From the NCBI GenBank assembly GCA_029008875.1, contig JAQXJP010000035.1, forward strand, positions 186,001 to 250,000: a stretch of DNA of 64,000 bases. The letters run 5' to 3'. Positions 1 to 64,000 of the stretch are shown in pieces. A model generated the notes under the pieces. It was not told the origin of the DNA. It saw only the letters and a program-made list of their open reading frames with translations, and made no database searches. The position numbers and the translations under genes are program-made. This DNA is from Lachnospiraceae bacterium (lineage in GTDB: Bacteria; Bacillota; Clostridia; Lachnospirales; Lachnospiraceae). Each line of letters begins with the position of its first letter. Position 1 is the stretch's first letter.

Positions 1-919
1 ATGCATCCGTTCCCTGAATCTCACCGTCTGCCACGGTGTCGTCAAAGAACGTGACAGCCAGAGATTTCGCATCCGCCACCACATGGTTGTTGGTAGCAAT
101 ATAGATATTTTCATCGTCCTGAGCCACGATAATTCCGGATCCGCAGCTTTCCGTCTCATAGGATTGTGACATTCCGAAGAAACTCTGGTATGTGACAGTT
201 CCGGTATTTGTGATTGCCACAATACTCGGCATAACCGCATCCACCACAGCGGACACATCCAACAGATCCGCCGCATGTCCGGTGCTGGTCTGCTGGAGAG
301 CCCCGTCTGAGTTGCCGCCGGCACTGCTTCCGCTACTGTTCCCATTTTCACCACCTGACGACGCGTCAGATTCCAGCGCACTTCCCGACGCTCCGATTGT
401 CTTGGTTCCCGCAAAAGTAATTCCGGTGAACATCAAACCGGACACCAGTCCAAACACAAGCGCTATGGCCGCCGTCTTGGCAAGCGTCACGCCAAAGCCC
501 GATTTTCCGCCGTTGGCGCGATCGCCTCTGTTTCTCCTCTTCTTCTTTCCTCTCTCTTGGGGAACCTGTCCCCCACAGTAAGCCGTGCCCCCTTGAGATT
601 GGCCGTAGCCGCTCTGAGATTGCTGGCCATATGCGCCGTAGCCACCCTGGGTTTGTTGACCGGATGCGCCGTAGCCACCTTGGGTTTGTTGACCGGATGC
701 GCCGTAGCTGCCTTGGGTTTGCTGGCCGGATGCGCCGTAGCCACCCTGGGTTTGTTGACCGGATGTACCGTAGCCACCCTGGGTTTGTTGACCGGATGTA
801 CCGTAGCCGCCCTGGGTTTGTTGACCGGATGACCCGTAGCTTCCTTGCCCTTGACTTCCGTATCCCGAGCCCCCCTGTCCTTGGTTCCCCTGTTGCATAT
901 TCTCAAAATTATGATCCAT
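1..919 (-). CDS. HtrA/DegP-like trypsin-family serine protease, partial
   Basis: This gene is missing from the ORF track because it runs off the left edge; I read it from the minus strand. The ATG at 919 follows a GAAGGAAGGGA ribosome binding site. The visible 306 residues hold seven tandem 11-residue repeats (GGYGASGQQTQ type, residues 26-102), a basic stretch (GKKKRRNRGDR), one transmembrane segment near 149-170, a Ser/Gly-rich linker, and the start of a trypsin-like domain with the catalytic-His motif ATNNHVV (His about 279). The catalytic Asp and Ser and any PDZ domain lie outside the window. The layout, a cytoplasmic disordered tail then a membrane anchor then an external protease, matches Gram-positive HtrA envelope quality-control proteases. 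The family call is firm for the visible part. Confidence 0.88.
   Translation of the reverse strand, partial: MDHNFENMQQGNQGQGGSGYGSQGQGSYGSSGQQTQGGYGTSGQQTQGGYGTSGQQTQGGYGASGQQTQGSYGASGQQTQGGYGASGQQTQGGYGAYGQQSQSGYGQSQGGTAYCGGQVPQERGKKKRRNRGDRANGGKSGFGVTLAKTAAIALVFGLVSGLMFTGITFAGTKTIGASGSALESDASSGGENGNSSGSSAGGNSDGALQQTSTGHAADLLDVSAVVDAVMPSIVAITNTGTVTYQSFFGMSQSYETESCGSGIIVAQDDENIYIATNNHVVADAKSLAVTFFDDTVADGEIQGTDA
614..844 (-). repeat. Seven 33-bp tandem repeats inside the protease gene
   Basis: Seven consecutive 33-bp units encode the 11-residue motif G-G/S-Y-G-A/T/S-S-G-Q-Q-T-Q. The last unit reads GGYGAYGQQSQ. Because units stay in frame, copy number could vary between strains without breaking the gene. 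The encoded tail is Gly/Tyr/Gln-rich and predicted to be disordered and cytoplasmic. Confidence 0.9.
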
Positions 920-963
920 GATAATCGTCCCTTCCTTCTATAGATTTGTGTTTCTCCAAATAT

Positions 964-1068
964 ATCATCGCAATTCCTTTTAATCATATTGCAATACTTT
1001 TTCATCATATCGCAATTTCTTTTTGTCTTATTGCAACATTTTTTCATTATATCGCAATTTTTATTATA
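964..1068. repeat. Five 21-bp AT-rich tandem repeats upstream of the protease
   Basis: Five consecutive 21-bp units share the core ATNGCAA followed by a T-rich tail, for example CATATCGCAATTTCTTTTTG. They lie 45-150 bp upstream of the protease ATG, where its promoter should be. A 21-bp period is two helical turns with phased T-tracts, so curvature or a multi-site regulator is possible. No regulator can be named. Confidence 0.8.
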
Positions 1069-1181
1069 TCTCATTTTCTTTCTCGATGATTATTTACCAT
1101 CAACTCTAATGTGATTCTGTGTTCAAAATGTGTCACAAATCTATATTTTTTGTGAAAAATCCCCCCGGCTTCTCTTCACCT

Positions 1182-1425
1182 TTTACTAACGTTTTTCTCC
1201 TTTTCACCACATTCCTTTAGTAATCTTTCAGCGGTTTACTAACTTTTCTTCCTGTTCTCCCATATCCATTAGTAAATTCTCCATCCAATCTTCCCGTATC
1301 TGCCTCATTTTACTAATGATTTGCCGTTTCCCGGTCAATCCGTTAGTAAATCTCATGGAATCCCCCTGGAGTTCAGTCCATTTTTACTAACGTTTTTCTC
1401 CTTTTCTCCCCATCTCGTTAGTAAA
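1182..1425. repeat. Array of eight alternating TTTACTAACG / CGTTAGTAAA boxes
   Basis: Eight copies of a 10-bp box occur at about 1182, 1216, 1235, 1268, 1309, 1341, 1383 and 1416, strictly alternating between TTTACTAACG and its reverse complement. They form four inverted-repeat units of roughly 42 bp with T/C-rich centres, separated by about 9, 32 and 32 bp. The first and last units share the start TTTACTAACGTTTTTCTCC. The array sits in the noncoding gap between the protease and glmS. Function is unknown. Confidence 0.85.
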
Positions 1426-1443
1426 TCGCCAGGGTGCACCTCC

Positions 1444-1477
1444 AAAAAAATCGCTGTGGGCTCTCCCACAGCGATTT
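1444..1477 (-). terminator. Rho-independent terminator of glmS
   Basis: The hairpin AAATCGCTGTGGG-CTCT-CCCACAGCGATTT is followed on the minus strand by a seven-T run. It lies about 115 bp downstream of the glmS stop codon and ends that transcript before the repeat array. Confidence 0.9.
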
Positions 1478-1502
1478 CTCTTTAAACTACTTCACAGAAC
1501 AT

Positions 1503-1553
1503 TTCGCCTCAGACTATTATCTTTATCTGCCTTCGCCTCAGACTATTATCTTT
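1503..1553. repeat. Two tandem copies of a 29-bp-period repeat after glmS
   Basis: A 22-bp segment beginning TTCGCCTCAGACTATTATC occurs at 1503-1524 and again at 1532-1553, a 29-bp period. It lies between the glmS stop codon and its terminator, so it would be transcribed in the glmS 3' UTR. Confidence 0.85.
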
Positions 1554-1590
1554 GTCCTTATCCTTTGTACCACTTTCCCGAAATGCACTA

Positions 1591-3426
1591 CTATTCCACC
1601 GTAACGGATTTCGCCAGATTACGTGGTTTATCCACATCAAGCCCCTTGCCTACCGATACATAGTAGCTGAACAGCTGGAGCGGAACAATGGCAAGTGAGT
1701 TTGTGAAATACTTGTTGGTCTTCGGAACATAGATTACATAGTCCGCATTCTTCTCAATCTCGATATTGTCCTCATTGGTAACGGCAAGGACAACAGCGCC
1801 TCGGGTCTTCACCTCAACCACGTTGCTGACAGTCTTTGCATACAAATCCTCCTGAGTCACAACCGCGGTGACAAGGGTGCCATCCTCAATCAGGGAGATG
1901 GTTCCGTGCTTCAACTCTCCGGCAGCGTACGCTTCCGAGTGAATATAGGAGATCTCCTTCAATTTCAGAGAGCCCTCCAGGGAAATCGCATAATCGATGC
2001 CTCGCCCGATGAAAAATACATCCTTTGCGGCAACATAGCGATTTGCAAACTTCTGAATGCGCTCCTTGCTTCCCAACAGGGATTCAATCTGATTCGGAAG
2101 CATCTCCATATCGTGGAGATAATCCTTCAGTTGAGCATCATTAATCTGTCCGCGGACATAGGCAAACTTCAAGGCTAGCAAATACTGTGCTACAAGCTGG
2201 CAGCTGTAAGCTTTTGTAGTTGCAACGGAAATCTCCGGTCCGGCCCAGGTATACATTACCTTGTCAGCCTCGCGGGCGATGGAACTTCCCACCACATTGA
2301 CGATACCGAGAGTGGTAATTCCCCGCTCTTTTGCCAGGCGAAGTGCCGCAAGAGAATCCGCCGTCTCCCCGGACTGGCTGATAATCACCACAAGTGCTCC
2401 ATCCTCCAAAATCGGATTGCGATAGCGGAACTCCGATGCCAAATCCACTTCCACCGGGATTCTTGCCAGACCTTCAAATACATACTTGTTGGTCACGCCG
2501 GTGTGATAAGCGGAACCGCAGGCAACAATATAAATCTTCTTGATTGCACGGATCTCATCATCCGTCATACCAAGCTCTTCGATCACAATCTGTCCGTCCT
2601 TGATCCGGGGGCTGATGGTATCCCGGACAGCCTTGGGCTGCTCGTAAATCTCCTTCAGCATAAAATGCTCAAAACCATTCTTCTCGGCAGCATTCACGTC
2701 CCAATCGATATGCTTTGCTTCCTTCTCAATTGGCTCCCCGTCCACGTTAAAGAACTCGATGGAATCCTCTGATAGGCGGGCAATCTCCTCATTCTCAATG
2801 AAATACACATCTCTGGTGTACTTGAGAACCGCGGGGACATCGGATGCAATCAGGTTGCCCTCCTTGGACTGTCCCACAATCAGCGGGCTGTCCTTGCGGA
2901 CAGAATATACCACATCCGGGTAATCCGCAAAAATGATTCCCAATGCATAGGAACCCTCAACACGGTGGATGACCTTGGTCACGGCAGTCAGTGGATCCTT
3001 ATCGTACTTGTTATAATAGTAATCCAACAGGTGCGCCACCACCTCCGTATCCGTCTCGGATAAAAACTCATAGCCTTTGTCTGACAGTTTCTTCTTCAAC
3101 TTAATGTAATTTTCTATAATTCCGTTGTGAACCACAGCAATGGACTGATCCTTGTTAAAATGAGGATGTGCATTGGTGTCAGACGGTTCTCCGTGGGTTG
3201 CCCAGCGTGTATGTCCGATTCCGATGGTTCCCGGCATGGTCTCCCCTCCGTGGGTCAACTCATCCAATACCTTCAGACGTCCTTTTGCTTTTTTGATATT
3301 GATCTGTTCTCCATCGTAGATTGCCATTCCGGCGGAGTCATATCCACGGTACTCCAGCTTGGACAGACCATCCAACAAAATCGGAGCTGCCTGCTGTCTT
3401 CCCACATATCCAACGATTCCACACAT
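1591..3426 (-). CDS. glmS: Glutamine--fructose-6-phosphate aminotransferase (isomerizing)
   Basis: GlmS converts fructose 6-phosphate and glutamine to glucosamine 6-phosphate, the first step towards UDP-GlcNAc for peptidoglycan and surface glycans. The 611-residue length is normal. The N-terminus MCGIVGYVG supplies the nucleophilic Cys of a class II glutamine amidotransferase domain (about 1-220, with GIGHTRWATHG). Two SIS sugar-isomerase domains follow (ISQSGETADS near 350 and a second around 460-600), and the C-terminus PRNLAKSVTVE is typical. The ATG at 3426 has an AGGTAG-type ribosome binding site. No glmS ribozyme was recognised in the 65-bp gap to the next gene, which is too short for one. 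Confidence 0.97.
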   Translation of the reverse strand: MCGIVGYVGRQQAAPILLDGLSKLEYRGYDSAGMAIYDGEQINIKKAKGRLKVLDELTHGGETMPGTIGIGHTRWATHGEPSDTNAHPHFNKDQSIAVVHNGIIENYIKLKKKLSDKGYEFLSETDTEVVAHLLDYYYNKYDKDPLTAVTKVIHRVEGSYALGIIFADYPDVVYSVRKDSPLIVGQSKEGNLIASDVPAVLKYTRDVYFIENEEIARLSEDSIEFFNVDGEPIEKEAKHIDWDVNAAEKNGFEHFMLKEIYEQPKAVRDTISPRIKDGQIVIEELGMTDDEIRAIKKIYIVACGSAYHTGVTNKYVFEGLARIPVEVDLASEFRYRNPILEDGALVVIISQSGETADSLAALRLAKERGITTLGIVNVVGSSIAREADKVMYTWAGPEISVATTKAYSCQLVAQYLLALKFAYVRGQINDAQLKDYLHDMEMLPNQIESLLGSKERIQKFANRYVAAKDVFFIGRGIDYAISLEGSLKLKEISYIHSEAYAAGELKHGTISLIEDGTLVTAVVTQEDLYAKTVSNVVEVKTRGAVVLAVTNEDNIEIEKNADYVIYVPKTNKYFTNSLAIVPLQLFSYYVSVGKGLDVDKPRNLAKSVTVE

Positions 3427-3491
3427 AATCTTCTACCTCGCTTTTTCGGTAATTCCTATATCATACACTTCCGTGCGTATAAAAACAAGAC

Positions 3492-4700
3492 TTACACCTG
3501 AATTCCGTTCTTTGCCAACAATTCCCTTGCGGACTCCACGGAATCCACGCCGGTGGCATTTTTGATGGGTGCAAACTCACGCTCACGCACCACCTCAAAG
3601 GACAGACAGTCGTCCATCATGTAGATCATATCCAAAATCAGGGTTTCAAACTTGTAAGCATTCGGGGTCTCCGGCTTTACCAGCTGTCCCTGCTCATCCA
3701 GGTACGGAACCTTTTTCTCCACGATGTGCATGGGCAAATTGCAATTTAAAATCTCCATCAGCTTATCCACCCGGAACAGATAATTCAGGATCACGCCGAA
3801 TCCATACAAGAGGGATCCGTTTTCGTTGGTGGCGGTGGCCATCTCCTCCGTCAACTCATAGTACTCGATGATGGACGGCTTGCCATCCTCCAGGCAGAGA
3901 GCTCCCACGCGCTCATGGGGATCCGCCTTGCGCACCACCTTGGCCCCGCTGACACACCCGGACTGGATGGTTGCACCCACAAACACCGGATCTGCAATCT
4001 GCTGCAACACGTTATCCACCGCAAACACATTGAGCCATTCCACGCCCTTTTCCTGCATATCCTTGTCAAGCCCGGCCCGAACCAGGGACTTGAACCAGCC
4101 ACCGTTTCCGTTGGGGGACATTGCGAGAGAATCCTCACTCTCCAGGAGCACATTTCCCTCAAAGTCCACCGCCGGAACCATCTCCTGCACGAAGAACTTC
4201 ACAAAATCCGGATTGTATCCGAAGAAATCGTGCTCTGTGAAAAAAGCACGAGTCTGGGCATCATTTTTGTCACTTGTCATGATGTAAAGGGGAATCCACG
4301 TTCCCGCGGCCTCCTTCACCTTCATCAGGTTGGCAATCAGCTGTTCAAAAATGTACAAATCCCTGGTCACACCGATATTGTACATTCCCTTCGCCTTGTC
4401 GAAACCGAGGCGGGTTCCCTGTCCGCCTGCCAGAAGGATAGCCCCCACCTTGCAGGCACGAATAGCCTCGATTCCGGTTTCCCGGAAAGCGTCCTTCTTC
4501 TGCTCGATCTCCGACAGTTCCATGGCTCCAAGAGGGGCGAAGGTTCCCCTTGCCGCCGCCTTTTGATGGATCATGTCCAGGCAGGACCAATCCATATTAT
4601 CCAACTGATTCTCCAGCTTTTCAGGGAGTTCCTGTCCCACAAGCGGAATCAGATATTTCTGATTTGTTGACAAAATCTGTTGTTCCGTCGCCTTATTCAT
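3492..4700 (-). CDS. UDPGP-family UDP-sugar pyrophosphorylase
   Basis: This 402-residue protein belongs to the UDPGP family (UTP-glucose-1-phosphate or UDP-N-acetylhexosamine pyrophosphorylases), not the GalU family. The nucleotide-binding loop is LLAGGQGTRLGFDKAKGMYN (about 87-106), with the substrate motif SPNGNGGWF further on. GGQGTRLG and PNGNGG resemble UAP/AGX enzymes, so the sugar could be GlcNAc-1-P or Glc-1-P. The ORF track starts 19 codons earlier. I chose ATG 4700 (MNKATEQQIL) because a GGGGGA site lies just upstream. Position between glmS and phosphoglucomutase fits sugar-nucleotide supply. The substrate cannot be settled from sequence alone. Confidence 0.85.
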   Translation of the reverse strand: MNKATEQQILSTNQKYLIPLVGQELPEKLENQLDNMDWSCLDMIHQKAAARGTFAPLGAMELSEIEQKKDAFRETGIEAIRACKVGAILLAGGQGTRLGFDKAKGMYNIGVTRDLYIFEQLIANLMKVKEAAGTWIPLYIMTSDKNDAQTRAFFTEHDFFGYNPDFVKFFVQEMVPAVDFEGNVLLESEDSLAMSPNGNGGWFKSLVRAGLDKDMQEKGVEWLNVFAVDNVLQQIADPVFVGATIQSGCVSGAKVVRKADPHERVGALCLEDGKPSIIEYYELTEEMATATNENGSLLYGFGVILNYLFRVDKLMEILNCNLPMHIVEKKVPYLDEQGQLVKPETPNAYKFETLILDMIYMMDDCLSFEVVREREFAPIKNATGVDSVESARELLAKNGIQV

Positions 4701-4716
4701 CTGTAAATCCCCCGTT

Positions 4717-4914
4717 TTACTTTTTGCGGTTATGGATATACATCCAACCATCGACATAATCCTGCCGTTCTTGTTCCGACATTTCCGTGTACTTGTTAAA
4801 ATCCAGATTCGTCACGCGCATATGCTTTTCGCCACACTTATGGCATTCCACATCACTTCTCCTCGAGACCATCCGAACCCAGCCACACTTCGGACAAATG
4901 TATATCTTCATCAT
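4717..4914 (-). CDS. Small zinc-ribbon protein
   Basis: A 65-residue protein with two CxxC knuckles, CPKCGW near the N-terminus and CHKCGE about 20 residues later, as in rubredoxin-like zinc ribbons. The C-terminus is a short charged helix. The ORF track begins at a TTG (4920). I prefer ATG 4914, which has AGG eight bases upstream. It sits 16 bp upstream of the UDPGP gene and is probably co-transcribed. No specific function is recognised. Confidence 0.75.
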   Translation of the reverse strand: MMKIYICPKCGWVRMVSRRSDVECHKCGEKHMRVTNLDFNKYTEMSEQERQDYVDGWMYIHNRKK

Positions 4915-4943
4915 AGCCAAAACCTACTCTACCAAAAATCTAA

Positions 4944-6668
4944 TTACTCAAAAATGCGAAGGACATCCGCCTTAAGTTCCTCAAGCTTTGCATCTGCGCT
5001 TTCCAGAGTTGTTCCCTTCACGCCGCAATAGAACTTAATCTTCGGCTCTGTTCCGGAAGGGCGGACACAGCACCATGCATTGTCTGCCAATTCATAATAC
5101 AGCACGTTGGAACTCGGAAGTCCCGTGGCGGTAACCTCCCCGGTCTTCATATCCTTTCTGGTATCCGCCTTGTAATCGCGCACGGCGAGAACCTCGTATC
5201 CTCCAACGGATGCAGGAGTATTCTCACGGGCACGAGCCATGGTCTCCTGAATCTGGGCAGCCCCATCGATTCCCTTGAGTGTGAGGGTTGCGATTCCCTC
5301 GCGGTAATATCCGTACTTTTCATACATATCAATCATGGCATCCCACAGCGTCTTACCCTGTGCCTTGTGATATGCCGCAACCTCGCAGAGCATACAAACT
5401 GCTGCCGGAGCATCCTTATCCCTTGCGTAGGTTCCCGGAAGACAGCCATAGCTCTCCTCCATACCGAACACATAATTGTTGCATCCGGTCTTCTCGAACT
5501 TGAGCATCTGCTCACCGATATATTTGAATCCGGTCAACACTTCAATCAACTCCACATCATACGCCGCCGCAATTGCCTTGGCCATGTCGGTGGACACGAT
5601 GGACTCCACAAGAGCCGGATTCTTCGGCATGGTGCCATTCTTTCTCTTCTCACCCAACATGTAATCCGCAATCAGCATCGCAGACATGTTGCCGGTGAAG
5701 GTGACATACTCCCCACTTTTAGTATCCTTGCAATATACGCCAAGACGATCCGCATCCGGGTCCGTTGCCAGCACGATATCCGCATCCTTTTCCTTGGCCA
5801 GTTTCAGCGCCAGCTCCCAAGCGTCCGGGTTCTCCGGGTTCGGGTAAGGGCAGGTGGGGAAGTTTCCGTCCGCAACCGCCTGCTGGGGCTCGATATATAC
5901 GTTCTCAAAGCCCAGATCCTGCAACACTCTCTGAACCGGGCGAAGCCCCGTTCCATGCAGAGGAGTGTACACAATCTTGATGTCCTTTGCCATCTCCTTG
6001 ATGATCTCCGGATGGATGGAAAGCTTGCGAAGCTCCGCAAAATATCCTTCCTCCACATCCTCACCGATGATATTGTACAATCCCGCGGCGATAGCGGCAT
6101 CCTTATCCATGGTTTTCACCATATCAAAGGAAGTCACCTTCACAACCTCTGCCATGATATTGGTGTCATGGGGCGGTGTCACCTGTGCGCCGTCCTCCCA
6201 ATATACCTTGTATCCGTTGTACTCTCTGGGGTTGTGGCTTGCCGTAATGACGATACCTGCGATGGTTCCCAATGTACGAACCGCATAGGACAGTTCCGGC
6301 ACCGGAGCAAGCTGCGGGAAAACATAGGTCTTGATTCCGTTTGCCGCAAGACACAGAGCAGCGGCATCGGTAAACTCATCATGCATCAGGCGGGAATCGT
6401 GTGCGATTGCAACGCCCCTGTCCTGGGCTCCTTGAGAGATAATATAGTTTGCCAGACCCTGTGTCGCCTGACGAACGGTATATATATTCATACGGTTGGT
6501 TCCTGCACCGATCACTCCGCGCAGACCGGCAGTACCAAATTCCAAAGTACGATAGAAACGGTCTTCAATCTCTGCCTTATCATCCGCGATTGCTGCAAGT
6601 TCAGCCTTCGTCGCCTCATCAAAGTAAGGATCTGTGCACCACTTTTGATACTCACTATAGAAATCCAT
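4944..6668 (-). CDS. Phosphoglucomutase/phosphomannomutase family (alpha-D-phosphohexomutase)
   Basis: A 574-residue phosphohexomutase that interconverts hexose 6-phosphate and hexose 1-phosphate. Motifs in order: VITASHNP with the phosphoserine, the metal loop DPDADRLG, the sugar-binding region FGMEESYG, and the phosphate-binding loop RPSGTEPKIKFY near the C-terminus. Length matches the PgcA-type branch of firmicutes. ATG 6668 (MDFYSEYQKW) is preceded by GGAGGAAAATAATT. The track start 33 codons upstream has no such support. Adjacency to a UDP-sugar pyrophosphorylase suggests glucose 6-phosphate to glucose 1-phosphate flux. A paralogue lies at 16.4 kb in the GDP-mannose block. Confidence 0.92.
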   Translation of the reverse strand: MDFYSEYQKWCTDPYFDEATKAELAAIADDKAEIEDRFYRTLEFGTAGLRGVIGAGTNRMNIYTVRQATQGLANYIISQGAQDRGVAIAHDSRLMHDEFTDAAALCLAANGIKTYVFPQLAPVPELSYAVRTLGTIAGIVITASHNPREYNGYKVYWEDGAQVTPPHDTNIMAEVVKVTSFDMVKTMDKDAAIAAGLYNIIGEDVEEGYFAELRKLSIHPEIIKEMAKDIKIVYTPLHGTGLRPVQRVLQDLGFENVYIEPQQAVADGNFPTCPYPNPENPDAWELALKLAKEKDADIVLATDPDADRLGVYCKDTKSGEYVTFTGNMSAMLIADYMLGEKRKNGTMPKNPALVESIVSTDMAKAIAAAYDVELIEVLTGFKYIGEQMLKFEKTGCNNYVFGMEESYGCLPGTYARDKDAPAAVCMLCEVAAYHKAQGKTLWDAMIDMYEKYGYYREGIATLTLKGIDGAAQIQETMARARENTPASVGGYEVLAVRDYKADTRKDMKTGEVTATGLPSSNVLYYELADNAWCCVRPSGTEPKIKFYCGVKGTTLESADAKLEELKADVLRIFE

Positions 6669-6860
6669 AATTATTTTCCTCCATTTCAACTCGCTATCAC
6701 ACGGTATTCTATCACACTCCACCCAAATTTGGAAGTTTTTCGGAAAAATGTTTTTTTTATTATTCAATTATATTATAATCATTCCATAATGGTTACGTTA
6801 CGGAACCTTTTGTGTTTTTCCAAATTTACGACCGGTTCCCGGAAAAAGGAGCTTAATATT
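6669..6860. promoter_or_regulatory. Divergent intergenic promoter region
   Basis: This 192-bp AT-rich gap separates the divergent phosphoglucomutase (minus) and MerR-type (plus) genes and must hold both promoters. GGTTACGTTACGGAACC and a later GGTTCC form imperfect dyads that could be a MerR-type operator, but I cannot place -35/-10 elements with confidence. Confidence 0.4.
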
Positions 6861-8090
6861 ATGAAATTACCGGGCTATTATTCCTCCGGGCAGTTCGCCA
6901 AGATGGCGCAGGTATCCATCCGCACTGTCCGCTTCTACGACAAACAGAACATTTTGAAGCCTTCCTATGTCAATGAGTCCGGAGCCCGCTTCTACACCGA
7001 TGCGGACTTTGCGCGTCTGCAGCAGATTCTTCTGCTCAAATATCTGGGCTTTTCCCTGGACGATATCAAGGGAATTCTGGTGGACGATCTGGACACCCAC
7101 TATCTCAAGAACTCTCTGCAGCTTCAGAAGCAGCTGGTTTTGGACCGCATCGAGCAGATGGAGCTGGTGGCCAGCGCCATCGACGACACCGTAGCCGCCC
7201 TCACGGACGACACCGCCATCGATTGGAGTCAGATGCTGGATTTGATTCACCTGACGGGCATGGAAAAAAGCTTGAAAACCCAATATCAGAACGCCAGCAA
7301 TATCTCCGCCCGCATCCGCCTGCACAAGGACTACTCCACCAACCCCAAAGGATGGTTTCCCTGGATATTTGAACAGTGTTCAGAGTTCTTTACATCCGCT
7401 GTTTCCAAGCCTTTTCGCGTTTTGGAGATTGGGTGCGGAAACGGCGCTCTGTGGACCGAGAATCTGGAAAAATTGCCCGGTTCCGACCAAATTCACATCA
7501 CTTTGTCCGACATCTCCGAGGGAATGATCCGTGATGTGCGCCGTACCATCGGGAACGATTCCCGCTTCTCCTTTGCCACCTTCGATTGCCATGCGCTGCC
7601 CTATGAGGCCAACTCCTTCGACCTTGTCATCGCCAATCATGTGCTCTTCTACTGCGAGGACATCCCCGGAGTCTGCCGTGAAGTACGCCGCGTGCTGAAA
7701 TCCCCCTCCGCCGGGTGTAAACCGGACTGTCGGGGCGGAGTCTTTCTGTGCAGTGCCTACGGTGCCGCCCACATGCAGGAGATCACACACCTGGTACAGG
7801 AATTCGATCCCCGCATCGTCCTCTCCGCCCAGAAACTGTATGAAAACTTCGGCCTGGAAAATGGTGAAGGTATTTTGAAAAAAGCCTTTTCCCGGATACT
7901 GCTGAAGCGCTACGAGGACGAGATTGTACTTGACTCTGCGGAACCCTTGATTGAATACATTCTCTCCTGCCACGGCAATCAGAATCAATATCTGCTGGAC
8001 CGATACCACGATTTCCGGGTTTTTGTGGAGAAAAAGACAAAAAAAGACTTCCACATCACCAAGGATGCAGGAGTCTTTCTCTGCTCATAA
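6861..8090 (+). CDS. MerR-type regulator fused to a class I SAM methyltransferase
   Basis: The 409-residue protein starts at ATG 6861, preceded by AAAGGAGCTTAATATT; the 907-residue track ORF is an artificial upstream extension. Residues 1-75 form a MerR winged HTH (SSGQFAKMAQVSIRTVRFYD) and a dimerisation coiled coil follows. From about 170 there is a Rossmann methyltransferase with motif I VLEIGCGNGALW and motif IV FDLVIANHVLFY. The natural reading is a regulator whose sensor domain is a methyltransferase fold, as in other firmicute MerR-MTase fusions. An 11-residue stretch (SPSAGCKPDCR) interrupts the usual LKPGG after motif IV, encoded by a 33-nt hairpin-forming insert. The target is unknown. 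Confidence 0.85.
   Translation: MKLPGYYSSGQFAKMAQVSIRTVRFYDKQNILKPSYVNESGARFYTDADFARLQQILLLKYLGFSLDDIKGILVDDLDTHYLKNSLQLQKQLVLDRIEQMELVASAIDDTVAALTDDTAIDWSQMLDLIHLTGMEKSLKTQYQNASNISARIRLHKDYSTNPKGWFPWIFEQCSEFFTSAVSKPFRVLEIGCGNGALWTENLEKLPGSDQIHITLSDISEGMIRDVRRTIGNDSRFSFATFDCHALPYEANSFDLVIANHVLFYCEDIPGVCREVRRVLKSPSAGCKPDCRGGVFLCSAYGAAHMQEITHLVQEFDPRIVLSAQKLYENFGLENGEGILKKAFSRILLKRYEDEIVLDSAEPLIEYILSCHGNQNQYLLDRYHDFRVFVEKKTKKDFHITKDAGVFLCS
8039..8078 (-). terminator. Probable rfbC terminator inside the end of the convergent gene
   Basis: On the minus strand AAAGACTCC and GGAAGTCTTT pair across about 17 nt, followed directly by TTTTTTTG. It lies about 50 bp past the rfbC stop codon but within the last codons of the plus-strand MerR-methyltransferase gene, so the two convergent genes share this DNA. 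Confidence 0.55.
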
Positions 8091-8126
8091 TCACTGCCGA
8101 CAGCGTTGTCAGCGATTCCTCTATGC

Positions 8127-8735
8127 TTAAAATGCAAAGGTATCCTTCAGTCCAACCCACAGCTGATCCTTATCACTGAGATTCAGCGGAGTTCCGTCCG
8201 CAAGGGTATATCCTGCAGCGGAGGCATTTCCCGGATACTCTCCCTGAAGGGTGGGCCACTCAATTCCGATCTCCGGATCGTTCCACGCAAGTCCGCCCTC
8301 GTCTCCCTGGTGCCAGAAATCTGTCACCTTGTAGCAGAACTCTGCAATGTCAGAGAGCACCAAAAATCCATGGGCAAACCCCTCCGGAATCAAAAACTGT
8401 TTCTTGTTCTCCTCGGTAAGCTCCACACCATACCATTTTCCGTATGTCTTGGAATCCTTCCGCAAATCCACAGCCACATCAAACACCGATCCCTTCACCG
8501 CCCGAACCAGCTTTGCCTGTGGAAATTCCTTCTGGAAATGCAGCCCGCGAAGCACGCCCTTGGTGGAGCAGGACTGATTATCCTGCACAAACACACGGTC
8601 GATTCCCGCCTCCTGCATATCTCTGGAATTGTAGGTTTCCATAAAATATCCGCGATTATCTCCATGTACCGCAGGCTCGATAATGCAAAGTCCCTCGATT
8701 CCGCCCACGTTTTTCTCTACTTTAATCTGTCCCAT
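8127..8735 (-). CDS. rfbC: dTDP-4-dehydrorhamnose 3,5-epimerase
   Basis: This 202-residue RmlC cupin epimerises dTDP-4-keto-6-deoxyglucose at C3 and C5, the third step to dTDP-L-rhamnose. Diagnostic motifs are NRGYFMETYN, the catalytic-His segment KGVLRGLHFQ, VFDVAVDLRKDS and PEGFAHGFLVLSD. ATG 8735 (MGQIKVEKN) lies 12 bases after GGAGGA; the track start (a TTG directly abutting the Shine-Dalgarno) is unlikely. Last gene of the rfbA-rfbB-rfbD-rfbC series, 127 bp below rfbD. Confidence 0.95.
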   Translation of the reverse strand: MGQIKVEKNVGGIEGLCIIEPAVHGDNRGYFMETYNSRDMQEAGIDRVFVQDNQSCSTKGVLRGLHFQKEFPQAKLVRAVKGSVFDVAVDLRKDSKTYGKWYGVELTEENKKQFLIPEGFAHGFLVLSDIAEFCYKVTDFWHQGDEGGLAWNDPEIGIEWPTLQGEYPGNASAAGYTLADGTPLNLSDKDQLWVGLKDTFAF

Positions 8736-8862
8736 GATGACAAACAATCCTCCAATTCTATCTCTGTTACTAACGAATCCCTCTCTCCCGGCATTCTTCT
8801 CTGTCCGAAAGCCTTCTCCTTACGAATTTCCTCTCCGCACCAAATCCATCCCTGCACTATAT

Positions 8863-9813
8863 TCAGAGTTCCTCGATGGAAATCGCCTTCAGATACCGGC
8901 TGAGGGCATCCTGCCAGGTAGGCAGAGGCGTAAAGCCCTCCCGCACAAGCTTGCTCTTATCCAGTCGGCTGTTAAAGGGTCTGGTAGCCTTTGAAACCCC
9001 GTATTCCGCGGTGGTAACCGGGGAAACCGTCAAATGCCGTTCATCATACTCCTCGAAGCCTATGGCGGCAGCCTGATGAAAGATTTCTTGCGCGAAGTCA
9101 TACCAGCTGACGTATCCTCCTTCATTTGTGGCGTGATAGTAACCGTATTTCTCTGTTGCCAACATATCCACCAGAAGTCTTGCCAGATCGTAAGTATAGG
9201 TTGGGGTGCCAATTTGATCACACACCACCGTTAGCTTGTCATGGTTTTTTCCAACCTGAAGCATTGTCTTGATAAAATTCTTGCCGTTTGTGCCGAACAC
9301 CCAGGCGATACGAACAATGAAAAACTTCTCCAGAGTGTTTGCTACCGCAAGTTCCCCCTCCAGCTTTGTCTTGCCATAGACATTGAGTGGAGCGTAGTCC
9401 TTACAATCCGGATCCCAAGGGGTCTCCCCCTGACCGTCAAACACATAATCGGTACTGATATAGATCATTTTAGCGTCGATGGCCTTGCAGGCTTTTGCAA
9501 TATTGGCAGTTCCGTCCACATTGATGGCCCAAACCTTCTCCTGCTTATCCTCATCCTCCGCCAGATCCACCGCGGTCCATGCCGCACAGTGTACCACCAC
9601 ATCCGGGGCGATGTCTGTCAATGTTTTTTCCACCGCATCCCCATCCGTAATGTCCATTGCCACGTAGGGCATGGTCGTCACCGGGGAACCGTCCGCCGCG
9701 CCGCTGTACTCCGGCGCGATGTCGCTTCCGATACCCTCGTAACCGCGTTTATGAAGTTCATTCATCACATCATGTCCCAGCTGTCCCGCGACACCTGTCA
9801 CGAAAATTTTCAT
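8863..9813 (-). CDS. rfbD: dTDP-4-dehydrorhamnose reductase
   Basis: A 316-residue short-chain dehydrogenase (RmlD) that reduces dTDP-4-keto-L-rhamnose to dTDP-L-rhamnose using NAD(P)H. The Rossmann motif VTGVAGQLGHDV is at the N-terminus, the catalytic region YISTDYVFDG near 120, and YGKTKLEGE supplies the Tyr-Lys pair. The ATG at 9813 follows AGGAGAGATGGTACT. It works with the neighbouring rfbB, rfbC and rfbA products. Confidence 0.95.
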   Translation of the reverse strand: MKIFVTGVAGQLGHDVMNELHKRGYEGIGSDIAPEYSGAADGSPVTTMPYVAMDITDGDAVEKTLTDIAPDVVVHCAAWTAVDLAEDEDKQEKVWAINVDGTANIAKACKAIDAKMIYISTDYVFDGQGETPWDPDCKDYAPLNVYGKTKLEGELAVANTLEKFFIVRIAWVFGTNGKNFIKTMLQVGKNHDKLTVVCDQIGTPTYTYDLARLLVDMLATEKYGYYHATNEGGYVSWYDFAQEIFHQAAAIGFEEYDERHLTVSPVTTAEYGVSKATRPFNSRLDKSKLVREGFTPLPTWQDALSRYLKAISIEEL

Positions 9814-9884
9814 AGTACCATCTCTCCTATATATGAATTATAGTTGTGATTCCGACAAATATTCCCACCGGATGATGTTGCATA

Positions 9885-10904
9885 TTAACGGTTGGAATAC
9901 ATCTTCTCGTAGTACTCCTGGTACTCACCGGAGATGATGTTCTCCCACCACTCCTTGTTGTCCAGATACCACTGAATGGTCTTCTTGATACCGTCCGCAA
10001 ATTTGGTCTCCGGAAGCCATCCCAGTTCATTGTGAATCTTGGTGGGATCGATGGCGTAGCGCATATCATGGCCCTTGCGATCTCCCACATGAGTGATAAG
10101 ACTCTCCGGCTTACCAAGCTCCTTGCAGATAATCTTGACAATATCGATATTCTTCATCTCGTTGTGGCCGCCGATGTTGTACACTTCCCCGACACGGCCC
10201 TTGTGAATAATCAGGTCGATGGCCTTGCAGTGATCCTCCACGTACAGCCAGTCACGGACATTCAGTCCTTCACCGTATACCGGAAGAGGCTTATCGTTCA
10301 GCGCATTTGCGATCATAAGCGGAATCAGCTTCTCCGGGAAGTGGTAAGGTCCGTAGTTGTTGGAACAACGGCTGATGGTCACCGGAAGTCCGTAGGTTCT
10401 GTGGTATGCCAGCACCAAAAGGTCTGCGCCGGCCTTGGAAGAACTGTATGGGCTGGAGGTGTGAATCGGAGTCTCCTCCGTGAAAAACAGATCCGGGCGA
10501 TCCAGCGGGAGATCCCCGTACACCTCATCGGTGGATACCTGATGGTAACGGGTAATGCCGTACTTGCGGCACGCATCCATCAAAGTCGCAGTTCCGATAA
10601 TGTTGGTCTGGAGGAAAATCTCCGGATTCTCAATGGAGCGATCCACATGGGACTCTGCCGCGAAGTTCACCACAATGTCCGGGTGCTCCTCCTCAAACAA
10701 TTTGTACACACCCTCACGATCACAGATATCCAGCTTCACAAAGCGGAAATTCGGGTTGCTCATAACCGGCTCCAGGGTTGAGAGATTGCCCGCATAAGTC
10801 AGCTTATCCAAGCATACTATGCGGTAATCCGGGTACTTATCCAGCATGTGAAAAACGAAGTTACTTCCGATAAATCCGGCACCGCCGGTAACAATAATTG
10901 TCAT
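9885..10904 (-). CDS. rfbB: dTDP-glucose 4,6-dehydratase
   Basis: RmlB, 339 residues, converts dTDP-glucose to dTDP-4-keto-6-deoxyglucose. Motifs: TGGAGFIGSNFV for NAD binding, VSTDEVYGDL with catalytic acid residues, and the YSSSKAGADLL Tyr-Lys pair. The C-terminus is of normal length. Its product is the branch point for rhamnose (rfbC, rfbD) and could also feed the FdtA-like ketoisomerase at 54 kb. Confidence 0.96.
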   Translation of the reverse strand: MTIIVTGGAGFIGSNFVFHMLDKYPDYRIVCLDKLTYAGNLSTLEPVMSNPNFRFVKLDICDREGVYKLFEEEHPDIVVNFAAESHVDRSIENPEIFLQTNIIGTATLMDACRKYGITRYHQVSTDEVYGDLPLDRPDLFFTEETPIHTSSPYSSSKAGADLLVLAYHRTYGLPVTISRCSNNYGPYHFPEKLIPLMIANALNDKPLPVYGEGLNVRDWLYVEDHCKAIDLIIHKGRVGEVYNIGGHNEMKNIDIVKIICKELGKPESLITHVGDRKGHDMRYAIDPTKIHNELGWLPETKFADGIKKTIQWYLDNKEWWENIISGEYQEYYEKMYSNR

Positions 10905-10927
10905 ATTTTTTCTCCTTTTTTGAAAAA

Positions 10928-11824
10928 TTAATACAGATTCTCCTGATACTTTCCGTCAAGAACATCCTTCAGATACTGTCCGTACTGATTCTTTTTCAGA
11001 ATCTCATACACCTGGAGCACATCCTCCTTGGTGATCCAGCCGTTCAGGTAGGCAATCTCCTCCAGGCACGCAATCTTGCGGTGCTGGTGTGTCTCGACGG
11101 TCTTGACAAAGTTGGTGGCATCCACGAGGCTCTCGTGAGTACCGGTATCCAGCCATGTGAATCCCTGTCCCAGAAGTTCCACATTCAAGGCTCCCTGCTC
11201 CAGATAGATGCGGTTCAGATCCGTAATCTCCAGTTCCCCTCTTGCGGACGGCTTCAGATTTTTCGCATACTCCACAACCTGATTGTCATAGAAATACAGA
11301 CCGGTCACACAGTAATTGCTCTTGGGCTGTGCCGGCTTCTCCTCGATGGAGATAGCCTTGCCCTCCTTGTCAAACTCCACAATACCGAAGCGCTCCGGAT
11401 CATCCACATAGTAACCGAACACGGTGGCTCCCCTTCCCTCGGAAGCATTTGCCACAGCAGCCTGAAGTCTCTTTTTCAGGCCATGTCCGGCAAAAATATT
11501 ATCTCCAAGTACCATGGCAACCGTATCATCGCCGATGAAATCAGCGCCGATGATGAATGCCTGCGCCAATCCGTCCGGGCTGGGCTGAATCGCATAGGAC
11601 AAGTTCACGCCAAACTGGTGACCGTCGCCGAGAAGTTCCTGAAATCTCGGGGTATCCTGGGGTGTTGAGATGATGAGAATATCGCGAATCCCCGCATTCA
11701 TGAGAACGGACATCGGATAATAAATCATCGGCTTATCGTAAATTGGAAGCAGCTGCTTCGATGTTACCATTGTCAGCGGATACAGACGTGTTCCGGATCC
11801 ACCGGCCAAAATAATACCTTTCAT
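10928..11824 (-). CDS. rfbA: Glucose-1-phosphate thymidylyltransferase
   Basis: RmlA, 298 residues, joins glucose 1-phosphate and dTTP to form dTDP-glucose, the first step of the pathway. The N-terminus [18 protein letters not shown] is the signature pyrophosphorylase loop, followed by [16 protein letters not shown], and VMVLGDN-type and [10 protein letters not shown] motifs. Start ATG 11824 is preceded by AGGAGGGCAACC. It is 23 bp upstream of rfbB and probably begins the four-gene rhamnose operon, being separated from udk by a terminator hairpin. Confidence 0.96.
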
Positions 11825-11870
11825 GGTTGCCCTCCTATATCTTAAAATTTACTGTTTGAAGTTATTATAA

Positions 11871-11891
11871 AAGGTGACCATAGGTCACCTT
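11871..11891 (-). terminator. Terminator hairpin at the udk stop codon
   Basis: A near-perfect 9-bp stem (AAGGTGACC-ATA-GGTCACCTT) overlaps the udk stop codon and is followed by TTATAA on the minus strand. The T-run is weak, so termination may be partial and the rhamnose genes could receive some read-through. Confidence 0.6.
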
Positions 11892-12514
11892 CAAGAACTT
11901 TTTTCATTTTTTTCCAAAATTCTTTGGATGCTCTCTTTCACCAGTTCGAAAGCCACGTCGTTCATGCCGCTGTTGATGACGATATCCGCCAGATATTTGG
12001 TGGGTTCCACGTGGATATAATGCATGGGCTTCACCGTAGTCAGGTACTGCTGCATAATGTTTTCCACATCCCGGCCCCGCTCCTTCACATCCCGGACCAC
12101 CCGGCGAAGAATTCTCTCATCCGCATCCGCTTCCACGTAGACCTTGATATCGATCAGTTCCCGCAACCGTTCATCGGCCAGGGCGAGAATTCCCTCCACA
12201 ATCATCACCGGCCGTGGCTCGATGACCGTCACCTGATCTGACCGATTATGGATAGTATAATCATAAACCGGGCACTCTATGCTCTCCCCGGCTTTCAGCC
12301 TCTTAATGTGTTCAATCATCAAATCCGTCTCCAGGGATTCCGGGGAATCATAATTGACCTTCTTGCGCTCCTCAAAAGGGATATCCTGTCTCTTATAGTA
12401 GTTGTCATAATAGATTACCGCAATGTCGTCCCCAAACTCCGCCTTCAGGCGATTGGTAAATGTAGACTTTCCGGAACCGGTTCCCCCTGCAACTCCGATA
12501 ATTGTACATTCCAT
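11891..12514 (-). CDS. udk: Uridine kinase
   Basis: A 207-residue uridine/cytidine kinase of the PRK/UPRTase P-loop family that phosphorylates uridine or cytidine in pyrimidine salvage. The Walker A GVAGGTGSGKSTFTNRL begins the protein, with YYDNYYKRQD and NYDSPESLETDL nucleoside-site motifs and the lid region RRVVRDVKERGRD. The track ORF starts five codons earlier; the GGAGGA site eight bases before the second ATG sets the start at 12514. No obvious link to glycan synthesis beyond UTP supply. Confidence 0.92.
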   Translation of the reverse strand: MECTIIGVAGGTGSGKSTFTNRLKAEFGDDIAVIYYDNYYKRQDIPFEERKKVNYDSPESLETDLMIEHIKRLKAGESIECPVYDYTIHNRSDQVTVIEPRPVMIVEGILALADERLRELIDIKVYVEADADERILRRVVRDVKERGRDVENIMQQYLTTVKPMHYIHVEPTKYLADIVINSGMNDVAFELVKESIQRILEKNEKSS

Positions 12515-12585
12515 GCTGTCATCCTCCATCTGTCATCTAATTCCTTATCTCTCTGGGATTGCTCATATCCTATCCCATGCCCGGC

Positions 12586-12624
12586 AAAAAATGAGGCGCT
12601 CACTTCAAAAAGCTGGCGCCTCAT
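12586..12624 (-). terminator. Rho-independent terminator after the LCP gene
   Basis: ATGAGGCGC and GCGCCTCAT form a 9-bp GC-rich stem with a 16-nt loop, followed on the minus strand by TTTTTTG. It lies just past the stop codon of the LytR-CpsA-Psr gene and closes the upstream polysaccharide operon. Confidence 0.85.
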
Positions 12625-12641
12625 TGGTTTCTTATAAAATC

Positions 12642-14201
12642 TTACTCAAAATCAGCATCTGTCAAGCGCTCACCGGATTCAAACTTGTTGATCAGTTCGA
12701 TGGCCTTGTCAACGCTATCCTGATCCGGAATCATGACATATGCATGGGTATTCGGAACAGAATAAGTGGTTCTGCTGTCACCGGTACCGGTAACCGCATA
12801 GGAACGGACATCCCATGAACTCATATCGGAGAGCTGCATGCGGACAAGTGCCGCCATCTCATCGGAAGACAGGCTGGTTGCGAACATACCCTCCATGCTA
12901 TCCATAATCTCACCGTAGTTGGTCAGAATGGTGGTTCCGGAAGACATCTTCTCAATGATCGCCTTAATCAATCTCATAGAGTTGATACCACGGGTGTTAT
13001 CTCCATCCGCAAAGGCGTAACGCTCCCGGGCAAATCCGAGGGCAGCCTCGCCGTCCAATTCATTCAATCCCTCGTAGATTTGTCTATTATAGTGGGTGGT
13101 GACAAAGGTCTTGTCAGATTCCACGGTAACGCCGCCGATGGCATCAACGAGAGTCATAAATCCGTTGAAGTTAATCTGCATATAATAGTTGATCTTGGTG
13201 TCATACAATGCTCCCAAGGAATCCATGGAACACTCAAAGCCGTACAGACCGCAGTGTGTCAGCTTATCGCAAGCACCGCTGCTGCTGACAGAAATCGGAA
13301 TGTAGTAATCTCGAGGAGTATTGACAAGGAGCACCTGCTTCTCAACCGGATTCACAAAGGCGATGATGTTCACATCGCTTCGGCTCTTGGACAACTTGGA
13401 TGTTCTGGTATCGGAGCCGCTACAGTAAATAGCAAACACATCCTTGGTCACATCCTTCGGGGCCTCCACCTCGGCCTGCTCCACAACTGTCTCAATCATA
13501 TGCTGGTACACCACCTTGGTATCCTGCACGAAGGTCTCATATCCCTCCATGTCCACGATAATCTCCTCGTAGGTGATGTTCATAACCATAGCGTCAATAG
13601 TCCCTGCACGAAGCGCATCCACGGTATCAAACACGGACTCGAACTCCTGAACCTGGACTTCGCCGATTTTCTCCTGGATATCCTCCATGGTCTCCTGGGA
13701 ATTCTCATAATCAAATCCCGCTGTAAGACCAAACACAGCACCCTCCAAATCCGTAATCTCCTCCGCCGGGGAAGTGATTGGAACATATACGGACACCGTA
13801 TCCGTGATTACCACCTCGGAGCTGATTGCCACACCTTCAATGGTACTGTTCAACTTGTTCACCATGGAGGAAGCCATGATACATGCAATCATAGTGAGGG
13901 AGGAAATCAAAACTCCCAATCCCCTCTTCAGGTAGAACTTGCTCTTCTTCTGCCCTTTACGCTTCTTCACAAGGAGCATAAGCGCATATGCCATAAAAAG
14001 CAAAAGCCATAGAATAATAAAGAAAAAAACCAGATACAGCACCGGGAACATCTTGGATTTTCCCAAAACCACCACTGCCACAATACTCAAAATAATCTGA
14101 AGTGCCAGAAGAAAATAAGCCGTAACTTTCCACTTTTGTCTGTTGCTCATTCCCTTTTTGTGGGAAGGCTTTCTTGCTGAAGACTTAGTTGTTGTACTCA
14201 T
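12642..14201 (-). CDS. LytR-CpsA-Psr (LCP) family cell-wall glycopolymer transferase
   Basis: LCP enzymes move lipid-linked glycopolymers onto peptidoglycan at the outer face of the membrane. This 519-residue protein has a basic N-terminus, three predicted membrane segments between about 25 and 120, an extracellular stretch, and the LCP domain with the pyrophosphate-binding arginines in LLVNTPRDYYIP and GFARERYAFADGDNTRG. The middle extracellular stretch (about 130-245) is an added, SBP-like segment (ITDLEGAVFGLTAGFDYENS). The ATG has AAAGGAAAGAAAGT upstream and overlaps the end of the upstream glycosyltransferase by 17 bp, which implies coupling. It probably anchors the polysaccharide made by region 2. 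Confidence 0.9.
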   Translation of the reverse strand: MSTTTKSSARKPSHKKGMSNRQKWKVTAYFLLALQIILSIVAVVVLGKSKMFPVLYLVFFFIILWLLLFMAYALMLLVKKRKGQKKSKFYLKRGLGVLISSLTMIACIMASSMVNKLNSTIEGVAISSEVVITDTVSVYVPITSPAEEITDLEGAVFGLTAGFDYENSQETMEDIQEKIGEVQVQEFESVFDTVDALRAGTIDAMVMNITYEEIIVDMEGYETFVQDTKVVYQHMIETVVEQAEVEAPKDVTKDVFAIYCSGSDTRTSKLSKSRSDVNIIAFVNPVEKQVLLVNTPRDYYIPISVSSSGACDKLTHCGLYGFECSMDSLGALYDTKINYYMQINFNGFMTLVDAIGGVTVESDKTFVTTHYNRQIYEGLNELDGEAALGFARERYAFADGDNTRGINSMRLIKAIIEKMSSGTTILTNYGEIMDSMEGMFATSLSSDEMAALVRMQLSDMSSWDVRSYAVTGTGDSRTTYSVPNTHAYVMIPDQDSVDKAIELINKFESGERLTDADFE

Positions 14202-14931
14202 ACTTTCTTTCCTTTCGTATGTATCGAATTCTCTTGAGCAATTCGAATATTATCATAAGTCGGTTGCGAATCATAACGCCCACCGAATTGTGATCAAAAT
14301 CAGATACCGCGGCCGAATGCCTTCGGTATAACAATAGCGGTTGCTGCAAAAAACAGGATTTTCCGAAAAACTTGTCGCTGACAAGCCCAATCCACTGATC
14401 GTGCATCGGAAGATTTCGCGGAATCGGAAGGGCAATCTCCGCCACCTCCCTGCGAAACGCCATACAGCATCCCATGTAGGAATTTTTAATCAGACCGTTT
14501 ATCACCCCGGGCTTGGACCCCCGGTATGCAAAAAAGGACTTCATCATGGTCTCCCGCAGATCCTCGGTCATCACCTTGGCATCGTGAATTACCAGCCTCA
14601 GCTTCTCATTGCCCGTGAACTGCTCCATCACAGTCTGCACCTTGTCCGGCAACCACACGTCATCTTGATCCGCCAGGAAGATATATTCCCCCTTGCAGGC
14701 GGCGATGGCATTTTCAAAATTGGCAATCACGCCTTCCCTCGGCCCCCGCTCATAGCGAACGCGTCCATCGCGCTCCATAAATTCTCGAATGATGATCATC
14801 GTATCGTCGGAAGAACCGTCATCCGAGATCACCACTTCATCCTCATCCCCCAATTGACACAGTATGGAATCCAACTGTTCCCCAAGATACAAACCGCCGT
14901 TAAACGTAGCCATCGCAACGGATATTCTCAT
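14185..14931 (-). CDS. Family 2 glycosyltransferase
   Basis: A 248-residue GT-A enzyme. The N-terminus ISVAMATFNGGLYLGEQLDS is the GT2 nucleotide-sugar fold, with VISDDGSSDDT and FLADQDDVWLPDK carrying the DxD-type metal site. It resembles RfbG/rhamnosyltransferase-like GT2 members but donor and acceptor are unassigned. ATG 14931 (MRISVAMA) is 12 bases after AAGGAG; ATG 14943 abuts the site. It overlaps the neighbouring genes at both ends, so translation is probably coupled. Confidence 0.85.
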   Translation of the reverse strand: MRISVAMATFNGGLYLGEQLDSILCQLGDEDEVVISDDGSSDDTMIIIREFMERDGRVRYERGPREGVIANFENAIAACKGEYIFLADQDDVWLPDKVQTVMEQFTGNEKLRLVIHDAKVMTEDLRETMMKSFFAYRGSKPGVINGLIKNSYMGCCMAFRREVAEIALPIPRNLPMHDQWIGLVSDKFFGKSCFLQQPLLLYRRHSAAVSDFDHNSVGVMIRNRLMIIFELLKRIRYIRKERKYEYNN

Positions 14932-16387
14932 TAAAAAAAGCATCTCCTTGTGAAATATATTTGGACCATCGTGCAAAAAAAATCTTTTTTGCATCATTTT
15001 CATTTACCGGATACTTTTCGTCAGCCAATCTGCCATCCCTCACCGCAGTAACCTGAGGATCAATAACCACAGAATAGCCGGCAGCCTTGAGCTTTAAGCA
15101 AAAATCCATATCCCTGTATGGCGGAGGTAACATCTGATCAAAACCTCCCACTTCGAAAAAGGCTTCTCTATCAACAATACAAAAATCAAGCGATCCACCA
15201 CTCATGTTTTGCGGCAGATATGCTCTTTGAAAATACCCTTTTTTCAATGCGCTAAGACCATAAAAATTAGTCTCGACCGTTCCATCCTCCAGCAATCGAT
15301 AGCCACAGCATTCCACAACTCCACGCAAAGTAGACGACTTATCAATAATTCGCCCGCCTACCATACCGACAGACCTCAGAGACCTATTCATGTAGCTTGC
15401 CAAAACTTGATCCCATTCTATATCCAGCGGCCGAACCGTCTTCGAGGAGAATATGATATACTCCCTCGGTTCCTTGTCCTGGGCCAAAACTCTGCTAAAA
15501 TGGGATGCGATAACCTTCTTCTGCGCCTCAATTGCATATCCTTTATTTCCCGCGCTCAAAGCAGTGGAGTTCACACTGGTTCTCCAATGATACAAAACCT
15601 TGGGGATATGGGCAATTGCCTCCTCCCCGACAGCCTCCGTCACACGCATTACCAAATCATAATCTTGTGCGCCATCGAACTCCGGTTTCAGATAACCTAC
15701 CTTCCGCAATACTTCCCGCTCGACCAAGACTAGATGACAGAAATAGTTATAGTGATTTAATAATTCCTCATTGTAGTCCGATTTAAAGTGTGGTTCAAAA
15801 TAATGCTTGCCATCTTCCGACACCTTGTCCTCGTCAGAATAAATAATCGCAGGCCTACGCTCATTGATAGCCACAGCCATCTCATACAACGCATTCGGCT
15901 CCAATACATCGTCATGATCCACAAACGCCACATAGTCCCCTTTTGCCAATTGGAGACCGGCATTGGTATTGTTCGAGATTCCCCTGTTTCCCTCAAGCTT
16001 CTTATAGACTATCTGTGCTTCCTCTATCCCTTTATTCCTATATCTTTCGCATAATTCTGCAAGATTATTACACACAGAATCATCTTCGGTTGCATCTGCA
16101 ATTATCAATTCCCACTTATCATAGGATTGATTCAGCAGGGAACAGAATAGTTCCTCCAAATATTGTGGTTTTGTGTAAAAAGTGGGGACAACAACGCTAA
16201 TCAACGGGCGACATAAAAGTTTTTTGCTTTGCTGTTTTTGTTCTTGAAGTTCTTCCTCCGATACAGAATGCTTATGTGTCCTCCACATAATGTCAATCGG
16301 ATTTTCTTTCTTCTCTATCCACTTTATGAAAAGCCCACAAAAGCCATTTTGACCCAAAAGCCTCAAAAAACCCGAAATTTTATCCAT
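14900..16387 (-). CDS. Family 2 glycosyltransferase
   Basis: A 495-residue GT2 protein with a short N-terminal extension ahead of the catalytic domain PLISVVVPTFYTKPQYLEEL (about 60). GRGISNNTNAG-like and VAFVDHDDVLEPNALYEM motifs carry the metal site, and GAQDYDLVMRV and KVLYHWRTSVNST follow, as in O-antigen GT2 enzymes. A second part (about 300-480) with GGSLDFCIVDREAFFEVGGF looks like a shortened second GT2 half. No Shine-Dalgarno is visible before the ATG; a TATAAT lies 10 bp upstream, so a leaderless or internal-promoter transcript is possible. Confidence 0.85.
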   Translation of the reverse strand: MDKISGFLRLLGQNGFCGLFIKWIEKKENPIDIMWRTHKHSVSEEELQEQKQQSKKLLCRPLISVVVPTFYTKPQYLEELFCSLLNQSYDKWELIIADATEDDSVCNNLAELCERYRNKGIEEAQIVYKKLEGNRGISNNTNAGLQLAKGDYVAFVDHDDVLEPNALYEMAVAINERRPAIIYSDEDKVSEDGKHYFEPHFKSDYNEELLNHYNYFCHLVLVEREVLRKVGYLKPEFDGAQDYDLVMRVTEAVGEEAIAHIPKVLYHWRTSVNSTALSAGNKGYAIEAQKKVIASHFSRVLAQDKEPREYIIFSSKTVRPLDIEWDQVLASYMNRSLRSVGMVGGRIIDKSSTLRGVVECCGYRLLEDGTVETNFYGLSALKKGYFQRAYLPQNMSGGSLDFCIVDREAFFEVGGFDQMLPPPYRDMDFCLKLKAAGYSVVIDPQVTAVRDGRLADEKYPVNENDAKKIFFARWSKYISQGDAFFNENIRCDGYV

Positions 16388-16410
16388 AACATTAACATTA
16401 TACCATATAA

Positions 16411-18126
16411 TTATCTATTTTCATCCAAAAAAATTGTTAAAAATTTCTTAATATCCCGCTCAACAGAATTGGCTTCCTCCTGCCCCTTCCCACTGGCAGA
16501 TATATATACTTTGATTTTAGGCTCCGTTCCTGAAGGTCTTACAATGAATGAGCAATTCCCCTCCATCTCAAATTTCAGAACATTTGATTTCGGCAGACCA
16601 TCAATCCCCTGGGAATAGTCTCTCACAGAATGAATCCTTCTATTCGCAACACTGCCATTGTACGCTCTAAACTTCTCCATTATGTGTTCCATTATCTCCA
16701 CTCCGCCGGAGCCTTCAAAAGTATACGAATATAAAGTATTGATTGTATAGCCATATCGCTGATAGAGTTCATCCAATTTCTCCACCAGATTAATCCCCTT
16801 GGTTCTATAGTAAGCAGCCATTTCACAGATCAATAGGGCAGCATTTACGCCATCTTTATCTCGAACAAAACTTCCGCTTAAGTAACCGCAGCTCTCTTCG
16901 ATTCCAAGGACAAAATCATCCTGAAGTCCGCGTTCCTCCAAGATGCCAATCTGTTCCCCAATATATTTAAAACCGGTAAGAACATCTATTAATTTAACCC
17001 CATAGGAATCCGCAATTCGTCTGGCCAGATCTGTAGTTACTATCGTTTTCATCGCCACCGGTTTCTCCGGCATCGTCCCGCTTTCCTTACGCCTTGCACA
17101 GACATAATCAAGCAACAAAACTCCCGTCTCATTCCCGGATAGGAGTACATACTCATTTTTGTTCCCACGTATTCCCACAGTATCCTTGACTGCAATCCCA
17201 ACTCTATCGCAATCCGGGTCTGTTGCAATCAGCAGATCCGCATCCGCTTTCTTTGCATAACGGATACCCAGTTCCATCGCTGCCGGTTCTTCCGGATTCG
17301 GGAATGGACATGTAGGAAAATGTCCATCCGGTTTCTCCTGCTCCGCAACCACTGTAACATTCGTATACCCGGTTTCCTTCAAAACTCTTAATACAGGTTT
17401 CAACCCGGTCCCATTCAAAGGTGAATATACAATCACAATATTCCTATCGATCTGTGCATTTTTACAAAGTTCCTGAGCTTTGACTTCATTAACGTATGAG
17501 TCAATTATCGACTCGGGTACATTTTCAATCAGCTTCTTCTCAAAGGCCTCATCATAGGACATCTTATGAATGCCGGTAAACAAGTCAATTTTCAGAATCT
17601 GACTATAGATCTCTTTTGCAGCCTTTGAAGTTATCTGACATCCATCCGGGCCATACACTTTATACCCATTATACTTTGCCGGATTGTGTGAAGCTGTAAC
17701 TACCACGCCGGCATCACAATGCAATGTCCTCACTGCATAGGACAAGCACGGCGTAGGCATCAGTTCCGAGAAAATATATACTTTTATTCCGTTGGCAGCA
17801 AATACGCCGGCAGCTTGTTTTGCAAACAATTCCGAGTTGATTCTGGAATCGAAACAGATTGCAATCGTTTTCTCCTGCTTTCCTGAAATATTAATATAAT
17901 TTGCCAATCCTTGCGATGCCCTCGCAACCGTGTATATATTCATCCGATTCGTTCCGGCGCCAATCACGCCTCTCAATCCACCGGTTCCAAATTCCAGTTG
18001 CCGATAAAATGCATCCTCAATCTTTGCATAATCCCCCTGCATCTGTTCAAGTTCCAGAGCAAGAACCGGATCTTCGTTTGCGCTCTTTTTCCATCTTTCA
18101 AATTCATCAAGAATACACTGCTGCAT
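16411..18126 (-). CDS. Phosphomannomutase/phosphoglucomutase
   Basis: A 571-residue alpha-D-phosphohexomutase, paralogous to the one at 4.9 kb. It has VVTASHNPAKYNGYKVYG, ATDPDCDRVG, FVLGIEESCGYLSG and RPSGTEPKIKVY in the expected order. Lying between manA-like, manC-like and glycosyltransferase genes, it most likely turns mannose 6-phosphate into mannose 1-phosphate. ATG 18126 (MQQCILDEF) lies 10 bases after GGGAGG; the ATG at 18135 abuts that site and the track start is further upstream without support. Confidence 0.9.
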   Translation of the reverse strand: MQQCILDEFERWKKSANEDPVLALELEQMQGDYAKIEDAFYRQLEFGTGGLRGVIGAGTNRMNIYTVARASQGLANYINISGKQEKTIAICFDSRINSELFAKQAAGVFAANGIKVYIFSELMPTPCLSYAVRTLHCDAGVVVTASHNPAKYNGYKVYGPDGCQITSKAAKEIYSQILKIDLFTGIHKMSYDEAFEKKLIENVPESIIDSYVNEVKAQELCKNAQIDRNIVIVYSPLNGTGLKPVLRVLKETGYTNVTVVAEQEKPDGHFPTCPFPNPEEPAAMELGIRYAKKADADLLIATDPDCDRVGIAVKDTVGIRGNKNEYVLLSGNETGVLLLDYVCARRKESGTMPEKPVAMKTIVTTDLARRIADSYGVKLIDVLTGFKYIGEQIGILEERGLQDDFVLGIEESCGYLSGSFVRDKDGVNAALLICEMAAYYRTKGINLVEKLDELYQRYGYTINTLYSYTFEGSGGVEIMEHIMEKFRAYNGSVANRRIHSVRDYSQGIDGLPKSNVLKFEMEGNCSFIVRPSGTEPKIKVYISASGKGQEEANSVERDIKKFLTIFLDENR

Positions 18127-18158
18127 CAGAATCATTCCTCCCGTTTCTAACAATAAAT

Positions 18159-19199
18159 TCAACATGTCACTTTTAACATCTGCATTTTCCCGTGAATTCG
18201 CATCGTCGAGGAGTTTGCGGGAACAAAAATGCAATCTCCCTTAAATATGGGCATCCGGACATCTTCATCGACGAACAGCATGCCGCATCCCGCAATACAC
18301 AAGAGCACCATAAAAGAATTATCTCCTGTCTTCATCGGAACTAAATCATGTTGTCTCTCCGTATTGAACAACATACGTTCAACCTCAAAATACTTACATC
18401 TGCATAAAAGTTCGGAGGCACATCCCTTTTTGTACTTCAAAACCCGCAGTGGCTGCTTGGGAGATTTCGCAGACTCAAGTTTTGCTACTTGGAGTGCTTT
18501 ATCTATATGTAACTCTCTCAGGTTTCCGTTTTTATCCCTGCGATCATAGTCATATAGTCTGTAAGTCAAATTCGAGTTTTCCTGAATCTCGGCGATGAGA
18601 GCTCCTGCCCCAATTGCATGGACTGTGCCCGATTCTATGAAAAATACATCATCTTTTTCAACATCCACTTTTTGCAAATAATTTTCAAGCTTTCCGGTCT
18701 CGATGCTTTTGCGAATTTCATCTTTTGTGACATCTCGCAAAAAGCCGTAAACCAGCGATGTTTTGGGAGCCGCATCCAGAACATACCACATTTCCGTTTT
18801 TCCCAATTGACCATTTTCAAAGGTCTGCGCATATTCATCTGAAGGATGAACCTGAACGGATAAATCCTTTTTTGCATCAATCAACTTAATCAAAATCGGC
18901 AATTCCCCATTATACGAATTCTTATCAATTCTATTTCCAAAATGGGAGCCCAGAAATTCATGATGTTCTTTCAGCACTTCTGCCAATGTTTTACCGGAAA
19001 AAAATCCATTTGCGACTCCGGACAATCCATCCGGATGCGTCGAACATTCCCAGGATTCCGCAAGAGGATCAAGATTAATATTCTTTGCGAAATCATCATT
19101 GAGACGACTTCCTCCCCACAAGTAGTCTTTTCCGACGGGGCTTAATAAGAATGGATAATTTCCCTCCTTATTCCTCCAACTCAAACTTGTGTTTATCAT
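18159..19199 (-). CDS. manA: Class I mannose-6-phosphate isomerase
   Basis: A 346-residue type I phosphomannose isomerase that interconverts fructose 6-phosphate and mannose 6-phosphate. Zinc-site motifs of the cupin fold are visible: SVQVHPSDEYA, KTEMWYVLDA and ESGTVHAIGAG. The N-terminal KDYLWGG and ESWECSTHPDG match firmicute ManA. The ATG follows GGAGATAAGCGTGC and overlaps the end of manC by 32 bp. It supplies the GDP-mannose branch encoded by its neighbours. Confidence 0.93.
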   Translation of the reverse strand: MINTSLSWRNKEGNYPFLLSPVGKDYLWGGSRLNDDFAKNINLDPLAESWECSTHPDGLSGVANGFFSGKTLAEVLKEHHEFLGSHFGNRIDKNSYNGELPILIKLIDAKKDLSVQVHPSDEYAQTFENGQLGKTEMWYVLDAAPKTSLVYGFLRDVTKDEIRKSIETGKLENYLQKVDVEKDDVFFIESGTVHAIGAGALIAEIQENSNLTYRLYDYDRRDKNGNLRELHIDKALQVAKLESAKSPKQPLRVLKYKKGCASELLCRCKYFEVERMLFNTERQHDLVPMKTGDNSFMVLLCIAGCGMLFVDEDVRMPIFKGDCIFVPANSSTMRIHGKMQMLKVTC

Positions 19200-20484
19200 G
19201 CACGCTTATCTCCTTGCCCAATTGAACTTCAATTATTTTAAGCTCCGTATCTGCAATGATGGTATGGCGGCATCCGGATTCAATCGTGACAACATCCCCG
19301 GCCTTTACCGGTTGTTCCATCCCATCAACAATGGTTTTTCCTTCGCCTTCGATAATTGTCCAGACTTCATCCCTATAGTCATGGGAATGATAATTCATTC
19401 GATGTCCGGCATTCAAAGTAATCTTAATGGTCAAGCTCTCATCTTCCACATCTATCACCCGAAAACTTCCCCATGATTTTTCCGCAAACATTATCTGTTG
19501 GTCCATTTCATCGACAAATGGCTTTATATAGCTTGATTGTTCCTTGTCGGAAACCAGAATTCCTTCCGGGCTCGCCGAAATAACAACATCCTTTAATCCC
19601 ATTGCCAAAATCGGAACCCCAATTTCATTGACAATGTGGACGTTGGAACAATTCTCGTTCATCTGAGCATCTCCGACAACCTTCTCGTCCATCGCTTCCG
19701 TTAATGTATTCCAGGTGCCCAAATCCTTCCATTGTCCGGAAAAACGCATTACCTGAATACTGGGCTCCTTCTCGACTACAGCATAATCAAAACTGATCTT
19801 TTCCAGCGTATCATATTTTGCATATAAATCCTGGTAGTCCGTAAAATCAATCATTTCATGGGCACGCTGCAATACATATTTCAATTTGTATGCAAACACA
19901 CCTCCGTTCCACAAAGCGCCCTTTTCAATATACTGTCTCGCTGTTTGCATATCCGGCTTCTCTTTAAATGACAAAACGGTACTTATTGCATCATCATTTT
20001 TGGGAATAATATAGCCATACTTTTCACTCGGATAAGTAGGTTCTATTCCCATAAGCACCAAATTGGCTTCCCCACGCCTTGCAATATCAGCCAAATCACT
20101 GAGTGCCTCAAAATAATCCATTTCGACGTACGGATCAACCGGACAAATCACAACCGGTTCCTCCGGGTCAACCTTTATCACATCAGTTAAGTATGCAGTT
20201 GCGAGAGCAATTGCCGGAAATGTATCCCTCCTGCATGGTTCCACTGAAATCCCTACATTTTCACCCAATTGGTTATGGATTGCAGAAACCTGGTTTTTTG
20301 ATGTTGCGATGGTAATGGTGGCATTCTCATCGACGGCGCGAATTTGTCTGTACATTCTTTGTACCATCGACTCGTAGTCTCCATTTTCATCTTTAAATAT
20401 TTTAATAAATTGCTTTGAGCGAATGTCATTGGAAAGGGGCCATAACCGCTTCCCGGAACCTCCGGATAATAATACAATGTTCAT
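19168..20484 (-). CDS. manC: Mannose-1-phosphate guanylyltransferase
   Basis: A 438-residue GDP-mannose pyrophosphorylase: mannose 1-phosphate plus GTP gives GDP-mannose. The nucleotidyltransferase domain starts with VLLSGGSGKRLWPLSND and contains FKEKPDMQTARQYI and WNGGVFAYKL. From about 340 a C-terminal cupin (KSWGSFRVIDV, MNYHSHDYRDE) corresponds to the type II phosphomannose isomerase half. Because a separate manA is adjacent, that half may be redundant or inactive. ATG 20484 follows AAAGGAGAAAAT. Confidence 0.94.
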   Translation of the reverse strand: MNIVLLSGGSGKRLWPLSNDIRSKQFIKIFKDENGDYESMVQRMYRQIRAVDENATITIATSKNQVSAIHNQLGENVGISVEPCRRDTFPAIALATAYLTDVIKVDPEEPVVICPVDPYVEMDYFEALSDLADIARRGEANLVLMGIEPTYPSEKYGYIIPKNDDAISTVLSFKEKPDMQTARQYIEKGALWNGGVFAYKLKYVLQRAHEMIDFTDYQDLYAKYDTLEKISFDYAVVEKEPSIQVMRFSGQWKDLGTWNTLTEAMDEKVVGDAQMNENCSNVHIVNEIGVPILAMGLKDVVISASPEGILVSDKEQSSYIKPFVDEMDQQIMFAEKSWGSFRVIDVEDESLTIKITLNAGHRMNYHSHDYRDEVWTIIEGEGKTIVDGMEQPVKAGDVVTIESGCRHTIIADTELKIIEVQLGKEISVHDKHKFELEE

Positions 20485-20497
20485 ATTTTCTCCTTTA

Positions 20498-22336
20498 TCA
20501 ATCATCATTCAGTGAATAGTTTACATAAACTCGCGAAAAATTTGGATTGTAATATGGATCCCCTTGTTTTAATATGTCAATCCATTTTGTTCGCATATAC
20601 TCGATTTCCCCTTGAAACCTCTCCAATTTTTCCGGCGTATCCTCTTGCCCTCTTGATTTCGATTCATAATGATACGCCTCAACAAAAGGGCAATACACTA
20701 TCAATTTTCCGAGTTCTCGCAGTTTCAGGCAAAAATCCACATCGTTGAACGCCACCTTTAGCTTTTCATCGAATCCCCCGACTTCTTCATATGCGCATTT
20801 GGAAACCATCAAACATGCCGCAGTTACAGCAGAATAGTTCATCTGTATGTTCGCCTTGTGCAAATATCCTCCCAACCCTCTGGGCAATCCGACAAACATA
20901 TTGGCGGCAATTCCTCGAACTTTTCCTCCTATTCCCACAACGATGCCTGCATGTTGCACCGTATTATCCGGATAATACAGTTTTGCCCCGACGGCCGCCA
21001 CATTTTTTCTCTGACAGTTCGCAACCATCTTTTGCATCCAGTCTTTTGTAAGAACCTCAATATCGTTGTTCAGTAGGATTAGATACTCTCCTTCTGCAAA
21101 TGACACGCCAAAATTATTGATCGCAGAATAATTAAACTCTCTCTCCCACACGACAACACGAATTTTTTGTCCGCCTCGGAGATTGCCTTCGTAAATCTTT
21201 ACCCCATTCTCAGTTATCGTGATTCTTGGAGCAATCTTTTCATAATAAGCAAACGTTTCCTCGCTGCTGTTATTTTCAACCACCACAACTTCATAATTTT
21301 CATATGAGGACTCTTCTATGGATTTCAAACACTTTTTAAGGCATTTCACTTCATCCTTATTCGGAATTACAATAGAAATCCGCGGATTCCCCTGGACCTC
21401 ATATGACACATTATAGAATCCCACCTGCTTTGTGGGCTCCACGGTTCCTTTCTCGTGCATACGAATGAGATGATCCTCTATTGCACGTTTTCCCGATTCT
21501 ATCGCACATATTTTGCTAAAAGGATTCTCTGCGGTCGAATTCGCATGGGTTCTCCAATGATACAGAATCTTTGGAACATGTCCGATTTTTTCAGCGTTCT
21601 CCGAACACCGAAAAATGAAATCATAATCTTGAGCTCCTTCGTATGAGGGCTCCAACTTACCAACCATTCTGCAGAGTTCCGCTCGAACAGCCAAAAAATG
21701 TGTCACATAATTATTTGAGCGTAACAAATCCTCATTGAATTCCGGTTTAAAATGGGGTTCGAAAAAAGCAGTTCCGCTCTCGTCGACCTTATCCTCGTCC
21801 GAATATATCATGTCATACCCATCCCGCACTAATAAGGCCACCTCATACAGCGCATTTTCCGCAAGCATATCATCGTGGTCAAGAAAAGAGATCACCTCTC
21901 CCTCACACAATGAGATCCCTTCGTTCGTATTTTTTGAGATTCCTCCGTTTTCTTTCAACTTGACATACACAATTCGTGCATCGGAATAATATTGAATTAC
22001 CGACATTGCACGATCGTTGTCGCTCGCATCCGCCAAACATAATTGCCAGTTTTCATAGGATTGCTTCAAAACAGATTCAATCATCTGTTTTAAAAACAAT
22101 TCCGGTGTGTTATACAGTGGAACCACAATGCTAATCATTGGCTTCCAATCCCAGGAACGACTGATTATCCTTTGTTTCGTCAATTCATTCTCTGAAACAG
22201 TATGTTTCTCTCTCCATTCGTCATACGATACCAACTCCCGCTGTTTTTTCTCTCTAATCCGTATGCAAAATTCGCGAAACCCATAATGTTTCCAGTAACG
22301 AAATCCTTTAACTATAATGTTTGACGTTATTTTCAT
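20498..22336 (-). CDS. Glycosyltransferase with two GT2 domains
   Basis: A 612-residue protein with two GT2 catalytic domains. The first begins MISIVVPLYNTPELFLKQ (about 68) with SFLDHDDMLAENALYE and GAQDYDFIFRC. The second begins ISIVIPNKDEVKCLKKCL (about 315) with LILLNNDIEVL and FDEKLKVAFNDVDFCLKLR. Both keep DxD-like acidic motifs, so two linkages could be formed by one protein. ATG 22336 follows GAGGGAGATTTTG; the track used a GTG five codons earlier. It is a close relative of the next gene upstream. Confidence 0.87.
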   Translation of the reverse strand: MKITSNIIVKGFRYWKHYGFREFCIRIREKKQRELVSYDEWREKHTVSENELTKQRIISRSWDWKPMISIVVPLYNTPELFLKQMIESVLKQSYENWQLCLADASDNDRAMSVIQYYSDARIVYVKLKENGGISKNTNEGISLCEGEVISFLDHDDMLAENALYEVALLVRDGYDMIYSDEDKVDESGTAFFEPHFKPEFNEDLLRSNNYVTHFLAVRAELCRMVGKLEPSYEGAQDYDFIFRCSENAEKIGHVPKILYHWRTHANSTAENPFSKICAIESGKRAIEDHLIRMHEKGTVEPTKQVGFYNVSYEVQGNPRISIVIPNKDEVKCLKKCLKSIEESSYENYEVVVVENNSSEETFAYYEKIAPRITITENGVKIYEGNLRGGQKIRVVVWEREFNYSAINNFGVSFAEGEYLILLNNDIEVLTKDWMQKMVANCQRKNVAAVGAKLYYPDNTVQHAGIVVGIGGKVRGIAANMFVGLPRGLGGYLHKANIQMNYSAVTAACLMVSKCAYEEVGGFDEKLKVAFNDVDFCLKLRELGKLIVYCPFVEAYHYESKSRGQEDTPEKLERFQGEIEYMRTKWIDILKQGDPYYNPNFSRVYVNYSLNDD

Positions 22337-22347
22337 CAAAATCTCCC

Positions 22348-24771
22348 TCACACACGCAAAGAAAAGTCCGAACTATTCAAAGTAAGATTTACGTTATAAT
22401 ACGGATCCCCTTTTTCAATATATTCTCCCCATTTCTCGTTGAACAGTGCCATTTCCCCATGAAATCTCTCTATTTTCTCGGGGGTGTCCTCCATGCCGCG
22501 AGACTTCGATTCGTAATGGTATAATTCCGCGTATGGATTATAAACAATAAGCTTTCCGGTAGAAATAATCTTCATGCAAAAATCAATATCGTTGAATGCC
22601 ACCTTCAAATCTTCCGATAATCCCCCCACTTCGTCGAAGACCTGACGCTTTGTCATTAGGCAGGCAGCCGTAACTGCCGAATAATTCTGTGCACATATTA
22701 TTCTTCCGAAATAGCCAATATCATACCTCGACTTCCCGATGAATGTATGACCGGCAATTCCTCCAAATCCCATGACCACTCCGGCATGCTGAATAGTGTC
22801 ATCCTCATAATACAGACGTGCCCCAACCGCCCCGACATCATCGCGCATACAATAACCAAGCAGTTCCTCAAGACATGTGGGATAAATCATTTCCGTATCA
22901 TTATTCAGCAGCAGCAAATATTCGCCCTTGGCATATTTCGCACCGAAGTTATTGATTTTGGAAAAATTGAAATCTCCCTCGAAGTACACAACATGAATAT
23001 GATCACTTTCAATTCCTTTATAATAGTCAAACGTCTCCTGCTCTGTACTGTTGTTCTCCACAATAACAATCTCGTAATTTGTGTATTGCTGTTGCTCAAT
23101 AGATTGCAGACACTTTTTCAAATCCTCGACGTGATCCTTATTGGGGATGATAATTGAAACAAGCGGTTTCTCCGGCCACTCAAACCGGGTCCGATACATC
23201 CCGTAAAACTCGCTATGCTCAACCTTTGCAGGAACCCCTATCCGCGAATAATGGGCCTCCACAGCTCTACGTCCCGCCTCAAATGCATATCTCTTACTTT
23301 CAGGATTCTCTGCCGTTGAATCCGTATGGCATCTCCAATGGTACAAAATCTTTGGAATATGATGTATGTGATTGGCAGCCTCAAAACACCTCAATATAAA
23401 ATCGTAATCCTGTGCTCCGTCAAAAGAAGGATCCTGTCCCTGAACAATGTTCAGAATTGCTCGGGACACACCAAATAAATGGCAAACATAATTCAAGCTA
23501 CACAAAAGATCAATGTTTGCATCTGACTTAAAATGAGGATCAAAGAAACGTTTTCCGTCCATGCTGACTTTATCCTCATCCGTATAAATCACATCGATAG
23601 TCGAATCTTTGCTCAAGGCATCTGCGAATTCATACAAAGCGTTTGCCGGCACCAGATCGTCGTGATCCGCCAACAAAATATATTGTCCTGTAGCCATTTC
23701 CAAGGCCGCATTTGTATTTCCCGCTATTCCCCGGTTCTCAGGCAAAATTCTATATTTTATTCTTTTATCTTTTTGGGAGTAACTTTCCAATATAGAGCGG
23801 AGAGGAGAATCATCCCCGGATCCATCTGCCAAACACAATTCCCAATTTGAATAAGTTTGGTTGCGAAAAGACTCCACCATTGCTGTCAAAAATTTCGGAT
23901 TCGTATGAAACAGTGGAACCGCAATGGAAAACAGAATGTTCTGTTCGAATTCCGTCTCTCTTTGCCTACTCAATTCCTCCCTGGTTATCTCATGCTCGCT
24001 CCTCCATAAAGCGTATGGTTCGGGAGCCATTTTGACACGAAGCTTCTGTATGGTTTCCATCGCGCCGTACTTTTTCAGATACCGAATCCCCTTGTCAATA
24101 TTTTTCCATCTCCAAACCCTTTGATCATCCCGGTTGTCCGACATAGAAACCGCATAATCCGCTTTTTTATGGCCGGAACGCAATTGCAATTTTAACCCGC
24201 GGATATTTCCATCTGTCCACGGAACACTGATTTTAAATCCACATGGATAGCCGGACTCCATCTCAAAAAAAACATTCTCCACATCTCTTCGAGGGAAAGA
24301 GTTTATTTCATAGTCAATTGCCTTTCCATTTTTGGATAAACCAAAGTCAACCCTTTGATCTGAAACAGCCCAGCCGCTGATTTCAACTTTTCCATCATAC
24401 GCCCTAACGTTTTCGATATGATAGTCGACCCTTTGGCTTTTCTTACACAAATATTTTGCAGTAAATACCCTTACATTCTCCTGTGTATCACCAATTCTAC
24501 ACGCGAAAAAAAGCTTCCCCCCATCTTGCCAATCAGCCGGAAGCCTCACTATTCCTTCAATTTCCTCATTAATTTCATACCGTTCCCCGATATGTTTTTG
24601 GCGAATATCAACGCCTTTTTTTACTTTGATATCGCATTCCAATTCCGTGCGTTCCCACAAAACAACCAATTTTGCGTCGGAATTAACCATCGGCAAAAAC
24701 CAGCCGGAAAAAACGATTGTATCCGGCTGCGTCAAGTGGAACCGCACTCTCTCTAAAATGAAATTTTCCAT
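22348..24771 (-). CDS. Large glycosyltransferase with two GT2 domains and N-terminal beta-rich region
   Basis: An 807-residue protein. Residues 1-230 form an unrecognised region rich in predicted beta strands, seen in some large polysaccharide glycosyltransferases. A first GT2 domain follows (FSIAVPLFHTNPKFLTAMV, YILLADHDDLVPANAL, GAQDYDFILRC), then a second (VSIIIPNKDHVEDLKKCL, YLLLLNNDTEMI, LSEDLKVAFNDIDFCMK). The last 550 residues align with the adjacent 612-residue protein, indicating a duplication. The ATG lies 2 bp past the fcl stop codon. Confidence 0.86.
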   Translation of the reverse strand: MENFILERVRFHLTQPDTIVFSGWFLPMVNSDAKLVVLWERTELECDIKVKKGVDIRQKHIGERYEINEEIEGIVRLPADWQDGGKLFFACRIGDTQENVRVFTAKYLCKKSQRVDYHIENVRAYDGKVEISGWAVSDQRVDFGLSKNGKAIDYEINSFPRRDVENVFFEMESGYPCGFKISVPWTDGNIRGLKLQLRSGHKKADYAVSMSDNRDDQRVWRWKNIDKGIRYLKKYGAMETIQKLRVKMAPEPYALWRSEHEITREELSRQRETEFEQNILFSIAVPLFHTNPKFLTAMVESFRNQTYSNWELCLADGSGDDSPLRSILESYSQKDKRIKYRILPENRGIAGNTNAALEMATGQYILLADHDDLVPANALYEFADALSKDSTIDVIYTDEDKVSMDGKRFFDPHFKSDANIDLLCSLNYVCHLFGVSRAILNIVQGQDPSFDGAQDYDFILRCFEAANHIHHIPKILYHWRCHTDSTAENPESKRYAFEAGRRAVEAHYSRIGVPAKVEHSEFYGMYRTRFEWPEKPLVSIIIPNKDHVEDLKKCLQSIEQQQYTNYEIVIVENNSTEQETFDYYKGIESDHIHVVYFEGDFNFSKINNFGAKYAKGEYLLLLNNDTEMIYPTCLEELLGYCMRDDVGAVGARLYYEDDTIQHAGVVMGFGGIAGHTFIGKSRYDIGYFGRIICAQNYSAVTAACLMTKRQVFDEVGGLSEDLKVAFNDIDFCMKIISTGKLIVYNPYAELYHYESKSRGMEDTPEKIERFHGEMALFNEKWGEYIEKGDPYYNVNLTLNSSDFSLRV

Positions 24772-24773
24772 AT

Positions 24774-25718
24774 CTATCGTTCTGCTCTCATGGGATTATT
24801 CAAAAAGTCTTCATACGCCATTCTGATTCCATCTTCGAGTTCTGTCATATACGACCACCCTAATGATTTGGCCTTTGAGACATCCAACAGTTTTCGCGGA
24901 GTCCCATTCGGTTTCGAGGTATCCCAGTTGATTTTTCCGGTATATCCCACAACCTTTGCAACCAATTCCGTGAGTTCTTTGATAGACAATTCTTTCCCTG
25001 TTCCTGCGTTAACGGTTTCATCACCGCTATAATGATTCATCAGAAAAACGCACAAATTTGCCAAATCATCCACATACAAGAATTCTCTTAACGGCGACCC
25101 ATCTCCCCAACAAGTCACTTCCGCCAAGCCCTGTTCTTTCGCCTCGTGGAATCTTCGAATCAAAGCCGGAAGAACATGACTATGGGTTGGATGGTAATTA
25201 TCATTCGGCCCATACAGGTTTGTCGGCATAACCGAGATAAAATCGGTTTGGTATTGCTTATTTAAAAATTCACAATACTTTAATCCACTGATTTTGGCCA
25301 GTGCATATGCCTCGTTCGTCTTCTCCAATTCGCTGGTGAGCAAGCAAGACTCTTTCATTGGTTGCGGAGCCATACGTGGATAAATACAGGACGACCCCAA
25401 AAACTCCAATTTTTTACATCCATTTTTCCAGGCGGCATGAATGACATTCATCTCGAGCATCATATTGTAGTACATAAAATCCGCCAACGCCTCTTGATTG
25501 GCCACGATTCCGCCCACCTTCGCCGCGGCCAAAAAGACATATTCCGGCTTTTCCTTTGCAAAAAACGCTTCCACATCAGCCTGTCTACACAAATCAAGTT
25601 CGGCATGGGTCCGTGTAACAATATTCGTATAGCCCTGTCGATGTAATTCTCTTACAATGGCCGAACCGACCATCCCTCGATGCCCTGCAACGTAAATCTT
25701 CGCATTCTTTTCCATCAT
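24774..25718 (-). CDS. fcl: GDP-L-fucose synthase
   Basis: A 314-residue epimerase/reductase (WcaG/Fcl) that converts GDP-4-keto-6-deoxymannose to GDP-L-fucose. Motifs: [16 protein letters not shown] for [20 protein letters not shown] at the active-site Ser, and [13 protein letters not shown] with the Tyr-Lys pair. The order gmd then fcl, with the same strand and 18 bp between them, is the standard GDP-fucose arrangement. Confidence 0.95.
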
Positions 25719-25736
25719 ACCGTTAACACTCCATCG

Positions 25737-26765
25737 TTATTCTTTAGATACAAGTTCCATATCAGATCTAACCATTATTTTTACTAACTCTTCAAATGAA
25801 GTCTTGGTAGGGTTCCAACCCAATTCCGTCTTTGCTTTTGTCGGATCTCCCCACAAATTAACTACATCCGTCGGTCTGTAAAACTCCGGTGACACCTCAA
25901 TCACAACCTCGCCGGTTGCTTTATTGATTCCAACCTCCGACATTCCCTCACCCTTGAATTCCAACTCGATGCCGGCTTCGCGAAAAGCATACTCGCAAAA
26001 TTCTCTTACCGAATGCTGCTCCCCTGTCGCAATCACATAATCATCCGGAACATCATTTTGCAGAATCAGCCACATGCATTCAACATAGTCCTTCGCATAT
26101 CCCCAATCTCGCAGAGATGATAAATTTCCCAGATACAATTTGTCCTGTTTCCCCTGCGCAATCCTTGCCGCTGCCAAGGAAATTTTCCTTGTCACAAAGG
26201 TTTCCCCTCTTCTTTCCGATTCATGATTGAACAGGATACCTGAACAACAGAACATTCCATATGCTTCTCTGTATTCCTTCACAATCCAGTAACCATATTG
26301 CTTTGCTACCGCATAAGGGCTATATGGGTGGAATGGAGTTGTCTCTCTCTGCGGCACCTCCTCCACCTTTCCGAACAATTCAGAGGTTGATGCCTGATAA
26401 ATGCGGCACTTCTTTTCCAAACCGCACACGCGCACCGCTTCAAGGACTCTCAGCACGCCCGTTGCAACCACATCCGCTGTATATTCCGGCACATCAAAAC
26501 TCACCTGTACATGTGACTGTGCAGCCAAATTATATATTTCATCAGGCATAACCGCGGAAATAATCTTGACCAAGCTCATGGAATCAGCCAAATCTCCATA
26601 ATGAAGATGAAAATTAGGGTTGCCATTTAAATGATCGATACGTTCTCTTTTTTCAACAGAAGATCTACGAACCATACCATGGACATCATATCCTTTCTCC
26701 AACAGCAATTCCGCCAAATAACTTCCATCCTGGCCGGTCACACCGGTAATTAATGCTTTTTTCAT
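25737..26765 (-). CDS. gmd: GDP-mannose 4,6-dehydratase
   Basis: A 342-residue short-chain dehydrogenase that turns GDP-mannose into GDP-4-keto-6-deoxymannose. It carries [45 protein letters not shown] and the [13 protein letters not shown] Tyr-Lys pair. ATG 26765 follows AAGGAGAATTTTGAA; the longer track start is not needed. As the first minus-strand gene after a divergent regulator, it probably starts the operon that runs down to the LCP gene. Confidence 0.96.
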
Positions 26766-26866
26766 TTCAAAATTCTCCTTATACATGTGAACATTTTTAT
26801 TAAGGATAAATCATATTTATCTCTTTTTCAATTGAATATATTGCCCAAAAATAGTATTATATTGCT

Positions 26867-27739
26867 ATGCAAAAACTATATTTTGAAAACTATACAACTT
26901 CAGAAGTCACACAAACTCGCCGCATTATCTGCACGCCCTCGGATTATGTCAGAAAACATTTCTTCTACACCCAGGAGGTCGGGTACCTAAAAAGCAAGAA
27001 ACCCCATTTGAGTCGTCGAGAAGGCCTAAACTCCTTCCTGTTCATTGTTGTCCTCTCCGGAAGTGGCGAGTTCACATATAACAATACCATCTACCAGGCG
27101 CATGCAAATGATTGCATTTTCCTGGATTGTCAGAATCCCTACTCCCATATAAGTACTCCTGACGATCCTTGGGAGCTACTTTGGATGCATTTCAATGGTC
27201 CGGAAGCGAAGGCGTACTACCAGTACTTCTGCAACCAAAGCCCTTGGCATTTCACCCAGCCCGACACATCCAATTTCGTAGCCGGACTTGAAAAGATTTT
27301 ATCATTACAGGAAAGCCATCCGGATAATTCCGATATCCTTGTGGCCAATGAAATTGTCAACATTCTCACTTTGGCCTGCACGCACCATGATAACAATAAT
27401 ATTGCCCATGCGGTCAATCCAAAGCTGCACGCAATCATCGAATATATCGACAACCACTTTACAGAACAATTGACGCTCGATTCGCTATCCGCCAAATTCT
27501 TTATCAGCAAATATCACATGTGCCGTGAATTCAAAAAAGAATATGGCACTACCATCGTCGTTTACATATTGACCAAGAGAATCACATACGCCAAGGAGCT
27601 CTTGCGATACGACAATTTGCCCATCGAGCAAATCGCAGTCCGCGCAGGGATAAAGGATGCAAGTTATTTTAATAAAGTTTTTCGAAATTTGGAAGGCTGC
27701 ACAGCTTCTGAATACCGCAAACTGTGGCTAAGTGAGTAA
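26867..27739 (+). CDS. AraC-family transcriptional regulator
   Basis: A 290-residue regulator with an N-terminal cupin-like sensor (FLFIVVLSGSGEFTYNN, NDCIFLDCQNPYSHI) and a C-terminal AraC double HTH (LDSLSAKFFISKYHMCREFK; IEQIAVRAGIKDASYFNKVF). It diverges from gmd and converges with the glycosyltransferase at 27740 with no gap, so control of the flanking glycan operons is plausible. No clear Shine-Dalgarno precedes the ATG; TATTAT/TATATT lies within about 15 bp upstream, so a leaderless transcript is possible. Confidence 0.9.
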   Translation: MQKLYFENYTTSEVTQTRRIICTPSDYVRKHFFYTQEVGYLKSKKPHLSRREGLNSFLFIVVLSGSGEFTYNNTIYQAHANDCIFLDCQNPYSHISTPDDPWELLWMHFNGPEAKAYYQYFCNQSPWHFTQPDTSNFVAGLEKILSLQESHPDNSDILVANEIVNILTLACTHHDNNNIAHAVNPKLHAIIEYIDNHFTEQLTLDSLSAKFFISKYHMCREFKKEYGTTIVVYILTKRITYAKELLRYDNLPIEQIAVRAGIKDASYFNKVFRNLEGCTASEYRKLWLSE

Positions 27740-28708
27740 TCAAATCAAAGAGATCAGCCAATACATTGGCCACCCAAGCCCTATCTTTATCATGTGCATG
27801 GTAACACTCACCCCCCACTTTATCTTGGAATTGGGGCCCACCATTCCGATTACCCGATAATAGGGATTTTTGCGATAATTTGGGAACTTTTCATTCAAAT
27901 CCTCGCGAAAGAACGTATATTTTTCCCTCATAAGTCTTGGTTTGCAGCCATGCCCATATGTGATTAGTGCATTTACCATATTTGCGACATAGGCATATTC
28001 CACCATCTGTTGCTTTTTCGTATCCAAAACATCAATAGGATACTTTTCCAATATTTTTCCAAACATTACGGAAACATAACGCTCATGCTTGCCATCATAG
28101 TTAAGCGATTGAGTTGTAGATTGCTGGTTCAGATAATAATAATAGCCAAAATAGTGGATGAACTTCGTTTTTGCATTGCAGCAAAACAGTGCCAGCGTAA
28201 AGTAAATATCCTCTCCAACCCGCACTTCGGAAAAATCAATCCCGTGCTCCAGCAAGAACGCCTTGCGATACATCTTACAGCAGGCAACCGGATAGCACAC
28301 CAGCGTCCATGGACTCTCAATCACATCATGCACCACCAGTTTACCTTCCACATCCTTTGTGTACCCGGCAATCACCATATCATAATCCGCATACTTCAAG
28401 AAAGTTTCAATATAGTCTCTGGCCACATAGTCATCACTATCCACAAACAATATATAATCGCCTTGCGCTATCTCCACCGCCCGCATGCGGCTCCGACCCT
28501 GCCCCATGTTTTCCTCATTTTCCAGAACTTTCATCTTGGATGAATACTTATTTTCGTATTCTTCCAGAATGTCCTGGCAACCATCCGGGCTACAATCATT
28601 CACGCAAATAATCTCATAGTCATCTATCGTCTGATCTAACACACTATCCAGGCATCTTTTCAGATACTTCTCCACATTATACACAGGAATGATGATCGTC
28701 GCTCTCAT
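27740..28708 (-). CDS. Family 2 glycosyltransferase
   Basis: A 322-residue GT2 enzyme. The N-terminus IIIPVYNVEKYLKRCLDSVL and ICVNDCSPDGCQDI are typical, as is YILFVDSDDYVARDYIE with the metal-binding DSDD. The C-terminal part has a hydrophobic, possibly membrane-associated stretch. Its ATG overlaps the flippase stop codon by 4 bp, so the two are probably coupled. Donor sugar unknown. Confidence 0.88.
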   Translation of the reverse strand: MRATIIIPVYNVEKYLKRCLDSVLDQTIDDYEIICVNDCSPDGCQDILEEYENKYSSKMKVLENEENMGQGRSRMRAVEIAQGDYILFVDSDDYVARDYIETFLKYADYDMVIAGYTKDVEGKLVVHDVIESPWTLVCYPVACCKMYRKAFLLEHGIDFSEVRVGEDIYFTLALFCCNAKTKFIHYFGYYYYLNQQSTTQSLNYDGKHERYVSVMFGKILEKYPIDVLDTKKQQMVEYAYVANMVNALITYGHGCKPRLMREKYTFFREDLNEKFPNYRKNPYYRVIGMVGPNSKIKWGVSVTMHMIKIGLGWPMYWLISLI

Positions 28709-29910
28709 CTCCTAGCCTCCCGTTCGCAAATTGCGATTAAAAACAACGCCAAAATCGAAAGTGAAATTATCTGTACGATACTTACTCCGTTCGCCCCGAA
28801 TCCGGAGATAATGGGATAGGTTATTATAACACAAATCACAAAATCTGCCAAAATTGCAATCAGCAATGCCTTTATTTTTCGAAGGAGAATCACAATTGCA
28901 GAAATAATCCATACAATGCCTGTCAAAAGTGCAGTAAACACTATTGGCATGAACAAATAATAATAATCAAGTATGGATTCTCCCAGCAAAAGTCGAAGTC
29001 CCCATCTTCCCAGCAACATTGCCCCGACAGAAACCACGACGCCAAAAATCCCCAAAAACATATATACCTTGTGCAACAATTTGCGGAAAACATCTATCTT
29101 CCCATCGTTGTAAATCTGTGAAAATTTGGGTAGAAACGGACTAAACACCACAGATGCGAACAACTGTACCACCAAAACCGGCGATGCAATAGTGGAATAA
29201 ATCCCCAAAGTTTCCGTGTCATAGCACAGCTTCAGAACATCTTTGGGAATCAAATTTTCCAAACTCAGCAAAAATGAGAAAATAACCAGCGGGACACACT
29301 TTTTTAATAATTCAACAATCTCTCTTTCTTTCAGATTTATTTTGATTGCTTCCAATTTTCCGGTCTGTTTCCAGTCAAAGCAGACAACGACAAGGAAATT
29401 CATTCCCGCCATGAGAAACAATATCAGCCAAAGATTATCAACAAGTAACAGGCCAAAAGAAAACACGCCCACCGTTATTATTCCACGGAGGATGTAGGAA
29501 ATTCCGATAAGATTGTAACGATCATGCTTCTGGTTTACCCCGTGTAATACATCGGCCATTGCCTCCGCAACTCTCAAAAACATAAAGGCATCAATACATA
29601 ACATCTGATATGTAGAATTCCCAAATACAGCACAAAAAGCACACACTGTAAAGGCTATTCCACAAGTCCAGATTCTGCTACTCACATACTGTGTCGTCGC
29701 AAACTCCCCCCGAACATCGGATACCTGAAAATTGCGCATACTGAACAATGAAATTGCAGAGAAACTGCTGCTCATTGTCATAGCAAGAGACAGATATCCT
29801 GCATCCTCGTAAGAAGCCACATATACCACAATAATTGTAATTACCCATTGGCACATGCTATAGAAAATGCTGCCAACAGTATTCCATAACAAATTCTTCC
29901 TTATATCCAT
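28705..29910 (-). CDS. Polysaccharide flippase, Wzx/MATE-like
   Basis: A 401-residue membrane protein with about 12 hydrophobic segments and the N-terminus LLWNTVGSIFYSMCQWVITI typical of Wzx/PST transporters that move lipid-linked repeat units across the membrane. It follows GAGGAATGGAGAT. A second flippase is present at 54.7 kb, which suggests the window encodes two separate polysaccharides. Confidence 0.87.
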   Translation of the reverse strand: MDIRKNLLWNTVGSIFYSMCQWVITIIVVYVASYEDAGYLSLAMTMSSSFSAISLFSMRNFQVSDVRGEFATTQYVSSRIWTCGIAFTVCAFCAVFGNSTYQMLCIDAFMFLRVAEAMADVLHGVNQKHDRYNLIGISYILRGIITVGVFSFGLLLVDNLWLILFLMAGMNFLVVVCFDWKQTGKLEAIKINLKEREIVELLKKCVPLVIFSFLLSLENLIPKDVLKLCYDTETLGIYSTIASPVLVVQLFASVVFSPFLPKFSQIYNDGKIDVFRKLLHKVYMFLGIFGVVVSVGAMLLGRWGLRLLLGESILDYYYLFMPIVFTALLTGIVWIISAIVILLRKIKALLIAILADFVICVIITYPIISGFGANGVSIVQIISLSILALFLIAICEREARR

Positions 29911-29961
29911 ATCTCCATTCCTCTAAGCTTTCTGTTTACGGAAGCCGTATTCTCCCGGCTA

Positions 29962-31305
29962 CTATTTCACAGCATCATACACCGCAAAATCCTGGGGTAA
30001 TAAGTTATTGGAATAAATCCCATCCACTCCGCGGGACATACAATCGTACATTTTAGTGAAGGAAGATACGGTATAGTTATATATCAGCAATCCCTTGGAA
30101 TGCAAATTGGCGATATCCAGCGAGCTGAACCGCAAGCCGGATTCATCCACCATATCTGTCCCCTCTCCCAGAGCCGTTCCGTCTCCCGAAGTTGTCACAT
30201 CTCCCGAAGTTGGAAGTGCCTCATACTGTGTGGTGATCACATGGATATTATCCTTGCTCGCACAAAAATCAATAATCTCTCCAGCCTTTGCATCCGTCTT
30301 ATAGCAGGTAAAAATCACGCTTGGGAATGGGTAGATATCCATCAGCCAATCGTACATTTCCTCCGAATAAATCTGGGGCACAATACGATTAAGAAGGGAG
30401 GCATCCCTGCTCACGGCCGCCTGACAGATAATATCAAACTGCAGGCGCACCTCTTCCTCCGTCAAATCCTCAAACTTCACATCCGTAACCATATACATAT
30501 CTTCATTGACCAGCATCTGATCCAGGATATCCTCCACAAAAATTGTGGTGTACGCTCCTGGAGTCGCAGGCTTTGCCACCGCATCCATGGCATCCCATTC
30601 CTCCGAAGATACGGGGTCGCCATCCATATTCCCGTGGTATTTCCAATCATGCACCGCAGCAAGTCTTCCATCCGTGGTGAGCGCAAAGTCAAACTCAAAC
30701 ACCCGGCAACCCAGATTGTAATTCTGCACCATCGCCTCGTAGGAATTAGTATAATTCGAAAAATATCCGCCTTCTGCATCCCGGTACCCGCCACCCGCAT
30801 GGGCAATCACCCGGAAATCCGTCCATGGATGTTTGGAATAATCAACACTCTGTGCACTGCGATTCGTAATGGCATCCAGCTTATCCTCCCGAATGTACCA
30901 CACGTCACGCAATTTCATCAGACTATCTGTCAGATCGAAATCATACTCGTTTTTGCTGCAACTCTCTTGTTCCATATCAAATATCACATGGATATCCATA
31001 TTTGCATTTTTCTTATGAAATGTATATTCCCGATCTGCATCCGCCACCAGGGCGTATCCGCATTCTTCCATCTGCTCTACCAGTGGCACATACCCGGATG
31101 AAATCAAAAATTCCTCCTGCTGCCGCTGTTGGGATTCCACTGTCTCTTCAATGGCGAGTGCAACTGCTTCCTCTTTATCTGCAATCACCTTGCCCCGAAT
31201 CAACACGGCAACAAGAATAATTAGCACAGCCCCGAGAATCCCGCCCACGATCAGACTCAATCTCTTATTCTGTTTTCTTTGCTTATCTTCACTTACCACT
31301 GCCAC
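29962..31305 (-). CDS. Membrane-anchored glycerophosphodiester phosphodiesterase-like protein
   Basis: About 447 residues: a short basic N-terminus, one transmembrane anchor (LSLIVGGILGAVLIILVAVL), an extracellular region, and a GDPD-type TIM barrel from about 165 with FRVIAHAGGGYRDAEG and VFEFDFALTTDGRLAAVHDW. The usual HRG is replaced by HAG, as in a branch of GDPD-like proteins, while the E-D-H set remains partly visible. The start is uncertain; GTG 31305 after ATAGGATTTGAT is my choice over the upstream TTG. It might trim glycerophosphate side groups, but that is inference. Confidence 0.78.
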   Translation of the reverse strand: MAVVSEDKQRKQNKRLSLIVGGILGAVLIILVAVLIRGKVIADKEEAVALAIEETVESQQRQQEEFLISSGYVPLVEQMEECGYALVADADREYTFHKKNANMDIHVIFDMEQESCSKNEYDFDLTDSLMKLRDVWYIREDKLDAITNRSAQSVDYSKHPWTDFRVIAHAGGGYRDAEGGYFSNYTNSYEAMVQNYNLGCRVFEFDFALTTDGRLAAVHDWKYHGNMDGDPVSSEEWDAMDAVAKPATPGAYTTIFVEDILDQMLVNEDMYMVTDVKFEDLTEEEVRLQFDIICQAAVSRDASLLNRIVPQIYSEEMYDWLMDIYPFPSVIFTCYKTDAKAGEIIDFCASKDNIHVITTQYEALPTSGDVTTSGDGTALGEGTDMVDESGLRFSSLDIANLHSKGLLIYNYTVSSFTKMYDCMSRGVDGIYSNNLLPQDFAVYDAVK

Positions 31306-31349
31306 ATCAAATCCTATATAACACAATTCTTAAATAACTTTGAATTTCT

Positions 31350-31868
31350 CTATTCTCCCACCACAGTTCCGGCTTCCACCTTCGCCAAATCGTTCACCTT
31401 ACCACGGGCATGGACAATCGCTCCAGCATCAAGATGGGCGCACTCCCCAATCACTGCATCGTGATCCACCTTCACCCCGATTCCGATAATGGCTCCTTGC
31501 CCCACAATCACATTTGCGTTGACAACAGCCATCGCCTCAACAATCACGCCAGAGCCAAGTTTTGCGGAGGGACTCACCCATGCCGTGGGGTGAACCAGCG
31601 CCGGCATGACACCTCGTCCCCGAACCAACTCCTCGTGCTCTCTCATCCACTTCTGTCTGGCCGAATTATTGCCAAGGGCCGGAAAAACAGCATCAAACTC
31701 TCCGGAATCAAGGAATCTGTCCACGTCCCCCGTTCCACCAATCACTTTCCCGACACCAATCTCCTTGAAGTCATCCAAAAAGCCAATTTTCTCATAACCC
31801 GCGCAGGCTGCGGTCTCGCCAACCACCTGCCCGTGTCCACCGGCAGTCAGTATCAATAAACTTGCCAT
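31350..31868 (-). CDS. PglD/NeuD-like sugar O- or N-acyltransferase
   Basis: A 172-residue protein with the PglD-type N-terminal Rossmann subdomain (LLILTAGGHGQVVGETA, IGFLDD) followed by a left-handed beta-helix of hexapeptide repeats (VIVEAMAVVNANVIVGQGAI, GIGVKVDHDAVIGECAHL). Family members use acetyl-CoA and are usually about 200-215 residues; this one ends early after VEAGTVVGE, so the helix is short by one to two coils. The acceptor is unknown. Confidence 0.82.
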   Translation of the reverse strand: MASLLILTAGGHGQVVGETAACAGYEKIGFLDDFKEIGVGKVIGGTGDVDRFLDSGEFDAVFPALGNNSARQKWMREHEELVRGRGVMPALVHPTAWVSPSAKLGSGVIVEAMAVVNANVIVGQGAIIGIGVKVDHDAVIGECAHLDAGAIVHARGKVNDLAKVEAGTVVGE

Positions 31869-31912
31869 CTTCTTATCTCTCCTAAACCTAACCGTTCCTC
31901 CGGCGGGGCACC

Positions 31913-32737
31913 TTATCCAAACACCTTCGCCACATATGCCATCATCGCATCCAACACTTTCAGCGGATCGTCGCCCAAATTATTCTTGCCCACCTCGATA
32001 GAGATATAATTATCATATCCCTCCTCGCGCAGCAGCTTCGCCAAATTGGTATGCAGCGGTCGCCTCTTAATCGGCATAAGCTTGGGCTCACTGATATGAA
32101 CGTGATTGATCTTGCCGACCTTCCCCCGGAGAGACTCCACAGACTCCACATTCTCAACCATGGTTCCCACATCCAGATTCAGTAAAAATCCCGGAGAATC
32201 CATCCTGTCCACAAGTTCCAGCGCCTGGTAGGTGGTATTCATATAGTTGGTATTATAGAATGGCGGATTCGCCTCCATGGCAAGCACCGTCCCCTTGCTC
32301 TCCGCATAATCGCCCAACCGTTGAAAAAAGGCCAGTTCAATGGCATTGGTGATATGCTCATTGTAGGTCCACCCCTGAGGAAAACTCCGGTTGCGCGGGC
32401 AGCCAAACACCAGATTTCCACAACCGAGAGCCACCGCATAGTCAATGGCGTTGATCATGTAATCAAACAATGCATCCCGCTCATCTTCAATGCCAAAGAT
32501 ATGCTCCGTGCGCCCAAACAAAATGGACTGCATGGAACAAACCTGAAATCCATACTTCTCCCGAAGATCATTCGCAATCTCCTTGGCCTTCTCCACCTGC
32601 TCACTTTCGTACGGCATCTCCGGCACCCAAACCGTCGGTGCAATCTCAATGCCCGAAAAGCCATATTTTTGCATCAACCCGTATACCTGCTCATCGAGCG
32701 CAGCCTCCCATCCTATATTCGAAATTGCCAGTTTCAT
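31913..32737 (-). CDS. Sugar phosphate isomerase/epimerase (xylose isomerase-like TIM barrel)
   Basis: A 274-residue AP-endonuclease-2/xylose-isomerase-like TIM barrel. It has FSGIEIAPTVWVPEMP, LAMEANPPFYNTNYMN with the metal-binding Glu, FLLNLDVGT, INHVHISEPKL and YISIEVGKN, which supply the expected metal ligands. ATG 32737 follows AGAGGAGGATTAG. It is the first gene of the minus-strand operon with the PglD-like, GDPD-like, flippase and GT2 genes. The substrate is unassigned. Confidence 0.83.
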   Translation of the reverse strand: MKLAISNIGWEAALDEQVYGLMQKYGFSGIEIAPTVWVPEMPYESEQVEKAKEIANDLREKYGFQVCSMQSILFGRTEHIFGIEDERDALFDYMINAIDYAVALGCGNLVFGCPRNRSFPQGWTYNEHITNAIELAFFQRLGDYAESKGTVLAMEANPPFYNTNYMNTTYQALELVDRMDSPGFLLNLDVGTMVENVESVESLRGKVGKINHVHISEPKLMPIKRRPLHTNLAKLLREEGYDNYISIEVGKNNLGDDPLKVLDAMMAYVAKVFG

Positions 32738-32920
32738 CTAATCCTCCTCTTTTGTCCCCCCGATTATCTCTGATAGCATCGTCCGGTTCAAAATCTTGCG
32801 CATATAAGCCAAATACTTCTTGTATTATAACAAATAATCGTAGCATAGGAAAATACCTAAAATAACAATCCTAATGCTATCTTAAAGCCATTCAAAAACC
32901 TATTAGTCCTCCCTCTATCT

Positions 32921-32982
32921 TTTGTTGGTTTTTGTTGGTTACTGTTGTGTGAAATTCCAAAATGTACTATAATTTTGTCGAA
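32921..32982 (+). promoter_or_regulatory. Promoter with three tandem 10-bp boxes and a 0A-like box
   Basis: Three consecutive decamers (TTTGTTGGTT, TTTGTTGGTT, ACTGTTGTGT) occupy 32921-32950. The last six bases of the third, TTGTGT, lie 17 bp before a TATAAT at 32968-32973, so they form the -35. TTTTGTCGAA at 32973-32982 is a close match to the Spo0A 0A-box consensus and overlaps the -10 end. The gene it drives is itself Spo0A-like, so autoregulation is likely. Confidence 0.75.
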
Positions 32983-32994
32983 CGGAGGCGAAAA

Positions 32995-33774
32995 ATGCAC
33001 AAGGAAATAACCATTTTATTAGTTGAAGACGATATGATAGCTTGCCAGGAATTGGAGAAATGCATAAAGAACAGAGAAAATATGCAGCTTGTAGGCATGA
33101 CAAATAACGCCTCTGAAGCATTGGATATGGTAAAATATCATCTCCCCGATGTTATTATCCTCGATTTGGAACTGCATTTAGGTGGAGGAAACGGTTTGGA
33201 ATTCCTCTCTCAGTTACAGTTCCTTTGTCTTTCTCATCAGCCATACATCCTTATCACAACACAAAACTCCAGTCAATTAACATTGGATGCTGCAAGACTG
33301 CTTGGAGCCGACATGATCATCACGAAATACGAAGTCGGCTATTCTGCGGAATACGTCATAAACACAATAAGTCTGTTAGAGAATGTCATACATAAGACAT
33401 CTCCAACAGACTCATCGGATACGCCGGAATCCCCGGCAGAATTTGAGCATAAGCTTCGAACAAGAATTCAACGGGAGCTTACCCGTTTGGGAATTAATCC
33501 CAAGTACAAAGGTTATGGATACCTGGTAGATGCAATCCTTTTGGTATATCAGGATCCCCAGCCGAATGTATGTGTGCAATTGGGAAAACAATACGGAGCC
33601 AACCCCTCCAGCATCGAACGCGCGATGCAGAATGCCATCAATCGCACCTGGAACACAGCGGATTCGGAGGATTTACAGCAATACTATCAAGCAGTTGTGA
33701 ACTCAGAACGTGGGGTTCCAACCATCATGGAGTTTATACATTACTATGCCCAGGAGTTGAGGTCGTTGCAGTAG
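32995..33774 (+). CDS. Spo0A-like response regulator, copy 1
   Basis: A 259-residue response regulator. The receiver domain (1-125) has LLVEDD, the phospho-acceptor Asp57 in VIILDLELH and the Lys switch region MIITKYE. After a Ser/Pro linker the C-terminal domain (about 145-255) matches the Spo0A DNA-binding domain, with helices RIQRELTRLGINPKYKGYGY, NPSSIERAMQNAINRTWNTA and the C-terminal GVPTIMEFIHYYAQ. ATG 32995 follows CGGAGGCG; the track start 11 codons upstream lies in the promoter. It is a close paralogue of the regulator at 38.1 kb. Probably phosphorylated by the linked GHKL kinase. Whether it controls sporulation is unknown. Confidence 0.9.
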   Translation: MHKEITILLVEDDMIACQELEKCIKNRENMQLVGMTNNASEALDMVKYHLPDVIILDLELHLGGGNGLEFLSQLQFLCLSHQPYILITTQNSSQLTLDAARLLGADMIITKYEVGYSAEYVINTISLLENVIHKTSPTDSSDTPESPAEFEHKLRTRIQRELTRLGINPKYKGYGYLVDAILLVYQDPQPNVCVQLGKQYGANPSSIERAMQNAINRTWNTADSEDLQQYYQAVVNSERGVPTIMEFIHYYAQELRSLQ

Positions 33775-33931
33775 GTTTTCTTTGCTTCAGCTGACATAGC
33801 AGATTGTCTTGTCATAAATAATCCTATTATTGTTGCAATCCCACATCCCAATGAAAACCATGTATTATTGACAAATTTTGCCGACTGCTCTATGTTTGTA
33901 TATTAAAAAATTACATAGCACATATTATGTA

Positions 33932-36900
33932 TCATTTTTTATCTCGCTTTCTAGGCATATATACACAATACATATCCATCGTCTGATCATATTTAAATGA
34001 TGAAATCATCCTTTTTCTCTGTAGTCTAGCCAATATTTCTTTATTGAATTCTGTTGCCTCCACTCTTGCCTGTTTCCCCCCAATTATTTTCAACCAAGCT
34101 TCGCAATCTGTCTCGACCAGCAGTTTCAAGTACTCTTGCATTTTTTCAGGATTCATATATGGCACTTGCCCTATATACACCGCTTTCCGCACATCCTCCG
34201 GAATATTTCGATTACTAAACAAACTTTTTAGGATTTCATCACTTATTTTAAAATCATACGTTGCAATATCTGCCGCGTACAATTTCAAATTGTCCATAAT
34301 TACATCCTCGATATTATATTTCCGACTCCTATCTTTCTTACTGCTATCTTTTTTAGCATTTCCTTTCTGCACACCATAATCCCGAACAAGCAATTTGTAA
34401 TCCTCATCGTCCAAGTGATTTTTAACAATTTCATATCGTAATGAATTACTCCATTTCTTGTCTAATCGAATTGCCCCATCGTAATGAGGCAACAATTTAC
34501 GGATTTCTTTCTCTTTAAGTTCTCCGCTCTCAATAACTTCGCGAATCTCATCTTCAAATTTCCCTGCCTCTGAAGACGCAACAATTTTTTCATACTCCGC
34601 CACATCATGAGCAATAAAGTGGGACACATGATCCGGATAGATGCTCCTTAATCCAGCCAAGCAGTCCCTTGTCATATGGATTGCATCAACATCAATCAGG
34701 ATATCAAGTTTGTCTGAATCAATCCCCTCCGTAGCAAACCCCTTTACATAGCAACGATTTAATCCTGCCGCTAACCATCGGTAGACATCATTGTTCAGTT
34801 GGCTTTGGATAACTAATTCGCCAAAAAATGCCCCCCTAAGATCTCGTAAAGACTCATCTGTCGCATTTACCCCCAAATTAATATCCCCACGAATATTCCC
34901 ATTCAGGAAATCCACAAGCACATCGTCAATTTTCTCACCACAAAATTGAAAATAACACAAGATATTATCAATACTACACGTAACAACACCTGCCTGATAG
35001 AATACACTCCACTTGTCCTGTGCAACGACGCGAATATCCCGGATCTTTCCTACCCATTTGTCCAAGACGGCGGCCCTATAGTTCTCCCCAAGTCTATCGT
35101 AAAATTCCAGTATGATGCTTTCCTCATCCTCCATTACTGTTTGTCCGTCCAAAGCCAATTTAAAAAAATCATCTGGATTTTCTACAATCTTCGCGCTCAA
35201 CACATCCTCAATAGCCATACACTGCGTTAGAAAAGTTCCCTGCTGTAGTTTCGCTCCACGGATTAACCGCAGGAATTCTCCTATCATATACCGGTTCATT
35301 ATAAATAGTCCTGCTTCCAACACCATGATTCTAATCTCATCATTTAGTTCATCGGAAAAATCAACAAATTCTGTTTCCCAAGACTGCAGATTGCGAATTA
35401 TATTATTACGTTCCTGGGCGTCTGCATTCTGTAACCCAATCTGCGCAATACAATTCTTTACTTTATGACTAATTATGTGGTTTACATTGAACCCTCGGTT
35501 GTCTCCCTTTCCGTACTTTGCAATGTCCGATAATAATTGCAACGCCAGCATACTGTCTCGGCACTCCATAATGATATCTGGCCAAATCTTTAGCAAAACT
35601 TCCACCATCGTTGCCATCAAGAGATCATTTCCGCATTTCACAAATGCATTTTTCAAAAAAATATATTCTCCATTATCCCGCACATACTGCAAAATAGCCG
35701 AAGCTTTCTCCACATCCACTTCCAGTGCCTTTCCTAAAAAGCTATAGTTCATGGCAGAAACGCGTCGACATTCCTCGACGGAGTAATTTCGCAGAATCTC
35801 CTCTGGATTATCCAATGACACTTCGCAATCATTCTCTCTTCGGGCATTAAAATTTAGCACAAAATTCTTGTCAACCACAGACTGCGATACCCCATAAAAA
35901 TATGTAATGTAGTCATGATATCCCTCATTGATAATTCCCTCCTTCACTAAAAAGGAAACCAAATCAATCTTGGGATTCTCTATGTAGCTTCTATATTTTG
36001 TCATCTCATCCGAAGTAAAAGCATAGAAAACCTCTTTCTCCCCATAAAGTTCTTCTGCAGAAGCATTCACTGCACTGGCAATTTTCATATCCAGCCCCGT
36101 AATCTTTTCCTGCAGTTCCTGTATATGACGAATTGTTTGAGAATCTGGGCCAATTAATGCGATTCGATGCTGATATTCATCTGATGCTTTTATGTCCTCA
36201 ACAATATCCGCGACATTAATCCTTTCTAACTCCCACCGTTTTCCATAAATACCGCCAGAAACTACTCTTCCAACCTCAACCCGCTCTCCTTTTAATGCCA
36301 TGCTCACCAATTCAACGAAATTTGGAAAAGAATTTGCAGCCTTCCCATCTACAACATAATCATCTGCCGGAAACAATTCCACTAGCAATTGTTCTTCTCT
36401 CTTACAGCGCTCCTGCGCGATTTGACTTTTTAGCTGCTCCAACTCTGTTTCGATTTGACTTTTTTCCTCTTGATACGCCTGCACACGATAATCAACAATT
36501 CGTTCTCTCCCACCAATTACCGTCCATAGAAAGCCCTCTCCATGTTGCAACGCCAAAAAATCCTTCGGGAACAGATTCTTATAACAGATATAACCCAACA
36601 TATTACGTTTCTCCAACCCAATCTCATATTTTTCGGTGAGCTTTGAGGTATATACCAAAAACTCATTGAAAATGTTCTTGACAATGCGCATATCATCCAC
36701 ATACACACTTATTTTTTTAAGAAAGCTTTTGTCCGCCTTCTCTAAAACCAAATTATGTTGTTCAAATATCTCTATAAATTTATCATAGGAGTTGGAACCA
36801 TCAACAATCGGAATTACTGGAATAATCAAATCAAAAAACTTGGTTCTATCTTCCGATTCAAACATATCATCTCGAAGCAAATACAAAAACTTTACCTTAT

Positions 36901-37873
36901 TACTGACTTTCTTCGGTTCGAAACTCCCTTCCTTTCCATCAGCCCTTGCCTTTTCCCATTTCTTTTCATTTTTCCTCTTCTTTCTCTTCAACCACTTATC
37001 CGAATAATATGGATTTCTCCGTTTATTGATAAGATAGTTCATTTCTCTCAATTTTACGAAGATTCCATTGTCGTCAAATCGATCCAAATCATCGAAAACC
37101 ACTCCAAACACATTACTTTTTTGAAAAAGATAAATAATCTCATCTAGGTATTTGTCAAAATTCTTATCACTCTCCATTTGATTCATTGGAATCGAACTAT
37201 CCTTAAAATTGAACTGCGTAATAAACGGATGTAAGAATTGCCGACGAATAATTCGATACACTAAAAAGACTAAAGAAATACCAAAAATAATTCCCATAAG
37301 AATCAACCCTAGATTCCCACACCAAAATTTTAGAAAACTATTGTTCAGGCAAATTGCGAGAAAACCTATTTTTGAATAATTTGTCCAATACAATAATGGC
37401 AACATTATTCCTAACACTGCCGTTGTATAGCTTACAATGCTTCTTGTTGTAACAAGTTCCTTGATCATGAAACGGGTCTGTGGGATATCACACATACGCA
37501 TCTGATGTACCAGTTGATTGATAATACGACCGACTAACTGCTCGCTATCATTGCTATTACCTACACCCTTTTTTAGCCCGCCCCCATTCTGGAATCTTTC
37601 TATTTCTCTACTTGTAATATTATTGTCCATCTCTTTATTTGACGCAAAATGAGTCAATGAAACGTGGATAAATTTCTTATCCCTATGTAACTCTTCATAT
37701 GAACATATAATACTACTTTTACCAGCGCCATATCCACCAGCAAGAGCAATATTGCATACTTCCTCATCATCCATTGCTTCGTCAAGAATGGTTTCGTATA
37801 CTCCAAGATCAATGTTATTTTCTGGATTTAAATGTTCAAATTGACTGTTTTTTACCGCTTTCCTTCCTCTCAT
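33932..37873 (-). CDS. YobI/KAP-like membrane P-loop NTPase, 1313 residues
   Basis: A very large NTPase. The Walker A motif LAGGYGAGKSSIICSYEE is near residue 43, two or three membrane segments (VSYTTAVLGIMLPLLYW; LILMGIIFGISLVFLVY) interrupt the fold as in KAP NTPases, and FGVVFDDLDRFDDNGIFVKL is the Walker B region near 265. The remaining 800 residues are helical and unassigned, with a coiled coil near 440. This matches the YobI-type ATPase family, often found in accessory and defence loci. The ATG follows GAGGATAGTAA. It is inserted between two paralogous regulators and is AT-rich like the island to its right. A defence role is inference. Confidence 0.75.
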   Translation of the reverse strand: MRGRKAVKNSQFEHLNPENNIDLGVYETILDEAMDDEEVCNIALAGGYGAGKSSIICSYEELHRDKKFIHVSLTHFASNKEMDNNITSREIERFQNGGGLKKGVGNSNDSEQLVGRIINQLVHQMRMCDIPQTRFMIKELVTTRSIVSYTTAVLGIMLPLLYWTNYSKIGFLAICLNNSFLKFWCGNLGLILMGIIFGISLVFLVYRIIRRQFLHPFITQFNFKDSSIPMNQMESDKNFDKYLDEIIYLFQKSNVFGVVFDDLDRFDDNGIFVKLREMNYLINKRRNPYYSDKWLKRKKRKNEKKWEKARADGKEGSFEPKKVSNKVKFLYLLRDDMFESEDRTKFFDLIIPVIPIVDGSNSYDKFIEIFEQHNLVLEKADKSFLKKISVYVDDMRIVKNIFNEFLVYTSKLTEKYEIGLEKRNMLGYICYKNLFPKDFLALQHGEGFLWTVIGGRERIVDYRVQAYQEEKSQIETELEQLKSQIAQERCKREEQLLVELFPADDYVVDGKAANSFPNFVELVSMALKGERVEVGRVVSGGIYGKRWELERINVADIVEDIKASDEYQHRIALIGPDSQTIRHIQELQEKITGLDMKIASAVNASAEELYGEKEVFYAFTSDEMTKYRSYIENPKIDLVSFLVKEGIINEGYHDYITYFYGVSQSVVDKNFVLNFNARRENDCEVSLDNPEEILRNYSVEECRRVSAMNYSFLGKALEVDVEKASAILQYVRDNGEYIFLKNAFVKCGNDLLMATMVEVLLKIWPDIIMECRDSMLALQLLSDIAKYGKGDNRGFNVNHIISHKVKNCIAQIGLQNADAQERNNIIRNLQSWETEFVDFSDELNDEIRIMVLEAGLFIMNRYMIGEFLRLIRGAKLQQGTFLTQCMAIEDVLSAKIVENPDDFFKLALDGQTVMEDEESIILEFYDRLGENYRAAVLDKWVGKIRDIRVVAQDKWSVFYQAGVVTCSIDNILCYFQFCGEKIDDVLVDFLNGNIRGDINLGVNATDESLRDLRGAFFGELVIQSQLNNDVYRWLAAGLNRCYVKGFATEGIDSDKLDILIDVDAIHMTRDCLAGLRSIYPDHVSHFIAHDVAEYEKIVASSEAGKFEDEIREVIESGELKEKEIRKLLPHYDGAIRLDKKWSNSLRYEIVKNHLDDEDYKLLVRDYGVQKGNAKKDSSKKDRSRKYNIEDVIMDNLKLYAADIATYDFKISDEILKSLFSNRNIPEDVRKAVYIGQVPYMNPEKMQEYLKLLVETDCEAWLKIIGGKQARVEATEFNKEILARLQRKRMISSFKYDQTMDMYCVYMPRKRDKK

Positions 37874-38033
37874 TTACTATCCTCTCAAAATCATTTTTTG
37901 CTTAGCACCCCATCATCAAACTTCTAATGGCCATTTTGAATCCTATAATCATCCTCTTGTTCCATATAAATTCCCCTTTGTCCGTATATTATAATACCTA
38001 CACTATTCTTGCATATTAGTTCTCTCCATAGCC

Positions 38034-38086
38034 TTTGTTAGTTCTTGTTAGTTTTTGTTGAAAGAACTCGAAATTTGTAATATAAT
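38034..38086 (+). promoter_or_regulatory. Promoter with three tandem 10-bp boxes, regulator copy 2
   Basis: Three consecutive decamers, TTTGTTAGTT, CTTGTTAGTT and TTTGTTGAAA, span 38034-38063. The last six bases, TTGAAA, form a -35 with a 17-bp spacer to TATAAT at 38081-38086. The layout is identical to the promoter of regulator copy 1, with the boxes on the same helical face and abutting RNA polymerase. Confidence 0.78.
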
Positions 38087-38113
38087 CAACGCGTATAAAG
38101 GAGAAATTCCATT

Positions 38114-38887
38114 ATGGAAATCACAATATTACTGATTGAAGATGATGCCACAGAATGTGAGGCATTATCCCGCTGTATAGAAAAGCAAGCCAATATGAAA
38201 TTAGTTGGAATTACCAACAACGTGACAGAAGCGATTGAATTAGTTCGATTTCATTTGCCAGATGTCATTATTCTGGACTTAGAACTACATCAAGGTGGGG
38301 GGAATGGGCTAGAGTTTCTTGCCCAACTTCAGAGTCTTTACCTTACTCATGAACCATACATACTTGTCTCAACCCAAAACTCAAGCCAACTCACTTTAGA
38401 AGCAGCAAGATTACTAGGAGCAGATATGATAATTACCAAATATGAAATTGGTTATTCTGCTAATTATGTAGTAAAAACAATAAGTCTGCTAGAGAACGTA
38501 ATGCATAAAACGACTCTAACAGACTCATCAAAGGTGCCGGAATCTCCGGCTGAGTATGAGCAAAAATTGCGTGCAAGAATCCAACGCGAACTCTCTTTGG
38601 TGGGAGTAAATGACAAACACAAAGGATACAAATATCTCACCGAAGCAATCCTTCTTGTCTATAATAATCCACAACCCAACGTAAGCACTTTACTTAGTTC
38701 GCAATTTAAAGCAACACCAACGAGTATTGAACGCGCAATGCAAAATGCAATAAACAGAGCATGGAACACTGCCAATCCAGAAGATCTCCAAAGTCACTAT
38801 ACTGCAGTTATCAACTCCGAACGAGGAGTTCCGACTGTAATGGAGTTCATACACTTTTATGCTCGTTTACTCAAAACTGAATTCTAA
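38114..38887 (+). CDS. Spo0A-like response regulator, copy 2
   Basis: A 257-residue paralogue of the regulator at 33.0 kb, with the same receiver domain (LLIEDDATECEALSRCIEKQ, VIILDLELHQGGGNGLEFLA) and Spo0A-type C-terminal domain (RIQRELSLVGVNDKHKGYKY, TPTSIERAMQNAINRAWNTA, GVPTVMEFIHFYAR). Long stretches are identical or nearly so, but the DNA is more AT-rich than copy 1. The ATG follows AAAGGAGAAATTCCATT. It is followed by a terminator and then the histidine kinase gene on the same strand. Confidence 0.9.
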   Translation: MEITILLIEDDATECEALSRCIEKQANMKLVGITNNVTEAIELVRFHLPDVIILDLELHQGGGNGLEFLAQLQSLYLTHEPYILVSTQNSSQLTLEAARLLGADMIITKYEIGYSANYVVKTISLLENVMHKTTLTDSSKVPESPAEYEQKLRARIQRELSLVGVNDKHKGYKYLTEAILLVYNNPQPNVSTLLSSQFKATPTSIERAMQNAINRAWNTANPEDLQSHYTAVINSERGVPTVMEFIHFYARLLKTEF

Positions 38888-38937
38888 TATTACAACATAG
38901 AAATTATGTAAATTAATTCCACGAAAAAGTTCCACAT

Positions 38938-38974
38938 AATCCCCACCTCCTTTACGGTGGAGATTACAATTTTT
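38938..38974 (+). terminator. Rho-independent terminator after regulator copy 2
   Basis: AATCCCCACC pairs with GGTGGAGATT (one mismatch) around an 8-nt loop, followed by ACAATTTTTG. It lies 50 bp after the regulator stop codon and separates it from the kinase gene, which has its own box-containing leader. Confidence 0.7.
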
Positions 38975-39009
38975 GCTGTTCTCTATAAATTTAAAATAGG
39001 ATGGATATT

Positions 39010-39039
39010 TTTGTTAGATTATGTTAGATTTTTCGATTA
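39010..39039 (+). promoter_or_regulatory. Tandem 10-bp boxes overlapping the kinase start
   Basis: TTTGTTAGAT, TATGTTAGAT and a degenerate TTTTCGATTA continue in 10-bp register across the annotated ATG at 39021. No -35/-10 pair fits them as at the regulator promoters. Binding here would block initiation or mark an older promoter. Confidence 0.5.
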
Positions 39040-40484
39040 ATCCAGTAACGTTTTCTTCATCAATCAAATATTTGTGTTTGTTCTTTAATTCTTTCATTTG
39101 CTTCGATAAACTTATCTTCCCACGCATTTTTTGTTCCACTGCAAGAAAACTTTTGACTTCGCTTTTACTAACTATAGTGACAATAGTCTATAAATACTTT
39201 TTTCCGTATAATTATCTCATTTTGCCATTTTTTCTATTTGTTTTCTCCCAAACTATTAATTCTAATAACCCAAGAGTCAGTGTCTCAATTTCCTCAATTT
39301 CATACTGTATTAATCAAATTATTTTCTCAACAATAAGCCTTATTGTTTCGTTTTTCTTTACCCTCATTTGGAATGACTATACGTTTTTTCCTTACGTAGC
39401 TGTGACGGTTATAACATGTATTCTTCATCCGATTGTTCTCCTTTGTATTTTTCGGATTCCTCGATTAAAAAAGGGAATGCCCTTTCTTAACTCATCAAAT
39501 AAAATAAATGTTGGAATGTGTATTTGCATAATTGTTTTCTGTTGCTTATTATTAAATTACGTTTTAGGTCCCGATCACCATTTTTATGCCGTCTTATTTC
39601 AACTTATCATCATCGCCATGTTCATCCCACTCATCGTCTGGTGGCGTCACAAGATCAAGGAATCTTATCTCGCCTACCTACGGGAATTTGAACTGACACA
39701 GCTGCACCAACAAATCAACGACCTGTCGGCTGACAACGAGCGCTTGTCCCGCATTGTCCACAAAGACAATAAGCTGGTATCCGCAATGGCATCATCCGTA
39801 CTGACGCTATTGGAAAAGGCGCCGGAATACGACCGGGAAGAATTCCTCGCTCAATGTGACTCCCTGCACAAGGAACTCAGTGAATTGAGTCTCCACCGCC
39901 AAGAACTGTTGGTATCAACGACTTCAGAAGTATCACCGCTGGGCAACTCCCACAAGTTAGTAGAAGCCGTGCTCTCCTATGAAGTCAAAAATGCGCGCCA
40001 CAGCGGCATCTGCACCAAATACAATATTGATAGCAACTTCATGGCCACGATTGAAACATATCTGACCGACGAAGAATTGGCACACATTCTGGCAGACATG
40101 ATCCAGAATGCAATCATCGCAATGAAGGCCACCGCCCAACAGAACCTACTTATTAGTCTTCATATGATAAACGGCAATCCTACCATATCCGTGATGGACA
40201 GCGGAACAGAGTTTTCGCCGGAAGTATTGCAAAATCTTGGATTAGCGCCATGTTCCACACATCTCGACGAAGGCGGATCCGGAATCGGTTTGATGGACAT
40301 TTGGCAACTCAAGATAAAAAGCAAAGCATCCATGATAATCAAAGAACTTCCCCAACCGGGAAATTACACCAAGCAGTTGAGTATAATCTTCGATGGTAAG
40401 AATAAATACGTGGTATTCACGAATCGAAAGCAAGAATTGACAAAACTAACTAATCGTTTTGATATGTACATAGAAAATATATAG
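39021..40484 (+). CDS. GHKL-type sensor histidine kinase
   Basis: A 487-residue membrane kinase. The first 215 residues hold about six hydrophobic segments. A coiled coil follows (ELTQLHQQINDLSADNERLS) leading into the phospho-acceptor region SRIVHKDNKLVSAMAS, and a HATPase_c domain from about 340 with the N-box ILADMIQNAIIAMKA and G-boxes VMDSGTEFSP and GSGIGLMDIW. It is the likely partner of one or both Spo0A-like regulators, paralleling agr-type GHKL kinases that sense peptides. The start is uncertain: ATG 39021 has no good ribosome binding site and overlaps the tandem boxes. Confidence 0.83.
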   Translation: MLDFSINPVTFSSSIKYLCLFFNSFICFDKLIFPRIFCSTARKLLTSLLLTIVTIVYKYFFPYNYLILPFFLFVFSQTINSNNPRVSVSISSISYCINQIIFSTISLIVSFFFTLIWNDYTFFPYVAVTVITCILHPIVLLCIFRIPRLKKGMPFLNSSNKINVGMCICIIVFCCLLLNYVLGPDHHFYAVLFQLIIIAMFIPLIVWWRHKIKESYLAYLREFELTQLHQQINDLSADNERLSRIVHKDNKLVSAMASSVLTLLEKAPEYDREEFLAQCDSLHKELSELSLHRQELLVSTTSEVSPLGNSHKLVEAVLSYEVKNARHSGICTKYNIDSNFMATIETYLTDEELAHILADMIQNAIIAMKATAQQNLLISLHMINGNPTISVMDSGTEFSPEVLQNLGLAPCSTHLDEGGSGIGLMDIWQLKIKSKASMIIKELPQPGNYTKQLSIIFDGKNKYVVFTNRKQELTKLTNRFDMYIENI

Positions 40485-40489
40485 AACTA

Positions 40490-40515
40490 AGGCGGAGGAA
40501 TTCATACCTCCGCCT
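40490..40515. terminator. GC-rich hairpin after the kinase gene
   Basis: AGGCGGAGG and CCTCCGCCT form a perfect 9-bp stem with an 8-nt loop, 6 bp after the kinase stop codon. There is no T-run on either side, so it may act as a 3' stabiliser or weak terminator. Confidence 0.45.
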
Positions 40516-40521
40516 AGTACA

Positions 40522-40830
40522 CTATAAAAATTTCAAGAGCAGCGCAACTACGGCAATCATACAACTAGCCATAGAAAAAACTCGCCGAAAAATTCCTGAT
40601 TTTTTCATTATCCGTTTCTCTGGAAAAAGATATCGCCGACAGAATAAAAATAACACCATCAATACTACAAAGAAGCACCATAGAATAAAAGCCACTTTAT
40701 CCCGCCACTCGACAAGTCTCCAATGTATTTTATTAATTCCACGATTCCGTACCCCATAGAATATTTTCTGTAGCGGGCTTTTCCTCTGTTAAAGTATCTT
40801 TTGTTGCTCTTCTTTTGTTTTTCTGCTCAT
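40522..40830 (-). pseudogene. Degenerate small membrane-protein gene
   Basis: Too fragmented for the ORF track. The minus strand has an ATG at 40830 after AGGTGGGTGGAGAATAAT, reading MSRKTKEEQQ, then coding-like sequence continues in a second frame (DTLTEEKPATENILWGTESW) and a third (HWRLVEWRDKVAFILWCFFV followed by a hydrophobic segment and a basic tail) to a stop at 40522. The pieces look like one membrane protein of about 100 residues broken by two frameshifts. The family is not recognised. A purely chance open frame is the alternative. Confidence 0.4.
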
Positions 40831-40929
40831 ATTATTCTCCACCCACCTAACTCCTCTTGCATTCCAATGTAAGTATAATTACAACTGTAACCCTCAAAAA
40901 GTCAGATACTGGAATTCAAATCTCCCCAT

Positions 40930-41075
40930 CGCCGAGCGGTTAAACAATTTGAGCGCGTAGTTCACGTCCCTGAACCGGATACCTTTCCTCCATCCCTTGG
41001 GACAATTCCTTCAATCCACGGATAATCTACTCATCCATGATAGGAATCCATGGCCTTACGGACCGTCTCGACGTT
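40930..41075 (-). pseudogene. Degenerate copy of the small gene at 51.4 kb
   Basis: The minus strand here matches 51500-51655 closely, including CCATGGATTCCTATCATGGA and TATCCGGTTCAGGGACG, but has an in-frame TAG, a lost segment after GACGTGAACTACGC and an early stop. It is a relic of the 98-residue gene on the far side of the island. The remaining DNA in 40831-41165 shows no gene. Confidence 0.75.
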
Positions 41076-41165
41076 TAGATATTAAAGGTCTTTTCTAATA
41101 ACACAAAAAAAAATCATAAGTCTGCGCTCATAATCTTAATAAAAAACAAAGGAGAATGTCCACAT

Positions 41166-42092
41166 ATGACAACCATAAATAACTACATTACGGAATATAT
41201 TGAATACTGCCAGTACAGAAAACATTTAGATATAAAATCAATAAAAGCGTACTATATTGACTTAAAACAATACAGCAATTTTTCTTCTGAATTACCATTG
41301 TGCCTAACCAAAGAAACATTAGATCTATACATAACTAACCTGCACAAACAATTCGCCCCCAAAACTATTAAGCGAAAGATTTCAAGTCTTAAAGCATTTT
41401 TTCAATACCTAGTCTATCGAGAAATATTACCAGAGAACCCCATAAATAAATTGGATCTTCATTTCCGCGAAGCAAAAATCTTACCAAAGGTTATACCTTT
41501 TCATTCTATTAGTTTGCTTTTATCTACCATGTATTCTCAAAAGAATCAAGCCAAATCGGAATATCAACTCCGCTGTCGTATCCGAGATATTGCTGTAGTT
41601 GAATTATTGTTTGCTACCGGTATGCGAATATCAGAATTATGTTCCCTAAAGCCCTCGGATATTGATATGGAAAGCCACAATATACTCATCTATGGTAAAG
41701 GCTCCAAAGAAAGAATTATACAACTCGAAAATCCAGAAGTCATTTCTGCTATAACCTCATATCGCGAAAAATTTAGAGAAGATATAAAAATTTGTGGCTT
41801 TTTCTTTGTCAATAGGCTTGGGCACAAATTGTCAGATCAGTCCGTCCGCCTCATGATAAGTCATTATTGTAATCTAGCTGGTATTGACCAACACATCACT
41901 CCACATATGTTCCGCCACTCCTTTGCCACACTTTTACTAGAGCAGGATGTTGACATACGATATATACAGCAAATGCTTGGTCACAGTTCCATTAGTACAA
42001 CAGAAATATATACTCATGTATCCAATACTAAACAAAAAGACATTCTTGTTCATAAGCATCCTCGCAACCTAATGTCAATCAATAACGGATAA
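41166..42092 (+). CDS. XerC/D-like tyrosine recombinase
   Basis: A 308-residue site-specific recombinase. The N-terminal SAM-like core-binding domain (TEYIEYCQYRKHLDIKSIKA) is followed by the catalytic domain with Arg in ATGMRISELCSLK, the Lys hairpin IYGKGSKERIIQL, HMFRHSFATLL, GHSSISTTEIYTHV and the nucleophilic Tyr. All catalytic positions appear intact. The ATG follows AAAGGAGAATGTCCACAT. The gene is AT-rich, sits at the left edge of the island, and its stop codon overlaps a 19-bp palindrome that recurs inverted 2 kb away. Probably mobilises or inverts neighbouring DNA. Confidence 0.92.
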   Translation: MTTINNYITEYIEYCQYRKHLDIKSIKAYYIDLKQYSNFSSELPLCLTKETLDLYITNLHKQFAPKTIKRKISSLKAFFQYLVYREILPENPINKLDLHFREAKILPKVIPFHSISLLLSTMYSQKNQAKSEYQLRCRIRDIAVVELLFATGMRISELCSLKPSDIDMESHNILIYGKGSKERIIQLENPEVISAITSYREKFREDIKICGFFFVNRLGHKLSDQSVRLMISHYCNLAGIDQHITPHMFRHSFATLLLEQDVDIRYIQQMLGHSSISTTEIYTHVSNTKQKDILVHKHPRNLMSINNG

Positions 42093-42105
42093 TATAGGAT
42101 TATCC
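42087..42105 (+). repeat. 19-bp palindromic inverted repeat, left copy
   Basis: GGATAATATAGGATTATCC overlaps the recombinase stop codon. The same 19 bp, including the asymmetric centre, recurs in reverse orientation at 44059-44077. Each copy is itself a 7-bp-arm palindrome. Candidate recombination site; a simple terminator hairpin is the alternative. Confidence 0.7.
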
Positions 42106-42184
42106 GTTGTAACATTGTAAAATTTGGACGGATGATTGTTATGGTAAGCTGTATTTTACGGATTTATATTGGAGAAGAATACAA

Positions 42185-42838
42185 TTGAAAGACGAAAGAG
42201 TAGTTAATCAAGAGACTATGCCCGATGGTATAATTGTTTTCATTTCAGGCGTGCCAGGTATGGGAAAAACAACAATTTCATATGAATTACTTAAAAAGTA
42301 TAATAAGTTTAGAATAATTGAAGAGACGGATTTGATTAGAGAAATATTACGAGGATATAATGAACATTTAAAAAAAGAATTTGGTAATCAGGTGGATTTT
42401 TTATTTGAAAAAATATATATTACGGATCATACAAAACTCTTAACTTTCGAAGAGGCAAAATTCCAATGCAAAATTATGAAACAATCATTTGAACAGATTA
42501 TTGCACGGCAGCAGCGAAAGGGGATATCAACCATCATTAATGGAGTTCACATAATTCCAGAAGTGCTGAGTGACATTGCAGAAAAAAACAACGTAATTTT
42601 TGTTAATCTTTATGTAACAGATGAGCATGAAATTTATGAAAGAATCTTTAAGAGAGATTCCACTTCATATATGTTGGAGCATATACCCTTTATTTTTCAT
42701 ACTAACACCGAACAGTATTTAAGTACCAAAAGAATTTCATTAGAATTTAGAAACGTCATTAATGTAGATGTGACGAGATTAAGTGTTGAAAATACTATGA
42801 ATCAAATTATTGAACATATAAAAAATATGTCACCCTAA
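42185..42838 (+). CDS. P-loop kinase resembling 2-phosphoglycerate/nucleoside kinases
   Basis: A 217-residue P-loop protein with Walker A SGVPGMGKTTISYELLKKY near residue 20, an acidic loop EETDLIREILRGYN, and IINGVHIIPEVLSDI, a pattern seen in 2-phosphoglycerate-kinase-like and related small-molecule kinases. The likely start is TTG 42185, with GGAGAAG eight bases upstream; the first ATG is at codon 13. It converges with the TIR gene on the opposite strand and both are enclosed by the inverted 19-bp repeats. The substrate is unknown; a nucleotide or sugar-phosphate is plausible. Confidence 0.68.
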   Translation: MKDERVVNQETMPDGIIVFISGVPGMGKTTISYELLKKYNKFRIIEETDLIREILRGYNEHLKKEFGNQVDFLFEKIYITDHTKLLTFEEAKFQCKIMKQSFEQIIARQQRKGISTIINGVHIIPEVLSDIAEKNNVIFVNLYVTDEHEIYERIFKRDSTSYMLEHIPFIFHTNTEQYLSTKRISLEFRNVINVDVTRLSVENTMNQIIEHIKNMSP

Positions 42839-42852
42839 AAAGAACATTAATT

Positions 42853-42881
42853 CTTGACACACCCATATTAGGTGTGTCAAG
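42853..42881. terminator. Hairpin between convergent kinase and TIR genes
   Basis: CTTGACACACC and GGTGTGTCAAG form a perfect 11-bp stem with a 7-nt loop, 14 bp after the kinase stop and 52 bp from the TIR gene stop. It can serve as a bidirectional terminator although T-runs are weak. Confidence 0.7.
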
Positions 42882-42933
42882 TCAATCAATTTATATAAAA
42901 GTCATTTACTTCCATGCAGAACATTCAAATTTA

Positions 42934-44025
42934 TTAGTCAAACATATATATAGCCTCATTCCATACTGCAAGATATTTTTTTATACATTCTTTGCCTTTT
43001 TCAGAAGAAGCACTAAACACTTCAAATTTGCTATTAGTCATAATATTAGGCATTCCATACATATCAAAGTGTGGTTTGGCATAGATTATACAATTATCGA
43101 CTCTTATGATAATTTCTTCTCGTCTGTTTGAATACATTTTAAAGCATTGCTGCAGCACTTTATTTGAACCTATAATCCTTTTCGCCCGGGAAATAGTTGT
43201 GCGAAGTTCGGATTCAAATATATCCTGGTCTTTATGGGCGTAATGCACTTCTTCAGCTTCAGGATTTAAAAATAGAACTTTAAAATCGATTCCTCCCATA
43301 TTAGGTTGAACCGCTTTTTTATCTAGATATTCAAATAAATCATTAAAATTGCCTCCAAAAAGTTTCATATTTTTTCGTCCATATATCCACAAATATTTTC
43401 CGGTAAATAGAAAGGATTGTATTATTGCCTTCCATAATTCAAAAGTTTCAAATCCAGACAAAAAGTATGCAACTTTATCCCGATAATATGGGCTGTTTAT
43501 CGTAAACTTATCAACTGCAATTAACTTTTCAACAAGATCTTCACATTGAACATCGACTTGGCGATACTTTTCCTTAATTACATGAACTTTTTCCCTGTAT
43601 TCCTTGATACAAGATTCTGTATAAGGTGAATCAGATAAGGAAAAGGCATCAAGGAAGTCTGTTTCAAAACTATCATTAGAAAAATCAATCTCTTTAGCTA
43701 TATTCATTGGATTATCAATCCATGAATGCCATAAAGAATCATGATCAAATAAAAATGGAATAACTCGTTTATGTAATCCGCTTGCATATCCAGCTTCATA
43801 TAGCAACCAAGGAGATTTTTTGTTTTCTGATGTAAAGCAAAGTATTAAGATATCGCATTGTTCAATGTGCCGGATAATCGTATCCTGAACACATTCCCCA
43901 GCATGAATGTCCTCTTCTGACATAAAAAATCTTGTGTTTGGCAACAAAGCTTCTAAAATATGCTTTGTATATTTGGCTAATTCTCCACTTTTAGATTTAG
44001 ACCAACTAATAAATATTTCTTTCAT
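42934..44025 (-). CDS. TIR-domain protein with unassigned C-terminal domain
   Basis: A 363-residue protein with an N-terminal TIR domain: KEIFISWSKSKSGELAKYTK, SEEDIHAGECVQDTIIRHIE, CDILILCFTSEN, and the putative catalytic Glu in SPWLLYEAGYASGL. Bacterial TIRs of this kind often hydrolyse or cyclise NAD+. Residues about 190-363 (for example VLFLNPEAEEVHYAHKDQDI) form a second, unrecognised alpha/beta domain that may sense a ligand. ATG 44025 follows GGAGGTGTAAAG; the track start is seven codons longer. It is separated from the main TIR operon by 222 bp of AT-rich DNA and enclosed by the 19-bp inverted repeats. Confidence 0.8.
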   Translation of the reverse strand: MKEIFISWSKSKSGELAKYTKHILEALLPNTRFFMSEEDIHAGECVQDTIIRHIEQCDILILCFTSENKKSPWLLYEAGYASGLHKRVIPFLFDHDSLWHSWIDNPMNIAKEIDFSNDSFETDFLDAFSLSDSPYTESCIKEYREKVHVIKEKYRQVDVQCEDLVEKLIAVDKFTINSPYYRDKVAYFLSGFETFELWKAIIQSFLFTGKYLWIYGRKNMKLFGGNFNDLFEYLDKKAVQPNMGGIDFKVLFLNPEAEEVHYAHKDQDIFESELRTTISRAKRIIGSNKVLQQCFKMYSNRREEIIIRVDNCIIYAKPHFDMYGMPNIMTNSKFEVFSASSEKGKECIKKYLAVWNEAIYMFD

Positions 44026-44058
44026 CTTTACACCTCCATATGCCAATTAGCAAATGAA

Positions 44059-44077
44059 GGATAATCCTATATTATCC
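44059..44077 (-). repeat. 19-bp palindromic inverted repeat, right copy
   Basis: GGATAATCCTATATTATCC is the exact reverse complement of the element at 42087-42105. It lies 34 bp upstream of the TIR gene start. Flanking bases do not match, so the shared unit is 19 bp. Confidence 0.7.
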
Positions 44078-44247
44078 TTTATTTACACCTACTCATCTAT
44101 TATTTCTTTGAACCAATCACATGCTTTGATCGCAGAAAAAATCTTGCTACTACATCATCCAAAATGTGTGGCACATTTTACCATTTTTCTAAACTTATAC
44201 CCCACATGAAAGAATCCAATCTCTCCCCCCATTAGCACGTCTTTATC

Positions 44248-45249
44248 CTAACGGTCCTGTTCAACTGACTTATTTGTCCATCGATTCCACATGTATGTAT
44301 ATGCCTCATTTCTACATCTGTGCACCAATTCTTCGACCATATCACTATAATGATGCTTCCTAGCCACATACGCGGCAATCATTAACATAATATTATTATA
44401 TGCGGTATATTCTGCGCCCAATTGTCCCAAAGAAAATATCTCCTGTTCAGAAATACTTGCATCCTTTAATGAAATCATTCTTTCATATATTTCCCTAAAA
44501 ATTCTTTCTGACTCCTCCTTACACAAAGAAAGAGAATCCAGATTTTCTATTTCCCTCTCTTGTCCTACTCCAATTTTATTAGCATCATAGTTATACAGAT
44601 GCAGGCTATCACTATAGTGAATATAGGACCCAACTTCTAAACCGAGCCATCCTGCCAATATTTCCTGCAAACTCGTAAACTGAACAAAATTGTATGGCAT
44701 TCCCAACAGTATGTCATTGCTTCGCATAATTTGAGACCACTCCAGTTTCCCATTTCTTATTTTCAACAATGAACAAACATTACATGGCACATCCGTACTT
44801 CTTGGTTGCCCATTCTCCATAGGAAAATCTTTTTCAACATCATAAATCTGTATTACCACTTGTCGACTCTCGGGAGCATTTTGCAAAACATGGTATGCTC
44901 TTTCTAACTGATCAAAGCCAAAATGAGAACGTATTCGTTTTCCATAGGCGCCATAATAGATATCCCCAGCACCTGCAAACTTTGGTAAACTCGGATTCCA
45001 ATAATTAATAACCTCTGATTGCTCTTTACCATTCATTATCCATACCAATTCTGCCAATGCAAAACCAATGCTCATCGGCGGAATACGGTCATACACCCAT
45101 TTTTGTTTTGGATTTTCTACAGAAACAAACGCATGCAACAATTCATATACGTCTCCATTTCGTCCTTTCAATGTAGTCTCTTGCTTCAATAGAATATCAG
45201 TCGCCTTTTTCCATACTTCATTGGCCGTTCTTCCTTCAATTAGCCACAT
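44248..45249 (-). CDS. Thymidylate synthase homologue
   Basis: A 333-residue ThyA-fold protein. The catalytic Cys is in STDVPCNVCSLLKI, followed by WSQIMRSNDILLGMPYNFVQ and SYIHYSDSLHLYNYDA, which match the dUMP and folate-binding motifs. PCN replaces the usual PCH after the nucleophile, and the Asn that selects uracil over cytosine (PYNF) is kept, so a dUMP-directed methylase or hydroxymethylase is plausible. The ATG follows AAGGGGAAAAAGG. It ends the six-gene TIR/base-modification operon, 21 bp below the preceding gene. Its setting points to modified-thymidine chemistry rather than housekeeping dTMP synthesis. Confidence 0.85.
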   Translation of the reverse strand: MWLIEGRTANEVWKKATDILLKQETTLKGRNGDVYELLHAFVSVENPKQKWVYDRIPPMSIGFALAELVWIMNGKEQSEVINYWNPSLPKFAGAGDIYYGAYGKRIRSHFGFDQLERAYHVLQNAPESRQVVIQIYDVEKDFPMENGQPRSTDVPCNVCSLLKIRNGKLEWSQIMRSNDILLGMPYNFVQFTSLQEILAGWLGLEVGSYIHYSDSLHLYNYDANKIGVGQEREIENLDSLSLCKEESERIFREIYERMISLKDASISEQEIFSLGQLGAEYTAYNNIMLMIAAYVARKHHYSDMVEELVHRCRNEAYTYMWNRWTNKSVEQDR

Positions 45250-45270
45250 CCTTTTTCCCCTTTCCCGATG

Positions 45271-46245
45271 TCAGGTTTGTAACTTGCTATTCACTCCCCA
45301 TTTAGGCGGATAAAATAAAACTATCTGCTCCAGTCCACGATTCTTATATTGTTGCTTAATTCTTTTCCGTCCATCCACTCCACAAATATCTGGATGTGCC
45401 ACTCGTGCATATTTGTCAGTTTCACAAAATAAGTTTTGGCAATCAATTAGCTGTAATTCCCGACCAAACAATGATTGAAAGCGCAACCCTCGTTTCTCGA
45501 ATTCCTCATTTTGTCTATCTGCCACGCATCTAATAACATCTTCATAACTGTATCCCTTTATATCCCCAAAACATTTTCGTATTCCGTTCTTCGCTCCTGG
45601 CCCAGCAACAACGAACGACATCTCACTGAAATCACACAACTCACTGTAATTAATATCAATTGCAAATTGAAATGCCAAAAAAGTTCCAAGCGTTGGGTAG
45701 CTTAATAAGACCTCATACAATTCTTTCAAACTACGTACTCTTGCAATTTTCTTCGGCAAACCAGAATTCATCATATATTCCAAAAGTTTTAAATTGTTTT
45801 GATGTTTTTTCTCAAAGCCAAAATAACTTTTTCCTGATGGCATAATATATGCAGACGAATATATACTTGCATTACAACACATTCTCTCCATCAACAACTG
45901 ATTATATCTTTCGTAATTATATGAGGAATACGTAACTTCGCCCACCGCATCCCTTATATACTCCCATGTCTCTATTTTGTTAAATAATTTAAAAAAAAGT
46001 ATCCTAAAGCATTGATCCTCTGGTGTAAAGTAATCATTCTCATAAATAACGTTTCGAATCAAATACTGACTTACTCGATCTGATGCTCTATAAGCATTTG
46101 TAAACTTGTATTTCTGAATAATCTTATCATCTGTCCATGGATAAGCTCGCCCATATAATCGATTAAAAAATACCTCTTGACGTTTTGCCGCAAAACTCCA
46201 ATATGTATCATATACAGGTGTAGGCTTCAATTCTTCAAATTTCAT
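45271..46245 (-). CDS. 5-hmdU-kinase helical-domain / thymine-pyrophosphorylase-like protein
   Basis: A 324-residue protein. The segment YWSFAAKRQEVFFNRLYG and KFTNAYRASDRVSQYLIRNV match, from memory, the family named for the helical domain of phage 5-hydroxymethyl-dU DNA kinase and for alpha-glutamyl/putrescinyl thymine pyrophosphorylases, which act in thymine hypermodification. The central part is helical and the C-terminus has a conserved-looking VAHPDICGVDGRKRIKQQY. Spacing of 4 bp to the dTMP-kinase-like gene and 21 bp to the thymidylate synthase homologue supports a joint pathway. The exact reaction cannot be assigned. Confidence 0.7.
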   Translation of the reverse strand: MKFEELKPTPVYDTYWSFAAKRQEVFFNRLYGRAYPWTDDKIIQKYKFTNAYRASDRVSQYLIRNVIYENDYFTPEDQCFRILFFKLFNKIETWEYIRDAVGEVTYSSYNYERYNQLLMERMCCNASIYSSAYIMPSGKSYFGFEKKHQNNLKLLEYMMNSGLPKKIARVRSLKELYEVLLSYPTLGTFLAFQFAIDINYSELCDFSEMSFVVAGPGAKNGIRKCFGDIKGYSYEDVIRCVADRQNEEFEKRGLRFQSLFGRELQLIDCQNLFCETDKYARVAHPDICGVDGRKRIKQQYKNRGLEQIVLFYPPKWGVNSKLQT

Positions 46246-46249
46246 AACT

Positions 46250-46864
46250 TTAATCTGCTCCCACTATGCAATCATATATTTTTGCTACCACCGCCTCTAT
46301 TCTTCCATTATTTTCGATCAAAACACTTTCTGATTCCTTACCTGCCAACTCCCTATAAAGTTCTAAAATTTTTTTATCCTTTTCCTCTTCATAATCCCGT
46401 TGGCGCAATTCACGTTCTATCAAAAAAATCTTTTTAACATCCAAATCTCTCCATTTCATTAACTCCACCTCAAGAATTGCTTGTACAACACTTTCATCCA
46501 TTCCACTTGCTATTCCATATGCATAAGTAGACCACCAGTAACGATCTAACAAAACAAGAGATTGTTTCTGATTCAATTCTCTTAATTTCCGATCAATCAA
46601 ATCAATATGAGCCGAAATATGCAGTAATTGCAAACTAGTTTCATTTAATTTTTCATCAAAATATCTAGCTTGATTATGATGAATATCGTAAACCAGATTG
46701 CCTAATGTTCTAGGCTCATTTCCTGGAAATGTAACGACCACGCAATCACATCCCACAGATTCATATATCTTTTCCTTTAATTTACCAACAATAGTAGTTT
46801 TTCCAACATTATCTATTCCCTCAAACACATATATTCCTGAATGCTTCTCGTTTTGGCGTTCCAT
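46250..46864 (-). CDS. Thymidylate-kinase-like P-loop protein
   Basis: A 204-residue dTMP-kinase-family protein with Walker A FEGIDNVGKTTIVGKLKEK, a DRx-type motif in LVLLDRYWWSTYAYGIASGM, and a lid region RELRQRDYEEEKDKK. Length matches Tmk. The LDRYWWS loop is typical of accessory Tmk-like kinases found with base-modification genes. It could phosphorylate dTMP or a modified deoxynucleotide. The gene lies 11 bp after the TIR-SLOG gene and 4 bp before the next one. Confidence 0.83.
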   Translation of the reverse strand: MERQNEKHSGIYVFEGIDNVGKTTIVGKLKEKIYESVGCDCVVVTFPGNEPRTLGNLVYDIHHNQARYFDEKLNETSLQLLHISAHIDLIDRKLRELNQKQSLVLLDRYWWSTYAYGIASGMDESVVQAILEVELMKWRDLDVKKIFLIERELRQRDYEEEKDKKILELYRELAGKESESVLIENNGRIEAVVAKIYDCIVGAD

Positions 46865-46875
46865 TGTTCTTACCC

Positions 46876-48714
46876 CTATCCTATAATACTCAATAATCGT
46901 TTTATCATCAGACGATGATTCATATTATAAAATAACCCCTCATTTATCGATTTATCCCATGGATTTATACTTGACCAATCTTCACTTTTTAGTTTTTCAA
47001 AAGCATACTCACTAGATCTTCCACCTACAGTACCAACCAACGCCACTGGGATATTTGCCCTTTGGGCCAAGGCAATTTCAATATCTACCCCCTGTTGTAA
47101 TTTATCAGATTTGATTTTTCCTCCCAGACAAATTAACAGCTCACTTGCCTCTCCGCAGATCATTCTTTCCCTCATTTTCGAAATATTATCTGATAATATA
47201 AGTGTACATTTCTCCTCCAAGTCATCAATATTATACTGATACAAGTACTCTCTAGACATATGCATTTCAATAGAATACTTCATATCAGAAGCGTATAAAC
47301 TTCCAATATCAAATATAAGTCTTTGAAATGTAGGATGAGCACCGAAAACAAGTGTGTAGCCATTCTTGATAATTTCTCTAGAATACACAACTAAAGCTTC
47401 CAGCAAAGACGCTTGGTAAATCTCATCACAATCTGGAAACGCCCCTGACAAAATAATCCGCTTATTACGTCTTTTTCTTTTTTCACCTGAAACATTTTCC
47501 AAGTTCATCAAATAATCATCATAATTTTCTTCTATTATTTTTGATTCTAAAATATGTTTATCACGACATCCATGATTAGATAGCAAAAATAGCCGATCAT
47601 GTGTGTCATAGCTTTTCTCATTTTTTACTCTAGCAATAAACTTCTGTATATCATCTTCTTTCGGATTTCGTCCAAAACACTGTATATAATGTTTTCGTAT
47701 ACCAGAATCATATAAATCTCTCGTTTTTTCATGATATTCAATTTCATATGCTAATACGGAACTATTATCATTTGCCAGTTTTATTTTTCCCGCGCAACTC
47801 ATTTCGGCCAGATATTCAATATATGAGTATACCTGATTAGATGAATTCATAATAAGTTCAAAACACTTATCCTCGACTTCATCCACAATTTCCTCAAGTC
47901 TATCTTTATCCTCAAATTCTTCACTTCTATAGCAGAGAACCGGTGCTTGACCAGGGCGTATTTCCATCTTGTCATATGACGCGTTATCAATTTGAATCCA
48001 TAAAACCGGAATATCATTTACAAGTGCATAACATAATTCTTTCATAATATATGTAGAATATTGTGCCTGTTCAGTCTGCAAAAAAATTACTACATCACTT
48101 ACTGCCAGATGCTTATCGATATCCGCTTGTGCATCATCACCCACATTGACATTAACAACATCCCTGTATACATTTCGTTCTCTGGTTAACAAGCGCAGTC
48201 CATCGGCCAATTTTGCTGCCACATGCTCTCCATCTATTCTTCTATGACTGATAAAATAGAGAACCTCATCTCGATAGAGGGGAGATAATGTTTGTGCTAC
48301 AATTTTTCGTGCAAATATTTGTGCGATTGCCTTTATATTATTCCTCAACGGATTTCTATTTTCTTTCCGACTGCAAACATCAAAACTTTGCCTATCTGTA
48401 ACCGGTTCTGGTGGTCTTCTACATTCAGGAGTCCCTTCTACTGCAATAGCCCATATTCTACTTTGCGCATCATTATATTTTCCTATTAAGTTACGTATTT
48501 CATCTGAATATTCCCCTTTTTCAGATGTAAAAAACACAAGTATATCATTTTTATCTACCTCTTGTGCCAATAATTGCTTTATTTGAAATGACGTTGAAAT
48601 ATACTGCACATTAGCAACATATGAGTTTAATATTTCATAACATTCCCTGTAGAATTCTGTAGCATCTTTCAACTCTGTCATTGTAAGTTCTGGATTACAG
48701 AAAATAACATTCAT
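46876..48714 (-). CDS. TIR-SLOG fusion protein
   Basis: A 612-residue protein with three parts. Residues 1-150 form an alpha/beta domain reminiscent of a degenerate TIR (DKNDILVFFTSEKGEYSDEI). Residues about 152-285 are a TIR domain (VLYFISHRRIDGEHVAAKLA, SDVVIFLQTEQAQYS, putative catalytic Glu in YIMKELCYALV). After a helical linker, residues about 415-612 resemble a SLOG Rossmann domain (RIILSGAFPDCDEIYQASLL, ASELLICLGGKIKSDKLQQG, VGTVGGRSSEYAFE). SLOG domains in Thoeris ThsA bind NAD-derived signals made by TIR enzymes. Having both in one chain suggests signal production and sensing together. The ATG follows GGGGGAATAATT. Confidence 0.78.
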   Translation of the reverse strand: MNVIFCNPELTMTELKDATEFYRECYEILNSYVANVQYISTSFQIKQLLAQEVDKNDILVFFTSEKGEYSDEIRNLIGKYNDAQSRIWAIAVEGTPECRRPPEPVTDRQSFDVCSRKENRNPLRNNIKAIAQIFARKIVAQTLSPLYRDEVLYFISHRRIDGEHVAAKLADGLRLLTRERNVYRDVVNVNVGDDAQADIDKHLAVSDVVIFLQTEQAQYSTYIMKELCYALVNDIPVLWIQIDNASYDKMEIRPGQAPVLCYRSEEFEDKDRLEEIVDEVEDKCFELIMNSSNQVYSYIEYLAEMSCAGKIKLANDNSSVLAYEIEYHEKTRDLYDSGIRKHYIQCFGRNPKEDDIQKFIARVKNEKSYDTHDRLFLLSNHGCRDKHILESKIIEENYDDYLMNLENVSGEKRKRRNKRIILSGAFPDCDEIYQASLLEALVVYSREIIKNGYTLVFGAHPTFQRLIFDIGSLYASDMKYSIEMHMSREYLYQYNIDDLEEKCTLILSDNISKMRERMICGEASELLICLGGKIKSDKLQQGVDIEIALAQRANIPVALVGTVGGRSSEYAFEKLKSEDWSSINPWDKSINEGLFYNMNHRLMIKRLLSIIG

Positions 48715-48716
48715 AA

Positions 48717-49331
48717 TTATTCCCCCTTATAATGTGCAAATTGTCCTGTTTTTCTACTGTAAGGAGTCCCCTGAACTCCCTTTTTATAATTATCTTGCAT
48801 GTAACTTATAAAATTGTTTATAACATCAGTATCTCTACTTACTCTATGACCAATACCATGTGCTATTAGACTGTCAAATTTCTTTGGAATAGAAATTGCA
48901 TTATTGCCAAAATAAAAAAATTCTGTTGCAACCAACACTCTATCGGTTCCCGTATCTCGATTCAGATTAATATAGTTCGTACTTCCATCTGCCATACTAT
49001 GATGCGATAATTCCTGCACCCAGTTCATTCCGTCGTGATGATATATATTATCCCCATACATATGTATCACACCTTTACTAAAGACCGGACGCTTACTTAT
49101 AAATCTACTATCATCCCAGTATTGATCAAATGTAAGTGTTTCCTCTACCCGCATTAAAACCACCAATTTCTCATGTACTATTGTCCCCGCGGCCCCAAAT
49201 GCTGCGACCCAATCCCCAACTTGCGCACACCTTCTAATGACAGGTTTACAGGTCGCCAATGTGCAATATCTAAAATACGGATTCGGTGCAAATCCATAAT
49301 CTCTCGGTATAACATATGAATACAATTTCAT
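48717..49331 (-). CDS. Nucleotide modification associated domain 2 (Nmad2) protein
   Basis: A 204-residue protein that matches Nmad2 as I know it: KLYSYVIPRDYGFAPNPYFR, CTLATCKPVIRRCAQVGDWV, TFDQYWDDSRFISKRP and YGDNIYHHDGMNWVQELSHH. Nmad domains were named for their association with DNA base-hypermodification gene clusters in phages and bacteria; the biochemical role is not established. The ATG follows GGAGTATAAAAACT. Intervals to neighbours are 13 and 2 bp, firmly within the operon. Confidence 0.85.
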   Translation of the reverse strand: MKLYSYVIPRDYGFAPNPYFRYCTLATCKPVIRRCAQVGDWVAAFGAAGTIVHEKLVVLMRVEETLTFDQYWDDSRFISKRPVFSKGVIHMYGDNIYHHDGMNWVQELSHHSMADGSTNYINLNRDTGTDRVLVATEFFYFGNNAISIPKKFDSLIAHGIGHRVSRDTDVINNFISYMQDNYKKGVQGTPYSRKTGQFAHYKGE

Positions 49332-49344
49332 AGTTTTTATACTC

Positions 49345-49827
49345 CTAACATGTATAATGATTCATGCCCATAGGATTACTTTCCCTAGGAGTCCCATCAG
49401 GTTTTTCCCAATCCATATCCTCCCCATCAATAGCTCGAACAATCTTATCCCCATTCCATCCAACCAGTGCATGTCCATATACGTTCAGTTCCGCTGGAAC
49501 ATCCTCTTCTTTAGCTCCCTGTAAGTAAACCCCAACAACTCTTTTTCCCATTTCACCAGCTGTTTTAATTTCCCAGTTTACATAATCACTTTTTGCTGTA
49601 TCTTTTCCGATAAGCACAACAACAGTTCCCGCCCATACCATTTGGGGCTTAATTAGTTCATGCTTAATATACTGCTCATTTGTCGCATTATTTTTCAATT
49701 TACTCTCGTATATAGAACTGTCCCTCATACTTATTCCATGTTTACCAATAAGACTTTTAAATGCTTCAATTTTATCTGCATCGTTATGCTGATGAGATAC
49801 AAAAATATTTTTAATTTCGTCTGCCAT
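49345..49827 (-). CDS. ThsB-like TIR protein (TIR-like DUF1863/MTH538 type)
   Basis: A 160-residue single-domain protein: NIFVSHQHNDADKIEAFKSL, a long helix with NEQYIKHELIKPQMV, TVVVLIGKDTAKSDYVNWEI (putative catalytic Glu in NWEI) and KRVVGVYLQGAKEEDVPAEL. This is the small TIR-like type that includes Thoeris ThsB, which senses phage infection and makes a cyclic ADP-ribose isomer. ATG 49827 (MADEIKN) follows GGGGGCACTT; the track start is seven codons earlier. First intact gene of the six-gene operon. No canonical ThsA (SIR2-SLOG) is nearby; the TIR-SLOG protein is the only SLOG candidate. Confidence 0.82.
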   Translation of the reverse strand: MADEIKNIFVSHQHNDADKIEAFKSLIGKHGISMRDSSIYESKLKNNATNEQYIKHELIKPQMVWAGTVVVLIGKDTAKSDYVNWEIKTAGEMGKRVVGVYLQGAKEEDVPAELNVYGHALVGWNGDKIVRAIDGEDMDWEKPDGTPRESNPMGMNHYTC

Positions 49828-49894
49828 AAGTGCCCCCAATTTATACAAAAACTTTATTCTGTCAAACAGCTTCGTTTATCCGTTCCATATGACT

Positions 49895-50748
49895 TTATAT
49901 TTCCTTCCCATGTAAAATTTCATTTTCTACATTTGTTAGCAACTTAATGCCCGCTAATTGTAAATTGTCAATTTCCCCATGTTCATATAAGTCAATAAAA
50001 TACTTTTCCCTAAGTCCTGATTTGTCATACAAAATTCCTAATTCCCATGAACACCAAGGTCTTATATAGTAATTCCCGCCAATTTTCAACTCACTATTAG
50101 GAGTTCGTAGAAACACCAAATTTTCGGATTCATTTAATGCTTTATGTAACTTTTTCTTTAATAAAATACCCTCCTCTTCTTTTCCATTATTCATCCAATC
50201 TACGAATAGATAAATATTGTATTTTTGAAAGAAAAAAACAGCGCTATTGTATACAATTTGTCTTCATATGCATATGAGAGAAACACTTGCTTCTTTTTTA
50301 TATAATTTGCTTCTAAATATTTTTTGTATGCATTTCTTTTATATTCATTAAGATTCCAATCGTCATCTTCAAAAATTGATTTATTCTGTTTGACTATGTC
50401 TTCTATTATTCCGTCATTAAAATCACTTAATGCTTTTATCAATGCATTAAATCGATTAGGCAGTTTTTTCTTTCTGTTTTCTATTGAAATCAATTCGCTT
50501 AATAGTTTTCCATAATTTGGAATATTCCTTGCTTCTTCTAAATTATATCCTTCGTCAACTATCATCTGAAGGGCATTAAAAAACGCTGCTTCTCGATCTT
50601 CCAATACATTTTCCCGCAAAAAAAGTGGCTCGATATTTCTTAGTATTCTTTCATTTAGAGCAAAGAGAACTTTTATTTCCATGATTAATCTAACATTATC
50701 ACTTTGTAACAAACTCGCATATACATTTGCTCTGCCCAGTATTTCCAT
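49895..50748 (-). pseudogene. Frameshifted TIR-domain gene (T7 homopolymer)
   Basis: The track shows two ORFs, 50200-50748 and 49895-50194, that are one gene. The first ends in QVFLSYAYEDKLYTIALFF, the beginning of a TIR domain, then shifts. Adding one T to the seven-T tract (plus-strand A7 at 50232-50238) restores QKYNIYLFVDWMNNG and joins the second ORF, which has the rest of the TIR including the putative catalytic Glu in WCSWELGILYDKSG. The restored protein would be about 284 residues: a 150-residue helical N-terminal region plus a C-terminal TIR. The ATG follows AAGGATAAGACT. It may be a true pseudogene, phase-variable, or a sequencing error. Confidence 0.85.
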
Positions 50749-50970
50749 AGTCTTATCCTTCTTCCCTTCTTATATCTGCATACAAAAATATAAACTAAAT
50801 TTCTTTCCGAATAGTATACTCATCGATACTATTTTGCCGTTCTACTGCGCTGTCTACATATTTTGAAAAGCAAACTCCATGAACCGCATCCGGCCATCCC
50901 ACATCTAACCTCTCCTTATCACTAATTATACCCCTCCCCCTCCCTCTCCCCTATTAGTTCTCCCCTATAT

Positions 50971-51000
50971 TTTTGTTGGATTTTGTTAGATTTTGTTGCA
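50971..51000 (+). promoter_or_regulatory. Orphan set of three tandem 10-bp boxes
   Basis: TTTTGTTGGA, TTTTGTTAGA and TTTTGTTGCA run consecutively, in the same form as the boxes before the Spo0A-like regulators 13-18 kb away. The third contains a -35-like TTGCAA but no -10 follows at 17 bp. It is either a remnant of a lost regulator promoter or a distant operator. Confidence 0.65.
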
Positions 51001-51030
51001 AAAAAGGCCGCCGCATTTACGCGGCAGCCT
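51000..51030 (-). terminator. Rho-independent terminator
   Basis: AGGCTGCCGC and GCGGCGGCCT pair (one mismatch) around a 6-nt loop and are followed on the minus strand by TTTTTT. It would end a minus-strand transcript from the small genes at 51.05-51.73 kb and overlaps the last orphan box. Confidence 0.8.
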
Positions 51031-51054
51031 CACAACTCTCCACTTATTCAAAAC

Positions 51055-51213
51055 TCACCCCATCTCCGTCGAATCCAACAATTCATACCGCCCCGTCAAC
51101 CGTTTCTTCCATCCTTCTGTCTACGGGTTTGAATCCCATTGATGCACAAATACCCTTACCTTATCAATACGGTTTCTAATCGCAATAATGCTCTCATCTC
51201 CATAGGGTGACAT
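51055..51213 (-). pseudogene. Small degenerate ORF with one internal stop
   Basis: Minus strand, ATG 51213 (MSPYGDESIIAIRNRIDKVR) after GGGGAGAAATTTTGGGC, running 53 codons to TGA at 51055 with one TAG at 51121-51123. The C-terminal part reads WKKRLTGRYELLDSTEMG. The terminator just downstream suggests a formerly expressed gene. Family not recognised. The DNA from 50749 to 50970 and from 51214 to 51430 shows no other gene. Confidence 0.4.
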
Positions 51214-51430
51214 GCCCAAAATTTCTCCCCACCCTATCTCTGTTCCTAAGCCAGGTTACGATTGGGGCATTGCCATTCCTCCACCTTTTCTTGCAGAATC
51301 CTTTATCGCTTCAAGCCCCGTGGCCCACAATTTTTGCATTTAAAGAATCTTCCCCGGCAATTCGCAGCAATCGAGGAAAAGAACGCGCAGCAGAAAATCT
51401 GTTACGCAATAAAAGTCAAACTTTTTCCTC

Positions 51431-51727
51431 TTATATCTCCCCCTCCATCCGTTTCACTACCCGTAGCACTTCCATTACTTCCCCCAGCACCACCGGATCC
51501 ATCACCGAACGGTTGAACAAATTGAGCGCATAAACCCGCAGTTCGCGTCCCTGAACCGGATACTTTTCCTCCATCTCCCGGGACAACTCCTCCAAGCCGC
51601 GAATAAGCTGCTCCTCCATGATAGGAATCCATGGCCTTACGTACTGTCTCGTAGCGTACACTTCCATCAGCCAACTGTATAGCGGCTGTAAACCCTGTAA
51701 TTGAACACTTTCCATCAATATACCCAT
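51431..51727 (-). CDS. Hypothetical 98-residue protein
   Basis: ATG 51727 (MGILMESVQLQGLQPLYSWL) is preceded by GGGAGGTATATGTG, a good site; the track ORF is 33 codons longer without support. The protein is predicted mostly helical, with IMEEQLIRGLEELSREMEEK and a C-terminal VVLGEVMEVLRVVKRMEGEI, and no membrane segment. Its base composition is GC-richer than the adjacent island. A decayed copy lies at 40.93-41.08 kb on the other side of the island. Function unknown. Confidence 0.6.
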   Translation of the reverse strand: MGILMESVQLQGLQPLYSWLMEVYATRQYVRPWIPIMEEQLIRGLEELSREMEEKYPVQGRELRVYALNLFNRSVMDPVVLGEVMEVLRVVKRMEGEI

Positions 51728-51917
51728 CACATATACCTCCCATATGTAAAAACCCACTTCCACAATGGTATTATACAGTATATATTTTGTCGAAAAATGT
51801 TGTAACTTGTAGAATACCCAGCCCAATTAACTACACAAGAATCATATTTACAGAGAAAAAATTATGTGATACTGTTGACATAAGATATACAAATGACACC
51901 GGGGAGATAAAGTACAT

Positions 51918-52963
51918 ATGAAACGGATTAAATACTATGATTTGTTGAGAGTTGTTTGCTTTTGCTTCATCATTTTCTATCATATGATGGTGCAATTGAC
52001 AATAAATGGGATTTATCCTAATGAAAAAATTTCCACTTTTTATTCAAATGTAAATATGCATATTGCAACACTAGCCGTTGCAGTTTTTTTATGCTCTCAG
52101 GAGCCAGCCTTTCCTATACCACCAAAGATAATTTTGATATAAAAAAGTTTTATAAGAGACGACTTTTACGATTACTTATTCCTTTTTATGTCGTTGAAAT
52201 CTTATACTTTGCGAAAAAAGCAATCCAGGCAGGATCTATATTTGGCGTATTTTCACCGGCCATTCCTAAATGGAGGATAATTTTTACGATTCTGGGAATG
52301 GATGAATGGGTAAGCATGCACGGAATACCCACTTTTTCTCTCAGTATTGGCGAGTGGTTCCTGGGCGCATTGATTATTCTATATTTGCTGTTTCCCCTAC
52401 TTCGATACCTAATTCGAAAAAACCGCAATTTATTTTTTGTAGTAGCCACCTCAATATACATTATCATAATCTATAATTATTCATCCAATATCCCTATGCA
52501 TATGAATCTCATAATTAAAGGCTATGAATTCATTCTAGGAATGTATTTTGGTGCTTATTACACAAAATTCTCTTCAAAGTGGATGCTGATAACCATTCCT
52601 ACGGTGGTATTTTTCTTCACATCGTCCACTGCACTGAACCTGAATACTGCATTGAAAATCACATTACTGGCAGTTGCCTTTTTCGTATCATTTTCCTATT
52701 TCGAGGATTTGTTATGCAAGCATGATATAAAAATAGTTGGTGTTTTGAGTAAATACTCCTATGAATTATTTTTAGTACACCATATTGTAATTTATGAGAT
52801 TACCCCCCTGGTTCAACCGTATCTCACAGGAAACTGGGGCGTTCTTGTGTTGTTTTTCGTCCAAATTGCAATTATGGGACTATTAACAGTAATTGTTCAT
52901 TATCTTTCTGAAAAGTGCATAGGATTTTTTACATCTACCACCCAAGAGCCATTTCGCAAATAA
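51918..52963 (+). pseudogene. Acyltransferase family 3 (OafA-like), frameshifted at a T7 tract
   Basis: Two overlapping ORFs (51918-52142 and 52091-52963) form one acyltransferase-3 protein. The first has RIKYYDLLRVVCFCFIIFYH with the family's conserved His; after VAVF the frame is lost at seven Ts (52084-52090). One extra T restores FFMLSGASLSYTTKDNFDIK and the remaining 290 residues with multiple membrane segments (IIFTILGMDEWVSMHG; YELFLVHHIVIYEI). Repaired length is about 348 residues, normal for membrane O-acetyltransferases that decorate surface sugars. The ATG follows GGGGAGATAAAGTACAT. Phase variation, decay or sequencing error are all possible. Confidence 0.85.
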
Positions 52964-53226
52964 TTTACATTTGTTTTCTTTCGACTTATTAATACACACA
53001 TAACCAGTTCTTCAAATGACTTACCCATTTTTCGATCGATTGCCAAATAACAAACTATTTAAAAGCGGCATTTTCTTGATCCATTGAGATAGTACTCGCA
53101 ATTGAGGGTATACGTTGGATTACAAGGTCTGATTTCTATTTGACACTGAAATTTCTTCTTTGTCTAGACATGGTAATTGATAGAAGAGTTTTCCAAATTG
53201 TTCAGAGAAAATACGCACCGATTACC
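52964..53226. other. Convergent intergenic region without a visible gene
   Basis: The 263 bp between the acyltransferase and the minus-strand glycosyltransferase contain no supported ORF, RNA gene or clear terminator. It is AT-rich and marks the start of the second polysaccharide cluster. Confidence 0.5.
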
Positions 53227-54153
53227 TTATCGAATTAATCTCATTACATATTCCCTCCATCTAAATATGTTACATATTTTTAAGAAGGAATCAATCATTA
53301 TTGTTACGCGATTTTTTTTATTTTTTAAGATTTTTATAGCAAAAGAAACCCTAAACTCATCCAAAATCTCTCTGCCATAATATACAATATGATATCTTGG
53401 AATATGCGGATATACCATTTTCTCTTTTAATTGTTTTCTTTGTTTTATATGGTCTTCATTATATAATTTACTTTCACTATGTGATATTGAATTTCCAACC
53501 CTATATAGAACGGTCTTCTCATCCATAAAGTATATTTTTTCCCCTTTTGAAGAAAACAATAATTTTAACGGCCAATCCTCAATATTTCTAATATCTAAAG
53601 GAATTCCTCCAAGCATAACGTATCTTTCTACATTTATAAAAAAAGTTGGTGAAAACGGCATATCACGCCTTAGCAAAAATTTATATTGCTTCTCCACCGG
53701 CATTTTCCCAAGTTCTTTTGCATATCTTAAATTATATGGATTTATCACGAGTTGTTCTCCACAATTCGAAAAAGGAATGCATTCTGAATAAACTAATGTA
53801 TCAATATTGTTTTCTTGCAAATATCGCATATTACTTTCACAACAATTCGGCATAAGTATATCATCCCCAGCGATTCCCTTCACCCATCTAGTATCACATA
53901 GTCGTAGTAAACTATCAAAACAATAACTTATTCCGTGGTTTTCTTGATTATAATTCAATATTATTTTTCCAAATCTTTCCCTATGTTTATCTATCCAATT
54001 TTCAACAATTTCAATCGTGTTGTCTTGTGAATAATCATCGTTAATTGCAAGATTTAAATTGCGATATGTCTGAGAAAAAATACTCTCTAATGTTTCAATT
54101 ATTGTATTGCTTGAATTATAACACCAAACTGCAACTGTAATATATTCGTCCAT
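53227..54153 (-). CDS. Family 2 glycosyltransferase
   Basis: A 308-residue GT2 enzyme: ITVAVWCYNSSNTIIETLES at the N-terminus, LAINDDYSQDNTIEIVENWI, and WVKGIAGDDILMPNCCESNM with the DD metal site. It resembles small GT2 enzymes of capsule loci. ATG 54153 (MDEYITVAV) is chosen over a GTG three codons earlier. Donor and acceptor unknown. Probably last gene of the operon starting near 63 kb. Confidence 0.83.
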   Translation of the reverse strand: MDEYITVAVWCYNSSNTIIETLESIFSQTYRNLNLAINDDYSQDNTIEIVENWIDKHRERFGKIILNYNQENHGISYCFDSLLRLCDTRWVKGIAGDDILMPNCCESNMRYLQENNIDTLVYSECIPFSNCGEQLVINPYNLRYAKELGKMPVEKQYKFLLRRDMPFSPTFFINVERYVMLGGIPLDIRNIEDWPLKLLFSSKGEKIYFMDEKTVLYRVGNSISHSESKLYNEDHIKQRKQLKEKMVYPHIPRYHIVYYGREILDEFRVSFAIKILKNKKNRVTIMIDSFLKICNIFRWREYVMRLIR

Positions 54154-54212
54154 AAAATACACTCTATTCCCACATAATAATCAGAAAAAAAAAGAATTGC
54201 TTACTATACTCA

Positions 54213-54611
54213 CTACTTTCCTAAATATTTAATAAATTCCTGATAATCTCTAATATAGTCTGATTCCTGATAAATATCGGATGCTAAAACCAGTAGTACT
54301 GCATCCGCCGAAAAATCAAACATTTCTCTCCAAATAGAATTTGGCACATAGAGCCCTTCATACGGAGAATCTAATAAAACTACTTTTTGTTCGTGCCCAT
54401 CGTCAAGCATAATTTTGCAATTTCCATGAACACATATTAAAATTTGCTCTAATTTCTTATGGGCGTGGAATCCTCTTCTAACACCTTTCCCTGTATCATA
54501 CATATAATACACTCGTTTTATATCAAATGGGATATCTTTTCCCTCTTCTATTGCGACTAATTGTCCCCTATCATCTCCATGTTTTTGAAATGTATACTTT
54601 GTAATATTCAT
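54213..54611 (-). CDS. dTDP-4-keto-6-deoxyglucose 3,4-ketoisomerase-like (FdtA/QdtA family)
   Basis: A 132-residue single cupin of the FdtA/QdtA/WxcM family. GDDRGQLVAIEEGKDIPFDI, RVYYMYDTGKGVRRGFHAHK and LYVPNSIWREMFDF are the signature, including the catalytic His pair in GFHAHK. It moves the keto group of dTDP-4-keto-6-deoxyglucose from C4 to C3. Along with the DegT aminotransferase (58.7 kb) and the GNAT acetyltransferase (59.9 kb) it would give a dTDP-3-acetamido-3,6-dideoxyhexose such as Fuc3NAc or Qui3NAc. Which isomer forms cannot be told. Confidence 0.88.
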   Translation of the reverse strand: MNITKYTFQKHGDDRGQLVAIEEGKDIPFDIKRVYYMYDTGKGVRRGFHAHKKLEQILICVHGNCKIMLDDGHEQKVVLLDSPYEGLYVPNSIWREMFDFSADAVLLVLASDIYQESDYIRDYQEFIKYLGK

Positions 54612-54686
54612 TACCTATCCACTTCCCCCAATAATTATCTATTTAATGCTATTGCCAGTCTCTTACAACAAACCCAATACCATGTC

Positions 54687-56204
54687 CTAACCTCGTGATT
54701 TCCTAAAAATTATACTCCACAAATATGAAAACTCCTCAGTCTTACCAAAAATAAATACAATCAAAAATAAAACCGCTAAAACAGTAATTAAACCTTTAAA
54801 AACAAAAGATAACGGAGTAACATCCGTAATTATTCTAGAAAAAAACCAATTCAACACAAAATATAGCCCGCAAAAAATGAGTATGTATTTAAAATTCCGC
54901 GATTTGTATTCTTTCCCCACACTTGCGTCAACTCCAATCACCTTTTTATATACCAATCGAGTTCTCATAACCCAATTATATACATTTCCAATGAATGTTC
55001 CAACTAAAACGCCTGAAATTCCAATAGCATATGCACCGAGTATAGAAAAAACTATATTTATTATTGCACTTGTAAATAAAAACTTTTTTTGTTCCGCAAA
55101 TAGTCCAAAAGAATCCACCATTGCCCCTGCAGGAATTTGAATAACCGAAATATATTCCGATGCTATAAGAAGCCATATAAAACTAGCGTTCAAAGTATAC
55201 TCCGAACCATAAAATAATGCAACAAAATCGTCAACTAATATTATTGCAGGTAGAAGAAAAAACATCTCTATCACAAAAATTATAAATGTGTAGTTCAAGA
55301 AAATTTTCTCGGCATTTTTGCTTTTTTTTTCAGCCAGATAACTACCTATAATATTCTGAATAGGAGAGGCTATAGCTCCTAAAAGACTTTTTATAGCAAC
55401 TGTAATTGTTGTATAGTTTCCCATAATACTTACAGATGATGCCCCAATTACAGATGAAACAACGATACTATCGGTTGAATTAAAGACATATGCCGCTATT
55501 CTACCCGAGAAGATATTTTTTATATCAATGAAAACATTTTTTTTAAGTTCATTTACTGGCTTCTCTTTATGGAACCAAGGATATATTTTCTTTCTTGTTA
55601 AGAGTATTAATGTATTTGAAACAACATTATTTGCTATATCAACCAAAATATAGAGAATAATATTTCTATAAAGTACAACAATAGCTATCTTTACCATGCT
55701 AAAGAAAAGATTACAAATCAAATCTATTAGCTTTATTTTGTACTCTTTCTGATCTGCCATAAACAGCGCTCTATTATATGACATCAAATATGTTGTAGCT
55801 GTTGAAGCTGACATCAATAACCATATAATGACTATCATGTAATACGGTACAGTAATGCCCTTCAAGAAAACGCCTAAAAATGGAGTGACTAAGAGGCTAG
55901 CACAAGATATAAATAATGCAATATACTTATACATTCTTTTATATATCGTCATTATCCTGTTTACACTTACATAATCATTTTCTATTATGGGCTTAAACAA
56001 TCTATAAGTAATAACCGTTTGTATGCCCATTTCAGAAAGTGCAAGCATGCCTAGAATCTGCGAAAGAGTAGAAGTAATCCCCAAATATTCTACTCCCATT
56101 ATCTCAAGAAAAATTTTTCTATTAACAAATGAAAGTACTGTAATAACAACTTGAGACAATAATCCTATTATCCCACTCACTCTCACAATTGACTTCCTAT
56201 CCAT
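54687..56204 (-). CDS. Polysaccharide flippase, Wzx-like
   Basis: A 505-residue membrane transporter with 12 or more hydrophobic segments, starting SIVRVSGIIGLLSQVVITVL and containing FNSTDSIVVSSVIGASSVSI, a common Wzx stretch. It would export the lipid-linked repeat unit assembled by region 5. ATG 56204 (MDRKSIVR) lies just beyond the methyltransferase stop at 56221; the track start overlaps that gene by 44 bp. Confidence 0.87.
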   Translation of the reverse strand: MDRKSIVRVSGIIGLLSQVVITVLSFVNRKIFLEIMGVEYLGITSTLSQILGMLALSEMGIQTVITYRLFKPIIENDYVSVNRIMTIYKRMYKYIALFISCASLLVTPFLGVFLKGITVPYYMIVIIWLLMSASTATTYLMSYNRALFMADQKEYKIKLIDLICNLFFSMVKIAIVVLYRNIILYILVDIANNVVSNTLILLTRKKIYPWFHKEKPVNELKKNVFIDIKNIFSGRIAAYVFNSTDSIVVSSVIGASSVSIMGNYTTITVAIKSLLGAIASPIQNIIGSYLAEKKSKNAEKIFLNYTFIIFVIEMFFLLPAIILVDDFVALFYGSEYTLNASFIWLLIASEYISVIQIPAGAMVDSFGLFAEQKKFLFTSAIINIVFSILGAYAIGISGVLVGTFIGNVYNWVMRTRLVYKKVIGVDASVGKEYKSRNFKYILIFCGLYFVLNWFFSRIITDVTPLSFVFKGLITVLAVLFLIVFIFGKTEEFSYLWSIIFRKSRG

Positions 56205-56220
56205 TTTTTTAGTCCTATAA

Positions 56221-56961
56221 CTACATTTTTTTAAAACAGAATAACCCGCAGTCATACTCTCCAAGTTCTTCTGTAATCAAATCAATCGTCAATTCCTTAT
56301 TGGGAACAATAATTCTATAATTTGAGATATATGCAAAGCTAACTAATTCCATTTCTGTCAATACATTTATTATACTTTTAGGTTCAAATACTCTATGCGC
56401 ATTAAAGTATACCTCATCATGATTTGCTATTGGCACAGCCAAGTAAAAAAAACCTCCACGTTTTACCTTACTTTGTATCGACATCAAGGCTTTTTCCCAT
56501 GCATATGGATCAATACTATCCCCATATCGTCCAAGTCCAAAATGTTCTATCGCGTGTAATGAAGAAATACTCCCTATAGAGTTGTCCTGTATTTCATTCA
56601 GCGATGTTGCATCTGTTTGCACAAATTTCAAATTAGGGATTTCTATCGGAAAAGGTCTTATATCTAAAAGCGTTACACTTCTTCCTGCAGATAATAATTG
56701 TGCAATAAAGCCATCTACCCTACTTCCTATATCAAAATGCATTTCAGGTCTTCTTTCATTTATTATTTTGGAAAAATATAAGTCCATTAGGAAATAATGT
56801 TGATCTGTTACCGCAGCAATCTCATCATCCTGATAAACAGGCATCATATTATATCGTTTTATTACAAATCGACTCTCCCTAAGCAAACCATTATATTTCG
56901 AAACATCATTCATAAATCGTTTTTTCATACTTATTTTTTTCGTTAATTTCGAAAGAAACAC
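56221..56961 (-). CDS. DUF268-type SAM-dependent methyltransferase
   Basis: A 246-residue protein of the DUF268 family: HFDIGSRVDGFIAQLLSAGR carries the SAM-binding glycines, VTLLDIRPFPIEIPNLKFVQ the acidic loop, and SSLHAIEHFGLGRYGDSIDP the active-site region. Members occur in polysaccharide loci and are thought to methylate sugars. The likely start is GTG 56961 after GGAGGGATAAAAAG; ATG 56928 is an alternative. Confidence 0.82.
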   Translation of the reverse strand: MFLSKLTKKISMKKRFMNDVSKYNGLLRESRFVIKRYNMMPVYQDDEIAAVTDQHYFLMDLYFSKIINERRPEMHFDIGSRVDGFIAQLLSAGRSVTLLDIRPFPIEIPNLKFVQTDATSLNEIQDNSIGSISSLHAIEHFGLGRYGDSIDPYAWEKALMSIQSKVKRGGFFYLAVPIANHDEVYFNAHRVFEPKSIINVLTEMELVSFAYISNYRIIVPNKELTIDLITEELGEYDCGLFCFKKM

Positions 56962-56978
56962 CTTTTTATCCCTCCCGA

Positions 56979-58670
56979 TTAGTCTGGTCTATAAAAATCC
57001 TCTATTACATCATTAGTTCTAGGCATACCTTCCATATAATAATTGTAATCTTTGACAAGATGTCCAATATCCCACACCATATATCCTAACTCGGTCGCCT
57101 CAACTGTTATGACCTTTGAAGTAGGACCTAATACTGTACATATTAGCCACTCCTTATCGTATTCTTTTATTTGATTCATTATTTTGTCAAGTTCGGTATA
57201 CGCATTTTTTTTAGGAGCTTCTAATAAACTAAATTCTGCAGCCTCTACAAAAAGATTGTGTTGATAAACTGAATATATTCCTTCACCAATAATTAATAAT
57301 ATCTTTTTCCCTTTAAATAATTTGCGGACACGCTTAAAATAATCCGAAAAGTCATATTCATCATAAGTCTGGTATAATTGTGTAATTGCTGTATCAATGT
57401 ATATTTTGTCAGGAGAAGAATGTCTATTTATTATATCACGATATTTTTTCCCAGATGATAATACAAAACTACGAACCTTTGAGGTTAACGGAAATGTTGG
57501 CTGATAGTAGAAATATGGCAAACCAACATATATATTTTCATAATTATTTTTTATAAGTTTTTGCAAGTACTCTTGTAGACCTATTTCAAATTTTTGAAAA
57601 GGAATTGACGTTCCAGTCATTATTGACAATTCTCCATCCCCAAATCTTGTAAAACTTTTAGGGTTATTTTCAAGTAATTCCAAAGTTGCTTCTGGTGACA
57701 GTATTTTCGGGCTATAATATTTTTTTGCAATATTATATATCTCTACATCTTTAGAGTTTATAAACTCATTGAAACTATCACGCCTCAAATCTATAGAAGA
57801 TAAATAAACTAGGTTTTTAAGTAGCCTTTTGCATCTTCTAATGATTTTTCCATTCCTTTTTGTTTTTGGCAATTTTGGAATCAGAATAAAATATGAAGAA
57901 TCTACATGAATAACTTTGTTTTTCTTTCTAGAAATTTTTACGATATCCAGTCTATATCCCTTTTTATTATATAAATAACTCAACGTCTCCGGATCCGTTC
58001 GCCTACTATCATCTATCGGATTGCAATGTGTGTCCTGTACTCTATTAACGGTTATTACTATTGCTTTTCCTTGTCCATCATAACAAGCCAATTTATCACG
58101 AGAAATGTATGTATCAGGTGATAGTTCAACAAACTCCTCAAAATAATTCGGATTCTTGATTTGAATCATACATTTTTCTATAATGCTCTTTACATCACAC
58201 GTTCTATATATGGTGCAATCAAGTTCCCATGGGTAATGAAAATTGTCGGCATTAATCGCATGCCAATCCCACATGCAAAAACCATCTTCATGGCATACAT
58301 TTCTTGGATAATCCACGAGATTATTTCCCAGCCTTACGGAAACTCCAAAAACATCTTCGTGATTTTTTAAGAAATTTTCCATTTCAGCAATGCAAAAATA
58401 ATCTTTAAAAACAACATCATCACATCCAAACATCATAAACTCGTCGTTACAATCACTTATCCATTTTTTCAATTGCTTTTCAAAGTCAATCTCATATATC
58501 CAATTTACCCTCGGAAAGCACCCCTTAACTTTTTCATATGATATATTATCCTTATGGGAGTATAATACAGATATTTTATCCCACTCTATTTTAGAAAACA
58601 TCATTAAACTTTCAAGGTATGCATGCAATTGCATAGGGCGATTTTTTGAAAAAACCAAGATATTACTCAC
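56979..58670 (-). CDS. Bifunctional glycosyltransferase: GT-A-like plus GT-D (DUF1792)
   Basis: A 563-residue two-domain protein. Residues 1-260 resemble a GT-A transferase (NILVFSKNRPMQLHAYLESL, NDEFMMFGCDDVVFKD with an acidic metal motif). Residues about 310-563 match the GT-D family (SFTRFGDGELSIMTGTSIPF with the DGE metal motif, NIYVGLPYFYYQPTFPLTSK, KILLIIGEGIYSVYQHNLF). GT-D enzymes such as DGT1 of streptococcal adhesin glycosylation transfer glucose. The GTG start 58670 follows TAGGAGGTTATT. Two linkages by one protein are expected. Confidence 0.83.
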   Translation of the reverse strand: MSNILVFSKNRPMQLHAYLESLMMFSKIEWDKISVLYSHKDNISYEKVKGCFPRVNWIYEIDFEKQLKKWISDCNDEFMMFGCDDVVFKDYFCIAEMENFLKNHEDVFGVSVRLGNNLVDYPRNVCHEDGFCMWDWHAINADNFHYPWELDCTIYRTCDVKSIIEKCMIQIKNPNYFEEFVELSPDTYISRDKLACYDGQGKAIVITVNRVQDTHCNPIDDSRRTDPETLSYLYNKKGYRLDIVKISRKKNKVIHVDSSYFILIPKLPKTKRNGKIIRRCKRLLKNLVYLSSIDLRRDSFNEFINSKDVEIYNIAKKYYSPKILSPEATLELLENNPKSFTRFGDGELSIMTGTSIPFQKFEIGLQEYLQKLIKNNYENIYVGLPYFYYQPTFPLTSKVRSFVLSSGKKYRDIINRHSSPDKIYIDTAITQLYQTYDEYDFSDYFKRVRKLFKGKKILLIIGEGIYSVYQHNLFVEAAEFSLLEAPKKNAYTELDKIMNQIKEYDKEWLICTVLGPTSKVITVEATELGYMVWDIGHLVKDYNYYMEGMPRTNDVIEDFYRPD

Positions 58671-58684
58671 AATAACCTCCTATA

Positions 58685-59779
58685 CTAAAAATTATTCACT
58701 GTATCAACAACAAACTCTACTTGTTCATCCGTCATCCCATAATATATGGGCAAACTAAGTTCTGTCCTGCTAATCTCTTCCGCAACTGGGAAATCACCCT
58801 TTGCAAACCCAAGTTCTATATAACATTCTTGCATATGCATCGGTATCGGATAATGCTTATTTGTTCCTATTCCTGCTGCATTTAAATATTTTTCAAGTGC
58901 ATCTCTCCTTTTACATCTGATTCCAAAAATGTGCCATACCGGATTTGAATATTCTGGAACATATGGAAGAACAATTTGGGGGTTTGTAATGCCCTCGAGA
59001 TACTTCTTCGCAATTCGGCTTCTTTCTTCATTCATTTTCTTCAGATAGGGAAGTTTAGCCAAAAGAAATGCCGCCTGAATTTCATCTAGTCTCGAGTTAT
59101 TTCCCTGATAAATATGATGATATTTATAATCCGACCCATAATTTCCTAATGCTCTAACTTTATCAGCCAGTTTTCTATCATTAGTCACTGTCGCCCCCGC
59201 ATCTCCTAACGCACCTAAATTCTTACCCGGATAAAAACTAAATCCCGCCACATCTCCAAATGAGCCTACCATTTTCCCCTTGTACGTCGCCCCATGCGCC
59301 TGGGCACAATCCTCCACGATATATAAGTCATACTTTCTTGCAATCTCCATAATCGGATCCATGTCGCAAGATTGACCATATAGATGAACTGGCATAATTG
59401 CTTTTGTCTTTTCTGTTATTTTTTCTACTATAAGTGCCGGATTAATATTAAATGTTCGGATATCCGGTTCTACAAAAACAGGTGTTGCGCCAACATATGT
59501 AACAGCAAGAGCTGTGGCTATAAACGTATTTGAAGGGACAATAACTTCGTCTCCCGCCTTAATTCCAAGTGCCTTAAGTGCGAGCATCAAAGCATCTAAA
59601 CCATTACCAACTCCCACACAATATCTTACCCCACAGAACACCGAAAATGCTTTTTCAAAATCTAGGTTTTCTTTTCCTTCGATATACCAACTATTAGTAT
59701 ATACCCTCTCAAAAGCCCCCCTAAGTTCCTCATCAAGTTCTCTCTCCATTGGAATTAAACTTAAAAATGGTACGTTCAT
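58685..59779 (-). CDS. DegT/DnrJ/EryC1/StrS sugar aminotransferase (FdtB-like)
   Basis: A 364-residue PLP-dependent sugar aminotransferase. [40 protein letters not shown] and the Schiff-base Lys in [16 protein letters not shown] are typical, as is the C-terminal [11 protein letters not shown]. It most likely aminates the 3-keto sugar made by the FdtA-like enzyme. The ATG follows GGAAGAAGAAAT. Spacing to the GT-D gene is 14 bp. Confidence 0.92.
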
Positions 59780-59869
59780 ATTTCTTCTTCCTTAATAATT
59801 AAAATTTGAAACAACTAATATGTTCTTATTGTCGTACTATTTTTTCTTTATTAAATAAAATTTCATTTA

Positions 59870-60421
59870 TCAATAACATTCATGGGATTCCTCTGAAATC
59901 ACTGCATACCATATATAGTCCTCTATCTGTTCTCGGCTATAGCCGTCTACAGAATTTATTTCACTAACAGATACTTTTGCAAATCCATTTTTATCATAAA
60001 ATCTACGAGCCCGAAAATTATCTCTAGCAACACACCAATAAATTTTCTTTACCCTATACTTTTCAAACCCGATTCTGATAATTTCATTCATGGCCCAAAT
60101 AGAATATCCCTTACCCATAGCTTCTTTTCTCACCACTATTGCAAATTCAGCAGATTCTGTAGTAATATGTTTTAAACTTACTGTCCCTAGGTAAACATCT
60201 TCATTGTCTACAATCGCAAGGTGAATATTTTTTTTATCTTGACTATTAGCAATAAAATTCCTGCAATCATCAATAGTTTTTTTTTCAAAATCCGTTTGCA
60301 TTTTCCCAACAACTGATTTATCATGCATCCATGAATACATTAGCCATGCATCCCTCATTTCAAGATTTCTCAGCCTCAAATTTCCGCCCCTTATTCTAAA
60401 AGTGTTTTTCGTACTCTTCAT
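59870..60421 (-). CDS. GNAT-family N-acetyltransferase
   Basis: A 183-residue GNAT protein. The acetyl-CoA-binding motif A is VVRKEAMGKGYSIWAMNEII (about 97-116) and motif B is ARDNFRARRFYDKNGF. The N-terminus LRLRNLEMRDAWLMYSWMHD matches RimJ/RimL-like members. Next to the DegT aminotransferase, it probably acetylates the dTDP-3-amino sugar, in place of the hexapeptide-type FdtC or QdtC. The ATG has only a short AGG site. Confidence 0.82.
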   Translation of the reverse strand: MKSTKNTFRIRGGNLRLRNLEMRDAWLMYSWMHDKSVVGKMQTDFEKKTIDDCRNFIANSQDKKNIHLAIVDNEDVYLGTVSLKHITTESAEFAIVVRKEAMGKGYSIWAMNEIIRIGFEKYRVKKIYWCVARDNFRARRFYDKNGFAKVSVSEINSVDGYSREQIEDYIWYAVISEESHECY

Positions 60422-60582
60422 TTTTGCCTAATTACACAAAATATATGTTACTACAATACCTTACGCAAATCAAGGAAATCATCCTTCTTGAAAATCTGTT
60501 AGTAAACAGTATTTGCTCATCGTATTTTTGAAAAGAACATACAACTCCCCACATTTCAAAAAAAATGTAGTATATCTTAATA

Positions 60583-60612
60583 AAGAGTCTGACATCTGCC
60601 AGACCCTTACTT
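60583..60612 (-). terminator. Possible weak terminator between UbiA and GNAT genes
   Basis: On the minus strand GGGTCTGGCAGATGTCAGACTC can fold with GTCTG/CAGAC arms and is followed by TTTATTAAG. The stem is short, so it may attenuate rather than stop transcription. Otherwise 60422-60666 shows no gene. Confidence 0.4.
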
Positions 60613-60666
60613 AAGCCCCCTCAAAACTGGGAAGTTCATATATACCACTGCTCTAACATAATAAAG

Positions 60667-61527
60667 TCAGATGTAAATTAGTATCATACAAACGATACCA
60701 ATAAATGCCGAAAAGGAAATTAGTATTTTATCATGCAATAATAAACTCATTGGGTCACCATCTGACTGTACTTCCAAATCATATACATATCTTAAACACC
60801 AGATTAAAAACAAGGGAATCAATAATATATAGTTTTTCCCGACACTATCTTTTTCCAAACACCAAAAACTAAAAAATGTTATTACAAGTGTCATACAACA
60901 ATACATGCAACTATTGCAATAAGAATAACTATATTCTTTTAGCACTGTCCTTGTTTCATTTTCACTTTCCTTATACTCATTTCTCCTCTTTCCGAATCCC
61001 ATAAAAAATGCGCCAGCTATAATAACAAGAGATAGCCAATTTGAAAGTTGTATTTCGGAAATTGCTGATCCAAATAATAAACGTAAATAATATCCACCAG
61101 CTAAAATAATAACATCAAGAATTGCTTTATTTTTCCACCCAAAAACACTATAACCTATATTAACAAAATAATAAACGCCCATAATGGCTACTGGTGTGAT
61201 TGAGTTTTGATGCAGTGATAAAACTACTCCCAAAAGCACTGTTAATACTAATAATCCACCTATCATTATGTATGCCTGTTGAACACGAATAGCCCCGGAA
61301 GCTATCGGTCGATTTTTTTTAACAGGATGCAACTTGTCCTTTTCACAATCATGAATATCGTTAATAATATAAATGCTGGATGCCATCGCTGAAAAAGCAC
61401 AAAATCCAAGGATTATATCCATCCAATATTCTCTTTGCATCAGATTTCCGCTAAAAACAACCGGTAAAATAATAATCATGTTTTTCACATAATGCGAAAT
61501 TCTAAGTTCTCTTAACCAATTTTTCAT
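60667..61527 (-). CDS. UbiA-type prenyltransferase (decaprenyl-phosphate phosphoribosyltransferase-like)
   Basis: A 286-residue integral membrane prenyltransferase with about eight segments. The metal-binding motif is YIINDIHDCEKDKLHPVKKN followed by RPIASGAI, as in UbiA proteins that join polyprenyl phosphate and PRPP for decaprenyl-phosphate-arabinose synthesis. A second acidic motif appears late (VYDLEVQSDGDPMS). With the GtrII-like transferase next to it, it may supply a lipid-linked pentose donor; that link is inferred. The ATG follows GAGGGATATCGATT. Confidence 0.85.
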   Translation of the reverse strand: MKNWLRELRISHYVKNMIIILPVVFSGNLMQREYWMDIILGFCAFSAMASSIYIINDIHDCEKDKLHPVKKNRPIASGAIRVQQAYIMIGGLLVLTVLLGVVLSLHQNSITPVAIMGVYYFVNIGYSVFGWKNKAILDVIILAGGYYLRLLFGSAISEIQLSNWLSLVIIAGAFFMGFGKRRNEYKESENETRTVLKEYSYSYCNSCMYCCMTLVITFFSFWCLEKDSVGKNYILLIPLFLIWCLRYVYDLEVQSDGDPMSLLLHDKILISFSAFIGIVCMILIYI

Positions 61528-61542
61528 AATCGATATCCCTCA

Positions 61543-63051
61543 TTACTCGAACTTAACAACTACTGTACCATCTATTATCTGAATCGAACCTGCATCAGGA
61601 TATACCGACATATTTCTAAATTCTTCAGTAGTCTCGATTTCTTTCGTATTTACAATCCATGCTGGAGAAAATCCCACATAATTTTGTACAAAATACGTTC
61701 TGCTATAGATATTAATTAATCCATCTTCTTCTCCGATTCCATGAATATTTTTAATGTTGGAAAATTCGTCCCATGATGTCAACGTTGGATCCGAAACATT
61801 TCCTACAAAAGCCACCGGCATATCTGCCTCATATTTATCCAAACTCTTAATCTGGGTAACCACAGTATTATAATATGAGAATGCCTGATTATATGCCATT
61901 TGCATCTTCATATATATTTCATTGTCAAGAGTTGCATAGTCTGCCACTTCAAAAATGACAGCTAAAACAATAATTGTTGATGCTATGGATTTTTTCTCAA
62001 GATTGATAACATCAATCAAAATTATTGGCATTATCAAAATCACAATAAAAGGGAAAACCATCAATGTATAGATATCCTTTTCCTCGCATACAACAAACAT
62101 CATATTTATCACTAATGGTAACAGGGCTAGGAAAAACATATATAGAACTTTTACAATTCTGTCCATAATTTTTATAAACATGAACGCAACAGAAACTATA
62201 ATTGTAATTAGAAAAGCAATTCGAAATACTGTATTTTCTGTCAACCCGTAATAATCTGAAATAAATGATTGAAAAAAGACTCTGTAACTATGGGTAATTC
62301 TCTGAAGCCAATTGCCAATTGCCAATTTACCAGCACTATTTATCCCCTTATAATCCGTCATTTCTGTATGTGTTATAAACAGCATCATTTTGTTTGCTAT
62401 ATAGTAAAAAAGTCCCCCAACGACGGCAACCGCTAAAAAAAGTACCACTCTTTTCAAGACAAGCTGATAGGATGAATTTTTGCATAAGGAAATCAGATAA
62501 AGAAGCAGTAATCCCAGAATATACCCAACATATGCTTGATAAATGCCCATTGAACATGCCAATAAAATTGCTGATACTAAAAAACAAAACCTTTTTTCCC
62601 CTTTTGTAGCTAATAATACTGACAAACTTCCAAGGAAAATACCAAAACAATAAAATGGAGATAAAAACATAAAAGCCAGTGTTACAGGTATTACTGGAAA
62701 ACTCATAAATAAAAAAATCACTAAAACCTGGTTAACTCTATTTTTTACATCATATGTTAATAATATGCATACAACAGATGCTGACAGGCACACAATTGAA
62801 ATAACTCCGTACAACCATTGCGCGCTATAGATTCCCATTATCTTTTTTGTCAAATACATCAAAATAAAATAGAACCATCTTCCAAATGTTACATTTCCGC
62901 CTCCACCAAATGGACAAGATGCTTCATCATAGTTAATCAGTTTATTTGTCAGAATGTACATATGCACAAAAAGCCCTGTCAAAAAAGCAATTAAAAAAAG
63001 TTGGCAAATCTTCTTCCAATTCTTATCTATTTCAATGAATTTTGCCTGCAT
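61543..63051 (-). CDS. GtrII-like membrane glucosyltransferase
   Basis: A 502-residue polytopic protein with about ten membrane segments and a C-terminal extracellular domain. INYDEASCPFGGGGNVTFGR near residue 40 is the GtrII/GT-C-type first loop. GtrII enzymes use a lipid-linked sugar outside the membrane to modify surface polysaccharide. The ATG follows AGAGGAGGATTACC. It is 15 bp upstream of the UbiA-like gene, so the two are probably one unit. Confidence 0.83.
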   Translation of the reverse strand: MQAKFIEIDKNWKKICQLFLIAFLTGLFVHMYILTNKLINYDEASCPFGGGGNVTFGRWFYFILMYLTKKIMGIYSAQWLYGVISIVCLSASVVCILLTYDVKNRVNQVLVIFLFMSFPVIPVTLAFMFLSPFYCFGIFLGSLSVLLATKGEKRFCFLVSAILLACSMGIYQAYVGYILGLLLLYLISLCKNSSYQLVLKRVVLFLAVAVVGGLFYYIANKMMLFITHTEMTDYKGINSAGKLAIGNWLQRITHSYRVFFQSFISDYYGLTENTVFRIAFLITIIVSVAFMFIKIMDRIVKVLYMFFLALLPLVINMMFVVCEEKDIYTLMVFPFIVILIMPIILIDVINLEKKSIASTIIVLAVIFEVADYATLDNEIYMKMQMAYNQAFSYYNTVVTQIKSLDKYEADMPVAFVGNVSDPTLTSWDEFSNIKNIHGIGEEDGLINIYSRTYFVQNYVGFSPAWIVNTKEIETTEEFRNMSVYPDAGSIQIIDGTVVVKFE

Positions 63052-63347
63052 GGTAATCCTCCTCTTTTGTCGGTAAAATTTAATCCATCACATTTATCTG
63101 TGGTACTCCAAAGCACCGCCACATAATCATTAAGGAATTAATAAGCCAAAGATATTGGGGAGATAGGGCGTCGATGACATGGACAAGATGTGTACCATAT
63201 CAGCGATAGACACAACTTATAACTCCACTCTATAATCCCCACACGCAAAAGATCCAACCTATTCCGTGCCATATCCCACTAGTTAACATCCGCAATAACA
63301 AATTAATACAGGTTCTTAGATTTCCTCCTTTCTAGAATATTTATCCT
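63052..63347. other. Intergenic region upstream of the GtrII-like gene
   Basis: These 296 bp between two minus-strand genes hold no supported ORF or RNA. They should contain the promoter for the GtrII-like gene; I could not place it with confidence. Confidence 0.45.
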
Positions 63348-64000
63348 TTATAAGTAGAAATCTCTATACCATTCTGCAAATTTCCGTAATCCCTCACGTA
63401 GCGGAGTCGACGGCTTAATTCCAAAATCCCGCTCCAGCGCGCTTGTGTCTGCATAAGTCACCGGAACATCCCCCGGCTGCATAGCAACAAGTTCTTTATG
63501 TGCCTCAAAATCATAATCTTCGGGAAAAACTTTTGCCCGTACCAGTTCCTCCTGAAGTATTTGCACAAACTCCAACAAATTCTCCGGATGATTATTACCA
63601 ATATTATAGATGGCATACGGAGGTATTGGCAAACCGTCCTCTCCAACCTCCTGTTTCGGTGGAGACTGCATCACACGGATTACCCCTTCCACGACATCGT
63701 CAATATAGGTAAAATCGCGCTTGCAATTCCCATAATTAAAAATTTGTATCTTCTCACCTTTTATCATTTTGTTAGTAAAACTAAAATAAGCCATATCCGG
63801 TCTGCCGGCCGGCCCATAGACTGTAAAGAATCGTAGTCCAGTAGACGGAATGTTATAGAGTTTGCTATAGGCATGGGCCATTAACTCATTGGATTTCTTT
63901 GTGGCTGCATACAGAGATACCGGGTTGTCTACTTTATCCTCTGTAGAATATGGCACTTTCTTGTTGGAACCGTATACTGATGATGAAGATGCATATACCA
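63348..64000 (-). CDS. UDP-glucuronate 4-epimerase-like NAD-dependent epimerase, partial
   Basis: About 217 C-terminal residues of an extended SDR; the track stops at an internal Met but the frame is open to the right edge. VYASSSSVYGSNKKVPYSTE holds the active-site Ser region and SLYAATKKSNELMAHAYSKL the Tyr-Lys pair. GLRFFTVYGPAGRPDMAYFS and RDFTYIDDVVEG are typical of UDP-glucuronate or UDP-glucose epimerases (CapI/LpsL type). The N-terminal Rossmann motif is outside the window. It would supply UDP-galacturonate for the same polysaccharide. Confidence 0.87.
   Translation of the reverse strand, partial: VYASSSSVYGSNKKVPYSTEDKVDNPVSLYAATKKSNELMAHAYSKLYNIPSTGLRFFTVYGPAGRPDMAYFSFTNKMIKGEKIQIFNYGNCKRDFTYIDDVVEGVIRVMQSPPKQEVGEDGLPIPPYAIYNIGNNHPENLLEFVQILQEELVRAKVFPEDYDFEAHKELVAMQPGDVPVTYADTSALERDFGIKPSTPLREGLRKFAEWYRDFYL

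Follow-up and report, generated by a model that had tools for sequence, protein, structure and literature searches.

A TIR-SLOG operon of a Lachnospiraceae bacterium carries a probable dUMP 5-hydroxymethylase and a candidate modified-base reader

The 64,000-nucleotide stretch of DNA analyzed here (the window) belongs to a bacterial genome of 2.63 Mb in 43 contigs that is 93% complete. It contains a series of minus-strand genes arranged head to tail from position 50748 to position 44248, together with a further TIR gene and a hairpin, as follows:

50200..50748, minus strand: TIR-like gene, N-terminal half, ends ...VFLSYAYEDKLY... (ORF list, read by eye)
49895..50194, minus strand: TIR-like gene, C-terminal half after the frameshift (ORF list, read by eye)
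49345..49848, minus strand: ThsB-type TIR protein (ThsB_TIR; catalytic Glu kept)
48717..49331, minus strand: Nmad2 protein, candidate modified-base reader (PF18753, 1.2e-62; predicted fold)
46876..48714, minus strand: TIR + SLOG (STALD) protein, probable NAD+-consuming effector (profile searches, Glu motif)
46250..46864, minus strand: TMPK-like nucleotide kinase, 204 aa (Pfam)
45271..46245, minus strand: HMUDK_hel protein, 324 aa, 5-hmdU DNA kinase helical domain (Pfam, predicted fold)
44248..45249, minus strand: TS-superfamily enzyme, 333 aa, probable dUMP 5-hydroxymethylase (Pfam, active-site residues, tree)
42934..44046, minus strand: further TIR protein, TIR_2 (ORF list, Pfam)
42853..42881, minus strand: terminator-like hairpin with a 13-bp stem

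The operon runs from the frameshifted TIR-like gene through the ThsB-type TIR, Nmad2, TIR+STALD-SLOG, TMPK-like kinase, and HMUDK_hel genes to the TS gene. Between the ThsB-type TIR gene and the TS gene the gaps measure 2 to 21 bases, with 4 bases separating the TMPK-like kinase from HMUDK_hel and 21 bases separating HMUDK_hel from TS. The TIR_2 gene lies on the same strand, 201 bases downstream of the TS gene, and the hairpin is the probable end of the transcription unit. In the TIR-like gene at 49895-50748 (about 285 aa), the reading frame shifts at a run of T near 50230; the gene may be a pseudogene, or the shift may be an error of assembly. The fetched loci contained no related protein. 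The three genes named by the original prediction are present in the ORF list on the minus strand, exactly where it had placed them. The neighbors of the TS gene, which it had described as a Tmk-like kinase and a helical-domain protein, match the Pfam families Thymidylate_kin (2.6e-15) and HMUDK_hel (7.8e-107), and the TIR operon in which it had set them is borne out by the presence of ThsB_TIR, TIR+STALD-SLOG, and a third TIR.

The operon region has a GC content of 32 to 38%, while the left end of the window has about 50%. HMUDK_hel turned up in no other genome among 392 of the order, and Nmad2 occurred in one other genome among 398 sampled from the phylum. The system is rare and was probably acquired. 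A Tmn-like defense protein (PADLOC, 1.7e-50; window 33932-37873, minus strand) and a XerD-like recombinase (window 41166-42092, plus strand) lie near the operon, as in a mobile defense island.

The Glu motif of TIR domains is kept in all three intact TIR genes, as VNWEI in the ThsB-type protein, MKELCYAL in the TIR-SLOG protein, and LYEAGYAS in the protein encoded at 42934-44046. The ThsB-type protein (PADLOC ThsB, 1.6e-52) more likely starts at an internal ATG (MADEIKN...). The TIR-SLOG protein, for which a sequence search retrieved no relative in the PDB, probably acts as the NAD+-consuming effector. Thoeris type III was considered as a class for the operon and rejected, as ThcA (20.6 of 110 bits) and ThcB4 (49.5 of 220 bits) missed their cut-offs.

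The TS homologue matches the Pfam family Thymidylat_synt (3.4e-24) and lies far under each NCBIfam thymidylate synthase equivalog cut-off. Its motifs, ...DVPCNVC... and ...GMPYNFVQF..., display the active site originally described, with PCN in place of PCH and with the catalytic Cys and the uracil-selecting Asn kept, the latter aligning with N177 of E. coli. With residues numbered as in E. coli ThyA, TS proteins of the window type retain, with few exceptions, E58, Y94, R126, C146, R166, D169, N177, H207, and Y209, and they carry L or Y in place of W80, F or Y in place of W83, Asn at residue 147, and Gln in place of R127. The window TS itself has L at 80 and F at 83, whereas the ThyAs compared have W80 and W83, with H, A, or C at 147. 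In thymidylate synthases, Trp80 keeps water from the methylene intermediate. The combination of N147, non-Trp residues at 80 and 83, and N177 is present in nearly all full-length TS proteins of the window type, and also in M6 gp58, phiMAM1, and phiW-14 gp231 (annotation: similar to dUMP hydroxymethylase). The set of N147, non-Trp80, and N177 occurs in these three phage enzymes, in BL4, and in a Kuttervirus, while MilA and other CMP-type enzymes carry T147 and D177. The closest solved structure is the CMP 5-hydroxymethylase MilA (5b6d, 3.5e-21), and the best ThyA scores 5.8e-13.

The phylogenetic placement that had been proposed as a check sets the window TS outside ThyA, with 21 ThyAs on one side of the tree (branch support, 100/99). 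The window TS lies inside a 16-member clade (100/100) that spans Bacillota, Pseudomonadota, Myxococcota, Acidobacteriota, Chloroflexota, and others. This clade falls on the same side of the tree as the characterized phage enzymes, with nesting supports of 94/88 and 86/92 only. The tree excludes L079 and L087, two ORFs falsely tagged as TS by a loose model, and its "defense" label takes in two viral contigs, L115 and L118, which are likely to be phages. The branches of T4 gp42 and PEi20 gp42 are very long, and it is uncertain which residue of these two proteins aligns with position 177. The host genome has a second TS, a ThyA (C17:10480-11292, 2.5e-87), and no ThyX hit. In 35 genomes of the same genus the matches, where any, are of the ThyA type only, with about 28% identity to the window TS. 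The finding that would have spoken against the original prediction, a protein grouping within ThyA as the sole thymidylate synthase of its host, is contradicted by the separate ThyA and by the tree.

A housekeeping ThyA is ruled out by the active-site signature, the tree, and the second ThyA in the genome, and a CMP or dCMP hydroxymethylase is ruled out by Asn177, as Asp177 would be expected. Judged from its sequence, the window gene in all likelihood encodes a dUMP 5-hydroxymethylase and not a thymidylate synthase. Against this assignment stands R127, the phosphate-binding Arg of ThyA, which is Gln in the window TS. A dCTP deaminase-like gene is present in several TS operons, and such an enzyme would be the supplier of dUMP/dUTP that a dUMP hydroxymethylase would need.

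The TMPK-like domain is fused to the N terminus of HMUDK_hel in about 15 related loci, which indicates that the two separate genes of the window are likely halves of one functional unit. The pairing expected of a 5-hmdU kinase is found, with the HMUDK_hel domain present and the P-loop kinase encoded by the adjacent gene in the window and fused in relatives. The predicted structure of HMUDK_hel (pLDDT 96) has as its best VIA match Qng1, the queuosine salvage enzyme DUF2419 (Z 10.4, where for helical models a Z under about 13 possibly reflects mere common arrangement), followed by HhH DNA glycosylases. These matches are suggestive of a glycosylase-like fold. When the profiles of HMUDK_hel and HhH-GPD glycosylases were compared, the signal did not exceed that of controls, so this suggestion comes from the structure matches only. 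A Q_salvage family search in the phylum returned zero matches, with controls at zero as well, and so carries no information. The TS matches 1,923 phage records and HMUDK has matches in 438; viral contigs searched with the TS protein alone gave no match.

A tblastn search of 50,697 phage records gave no match for Nmad2. The protein belongs to the immune side and is not part of the phage biosynthetic pathway. It also has no relative in the PDB by sequence search. Its predicted structure (pLDDT 88) matches ASCH, EVE, THYN1, McrB-N, and YTH structures weakly (best Foldseek E value, 0.01; VIA Z 7.7), but all of these belong to one superfamily, so that the matches are coherent. EVE and YTH domains bind modified bases (PMC7641849). 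From its modeled fold, Nmad2 is a candidate modified-base reader of the PUA/EVE/ASCH/YTH-like type.

Eighty genome loci were found with an HMUDK alignment and then mapped. TS is encoded directly downstream of HMUDK for 18 of 21 TS-tagged genes, about 20 related loci show this order, and TIR is encoded directly upstream of Nmad2 for 18 of 20 Nmad2 genes. Both orders are spread over many phyla, and both adjacencies are far beyond chance. The TS position may instead be taken by MazG, a radical SAM protein, or dCTP deaminase, and the TIRs have SLOG domains of LD_cluster2 or STALD type with them, either fused or encoded separately. On four plasmids (L138, L139, L140, and L141), Nmad2 and TIR occur with MazG and a UDG-family protein, HMUDK being replaced, and in some of them patatin, SIR2, TIR, or SLOG proteins are close by. 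Because many related operons lack TS and have MazG, radical SAM, or MazG plus uracil-DNA glycosylase, hydroxymethyl-dU is not the sole universal signal. On a Sinorhizobium plasmid (L143:6498-11901), the order is TIR, Nmad2, TS (532 aa, PCN), O-methyltransferase, and HMUDK, a cassette that may take the base one step further.

Other arrangements of these genes were also observed. At L034:7520-12324 and about 50 other loci, the order is ACP, HTH, ImmA/IrrE, in some cases a C1 peptidase, a 277-aa protein, HMUDK, and MazG, radical SAM, or TS; the 277-aa protein has no Pfam hit, and the cassette has a holo-ACP synthase gene. Leptospira and Agrobacterium plasmids (L120:5980-9780 and L122:5977-8973) carry a CMP-type TS homologue (D177, T147) together with ImmA/IrrE and a small hypothetical gene, which may represent such a system adapted to cytosine. 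A CMP-type TS on a Streptococcus salivarius plasmid (L121:1594-11434) is accompanied by AAA ATPase, PqqD, phosphotransferase, CYTH, and QueA-like genes, in what looks like a nucleoside natural-product cluster. On an E. coli IncHI plasmid (L119:5005-7936), metallophosphoesterase and MazG genes accompany a PCN-type TS, a possible further dUMP hydroxymethylase operon.

A TIR-Nmad2 pair related to that of the window was found in 16 of 5,426 E. coli genomes. The two loci examined (L133 and L134) have the order TS, DNMK, HMUDK, ThsB TIR, Nmad2; they adjoin conjugation-type genes and have SLOG, TIR, and two more ThsB-type genes in their vicinity. The best matches of the E. coli TS, HMUDK, and kinase are phage proteins, in phiMAM1 for TS and HMUDK (36%, 5e-69, and 30%, 7e-50, respectively) and in a Kuttervirus for the kinase (32%, 2e-22). 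Compared with the window proteins, the E. coli Nmad2 is 49% identical and the E. coli TIR 37%. With phage-like writers on one side and a window-like TIR and Nmad2 on the other, one reader-TIR pair has been combined with two cassettes that differ in source but share their chemistry. No other observation argues as strongly that the system needs hydroxymethyl-dU chemistry and not a supply of dTMP. The resemblance of the three window genes to the start of the phage hydroxymethyl-dU pathway, as originally proposed, is upheld: the active-site signature and the tree agree on it, and so do the fusions of Tmk with HMUDK and the phage-like version in E. coli. An E. coli unit with TS, dNMPk, 5hmdUk, and NMAD was cloned by DefensePredictor and reported as anti-phage in 2026 (PMC13092281, Fig. 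3C); the main text of that paper gives no mechanism for the unit and does not use the word TIR. From gene content only, we infer that operons of the L133/L134 type match this validated unit. The window operon is very probably part of an anti-phage system.

In the proposed mechanism, a cassette that writes hydroxymethyl-dU is coupled to an alarm made up of reader, TIR, and SLOG. As its active site and position in the tree suggest, the TS homologue would convert dUMP and methylene-tetrahydrofolate to 5-hydroxymethyl-dUMP. The TMPK-like kinase and HMUDK_hel, which the fusions suggest together form one 5-hmdU kinase, would handle hydroxymethyl-dUMP, or the base once it is in DNA. Nmad2, given its predicted fold and its absence from phages, would read the modified base or nucleotide and gate the ThsB-type TIR, which by analogy with Thoeris would make a signal of the ADP-ribose type; this signal would activate the TIR-SLOG effector and lead to depletion of NAD+. 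The likeliest logic, which falls somewhat short of an even chance, is that the cassette makes a self mark that is read by Nmad2. That a modified base read by Nmad2 is the gate is a slightly more tentative proposal. This mark-and-reader model is ranked first on the strength of the predicted fold of Nmad2 and of the description of phage HMUDK as an enzyme that works on DNA (PMC6449724). The ranking is weak, since the variants with MazG and UDG suit a nucleotide or base messenger at least equally well. Against the model, a mark based on dNTPs would label phage DNA made in the cell too. Models of a self mark, an alarm nucleotide, and a decoy all fit, and the choice between mark and alarm is a matter of interpretation.

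In the alarm model, the cassette would make modified dUMP upon infection, HMUDK_hel would free or process the base, the ThsB TIR would couple the base to ADP-ribose by base exchange, and SLOG would sense the conjugate. Qng1, the best match of HMUDK_hel ahead of the HhH DNA glycosylases, is a nucleotide glycosidase, and a uracil-DNA-glycosylase-family protein takes the place of HMUDK_hel beside MazG, TIR, and Nmad2 on the four plasmids. Moreover, ThsB TIRs perform base exchange, His-ADPR is a known TIR signal (PMC11204291), and SLOG effectors are typical signal receivers. The modest helical Z score, the profile comparison that did no better than its controls, the description of phage 5hmdU kinases as working on DNA, and the several natural bases that EcThsB1 does not use all speak against this model, which we consider rather unlikely. 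Its boldest form would be a new class of immune messenger, in which a 5-hydroxymethyluracil nucleotide from the cassette has its base released or activated by HMUDK_hel (in sister systems, by the UDG-family protein), joined to ADP-ribose by the TIR, and read by SLOG. This is a long shot; if true, sister systems in which MazG, radical SAM, or an O-methyltransferase stands in for TS would make conjugates of other bases.

Equally improbable is lethal incorporation or a guarded decoy, where hydroxymethyl-dUTP in phage DNA would be excised or sensed, or a constitutive modified nucleotide would hold TIR-SLOG off until the phage depletes it. Glycosylases that attack modified phage DNA do defend bacteria (PMC11078745), the decoy principle has been shown for Panoptes (PMC12657218), and a TMPK-like or dNMP kinase would move the nucleotide toward the triphosphate. 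However, no sequence feature sets this explanation apart from the other models, and to bear the repair cost of hydroxymethyl-dU in its DNA the host would require a tolerance factor, none of which is seen here. An ordinary or backup thymidylate synthase, raising the dTMP supply for the element or during infection, is very improbable: the TS fold and catalytic Cys are kept, but Trp80 and Trp83 are lost, residue 147 is Asn, the protein is remote from ThyA in the tree, the operon partners are base-modification and TIR proteins, and the host has its housekeeping ThyA, with only ThyA-type matches or none in the 35 genomes of its genus. Chance neighbors, that is, a phage-derived modification cassette inserted next to an unrelated TIR operon, are hardly credible even with the clearly phage-like E. 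coli cassette, as the association is seen again and again in many phyla with cassettes of different source and the window operon has gaps of only 2 to 21 bases.

The class of enzyme and the domains were known before, and a unit of identical gene content was known to act against phages. What is new is that the enzyme is assigned as a dUMP hydroxymethylase, that writer cassettes of separate source surround a reader-TIR pair that stays constant, that Nmad2 is missing from phages and probably has a reader fold, and that the wider family follows a slot logic. With the writer-reader mechanism as the preferred reading, a phage route to hydroxymethyl-dU would be used by bacteria inside an alarm-type immune operon, giving a testable account for a validated E. 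coli system for which the main text of its report offers no mechanism. The recurring slots (TS/MazG/radical SAM/dCTP deaminase, HMUDK_hel/UDG, Nmad2-TIR, and SLOG effector) suggest a family of systems where a made-to-order base or nucleotide decides TIR firing.

With respect to known systems, the DefensePredictor unit, from the gene classes given in PMC13092281, has TS, nucleotide kinase, HMUDK, and NMAD in common with the window. In comparison with the matching E. coli operons, the window has a TMPK-like kinase and not a T4-type DNMK, its TS belongs to a different clade, its effector is a fused TIR-STALD protein, and its host is a Gram-positive gut bacterium whose nearest relatives are Lachnospiraceae. 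In MilA (5b6d), the residue for cytosine is Asp and the catalytic Cys is followed by Thr, whereas the window TS has Asn at both positions. Phage hydroxymethyl-dU pathways (phiW-14, ViI-like, and M6) share with the window a TS of the dUMP hydroxymethylase type, a nucleotide kinase, and an HMUDK-type gene, but they are without Nmad2 and serve genome-wide modification, whereas the window genes sit with TIR and SLOG in a bacterium. Thoeris likewise combines a ThsB-type TIR with a SLOG-bearing, NAD+-related effector. The window matches Thoeris type I in the ThsB-type TIR but not in the SIR2-SLOG ThsA, as its SLOG protein carries a TIR; the Thoeris effector is SIR2-SLOG or Macro, that of the window is TIR-SLOG, and to this framework the window adds base-modification enzymes and Nmad2.
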